Shown here: one piece after another, positions 1 through 11,040 of the stretch
Numbering within the stretch: the stretch's first letter is position 1
Layout of the letters: each line of letters begins with the position of its first letter
NCBI GenBank assembly: GCA_030638665.1
Contig: DAOWEF010000028.1
Location: 1 to 11,040 of the forward strand
Direction: 5' to 3'
Length of the DNA: 11,040 nucleotides
DNA from: Dehalococcoidia bacterium
GTDB lineage: Bacteria > Chloroflexota > Dehalococcoidia > E44-bin15
Notes under the pieces: generated by a model
The model's database searches: none
What the model saw: only the letters and a program-made list of their open reading frames with translations
What the model was told of the DNA's origin: nothing
Program-made: the position numbers and the translations under genes

Positions 1-716
1 CCCCGCTTTGTGGTGTTGCGCCTGTCCTTGTAGCTTCTCATACCTTTGCTGTTAATAACCAATATCTCGCCAGGCTCGACATCGCGCAGGAATTGAGCCC
101 CGATGTGGTCCAGGGCGCAACTCTCCGAAGCGAGCACCCAGCCACCATCGAGCCTGCCCAGGCAGAGGGGGCGAACTCCTAGCGGATCGCGAACCCCGTA
201 AAGGCTGTCCTCGGTCAGGAGCACTAGAGAATAAGCGCCCACCAGTCTCCTCATCGCATGGCGGATCCGCTCGTTCCAAGTCTTTCTGGTGGAGGAGAGG
301 ATAAGGTAGGCGATGATCTCTGAGTCTGTGGTGGTAGTGAAGTTATAGCCCTGCTCCTCAAGCTGCTGGCGCAACTCTCTGGCATTGACGATATTACCAT
401 TATGTCCCAGGGCGAGTTTGCCTGCTGGGCCCTCGACTACGATAGGCTGGGCGTTACCGGCGCGACTGGAGCCGGTGGTGGAATATCGGTTATGTCCGAT
501 GGCGATCTCGCCACCGAGCTGACTCAATACAGTTTCATCGAAGGCCTGGGCGACCAGGCCCATCTTGGTGTAAGTGTGAATACGCTCCCCATCGGCGGTG
601 GCGATGCCGGAACTCTCCTGGCCACGGTGTTGGAGGGAATAGAGACCAAAGAAGGTGAGCCTGGCCACATCCTCGCCCGGGGCGTAGACCCCAAAAAGGG
701 CACAGCATTCTTGCAT
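1..716 (-). CDS. purF: Amidophosphoribosyltransferase (N-terminal part, cut by window edge)
   Basis: Glutamine PRPP amidotransferase catalyses the first committed step of purine synthesis, making 5-phosphoribosylamine from PRPP and glutamine in the cytoplasm. I read 238 residues without a frame break before the left edge. They cover the class II (Ntn) glutaminase domain: an N-terminal MQECCALFG, SLQHRGQE at 27-34, GHNRYSTTG at 74-82, GHNGNIVNA at 104-112, then TTDSE and VRDPLGVRPL, and finally SESCA and VEPGE. By alignment with ECGVFG-type PurF, Cys5 should be the nucleophile exposed when the short propeptide MQEC is removed; Cys4 beside it is a second cysteine. The phosphoribosyltransferase half lies outside the window. 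No convincing Shine-Dalgarno lies close to the ATG; a GAGGGGG run sits about 15 nt upstream. The gene is 54 bp downstream of the hydrolase gene on the same strand, so co-transcription is plausible. Family assignment is very secure. Confidence 0.95.
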   Translation of the reverse strand, partial: MQECCALFGVYAPGEDVARLTFFGLYSLQHRGQESSGIATADGERIHTYTKMGLVAQAFDETVLSQLGGEIAIGHNRYSTTGSSRAGNAQPIVVEGPAGKLALGHNGNIVNARELRQQLEEQGYNFTTTTDSEIIAYLILSSTRKTWNERIRHAMRRLVGAYSLVLLTEDSLYGVRDPLGVRPLCLGRLDGGWVLASESCALDHIGAQFLRDVEPGEILVINSKGMRSYKDRRNTTKR

Positions 717-770
717 GCGTCTTTTTGTTGCCCCCTCAATATTTATTATATTCCTTCACCTGAGGCGGGG

Positions 771-1553
771 TCAATCCTCAAATACACGAAGTGCTCGGGT
801 GGTAAGCCAGTTCAGCGCGCCGTCCATCGCCTGCTGCTCAACGCGAAGACGATGCCCGGCCCCTTCTATGATCATGATCTCCTTGGGCTCCCCTGCCCGC
901 TTATATAGTGCCCAGGCGCTTGTCAGATCCACTACATCATCCTGGGTCCCGTGGATAATCAGGAGCGGCCTTGGGGAAACTTTTTCGATCTGCTCGATGG
1001 GCTGCACTCCATTGATACCATCCATCCAGTGAGCCACCGATGGCGGGAAACCTTTGTCCTTGATCATGCCTATGCCGCGAAATTGCGCGATGGCGGATTC
1101 TGCGCTCTCGTGGTCGGTGGCGAAGTCAAAGTGGATGGGACAGGCACAGGCGATGAGGGAGGAGACCCTGGAGTCATGGGAAGCAACATAGACGGAGACA
1201 GCGGCGCCGGCGCTAAAGCCCATCAGGGAGATTTTACCCCTGTCCACCTCGCTCATATTGTAAAGATAGTCCAGCGCAGCCACCAAGTCCCTGGTCCAGC
1301 CAGCAATATCGAAGTTGCCCTCACTATCGCCTGCCCCTCGGAAATTAAAGATAGCAGTTAAAAACCCGGCCTGGCAGAACCTCTCGGCAAGTGCAGGATA
1401 ACCCGGATCGCTGGGGTCCGGGGGGCCTCCTCGGGGTATGCCGTGGCACAGGCAGAGAGCAGGAGCGGGTTGCCAATCTTGCGAACCTGGAATATAGACC
1501 TGACCCTTAAGTTTAATACCTTCCGATTTGAATGAGATATCCCTACGCTCCAT
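771..1553 (-). CDS. Alpha/beta hydrolase, dienelactone hydrolase/esterase-like
   Basis: A 260-residue single-domain serine hydrolase of the alpha/beta fold, probably a cytoplasmic esterase or peptidase-like enzyme of unknown substrate. Visible landmarks are an oxyanion-region HGIPRGG at 37-43, a FNFRGAGDSEG strand-loop at 69-79, the nucleophile elbow GFSAG at 112-116 (Ser114), HGTQDDVV at 201-208 giving the probable acid Asp205, and GAGH at 231-234 with catalytic His234. The triad therefore looks complete. There is no signal peptide or membrane segment. The ATG lies 2 nt after the tlyA stop, with AAAGG about 7 nt upstream inside the end of tlyA, so the two genes form an operon and are probably translationally coupled. 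Nothing in the context identifies the substrate. The fold is secure, the specific function is not. Confidence 0.85.
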   Translation of the reverse strand: MERRDISFKSEGIKLKGQVYIPGSQDWQPAPALCLCHGIPRGGPPDPSDPGYPALAERFCQAGFLTAIFNFRGAGDSEGNFDIAGWTRDLVAALDYLYNMSEVDRGKISLMGFSAGAAVSVYVASHDSRVSSLIACACPIHFDFATDHESAESAIAQFRGIGMIKDKGFPPSVAHWMDGINGVQPIEQIEKVSPRPLLIIHGTQDDVVDLTSAWALYKRAGEPKEIMIIEGAGHRLRVEQQAMDGALNWLTTRALRVFED

Positions 1554-1555
1554 CG

Positions 1556-2317
1556 CTACACCTTTAATAGCACGAAGAACTCCCGATTTCCCGAGGCTCC
1601 CAGGATAGGTGAGGGGGTGAGACCGCTGAGCCGGAACCCTTTATCGCACTCTCCCTGTTCCTCGGCACCCCATTTGATGGCCCAGGAGATAAACCGTCCC
1701 AGGACGCGGGCGTGAAGCAAGGGGTCCTTAACCAGCCCTCCCTTGCCCACCTGGGCTCGCGCTGCCTCAAACTGAGGTTTCACCAGGCAGATCAACTTAC
1801 CCCCAGGCTTCACCAATTTGGCCACATTGGGCACCACCTTTTCCAGGGAGATGAAGGATAGGTCTATAGTGACCAGGTCAACCGTTTCGGGCAATGAGAA
1901 GGGGTAGCGAGCGTTCACTCGTTCCATGACCACCACCCGGGGATCCACCCTCAATCGGTAGTCCAGTTGTCCATAGCTGACATCGACAGCATAAACTCTG
2001 CTCGCCCCCCGTTTCAGCAGACAATCGGTAAATCCCCCCGTTGCGGTGCCGACATCGAGGGCCACTAGTGAACCGACATCGATGTGGAACTGATCCAGGG
2101 CGTGGGCTAACTTTATGCCCCCTCTGCTCACGAAGGGGGGCTTTTGGCGCAGGCGGATGGTGACATCTGCCCTCATCTGAGTGGCTGGTTTAGCTACCAC
2201 CCTTTCATTGACAAGGACCTCGCCTGCCAGGATCAGGGCATGTGCCTTCTCCATGCTCTCCGCCAGCCCCCGTTCTACCAGCAGAAGATCGAGCCGCCGC
2301 TTCATTATGTTTAGCAT
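1556..2317 (-). CDS. tlyA: TlyA-family 2'-O-ribose rRNA methyltransferase
   Basis: A TlyA/hemolysin A family protein of 253 residues, close to the usual length of about 270. Characterised members use S-adenosylmethionine to 2'-O-methylate cytidines in 16S and 23S rRNA at the subunit interface, and loss gives capreomycin resistance in mycobacteria. An N-terminal S4 RNA-binding domain spans about residues 5-60 (KRRLDLLLVERGL, then EVLVNE). FVSRGGIKL at 62-70 leads into a Rossmann methyltransferase with the SAM motif DVGTATGGFTD at 88-98, TIDLSFISL at 150-158 and LVKPQFE at 178-184. Lys69, Asp152, Lys180 and Glu246 fit the K-D-K-E catalytic tetrad described for the family. The chosen ATG has GGGGAGG upstream with only 3 nt spacing; a second ATG at codon 5 (MKRR) is an alternative start. 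It is the first gene of the leftward operon and diverges from the ribosomal cluster. Confidence 0.93.
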   Translation of the reverse strand: MLNIMKRRLDLLLVERGLAESMEKAHALILAGEVLVNERVVAKPATQMRADVTIRLRQKPPFVSRGGIKLAHALDQFHIDVGSLVALDVGTATGGFTDCLLKRGASRVYAVDVSYGQLDYRLRVDPRVVVMERVNARYPFSLPETVDLVTIDLSFISLEKVVPNVAKLVKPGGKLICLVKPQFEAARAQVGKGGLVKDPLLHARVLGRFISWAIKWGAEEQGECDKGFRLSGLTPSPILGASGNREFFVLLKV

Positions 2318-2325
2318 AAGCCTCC

Positions 2326-2354
2326 CCTGGGATAATAGTCAATCCTGGGATAAT
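2326..2354. repeat. 11-bp direct repeat in front of tlyA
   Basis: CCTGGGATAAT occurs exactly at 2326-2336 and again at 2344-2354, with an 18-bp period. Read on the minus strand, it is ATTATCCCAGG twice. The copy nearer tlyA runs into the GGGGAGG Shine-Dalgarno of that gene. The position would suit an operator for tlyA or an RNA-level control element, but a chance duplication cannot be excluded. Confidence 0.6.
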
Positions 2355-2377
2355 CGTTGGTGAAATATAAAATATGC

Positions 2378-2406
2378 TTGACACATTCCTTAAATAATGG
2401 TAAATT
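2378..2406 (+). promoter_or_regulatory. Sigma-70-type promoter for the rpsL operon
   Basis: A perfect -35 hexamer TTGACA at 2378-2383 is followed after 17 nt by TAAATT at 2401-2406, a 4 of 6 match to TATAAT. The spacer is AT-rich. Transcription would start near 2413, leaving a leader of about 110 nt before rpsL. It is the only strong candidate in the divergent region and points toward the ribosomal genes. I found no equally good promoter for tlyA on the opposite strand. Confidence 0.6.
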
Positions 2407-2469
2407 AATAAGTTAGTGCTCAGTGGACTAGTCTGAGAGATGTCGGCAGGCTGGCAAAACCGGGCTAGT

Positions 2470-2500
2470 AAGGCCGCTCAGCCTTGGGGCTTACGGCCTT
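2470..2500 (+). promoter_or_regulatory. Leader hairpin upstream of rpsL
   Basis: AAGGCCG at 2470-2476 and CGGCCTT at 2494-2500 form a perfect 7-bp inverted repeat. Inside it, AGCC at 2480-2483 and GGCT at 2488-2491 can extend a second stem around a TTGG loop. The structure lies between the putative transcription start and the rpsL ribosome binding site. No uninterrupted U-run follows, so it is a poor intrinsic terminator by itself. AGGCTG at 2448-2453 could alternatively pair with CAGCCT at 2479-2484, which would break the inner stem. Confidence 0.45.
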
Positions 2501-2512
2501 TAATTATGGTTT

Positions 2513-2518
2513 GGAGGT
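2513..2518 (+). promoter_or_regulatory. Ribosome binding site deciding the rpsL GTG start
   Basis: GGAGGT sits 4 nt ahead of GTG at 2523. Translation from this GTG gives the canonical S12 N-terminus (M)[10 protein letters not shown]. The upstream in-frame ATG at 2484 lies inside the leader hairpin and would add 13 residues unlike any S12. Confidence 0.85.
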
Positions 2519-2522
2519 ATAT

Positions 2523-2945
2523 GTGCCTACTGTTAACCAACTGGTGCGAAAGGGGCGCGCAAAGGCTGCAAAGAAGACCAAGACGCCGGCGCTGCATTAT
2601 ACTTACAATGCGCTGAAGGGGAGGATGATGCAGGTAGATGGCGCTCCCCAGAGGCGAGGTGTCTGCACCCAGGTTAAGACGGTGACTCCAAAGAAGCCTA
2701 ACTCCGCGCTGCGCAAGGTGGCGCGCGTCAGGCTCACCAATGGGATGGAGGTGACTGCCTATATCCCTGGGGAGGGACATACCCTTCAGGAACACTCTGT
2801 GGTCCTGCTTCGGGGGGGTCGGGTGAAGGATCTGCCCGGGGTGAGGTATCACATTATTCGGGGTGCTCTGGATGCTGGGGGCGTGGAAGATCGGCAGCAG
2901 GGCCGAAGCAAGTACGGGACGAAACGATCCAAGCGCTCAGGTTGA
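2523..2945 (+). CDS. rpsL: 30S ribosomal protein S12
   Basis: S12 sits at the decoding centre of the 30S subunit and contributes to tRNA selection. The 140-residue product starts (M)[13 protein letters not shown] and keeps the family core: PQRRGVC near 42-48, [11 protein letters not shown] at 55-65, [10 protein letters not shown] at 83-92, and [13 protein letters not shown] at 98-110. The lysines linked to streptomycin response (Lys57/Lys58 and Lys102) are wild type. Asp103 is the position methylthiolated by RimO in bacteria that have that enzyme. Relative to the 124-residue E. coli protein there is an insertion of about 14 residues around 25-41 ([16 protein letters not shown]), as in the longer S12 of Gram-positives and Chloroflexota. 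The start codon is GTG. The gene opens the operon, and rpsG begins 7 nt after its stop. Confidence 0.97.
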
Positions 2946-2952
2946 GAATAAA

Positions 2953-3423
2953 ATGCCTAGAAGAGCGAGGGCCACAAAAAGGGAGATACCTCCTGACTCG
3001 CGGTACCGGAATGTAACCGTGGCCAGGCTGATTAATAGGGTGATGACCCGGGGAAAGAAGAGCACAGCAGAGCGGATTGTTTACGAGGCTCTCAATATTG
3101 TTGCGGAGCAGGTGAAAGGGGACCCTGTGGCTACTCTGGAGCAGGCGATCAAAAACGCCACGCCGCTTCTTGAGGTTAAGCCGCGTCGTGTTGGTGGTGC
3201 CACCTATCAGGTGCCTATAGAGGTGAGGACGGGGCGTGGCCTCGCCCTGGCTATTCGCTGGCTCATCAGAGCGGCGCGGGCACGTGGGGGCAAGTCAATG
3301 GCGGAGAAGCTGGCGGCGGAGGTCTTGGATGCCGCCCAGCGGCAAGGAGCCACCGTTAAGAAGCGTGATGATACCCATAGGATGGCGGAAGCGAATCGGG
3401 CCTTTGTTCACTATCGGTGGTGA
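2953..3423 (+). CDS. rpsG: 30S ribosomal protein S7
   Basis: S7 nucleates assembly of the 30S head and lines the E site. The 156-residue protein begins [18 protein letters not shown] and shows the family landmarks: [20 protein letters not shown] in the first half, [14 protein letters not shown] in the beta-wing region, then [11 protein letters not shown] and the C-terminal [15 protein letters not shown]. Length matches the common bacterial form. The ATG at 2953 was chosen because it gives this canonical start; the open frame extends 30 codons upstream into rpsL in another frame and that part is not S7. Upstream AGGTTGAG is a weak ribosome binding site, so coupling to rpsL is likely. The 7-nt gap leaves no room for the long intercistronic S7 autoregulatory element known from E. 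coli. Confidence 0.97.
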
Positions 3424-3428
3424 GGAAG

Positions 3429-5510
3429 ATGTCCAGGTCATTACCTTTAGAGCGGATAAGGAATATCGGAATTATAGCCCATATAGATGCGGGTAAAACA
3501 ACGCTTACCGAGAGGATCCTTTACTATACTGGCCGTACTTATAAGATAGGCGATGTGGATGATGGTACCACGGTGATGGACTGGATGACGCAGGAAAGGG
3601 AGCGGGGGATCACCATTACCGCTGCCGCTACTACGTGCCAATGGCTGGACCATCGCATCAACATTATCGATACCCCAGGGCATGTAGACTTCACCGCTGA
3701 GGTGGAGCGAAGCCTTCGGGTCCTCGATGGGGGTATCGTGGTTTTCGATGCGGTGGCTGGTGTTGAGCCCCAGTCGGAGACGGTCTGGAGGCAGGCGGAT
3801 GGCTATGGCGTTCCCCGGATTTGCTTCGTGAACAAGATGGATCGAATAGGTGCCGATTTCTACCGTACCGTGGATATGATCAGGGAGCGGCTGGGCACAA
3901 GTGCCCTGGCCATACAGTTACCCCTGGGAGCCGAGGACTCCTTTGAGGGCGTTATCGATATAGTTACGGAAAGGGCATGGGTCTTCTCTGATGACCCCAA
4001 TGAAAGCCCCGTGGCAGAAGCCATCCCTCATGATTATGAGGAGGTCTCAAGTAGGTATCGGGAGGCGATGATCGAGAGGCTTGCCGAAAGCGATGATCAG
4101 TTGATGACTCTCTACTTAGAAGGGGGCACCATCAATGCATCAGCTATTAAAGAGTCTCTCAGACGGGCTACCATAGCAAATCGAGTGGTGCCCGTTATTT
4201 GTGGCAGCGCCCTGCGGAATAAGGGCATACAGCCCATGCTGGATGCCATTGTTTCCTACCTTCCCTCACCTATTGATGTGCCACCGGTGGTGGGCATCGA
4301 TCCCAGAAATGGCAAAGAGCTTCAGCGCTCCCCCACCGATGGCGCTCCCTTCTCAGCCCTGTCGTTTAAGATAGTCTCCGACCCCTTTATCGGCAGGCTG
4401 GTCTATTTCAGGGTTTATTCCGGGAAGGTGGAGGCTGGGGCTCAGGTCTATAACTCCAGAAGCGAGCGTCGGGAAAGGATCGGGCGACTGCTTCAGATGC
4501 ATGCCAACCGTCGTGAGGAGGTCAAGCGGGTTGAGGCGGGCGACATCGCTGCCGCCCTGGGCTTGAAGGACACCTTCACCGGCGATACGCTGTGTCACAC
4601 CAGTACGCCCATCGTGCTGGAGACGATTCGCTTTCCCCAGCCGGTGATCTCGGTAACCATCGAGCCCAAGTCACGGGCCGAGCAGGACCGACTGGATGAT
4701 GCACTGACCAAACTGGGTCAGGAGGATCCCACCTTCATAACTCGTTACGATGAGGAAACGGGGCAAACGATCATTTCAGGGATGGGTGAGCTCCACCTCG
4801 AGGTGATCGTGGACCGGCTGCTCCGTGAGTTCAAGGTGGGAGCAAATGTGGGCAGGCCCAGGGTTGCCTATAGAGAGACCATCACCGTGCCAGTAAAGGT
4901 TGAGGGGAGGTTCATCAAACAGACTGGGGGCAGGGGGCAATATGGGCATGTCTGGATTGAGCTTCAGCCCAATAAGCGGGAGAGCGGCTTTGAGTTTGTG
5001 AACGGTATTAAAGGCGGTATTATCCCCAAGCAATACATCACCCCTGTGGAGAGCGGGGTCAGAGAGGCTATGGAGGGTGGTGTTTTAGCGGGCTACCCTC
5101 TGGTGGATATTAAGGCCACCCTTTATGACGGAAGCTTTCATGAGGTTGATTCCTCTGAGCTAGCCTTCAAGATCGCCGGCGCCATGGCGCTGAAGGATGG
5201 GGTGAAGAGGGCCAAGCCTATCCTTCTTGAGCCCGTCATGAAATTGGAGGTTGTTACCCCTGAAGGATTCATGGGTGACATCCTTGGAGACCTTAACTCA
5301 AGACGGGGTCAGGTCGCGAGAATCGACAGTCGTGTTACCACAAAGATAATTCGCTGCTTTATTCCTCTTGCCGAGACCTTTGGCTATGCTACCGACCTCA
5401 GGTCGATGAGCCAGGGGAGGGCGACCTTCGCTATGGAGTTTCATCGCTATGAGGAGTTGCCCCAAGATTTGGCAGAGCAACTCGTTGTAAAAGCGGGAGG
5501 AGTGGCCTGA
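3429..5510 (+). CDS. fusA: Translation elongation factor G
   Basis: EF-G is the GTPase that drives translocation of tRNA and mRNA and helps RRF recycle ribosomes. The 693-residue product has all five domains. GTPase motifs are AHIDAGKTT at 17-25 (P-loop), RGIT at 59-62, DTPGH at 81-85 with the catalytic His85, and NKMD at 135-138; GSALRNKG follows further on. Domains II to V are recognisable by [66 protein letters not shown] and the C-terminal [10 protein letters not shown] chose ATG 3429, which gives [14 protein letters not shown] and follows GAGG by 3 nt. A GTG at 3417 is in frame, would add four residues and overlap rpsG by 7 nt, but has no visible ribosome binding site. The stop overlaps the rpsJ start as TGATG. 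No tuf gene follows. Confidence 0.96.
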
Positions 5511-5818
5511 TGCCCAAGCAGAAGATTCGTATTAAACTCAGGGCTTTCGATCATCGGATACTAGATCAATCGGCAGGGCAGATCGTGGAGGCCGCGGAGC
5601 AGACCGGGGCTAAGGTGGTGGGGCCAGTCCCGCTGCCCACACGCATTAAGAAGTTCTGTGTTATCCGCTCCCCCCATGTGGACAAGGACTCCAGGGAGCA
5701 GTTTGAGATTCGCACTCACAAGCGACTGATCGATATCATAGAGCCCTCTTCCAGGACCATCGATATCCTGACGCGTCTGGATTTGCCGGCAGGGGTGGAT
5801 ATAGAGATCAAGCTTTAG
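5510..5818 (+). CDS. rpsJ: 30S ribosomal protein S10
   Basis: S10 is a 30S head protein and, as NusE, also takes part in NusB-dependent antitermination. The 102-residue product matches the usual length. It reads [19 protein letters not shown] at the start, then [30 protein letters not shown] carries the extended hairpin loop, followed by [11 protein letters not shown] and a C-terminal [11 protein letters not shown]. The ATG overlaps the fusA stop (TGATG, 5508-5512), with GGAGGAG at 5496-5502 placed 7 nt upstream. The str and S10 clusters are therefore directly joined here. A 70-nt gap separates it from rplC. Confidence 0.97.
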
Positions 5819-5838
5819 CGGAACGATTTGGCAATGCG

Positions 5839-5864
5839 ATAGATATCTATGTAGGTTAGCTAAC
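5839..5864. repeat. Two adjacent perfect palindromes between rpsJ and rplC
   Basis: ATAGATATCTAT at 5839-5850 is a perfect 12-bp palindrome and GTTAGCTAAC at 5855-5864 a perfect 10-bp palindrome, 4 nt apart in the 70-nt rpsJ-rplC gap. Neither has a central loop, so stable RNA hairpins are unlikely. Dyad-symmetric protein sites or chance are the alternatives. No promoter of comparable quality is visible in this gap. Confidence 0.5.
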
Positions 5865-5888
5865 GGCACAATGGCCTAGTTTAAGAGA

Positions 5889-6524
5889 ATGATCGAAGGA
5901 ATCATAGGGCGAAAGATCGGGATGACCCAGGTTTTTGGGGAGGATAGAACGGTGTCTCAGGTTACCGCCATCGCCGCCGGGCCTTGCTTGGTGACCCAGG
6001 TTAAACGGGCGGAAAAGGAGGGCTACGATGCCATCCAGCTTGGCTTTGGCGAGGCGAAGCGACTCAATTCCCCGGAGAAGGGGCATCTCAAGAAGTTGGG
6101 TATGTTTAAGCACCTCAGGGAGTTTGCAGCAGCGGATGTTGCCTCCATCCAGGTAGGGCAGGTAGTGGATGTGAGCATCTTCAAGACTGGCGATCTCGTC
6201 GATGTCACCGGTACCTCCAAGGGGAAGGGCTTTGCCGGGGTGGTGAAGCGCCATCACTTCGCTGGAGGCCCCAAGACACATGGTCAATCCGACCGCCATC
6301 GCGCCCCGGGCTCCATAGGGGCAACCACTACCCCGGGTAGGGTGTTAAAGGGGAAGAAGATGGCGGGTCATATGGGGAATGAGCGGGTGACAGTGCGTCA
6401 TCTCAGGGTGATTGAGGCGGATGCGGAGCGAAACCTGCTCCTGGTTCGCGGGGCGGTGCCCGGCGCCAGAAACGGGCTGGTCACCATCAAGAAATCTACT
6501 GGCCAAGGAGAAAAACTTGTTTAG
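5889..6524 (+). CDS. rplC: 50S ribosomal protein L3
   Basis: L3 binds 23S rRNA early in 50S assembly and reaches toward the peptidyl transferase centre. The 211-residue product is full length. It begins MIEGIIGRKIGMTQVFGED and contains GTSKGKGFAGVVKRHHFAGG, then THGQSDRHRAPGSIG and the signature TPGRVLKGKKMAGHMGNERVT; it ends NGLVTIKKSTGQGEKLV. The Gln in THGQS is near the region methylated by PrmB in enterobacteria, but equivalence is uncertain. There is no strong Shine-Dalgarno before the ATG, only AAGAGA almost touching it. Its last codons carry the ribosome binding site and TTG start of the ABC permease, an 8-nt overlap. In the usual S10 order rplD follows directly; here two transporter genes intervene. 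Confidence 0.97.
   Translation: MIEGIIGRKIGMTQVFGEDRTVSQVTAIAAGPCLVTQVKRAEKEGYDAIQLGFGEAKRLNSPEKGHLKKLGMFKHLREFAAADVASIQVGQVVDVSIFKTGDLVDVTGTSKGKGFAGVVKRHHFAGGPKTHGQSDRHRAPGSIGATTTPGRVLKGKKMAGHMGNERVTVRHLRVIEADAERNLLLVRGAVPGARNGLVTIKKSTGQGEKLV
6505..6510 (+). promoter_or_regulatory. Ribosome binding site deciding the permease TTG start
   Basis: AAGGAG lies within the last codons of rplC, with exactly 6 nt before TTG at 6517. The only in-frame ATGs upstream (6412, 6421) lie deep in rplC and would add over 30 residues with no family resemblance. The TTG gives the typical short basic N-terminus of FtsX/MacB permeases directly before the first membrane segment. Confidence 0.8.
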
Positions 6525-7698
6525 ATTCGCTGTTTCTAACGCCTTCAGAAGAAAGGGGATCGCCATTTTCGCCATCCTGGGGACTGCCCTTGGTATTGCC
6601 CTGATGACGGTGTTGATCAGCATCACCGATGGCATGGACATTATGATGCAAGATATGATGAACGATTTAGCGGGAAGCATAGCGGTTTACCCTGCAGATG
6701 CCCCTTTGGGGTTTATGGCGGGTGGGGGCACACCCTTTTCAATTACCTATGTGGAGGATATCAATGATTTAGACCATGTGAAGGAAGTGAGTCCACTTGT
6801 TTTAGTTTTCATTCGCAGGGAGTTTGCCAACTTTGGTGACCCGATGGGTGTCACCCTGAGAGGGGTAGATTTAGCGGAGGATGCGGAGATGGATGGGCCT
6901 ACCGTCAACATAATTGAAGGTAGAACCATAACGCCGGGTGAGAACGAGATCATCCTGGGTAAAATTCTCTCTACCTTTGGCCGTGCACAGGGAGGGGAAT
7001 ACGCTGATATTGGTGGCACCATTGTCATGCCCGTGTCAGGGGCTGAACCTGTCGAGCTTAGGGTAGTGGGTATTTTCAATACAGACAGTAATATTTACGA
7101 TACGTTTATCTATACTGATATGGTCACTGCACGGGGCCTCGTTGGCATATCCGGCGATGAGATAAATTTCATCAATGTCGAAGCCGATAGCACAGATAAT
7201 GTGGAGGCGGTGTCAGATGCTATCGTGGCGCTGTTTGAAGATGAAGCGGTTCCAGTCCAAACTATTATCGCCACAGAGATTTTGGAGAATATCACTGAGA
7301 CCATGGGCACCTTCCGGAGCTTCTTGTGGATCATCTCTCTGGTTGCGGCGATAGCTGGCGGGGTCTCCATATTCATCGTTATGCTTATCTCGGTGATCGA
7401 GAGGACGAAGGAGTTCGGCATCCTCAAGGCATCCGGCTGGTCCAATAGGAACATCATCAGCTCGGTGGTGGTTCAATCGATCACCATTGGCCTTCTGGGC
7501 GCTGCAGTCGGGCTCGCCATCGGATATGGGGGGGGGCAGGGCATCGATGCCTACATTAACATAGATATCGCTATTGTTACGTGGGAGTTGGTGGCTATGA
7601 TAGGTGTATTCGGGATAATTGTAGGGGTGGTGGGGGGAATCTACCCCGCACTGCGGGCGGCGCGGGTAAGTCCTATAGAAAGCCTGAGGGCTTTATAG
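6517..7698 (+). CDS. ABC transporter permease, MacB/FtsX type
   Basis: A 393-residue inner-membrane permease of the type VII (MacB/LolC/FtsX) ABC superfamily. Translation from TTG 6517 gives MFRFAVSNAFRRKG and then a first membrane segment at about 14-36. An extracytoplasmic domain of about 230 residues resembles the MacB periplasmic core (GSIAVYPAD, VKEVSPLV, GVDL, then IIEGRTITPGENEIILG). Three more membrane segments lie near 269-293, 314-337 and 357-378. ERTKEFGILKASG at 295-307 is the coupling-helix motif after the second segment. The C-terminus PALRAARVSPIESLRAL is typical of the family. Family members act as mechanotransmitters or exporters of lipids, peptides, lipoproteins or drugs rather than as importers; the substrate here is unknown. 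It overlaps rplC by 8 nt, and the ATPase starts on the next base after its stop. No MacA-like adaptor is present in the window. Confidence 0.9.
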   Translation: MFRFAVSNAFRRKGIAIFAILGTALGIALMTVLISITDGMDIMMQDMMNDLAGSIAVYPADAPLGFMAGGGTPFSITYVEDINDLDHVKEVSPLVLVFIRREFANFGDPMGVTLRGVDLAEDAEMDGPTVNIIEGRTITPGENEIILGKILSTFGRAQGGEYADIGGTIVMPVSGAEPVELRVVGIFNTDSNIYDTFIYTDMVTARGLVGISGDEINFINVEADSTDNVEAVSDAIVALFEDEAVPVQTIIATEILENITETMGTFRSFLWIISLVAAIAGGVSIFIVMLISVIERTKEFGILKASGWSNRNIISSVVVQSITIGLLGAAVGLAIGYGGGQGIDAYINIDIAIVTWELVAMIGVFGIIVGVVGGIYPALRAARVSPIESLRAL

Positions 7699-8430
7699 GT
7701 GAGTGACATGAGTGAGCACAAAACTGGGCCTGAGGATCAACGGGAAAGCATTATAGTTACCCAAAAGCTAACTAAAATCTATGGTAGGGGGGCCACCAGG
7801 GTGGCGGCGCTCAAAGGGGCGAACATCAGGGTGCGGAAAGGGGAGTTAATTGCTGTGCTGGGACCATCGGGAAGCGGCAAGACCACCCTCCTCAACATGC
7901 TTGGTGCACTGGATCGCCCTACCAGGGGACAGGTGTTTATTGACGGTGTGGAAACAAGCAGTGTCCCGGAGCGGAGGCTTTACAAAATCCGCCGCGAGAA
8001 ACTGGGCTTCATTTTCCAGACCTATTACCTGGTGCCGACTCTGAACGCCCTGCAAAACGTGCTCATGCCCGTGTTGCCGATGAGGAAGAACAAGAGGTAT
8101 AAAAAAAGGGCAGAGGGGCTGTTGGAGCTGGTTGGACTTAAGGACCGCATGCATCACAAGCCGGGGGAGCTCTCCGGTGGCGAGCAGCAGCGGGTGGCCA
8201 TCGCCCGCGCTCTGATCCTAAATCCTGGCGTTATACTTGCAGATGAGCCCACTGGCAATCTGGATACTAAGACTGGTGCTGAGATCATCGGGCTGATGCA
8301 GCGGCTAAACAAGGAGCGTGGAAAAACCTTTATCGTTGTGACCCACGATAGCCGCATCGCCGAAAACGCGGAAAGGGTGTTTTATTTGATGGATGGCAGG
8401 CTATCCGATGTTCCCCCAGAGGAGAATTGA
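7699..8430 (+). CDS. ABC transporter ATP-binding protein, LolD/MacB type
   Basis: The 243-residue nucleotide-binding subunit partners the preceding permease and powers it from the cytoplasmic face. All motifs are intact: Walker A GPSGSGKTT at 55-63, Q-loop FIFQTYYLVPTL with Gln107, signature LSGGEQQR at 158-165, Walker B VILADEP at 178-184, D-loop NLD at 187-189 and the switch His216 in VVTHD. The wording around the Q-loop and DEPTGNLD is typical of the MacB/LolD/FtsE branch that pairs with FtsX-like permeases. The GTG at 7699 directly abuts the permease stop. An ATG at 7708, preceded by AGGTGA at 5 nt, is an equally good start and would remove three residues. rplD begins one base after its stop. 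The N-terminal extension of about 17 residues before the fold is hydrophilic. Confidence 0.93.
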   Translation: MSDMSEHKTGPEDQRESIIVTQKLTKIYGRGATRVAALKGANIRVRKGELIAVLGPSGSGKTTLLNMLGALDRPTRGQVFIDGVETSSVPERRLYKIRREKLGFIFQTYYLVPTLNALQNVLMPVLPMRKNKRYKKRAEGLLELVGLKDRMHHKPGELSGGEQQRVAIARALILNPGVILADEPTGNLDTKTGAEIIGLMQRLNKERGKTFIVVTHDSRIAENAERVFYLMDGRLSDVPPEEN

Positions 8431-8431
8431 A

Positions 8432-9082
8432 GTGGTGCAGGTTCCTGTTCATAATATACAAGGAGAGGTTGTCGACCACATCGCACTGAAGGATGAGATT
8501 TTTGGGGTGCCCTCGAACCAGGCGGTGGTGCATCAGGCCTTGGTGAGGCAGTTGGCTAATGCCCGTCAGGGCACGGCGAGCACCAAGACGCGGGCACAGG
8601 TTTCCGGTGGGGGGCATAAACCCTTCCGTCAGAAGGGAACGGGACGAGCAAGGCGGGGGAGTTCAAGCTCACCGCTGTTGCGGGGTGGCGGAGTGGCCTT
8701 CGGTCCTCACCCCAGGAGCTATCGTCAGGCGATGCCCAGGAAGATGCGCAGCCTGGCACTGAGGTGCGTTCTCTCGGCAAAGGTGGCCCAGGGTGAAATG
8801 ATCGTGGTGGATGAGCTCGCGTTAAACGAGCCCAAGACAAAGGAGATGGCTCGCATCCTGGCGGCATTGGGGGTGGGATCATCGGCCCTAATTATCACCG
8901 CCGAGCCTGATCCCAATGCGTATAAATCGGCGCGTAACTTGGAAAGGACGAAGACATTGCCTGCCAACTTGCTAAATGTCGGCGATCTCCTATCTCACCG
9001 GATATTGATGCTCACCGTGGCAGCGGTGCGGCGTGTGGAAGAGATGGGGACGCCGCAGCCGAGGAAGCTGGTAAAGACCTAA
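8432..9082 (+). CDS. rplD: 50S ribosomal protein L4
   Basis: L4 is an early 23S rRNA-binding protein whose long loop lines the polypeptide exit tunnel near the macrolide site; in gamma-proteobacteria it represses the S10 operon. The 216-residue product begins (M)VQVPVHNIQGEVV. The tunnel loop is seen as TRAQVSGGGHKPFRQKGTGRARRG and the KGTGRAR tip is wild type. RGGGVAFGP, then PRKMRSLALRCVLSAK, VVDEL and the Rossmann-like second half with ILMLTVAAVRRVEE complete the fold. I chose GTG 8432, with AGAGGAGA at 8418-8425 inside the end of the ATPase gene; GTG 8435 is one codon later, and ATG 8408 would overlap the ATPase in another frame. It starts 1 nt after the ABC ATPase stop, so its translation may depend on ribosomes leaving the transporter genes. 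Confidence 0.95.
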   Translation: MVQVPVHNIQGEVVDHIALKDEIFGVPSNQAVVHQALVRQLANARQGTASTKTRAQVSGGGHKPFRQKGTGRARRGSSSSPLLRGGGVAFGPHPRSYRQAMPRKMRSLALRCVLSAKVAQGEMIVVDELALNEPKTKEMARILAALGVGSSALIITAEPDPNAYKSARNLERTKTLPANLLNVGDLLSHRILMLTVAAVRRVEEMGTPQPRKLVKT

Positions 9083-9134
9083 GTATAAGAAGAGGATAGA
9101 TAGATAGTTAGCGGGAAATCAATTGAATTACCGA

Positions 9135-9150
9135 GGTTCTATTTAGAGCC
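9135..9150 (+). promoter_or_regulatory. Small hairpin in the rplD-rplW gap
   Basis: GGTTCT at 9135-9140 can pair with AGAGCC at 9145-9150 (one G-U pair) around an ATTT loop, in the 94-nt spacer ahead of rplW. No U-run follows, so it is not a terminator. The same spacer holds a short GATA tandem run at 9095-9107. Any role in processing or translation is conjecture. Confidence 0.25.
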
Positions 9151-9176
9151 GAGCGAAAAGGGCGAAAAGACGAAAA

Positions 9177-9461
9177 ATGCAGATACTGGAAATATTACGC
9201 CGCCCCATAATCTCGGAGAAGAGCACAGGCCTTCAGGAGCGGGACAAGTACACCTTCGAGGTGGCGCTGGGTGCCAATAAGCAGCAGATCAAGCAGGCTG
9301 TGGAATTGGCGTTTCAGGTTGAGGTGGCGCGGGTGAATGTGATAACCATGCCCCCTAAGTGGCGTGGCCCTGGCAGAAGACGGGGTCAGACCTCCCCCTG
9401 GAAGAAGGCGGTGGTCACCCTCAAGCCGGGGCAAAAGATCGAATTCTTTGAGGGATTATGA
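9177..9461 (+). CDS. rplW: 50S ribosomal protein L23
   Basis: L23 lies at the exit of the polypeptide tunnel and is the docking site for trigger factor and the signal recognition particle. The 94-residue product is of normal length. It starts MQILEILRRPIISEKSTGL, has an acidic residue (Glu21) near the position known as the chaperone contact in E. coli, and continues with KYTFEVALGANKQQIKQAVELAF and VEVARVNVITMP. The RGPGRRRGQTSPWKKAVVTLKPG block is the conserved rRNA-binding loop and C-terminal strand. The Shine-Dalgarno is poor: AAAAGGGCG lies too far upstream and the bases next to the ATG are A-rich. A 94-nt gap precedes it and an 88-nt gap follows. Confidence 0.95.
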   Translation: MQILEILRRPIISEKSTGLQERDKYTFEVALGANKQQIKQAVELAFQVEVARVNVITMPPKWRGPGRRRGQTSPWKKAVVTLKPGQKIEFFEGL

Positions 9462-9549
9462 GGAGTTATTCATCCTAATTTCTTGGGTTGAGTGATGGAG
9501 ATGATGTGGACAGTTGAGTTAAAAAATGAGCTGAGTAAAGGTCGAAGAA

Positions 9550-10374
9550 GTGCCTCTTAAGGTATATAAACCGACATCGCCAGGGCGCAGGGGGATGACC
9601 AGCGCCTCCTTTGAGGAAATCACTAAGACGAAGCCGGAGAAATCACTCCTCAGGCCCCTTAAGAAGAAGGCGGGGAGAAGCAACCAGGGGCGGATCACAG
9701 TACGCCATCGGGGTGGTGGCGCCAAGCGGATGTATCGCGTTATCGACTTCAAGCGCGATAAGCTGGGCATCCCTGGCGAGGTGGCCGCTATCGAATACGA
9801 TCCGAATCGCTCAGCGCGCCTTGCCCTCATCCACTACGATGATGGGGAGAAGCGATACATACTGGCACCCCTTGGCCTGGAGGTGGGGGATACCATTACG
9901 GCAGGCAGCGATGCCGAGATGAAGATAGGCAATGCCCTGCCCTTAAAATTGATCCCTACAGGCACAGCGATACACAATATTGAGCTTCACCGTGGCAAAG
10001 GGGGGCAGCTTGTGAGGAGCGCCGGTGGGGGGGCACAGCTTATGGCTAAAGAAGGTAGCTATGCCCTAGTGAGGATGCCCTCCGGAGAGGTAAGGCGAAT
10101 TCATATCGAGTGCTTTGCCACTATTGGGCAAGTGGGCAATGTTGACCATCAGCATATTAAGCTTGGTAAGGCAGGTCGGAAAAGGCACCTGGGGATCCGC
10201 TCTACAGTGCGCGGCTCGGTGATGAGCCCCAGGGATCACCCCCATGGCGGGGGAGAGGGGAGATCCCCCATAGGTTTGCCTGGTCCCAAGACCCCCTGGG
10301 GGAAGCCGGCGCTGGGCTATACCACCCGCAGAAACAAGCTCACCGACAGCATGATCGTGAAGCGGAGGAAGTAA
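9550..10374 (+). CDS. rplB: 50S ribosomal protein L2
   Basis: L2 is one of the most conserved ribosomal proteins, required for subunit association and peptidyl transferase activity. The 274-residue product matches the usual 273-277. It begins (M)[20 protein letters not shown] and contains [23 protein letters not shown], the OB-fold and SH3-like core with [11 protein letters not shown] and [16 protein letters not shown], and the signature [18 protein letters not shown] near 225-242 with the essential histidines at 230 and 232. The basic tail ends SMIVKRRK. Start is GTG 9550 with AAAGG ending 8 nt upstream. The wording [14 protein letters not shown] differs slightly from the common GVAMNPVDHPHGGG form; I recall similar variants in Chloroflexota, but this needs an alignment. 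Confidence 0.97.
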
Positions 10375-10384
10375 GAGGAAGTAA
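10365..10384 (+). repeat. Tandem 10-bp duplication over the rplB stop codon
   Basis: GAGGAAGTAA at 10365-10374 is repeated exactly and immediately at 10375-10384. The first copy ends in the rplB stop codon TAA; the second lies in the spacer and would again place a TAA in the same register only if the 10-bp unit were in phase, which it is not. It is probably a replication-slippage duplication. Confidence 0.7.
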
Positions 10385-10463
10385 AGCTAAGATGTCAGTA
10401 GTGCAATTAACCGAGCTATTATCGATCTTTAGTAGCTTGGAGCGCAGGTGAGAGGTCGAAAAA

Positions 10464-10763
10464 ATGTCCAGATCCTCTAAGAAGGGGCCCTTTGTCGACT
10501 CGAAACTGGTGAAGAAGGTGGAGGCACTCAATCAGTCGGGAGAGAAGGCAGTGCTCAAGACATGGTCGCGTGCCTCGACCATTCTTCCCGAGATGATCGG
10601 ACACACCATCGGGGTGCACGATGGCAGGCGGCATGTGCCCATCTTTATTACCGAGAATATGGTGGGGCACAAGCTGGGCGAGTTTGCCTTCACTAGATCC
10701 TTCAGGGGGCATTCCGCTAAGTCGGAGAGGGTGGCCACGTTTAAGAAGCGGACAAAGAAGTAG
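10464..10763 (+). CDS. rpsS: 30S ribosomal protein S19
   Basis: S19 sits in the 30S head beside S13 and contacts the 50S subunit through bridge B1. The 99-residue product is slightly longer than the common 92-93, owing to a basic tail ending FKKRTKK. It begins [20 protein letters not shown] and contains [43 protein letters not shown] and the conserved TRSFRGH. The ATG has AGAGGT at 10451-10456, 7 nt upstream. An 89-nt spacer separates it from rplB, and rplV begins 5 nt after its stop. Confidence 0.97.
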
Positions 10764-10768
10764 GCATT

Positions 10769-11040
10769 ATGGAGGTACGGGCTAACGCAAGATATGTAAG
10801 GACATCGCCTCGTAAATTGCGACCTATTGTGGGTTTGGTGCGGGGTAAGAAGGTGGAGGAGGCGTTAACTATTCTTAAATTCCTGCCCTCGCCATCAGCC
10901 CGTACTGTAGCCAGGGTGGTAAAGTCAGCCGCTGCCAATGCCGAGAACAACTTCGAGATGACGCCATCGGATCTGAGGATTGTGAAGATTTATATCGATG
11001 GGGGGCGGAGCATGAAGCGCTATCGCGCAGGACCAAGGGG
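10769..11040 (+). CDS. rplV: 50S ribosomal protein L22 (N-terminal part, cut by window edge)
   Basis: L22 binds all 23S rRNA domains and sends a beta-hairpin into the exit tunnel opposite L4, next to the macrolide site. Ninety codons are visible before the right edge. The N-terminus MEVRANARYVRTSPRKLRPI, then GLVRGKKVEEALTIL, VVKSAAANAENN and RIVKIYIDGGRSMKRYRAG match the family in order. The usual product is 110-130 residues, so only the last part of the hairpin and the C-terminal strand are missing. The ATG is 5 nt downstream of the rpsS stop without a clear Shine-Dalgarno, which points to coupling with rpsS. Continuation into rpsC and rplP is expected from the standard S10 order but is not visible. 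Confidence 0.95.
   Translation, partial: MEVRANARYVRTSPRKLRPIVGLVRGKKVEEALTILKFLPSPSARTVARVVKSAAANAENNFEMTPSDLRIVKIYIDGGRSMKRYRAGPR

Follow-up and report, generated by a model that had tools for sequence, protein, structure and literature searches.

A putative type VII ABC transporter cassette between rplC and rplD in an order of Dehalococcoidia, with an extracytoplasmic domain apparently exchanged between genera

In bacteria, few gene neighbourhoods are as stable as that of rplC and rplD. Type VII ABC complexes such as LolCDE/LolDF and YbbAP work without a MacA-type adaptor, and in the ComQXPA pherotypes of Bacillus and the CSP pherotypes of pneumococci the receptor and a signal gene linked to it vary jointly. 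Genes can invade the conserved str-S10-spc cluster and persist; the insertions described in excerpts of that report concern Gammaproteobacteria and Bacilli and fall within rpoBC or into the gaps that separate operons (PMC8046335). Here, we describe a two-gene transporter cassette between rplC and rplD that is a trait of one order of Dehalococcoidia, and whose extracytoplasmic domain (ectodomain) appears, from the comparison of sequences, to have been exchanged between lineages and genera on a mostly vertically inherited motor.

The locus and its protein family

The stretch of DNA analysed here, referred to as the window, is an entire metagenomic contig (C33, 11040 bp) of a genome of 687,585 bp in 82 contigs that is 67% complete and is called G000 in the pairwise comparisons. 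The preliminary description had placed a complete transporter cassette between rplC and rplD, captured without breaking L3 or L4. Open reading frames and profile matches confirm this: the permease and ATPase genes are intact, both neighbours are full length, the last 8 nt of rplC form the start of the permease gene, permease and ATPase genes abut with 0 nt between them, and 1 nt separates the ATPase stop from the GTG of rplD (Table 1). The permease and rplD starts are predicted ones, as both frames stay open further upstream; the permease start position is common to relatives, which have ATG (G010), GTG (G007 and G012) or CTG (G009) there. At the thresholds used, neither known RNA families nor tandem repeats were found in the window. 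Promoter-like and terminator-like sites in 5400-9600 showed no excess (4 vs 3.2 and 4 vs 3.3 expected, respectively), and a promoter or terminator within the cassette was rejected because these counts are not above chance.

Table 1 Features of the rplC-rplD region in the window
Feature	Position	Strand	Basis or remark
rplC (50S ribosomal protein L3), full length	5889..6524	+	TIGR03625, 269.5 bits vs cut-off 142.9
Type VII ABC permease (MacB_PCD + FtsX), 393 aa, TTG start	6517..7698	+	ORF, profile matches
Apparently exchanged block, extracytoplasmic domain, permease residues about 41-267	6637..7316	+	Change-point, four-fold sites, trees
Direct repeat GAGATCAT, copy 1, in permease gene	6946..6953	+	
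ABC ATPase (LolD/MacB/FtsE-like), 243 aa, GTG start	7699..8430	+	ABC_tran, catalytic motifs intact
Direct repeat GAGATCAT, copy 2, in ATPase gene	8281..8288	+	Reading phase same as copy 1
rplD (50S ribosomal protein L4), GTG start	8432..9082	+	TIGR03953, 244.2 bits vs cut-off 130.1

By its profile matches, the cassette is a type VII (MacB/LolCDE/FtsX-like) ABC pair. The permease has a MacB-like extracytoplasmic domain (MacB_PCD, 66.8 bits, cut-off 27) followed by a C-terminal FtsX domain (62.6 bits, cut-off 25.5), and the adjacent ATPase of the window carries the complete set of catalytic motifs (Walker A, signature, Walker B and H-loop); from the adjacency of their genes, the two proteins would form one complex. 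Among solved structures the best profile matches are 5gko and 5xu1, and the solved relatives by profile include MacB, a pneumococcal MacAB-like permease, YtrF and LolF. It is not a MacB in the strict sense, in which the ATPase is fused to the permease N-terminus: here the genes are separate with the ATPase downstream, and, against a cut-off of 966, the MacB model PRK10535 scores the permease at 51.2 bits and the ATPase at 214.4. No HlyD/MacA-type adaptor of the MacAB-TolC or YknXYZ-like kind is encoded in the operon, where the flanking plus-strand genes are ribosomal. In a search with the adaptor family PF16576 alone across 15 genomes of the order, several of them incomplete, seven of the nine carriers of an intact permease had no match; matches occurred in G004, G009 and G010, and exceeded the cut-off in G004 and, borderline, in G009 (30.6 vs 30).

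These assignments bear on a possible, though rather doubtful, explanation in which the complex serves an endogenous substrate or partner, either in the extraction of lipids or lipoproteins, the role of LolCDE/LolDF or YbbAP-TesA, or in the control of an envelope enzyme, the role of FtsEX, and the exchange of the domain directs it to a different endogenous partner. The solved relatives listed above, an ATPase whose best named models include LolD, DevA, MacB, YbbA and FtsE, and the seven carriers without an adaptor match, as Lol- and FtsEX-like complexes predict, are in its favour. However, the scores stay below the equivalog cut-offs of LolCE (79.1 vs 362.45 bits), LolD (244.9 vs 307.75 bits, the best score of the ATPase) and FtsE (202.9 vs 264.85 bits), and the cassette has no linked gene for a ligand, an adaptor or a substrate, so any external partner is likewise a guess. 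Moreover, as an argument rather than a test, an endogenous partner should be conserved along with its species and give no reward for a domain from a foreign genus.

Distribution and losses in the order

The cassette characterises the clade; its inheritance has been mostly vertical, with repeated losses. Among the 15 genomes of the order, the permease is intact in nine, broken by a short deletion and a frameshift in one, reduced to a fused deletion remnant in two and absent in three. In the eight genomes besides the window with an intact orthologue, it directly follows rplC (the contig of G002 ends before its ATPase, that of G006 inside rplD), and in several of the genomes that keep it no second FtsX-family protein was detected. 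In samples from outside the order (393 genomes of the class and 400 of the phylum), no match exceeded 40% identity. A different search gave one distant match, L059, which is 22% identical and labelled Gammaproteobacteria. A survey showing the arrangement to be common would have spoken against the preliminary description, but across the genomes sampled the arrangement is limited to this one order. That description had also known of no system at this junction, and we likewise found none in the open-licence PMC literature, nor any account there of an exchanged ectodomain in an rplC-rplD cassette. Neither the clade-trait status nor the exchange was part of that first reading of the sequence.

Since the complete cassette is missing in 6 of the 15 genomes, it is dispensable. 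In G013 and G008, permease and ATPase genes are fused in frame. The join in these g7 remnants lies at the place homologous to the first copy of GAGATCAT; the two copies share one reading phase, and a deletion between them would thus fuse the genes in frame. P0048, an intact protein, is identical to G013 at 115 of 117 positions over the shared stretch, compared with 99 of 117 for G013 and G008. The deletions may thus be recent and independent events at the same 8-bp repeat. Over 165 shared codons, the G013/G008 remnant has a dN/dS of about 0.28. Selection on it as a new protein was considered and set aside, and no function is claimed, because of this possibly recent origin and because the repeat alone accounts for a fusion in frame.

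The three absences, two remnants and one frameshifted permease would also suit a hitch-hiking pair that is slowly decaying, tolerated in a strongly expressed operon, with near-neutral replacement of its ectodomain. We consider this improbable. The ATPase motifs are intact in all eight carriers whose ATPase was read, dN/dS amounts to 0.18 for the ATPase of G000/G001 and ranges from 0.18 to 0.45 for the ectodomain halves of same-type pairs, and the exchanged domains are full length and in frame in three lineages (G000, G007 and G010). Two points count against the reading of the ectodomain as a specificity module given below: the cassette is dispensable, and there is no sign of point-by-point positive selection, dN/dS being below 1 in same-type ectodomain pairs.

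Exchange of the extracytoplasmic domain

Change-point analysis set the borders of the divergent block at 6637-7302 against G001 and 6641-7316 against G002. Compared with G001, a member of the same genus, the window has a dS of 0.08-0.25 in L3, TM1, TM2-4, the ATPase and L4, and of 1.8 and 2.3 in the two ectodomain halves. Four-fold sites, compared in 36 pairs that are not independent of each other, repeat this pattern: identical sites number 13/49 (27%) inside the block and 374/425 (88%) outside for G000/G001 (p 1.3e-19), 17/49 and 174/198 for G000/G002 (p 2.2e-13), and 10/40 and 338/417 for G007/G012 (p 7.9e-13). Between some genera the relation is reversed, with 61/79 (77%) inside and 170/353 (48%) outside for G001/G007 (p 2.8e-6), 68/84 and 79/167 for G002/G007 (p 2.0e-7), and 60/81 and 188/381 for G010/G007 (p 4.5e-5). 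The ectodomain is significantly less diverged in seven pairs, every one of which includes G007 or G010; two recipient genomes therefore carry the whole cross-genus signal. The combination of TM parts and ectodomain in G007 is repeated by P0103, found on 6 contigs; the G010 contig has a coverage of 6 only, and no independent twin of it was seen. The exchange is not universal: among 305 unique full-length pairs with a TM identity of at least 0.90, ectodomain identity falls below 0.60 in 38, and 22 of these discordant pairs involve the window or P0001.

The trees point the same way. In AU tests on 42 of 129 permeases, with groups that were named after inspection of the data and p values that are therefore not strictly a priori, each of the three lineages recovered from the remainder of the protein, namely the g1-like, g6-like and g9-like clades, is rejected by the ectodomain data (p 1.6e-65, 1.3e-53 and 5.3e-5), and the type-A clade of the ectodomain is in turn rejected by the TM data (p 1.3e-50). 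Support for the g9-like clade in the TM tree is only 59. The species tree was computed without S7.

It is very improbable that no exchange took place and that the ectodomain is fast-evolving or convergent, or that old paralogs were sorted differently. The ectodomains of control FtsX-family permeases also outpace their TM parts in amino acids, and the control pair G003/G006 (423/382 aa), diverged throughout, has one 60-codon step with a dS of 2.75 and another that is not computable. However, the closest control pair, G013/G008, shows no such step (13 steps, dS 0.27-0.93), the borders are sharp inside a single gene, and synonymous divergence in the block falls below that of the flanks between some genera yet approaches saturation within two genera. 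Rate differences do not produce this low-inside/high-inside pattern, so fast evolution alone is contradicted. A chimeric assembly, whether of the rplC-rplD junction or within the permease gene, has practically no chance of being the explanation: the window is one short metagenomic contig and the coverage of the G010 contig is low, but the same junction in the eight other assemblies excludes chance and misassembly, and P0001, a separate protein that is 94% identical to that of the window overall (TM 96%, ectodomain 94%), repeats its TM/ectodomain combination, which argues that the window is no chimera.

Possible function and known systems

We propose that the cassette encodes a mostly vertically inherited, probably ribosome-coupled ABC complex in which the swapped ectodomain would act as the specificity module for a variable external, likely hostile, partner, a reading whose chances we judge to be about even. 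An ancestor of the order would have gained the two-gene complex between rplC and rplD and passed it on mostly vertically. Ribosomal protein control, which the preliminary description had proposed, may follow from the tight packing on one strand; the cassette is probably co-transcribed with the ribosomal protein genes, its translation being coupled to theirs. If it works as MacB does, ATP bound on the cytoplasmic side would set in motion the ectodomains of a permease dimer (mechanotransmission), in this case with no MacA-type adaptor linked. As the partner touched by these domains, a lytic or antagonistic peptide or some other hostile agent at the surface seems most likely, but it might also be a phage or a signal. 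New specificities would arise when homologous recombination, for which the conserved coding segments of TM1 and TM2-4 presumably provide the anchors, replaces the ectodomain alone with the version of another genus. An exchanged outer domain in normally inherited surroundings is what one expects if the domain recognises something ever-changing. More tentatively, and with greater doubt, the S10 operon, itself one of the most highly conserved, could house a polymorphic locus for surface recognition or immunity. The ectodomain alleles of this locus would circulate among genera through homologous recombination of domain-sized segments, under frequency-dependent or arms-race selection, and through its ribosome-tied expression the machine would be displayed by every growing cell.

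Most of the genomes seen of one order thus keep a membrane ABC machine at rplC-rplD, the outer domain of which appears to have crossed genus borders. At this locus a fast-changing surface meets expression that is probably coupled to ribosomes, and the exchange suggests that genus borders in uncultured Chloroflexota do not stop recombination of domain-sized segments. The type A and type B ectodomains on the same chassis offer a direct handle for identifying the target that such an outer domain recognises in a type VII ABC protein.

With ComQXPA and the CSP pherotypes the cassette shares, as far as the excerpts on these systems go, a recognition part that varies in types while the rest is conserved; the present protein, by contrast, is an ABC permease without a linked signal gene, and the likeness is one of analogy, not of kinship. 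Like LolCDE/LolDF and YbbAP, which do without a MacA-type adaptor, the cassette has none linked to it, and its ATPase scores best against LolD, but it stays below the equivalog cut-offs, has no linked partner, and its ectodomain is not conserved. MacB_PCD and FtsX domains are shared with the MacB/MacAB-like exporters (E. coli MacB; Streptococcus pneumoniae Spr0694-0695, PDB 5xu1), and in 5xu1 ATPase and permease are likewise separate chains. In contrast to these exporters, the permease here precedes the ATPase, the locus has no MacA/HlyD adaptor and lies inside the S10 operon, and the ectodomain appears to be exchanged between genera. Compared with the insertions that the excerpts of PMC8046335 describe, what has settled here is a transporter between rplC and rplD.

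A permease-ATPase cassette between rplC and rplD

The contig (G000:C33, 11040 bp) is the window in its entirety. Its plus strand carries rpsL-rpsG-fusA-rpsJ-rplC-permease-ATPase-rplD-rplW-rplB-rpsS-rplV (the last cut), in which L3 (rplC) and L4 (rplD) were named by family match and the other ribosomal gene names are presumed from the sequence. On the minus strand lie a cut gene that we take to be purF, an alpha/beta hydrolase gene recognized by a domain-family match, and a gene presumably encoding a TlyA-like methyltransferase. The preliminary description had placed a permease-ATPase cassette inside the S10 operon between rplC and rplD; this placement is real, and its coordinates and joints (an 8-nt overlap, 0 nt and 1 nt) proved correct.

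Coordinates of features in the window and in stretches of other genomes
Feature	Genome or stretch	Position
Permease gene	window	6517-7698
ATPase gene	window	7699-8430
Exchanged block, best two-border model against G001	window	6637-7302
Exchanged block, best two-border model against G002	window	6641-7316
8-bp direct repeat, permease copy	window	6946
8-bp direct repeat, ATPase copy	window	8281
Possible scar after rplC	G004, L034	~18710-18750
HD-domain frame, rpsJ-rplC	G007, L036	9921-10880
AcrB/RND fragment, rplC-rplD	G055, L044	10423-10614
Long gap with open frames, rplD-rplW	G014, L043	~11712-12321
Long gap with open frames, rplW-rplB	G014, L043	~12606-13030

A survey of other genomes, proposed at the same time, found the arrangement in a single order among the samples searched. 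L3 was searched in 60 genomes including the window's own, loci were obtained for 30 matches, and the junction was read by tblastn on these and on larger stretches. Of 15 genomes from the order, nine carry an intact permease at the rplC-rplD junction (G000, G001, G002, G003, G006, G007, G009, G010 and G012), and the ATPase was also read in eight of them, the contig of G002 stopping before it. G014 has the ATPase and a permease damaged by a short deletion and a frameshift (contig coverage 171). In G008 and G013 permease residues ~1-146 are joined to the ATPase C-terminus, in a fusion frame that G013 keeps open over its full length and that in G008 has an additional frameshift near the start. The cassette is absent, and rplC adjoins rplD, in G004, G005 and G011. 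It was found in none of the 17 out-of-order genomes with a junction read (17 of 45 in the L3 search: 16 plus G036); here rplC and rplD lie close together, with spacers of ~320 nt in G055 and ~210 nt in G021. Among 393 genomes of the class, with four candidates scored per genome where candidates were numerous, permease matches at E<=1e-25 occurred in 18, 12 from the same order at the rplC-rplD junction and six elsewhere at 28-32% identity; with a different homolog, P0093, as query, the 10 matching genomes at E<=1e-40 all belonged to the order. The permease-ATPase gene order at rplC-rplD is a clade trait.

Nine matches at E<=1e-35 were obtained from 400 genomes of the phylum, three from the same order and six from other classes at 36-40% identity. 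Reading by eye the six stretches fetched for the latter, we saw no ribosomal neighbours; in three (L074, L076 and L077) an ATPase frame adjoining the permease was readable. Because these other-class matches outscore the in-class, out-of-order ones, they suggest an origin of the cassette in a two-gene family of Chloroflexota normally located elsewhere. In L072, L073 and L076, the distant permease homologs adjoin a gene that we take to encode a molybdenum hydroxylase large subunit.

Besides the cassette, the G007 operon has a second insertion, an open frame separating rpsJ from rplC that matches the HD domain family (PF01966, 58.2 bits) and, below threshold, an OB fold. The fragment at rplC-rplD in G055, from another family of the class, matches positions 968-1020 of 1021 of AcrB/RND PF00873 (42 bits) and is a second transporter remnant at this junction, unrelated to the cassette. 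The open-licence literature searches gave nothing on an ABC transporter at S10/rplC/rplD, on ribosomal protein operon insertions in Chloroflexi or on Dehalococcoidia FtsX, and in broader searches no title or abstract start among those listed concerned such a cassette.

Gain, loss and remnants

In a species tree from nine proteins, with S7 left out, the window groups with G001 and G002 (100/99). G014, with its frameshifted permease, falls outside the other family, and the genomes of groups g3 and g7 cluster (92/93) with g4 close by in an open fork, intact carriers lying on both sides. A gain before the two families split, followed by repeated loss, fits best, the tree alone being unable to separate gain from loss. 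In the short rplC-rplD spacer of G004, GTGCTTAAATTTGCCAG resembles a VLKF-type permease start, e.g., that of P0076, and is possibly a scar of cassette loss. The joints of the g7 remnants (G008 and G013) fall in the 8-bp direct repeat GAGATCAT, common to permease and ATPase, and the G013 gene has a close intact counterpart, P0048; the g7 deletion is therefore likely to be recent, and it may have arisen twice.

Exchange of the permease ectodomain

The feature that a specialist would not expect, and that makes the cassette more interesting than first thought, is the exchanged ectodomain, the extracytoplasmic domain between TM1 and the FtsX domain. The permease alignment contains at least two ectodomain styles that are independent of kinship, one in the window, G012, G014 and the G013 remnant, the other in G001, G002, G009, G010 and G007, with G003 and G006 related to the second. 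Between the window's genome and G001, dS is 0.17 for L3, 0.08 for TM1, 1.8 and 2.3 for the two ectodomain halves, 0.25 for TM2-4 and 0.15 for both the ATPase and L4, and the ectodomain dS of G001 versus G002 is 0.27. In 60-nt steps, the identity of the former pair runs mostly at 88-98% before the border, drops to 48-65% inside the block and recovers to 82-100% beyond it. The exchanged block corresponds to permease residues ~41-267, the FtsX domain starting at residue 271.

Four-fold sites were compared in all 36 pairs of nine genomes, which are not independent tests, with a pair flagged as more diverged at p<0.001 and as less diverged at p<0.01. In seven pairs the ectodomain had diverged more, among them G000/G001, G000/G002 and G007/G012, each from a single genus; in another seven it had diverged less, and these are all cross-genus and all contain G007 or G010. 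Neither rate nor protein-level selection would be expected to make the block less diverged at synonymous sites, so this result points to a transfer that would postdate the split of the genera; equal values in pairs such as G003/G006 (0.47 vs 0.47) show that the block is not inherently slow at such sites. Other FtsX-family permeases from the same genomes served as controls. In the G013/G008 pair (788 aa) the ectodomain steps are faster in amino acids, yet dS stays at 0.27-0.93 across 13 of 13 steps. The two G003/G006 sets show divergence along their whole length, one with dS of 0.27-1.22, the other with 0.63-1.1 plus one step of 2.75 and one not computable; at such distance this second control is uninformative, not clean.

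At least 166 proteins matched at E<=1e-30 among the best 8000 candidates scored from a 5.8-billion protein set; 120 of them and the nine genomes made up 129 rows, from which we chose 42 for trees. The TM part (TM1 and TM2-4) yielded g1-like (11 rows, 97), g6-like (9 rows, 98) and, weakly, g9-like (4 rows, 59) groups, all broken by the ectodomain tree and each rejected in AU tests (1.6e-65, 1.3e-53 and 5.3e-5), for which groups were picked after data inspection. The clade of type-A ectodomains (17 rows) was rejected by the TM part (1.3e-50, or 4.3e-4 with G010 removed). Among 107 unique full-length rows, 305 pairs had TM identity >=0.90, and in 38 of these ectodomain identity was <0.60 (22 with the window or P0001, the remainder mostly with G003, G007, G010, P0028, P0057 and P0114); of the pairs with TM identity <0.83, 36 had ectodomain identity >=0.80 (27 with G007 or G010). 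From these counts, exchange is repeated but not constant. That it took place is well supported.

Identity and likely function

Pfam and NCBIfam assign the cassette to the type VII superfamily, below all equivalog cut-offs shown, and a profile search against solved structures returned MacB (5gko, 5nik, 5lil), a pneumococcal MacAB-like permease (5xu1), YtrF (9o9x), LolF and LolC/E. In a PF02687 scan the permease was the sole FtsX-domain protein in G000, G001, G002, G009, G007, G012, G010 and G014. This is well founded for G001, G007, G010 and G014 (94, 99, 96 and 95% complete), to which we confine the statement because the other four genomes are incomplete and a looser search of G012 gave a 44-residue fragment of a second FtsX-family permease. 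Of the nine intact carriers, seven gave no match to the adaptor family PF16576; G009 had a borderline match, and the one in G010 stayed below threshold. G004, without the S10 cassette, has a MacAB-like set (L071, G004:C24) in which another FtsX-family permease and its ATPase have an HlyD-type adaptor match upstream.

Dehalococcoidia are regarded as monoderm, which would leave the exchanged domain directly exposed to the outside. Together with two known systems, this leads us to favour, by analogy, an ectodomain that would recognise a variable external agent or protect from it. The outer domain of MacB is described as carried by helical extensions of TM1 and TM2 and moved by ATP-driven mechanotransmission, and the Gram-positive homolog YknXYZ as giving protection against the lytic peptide SDP (PMC5985334).
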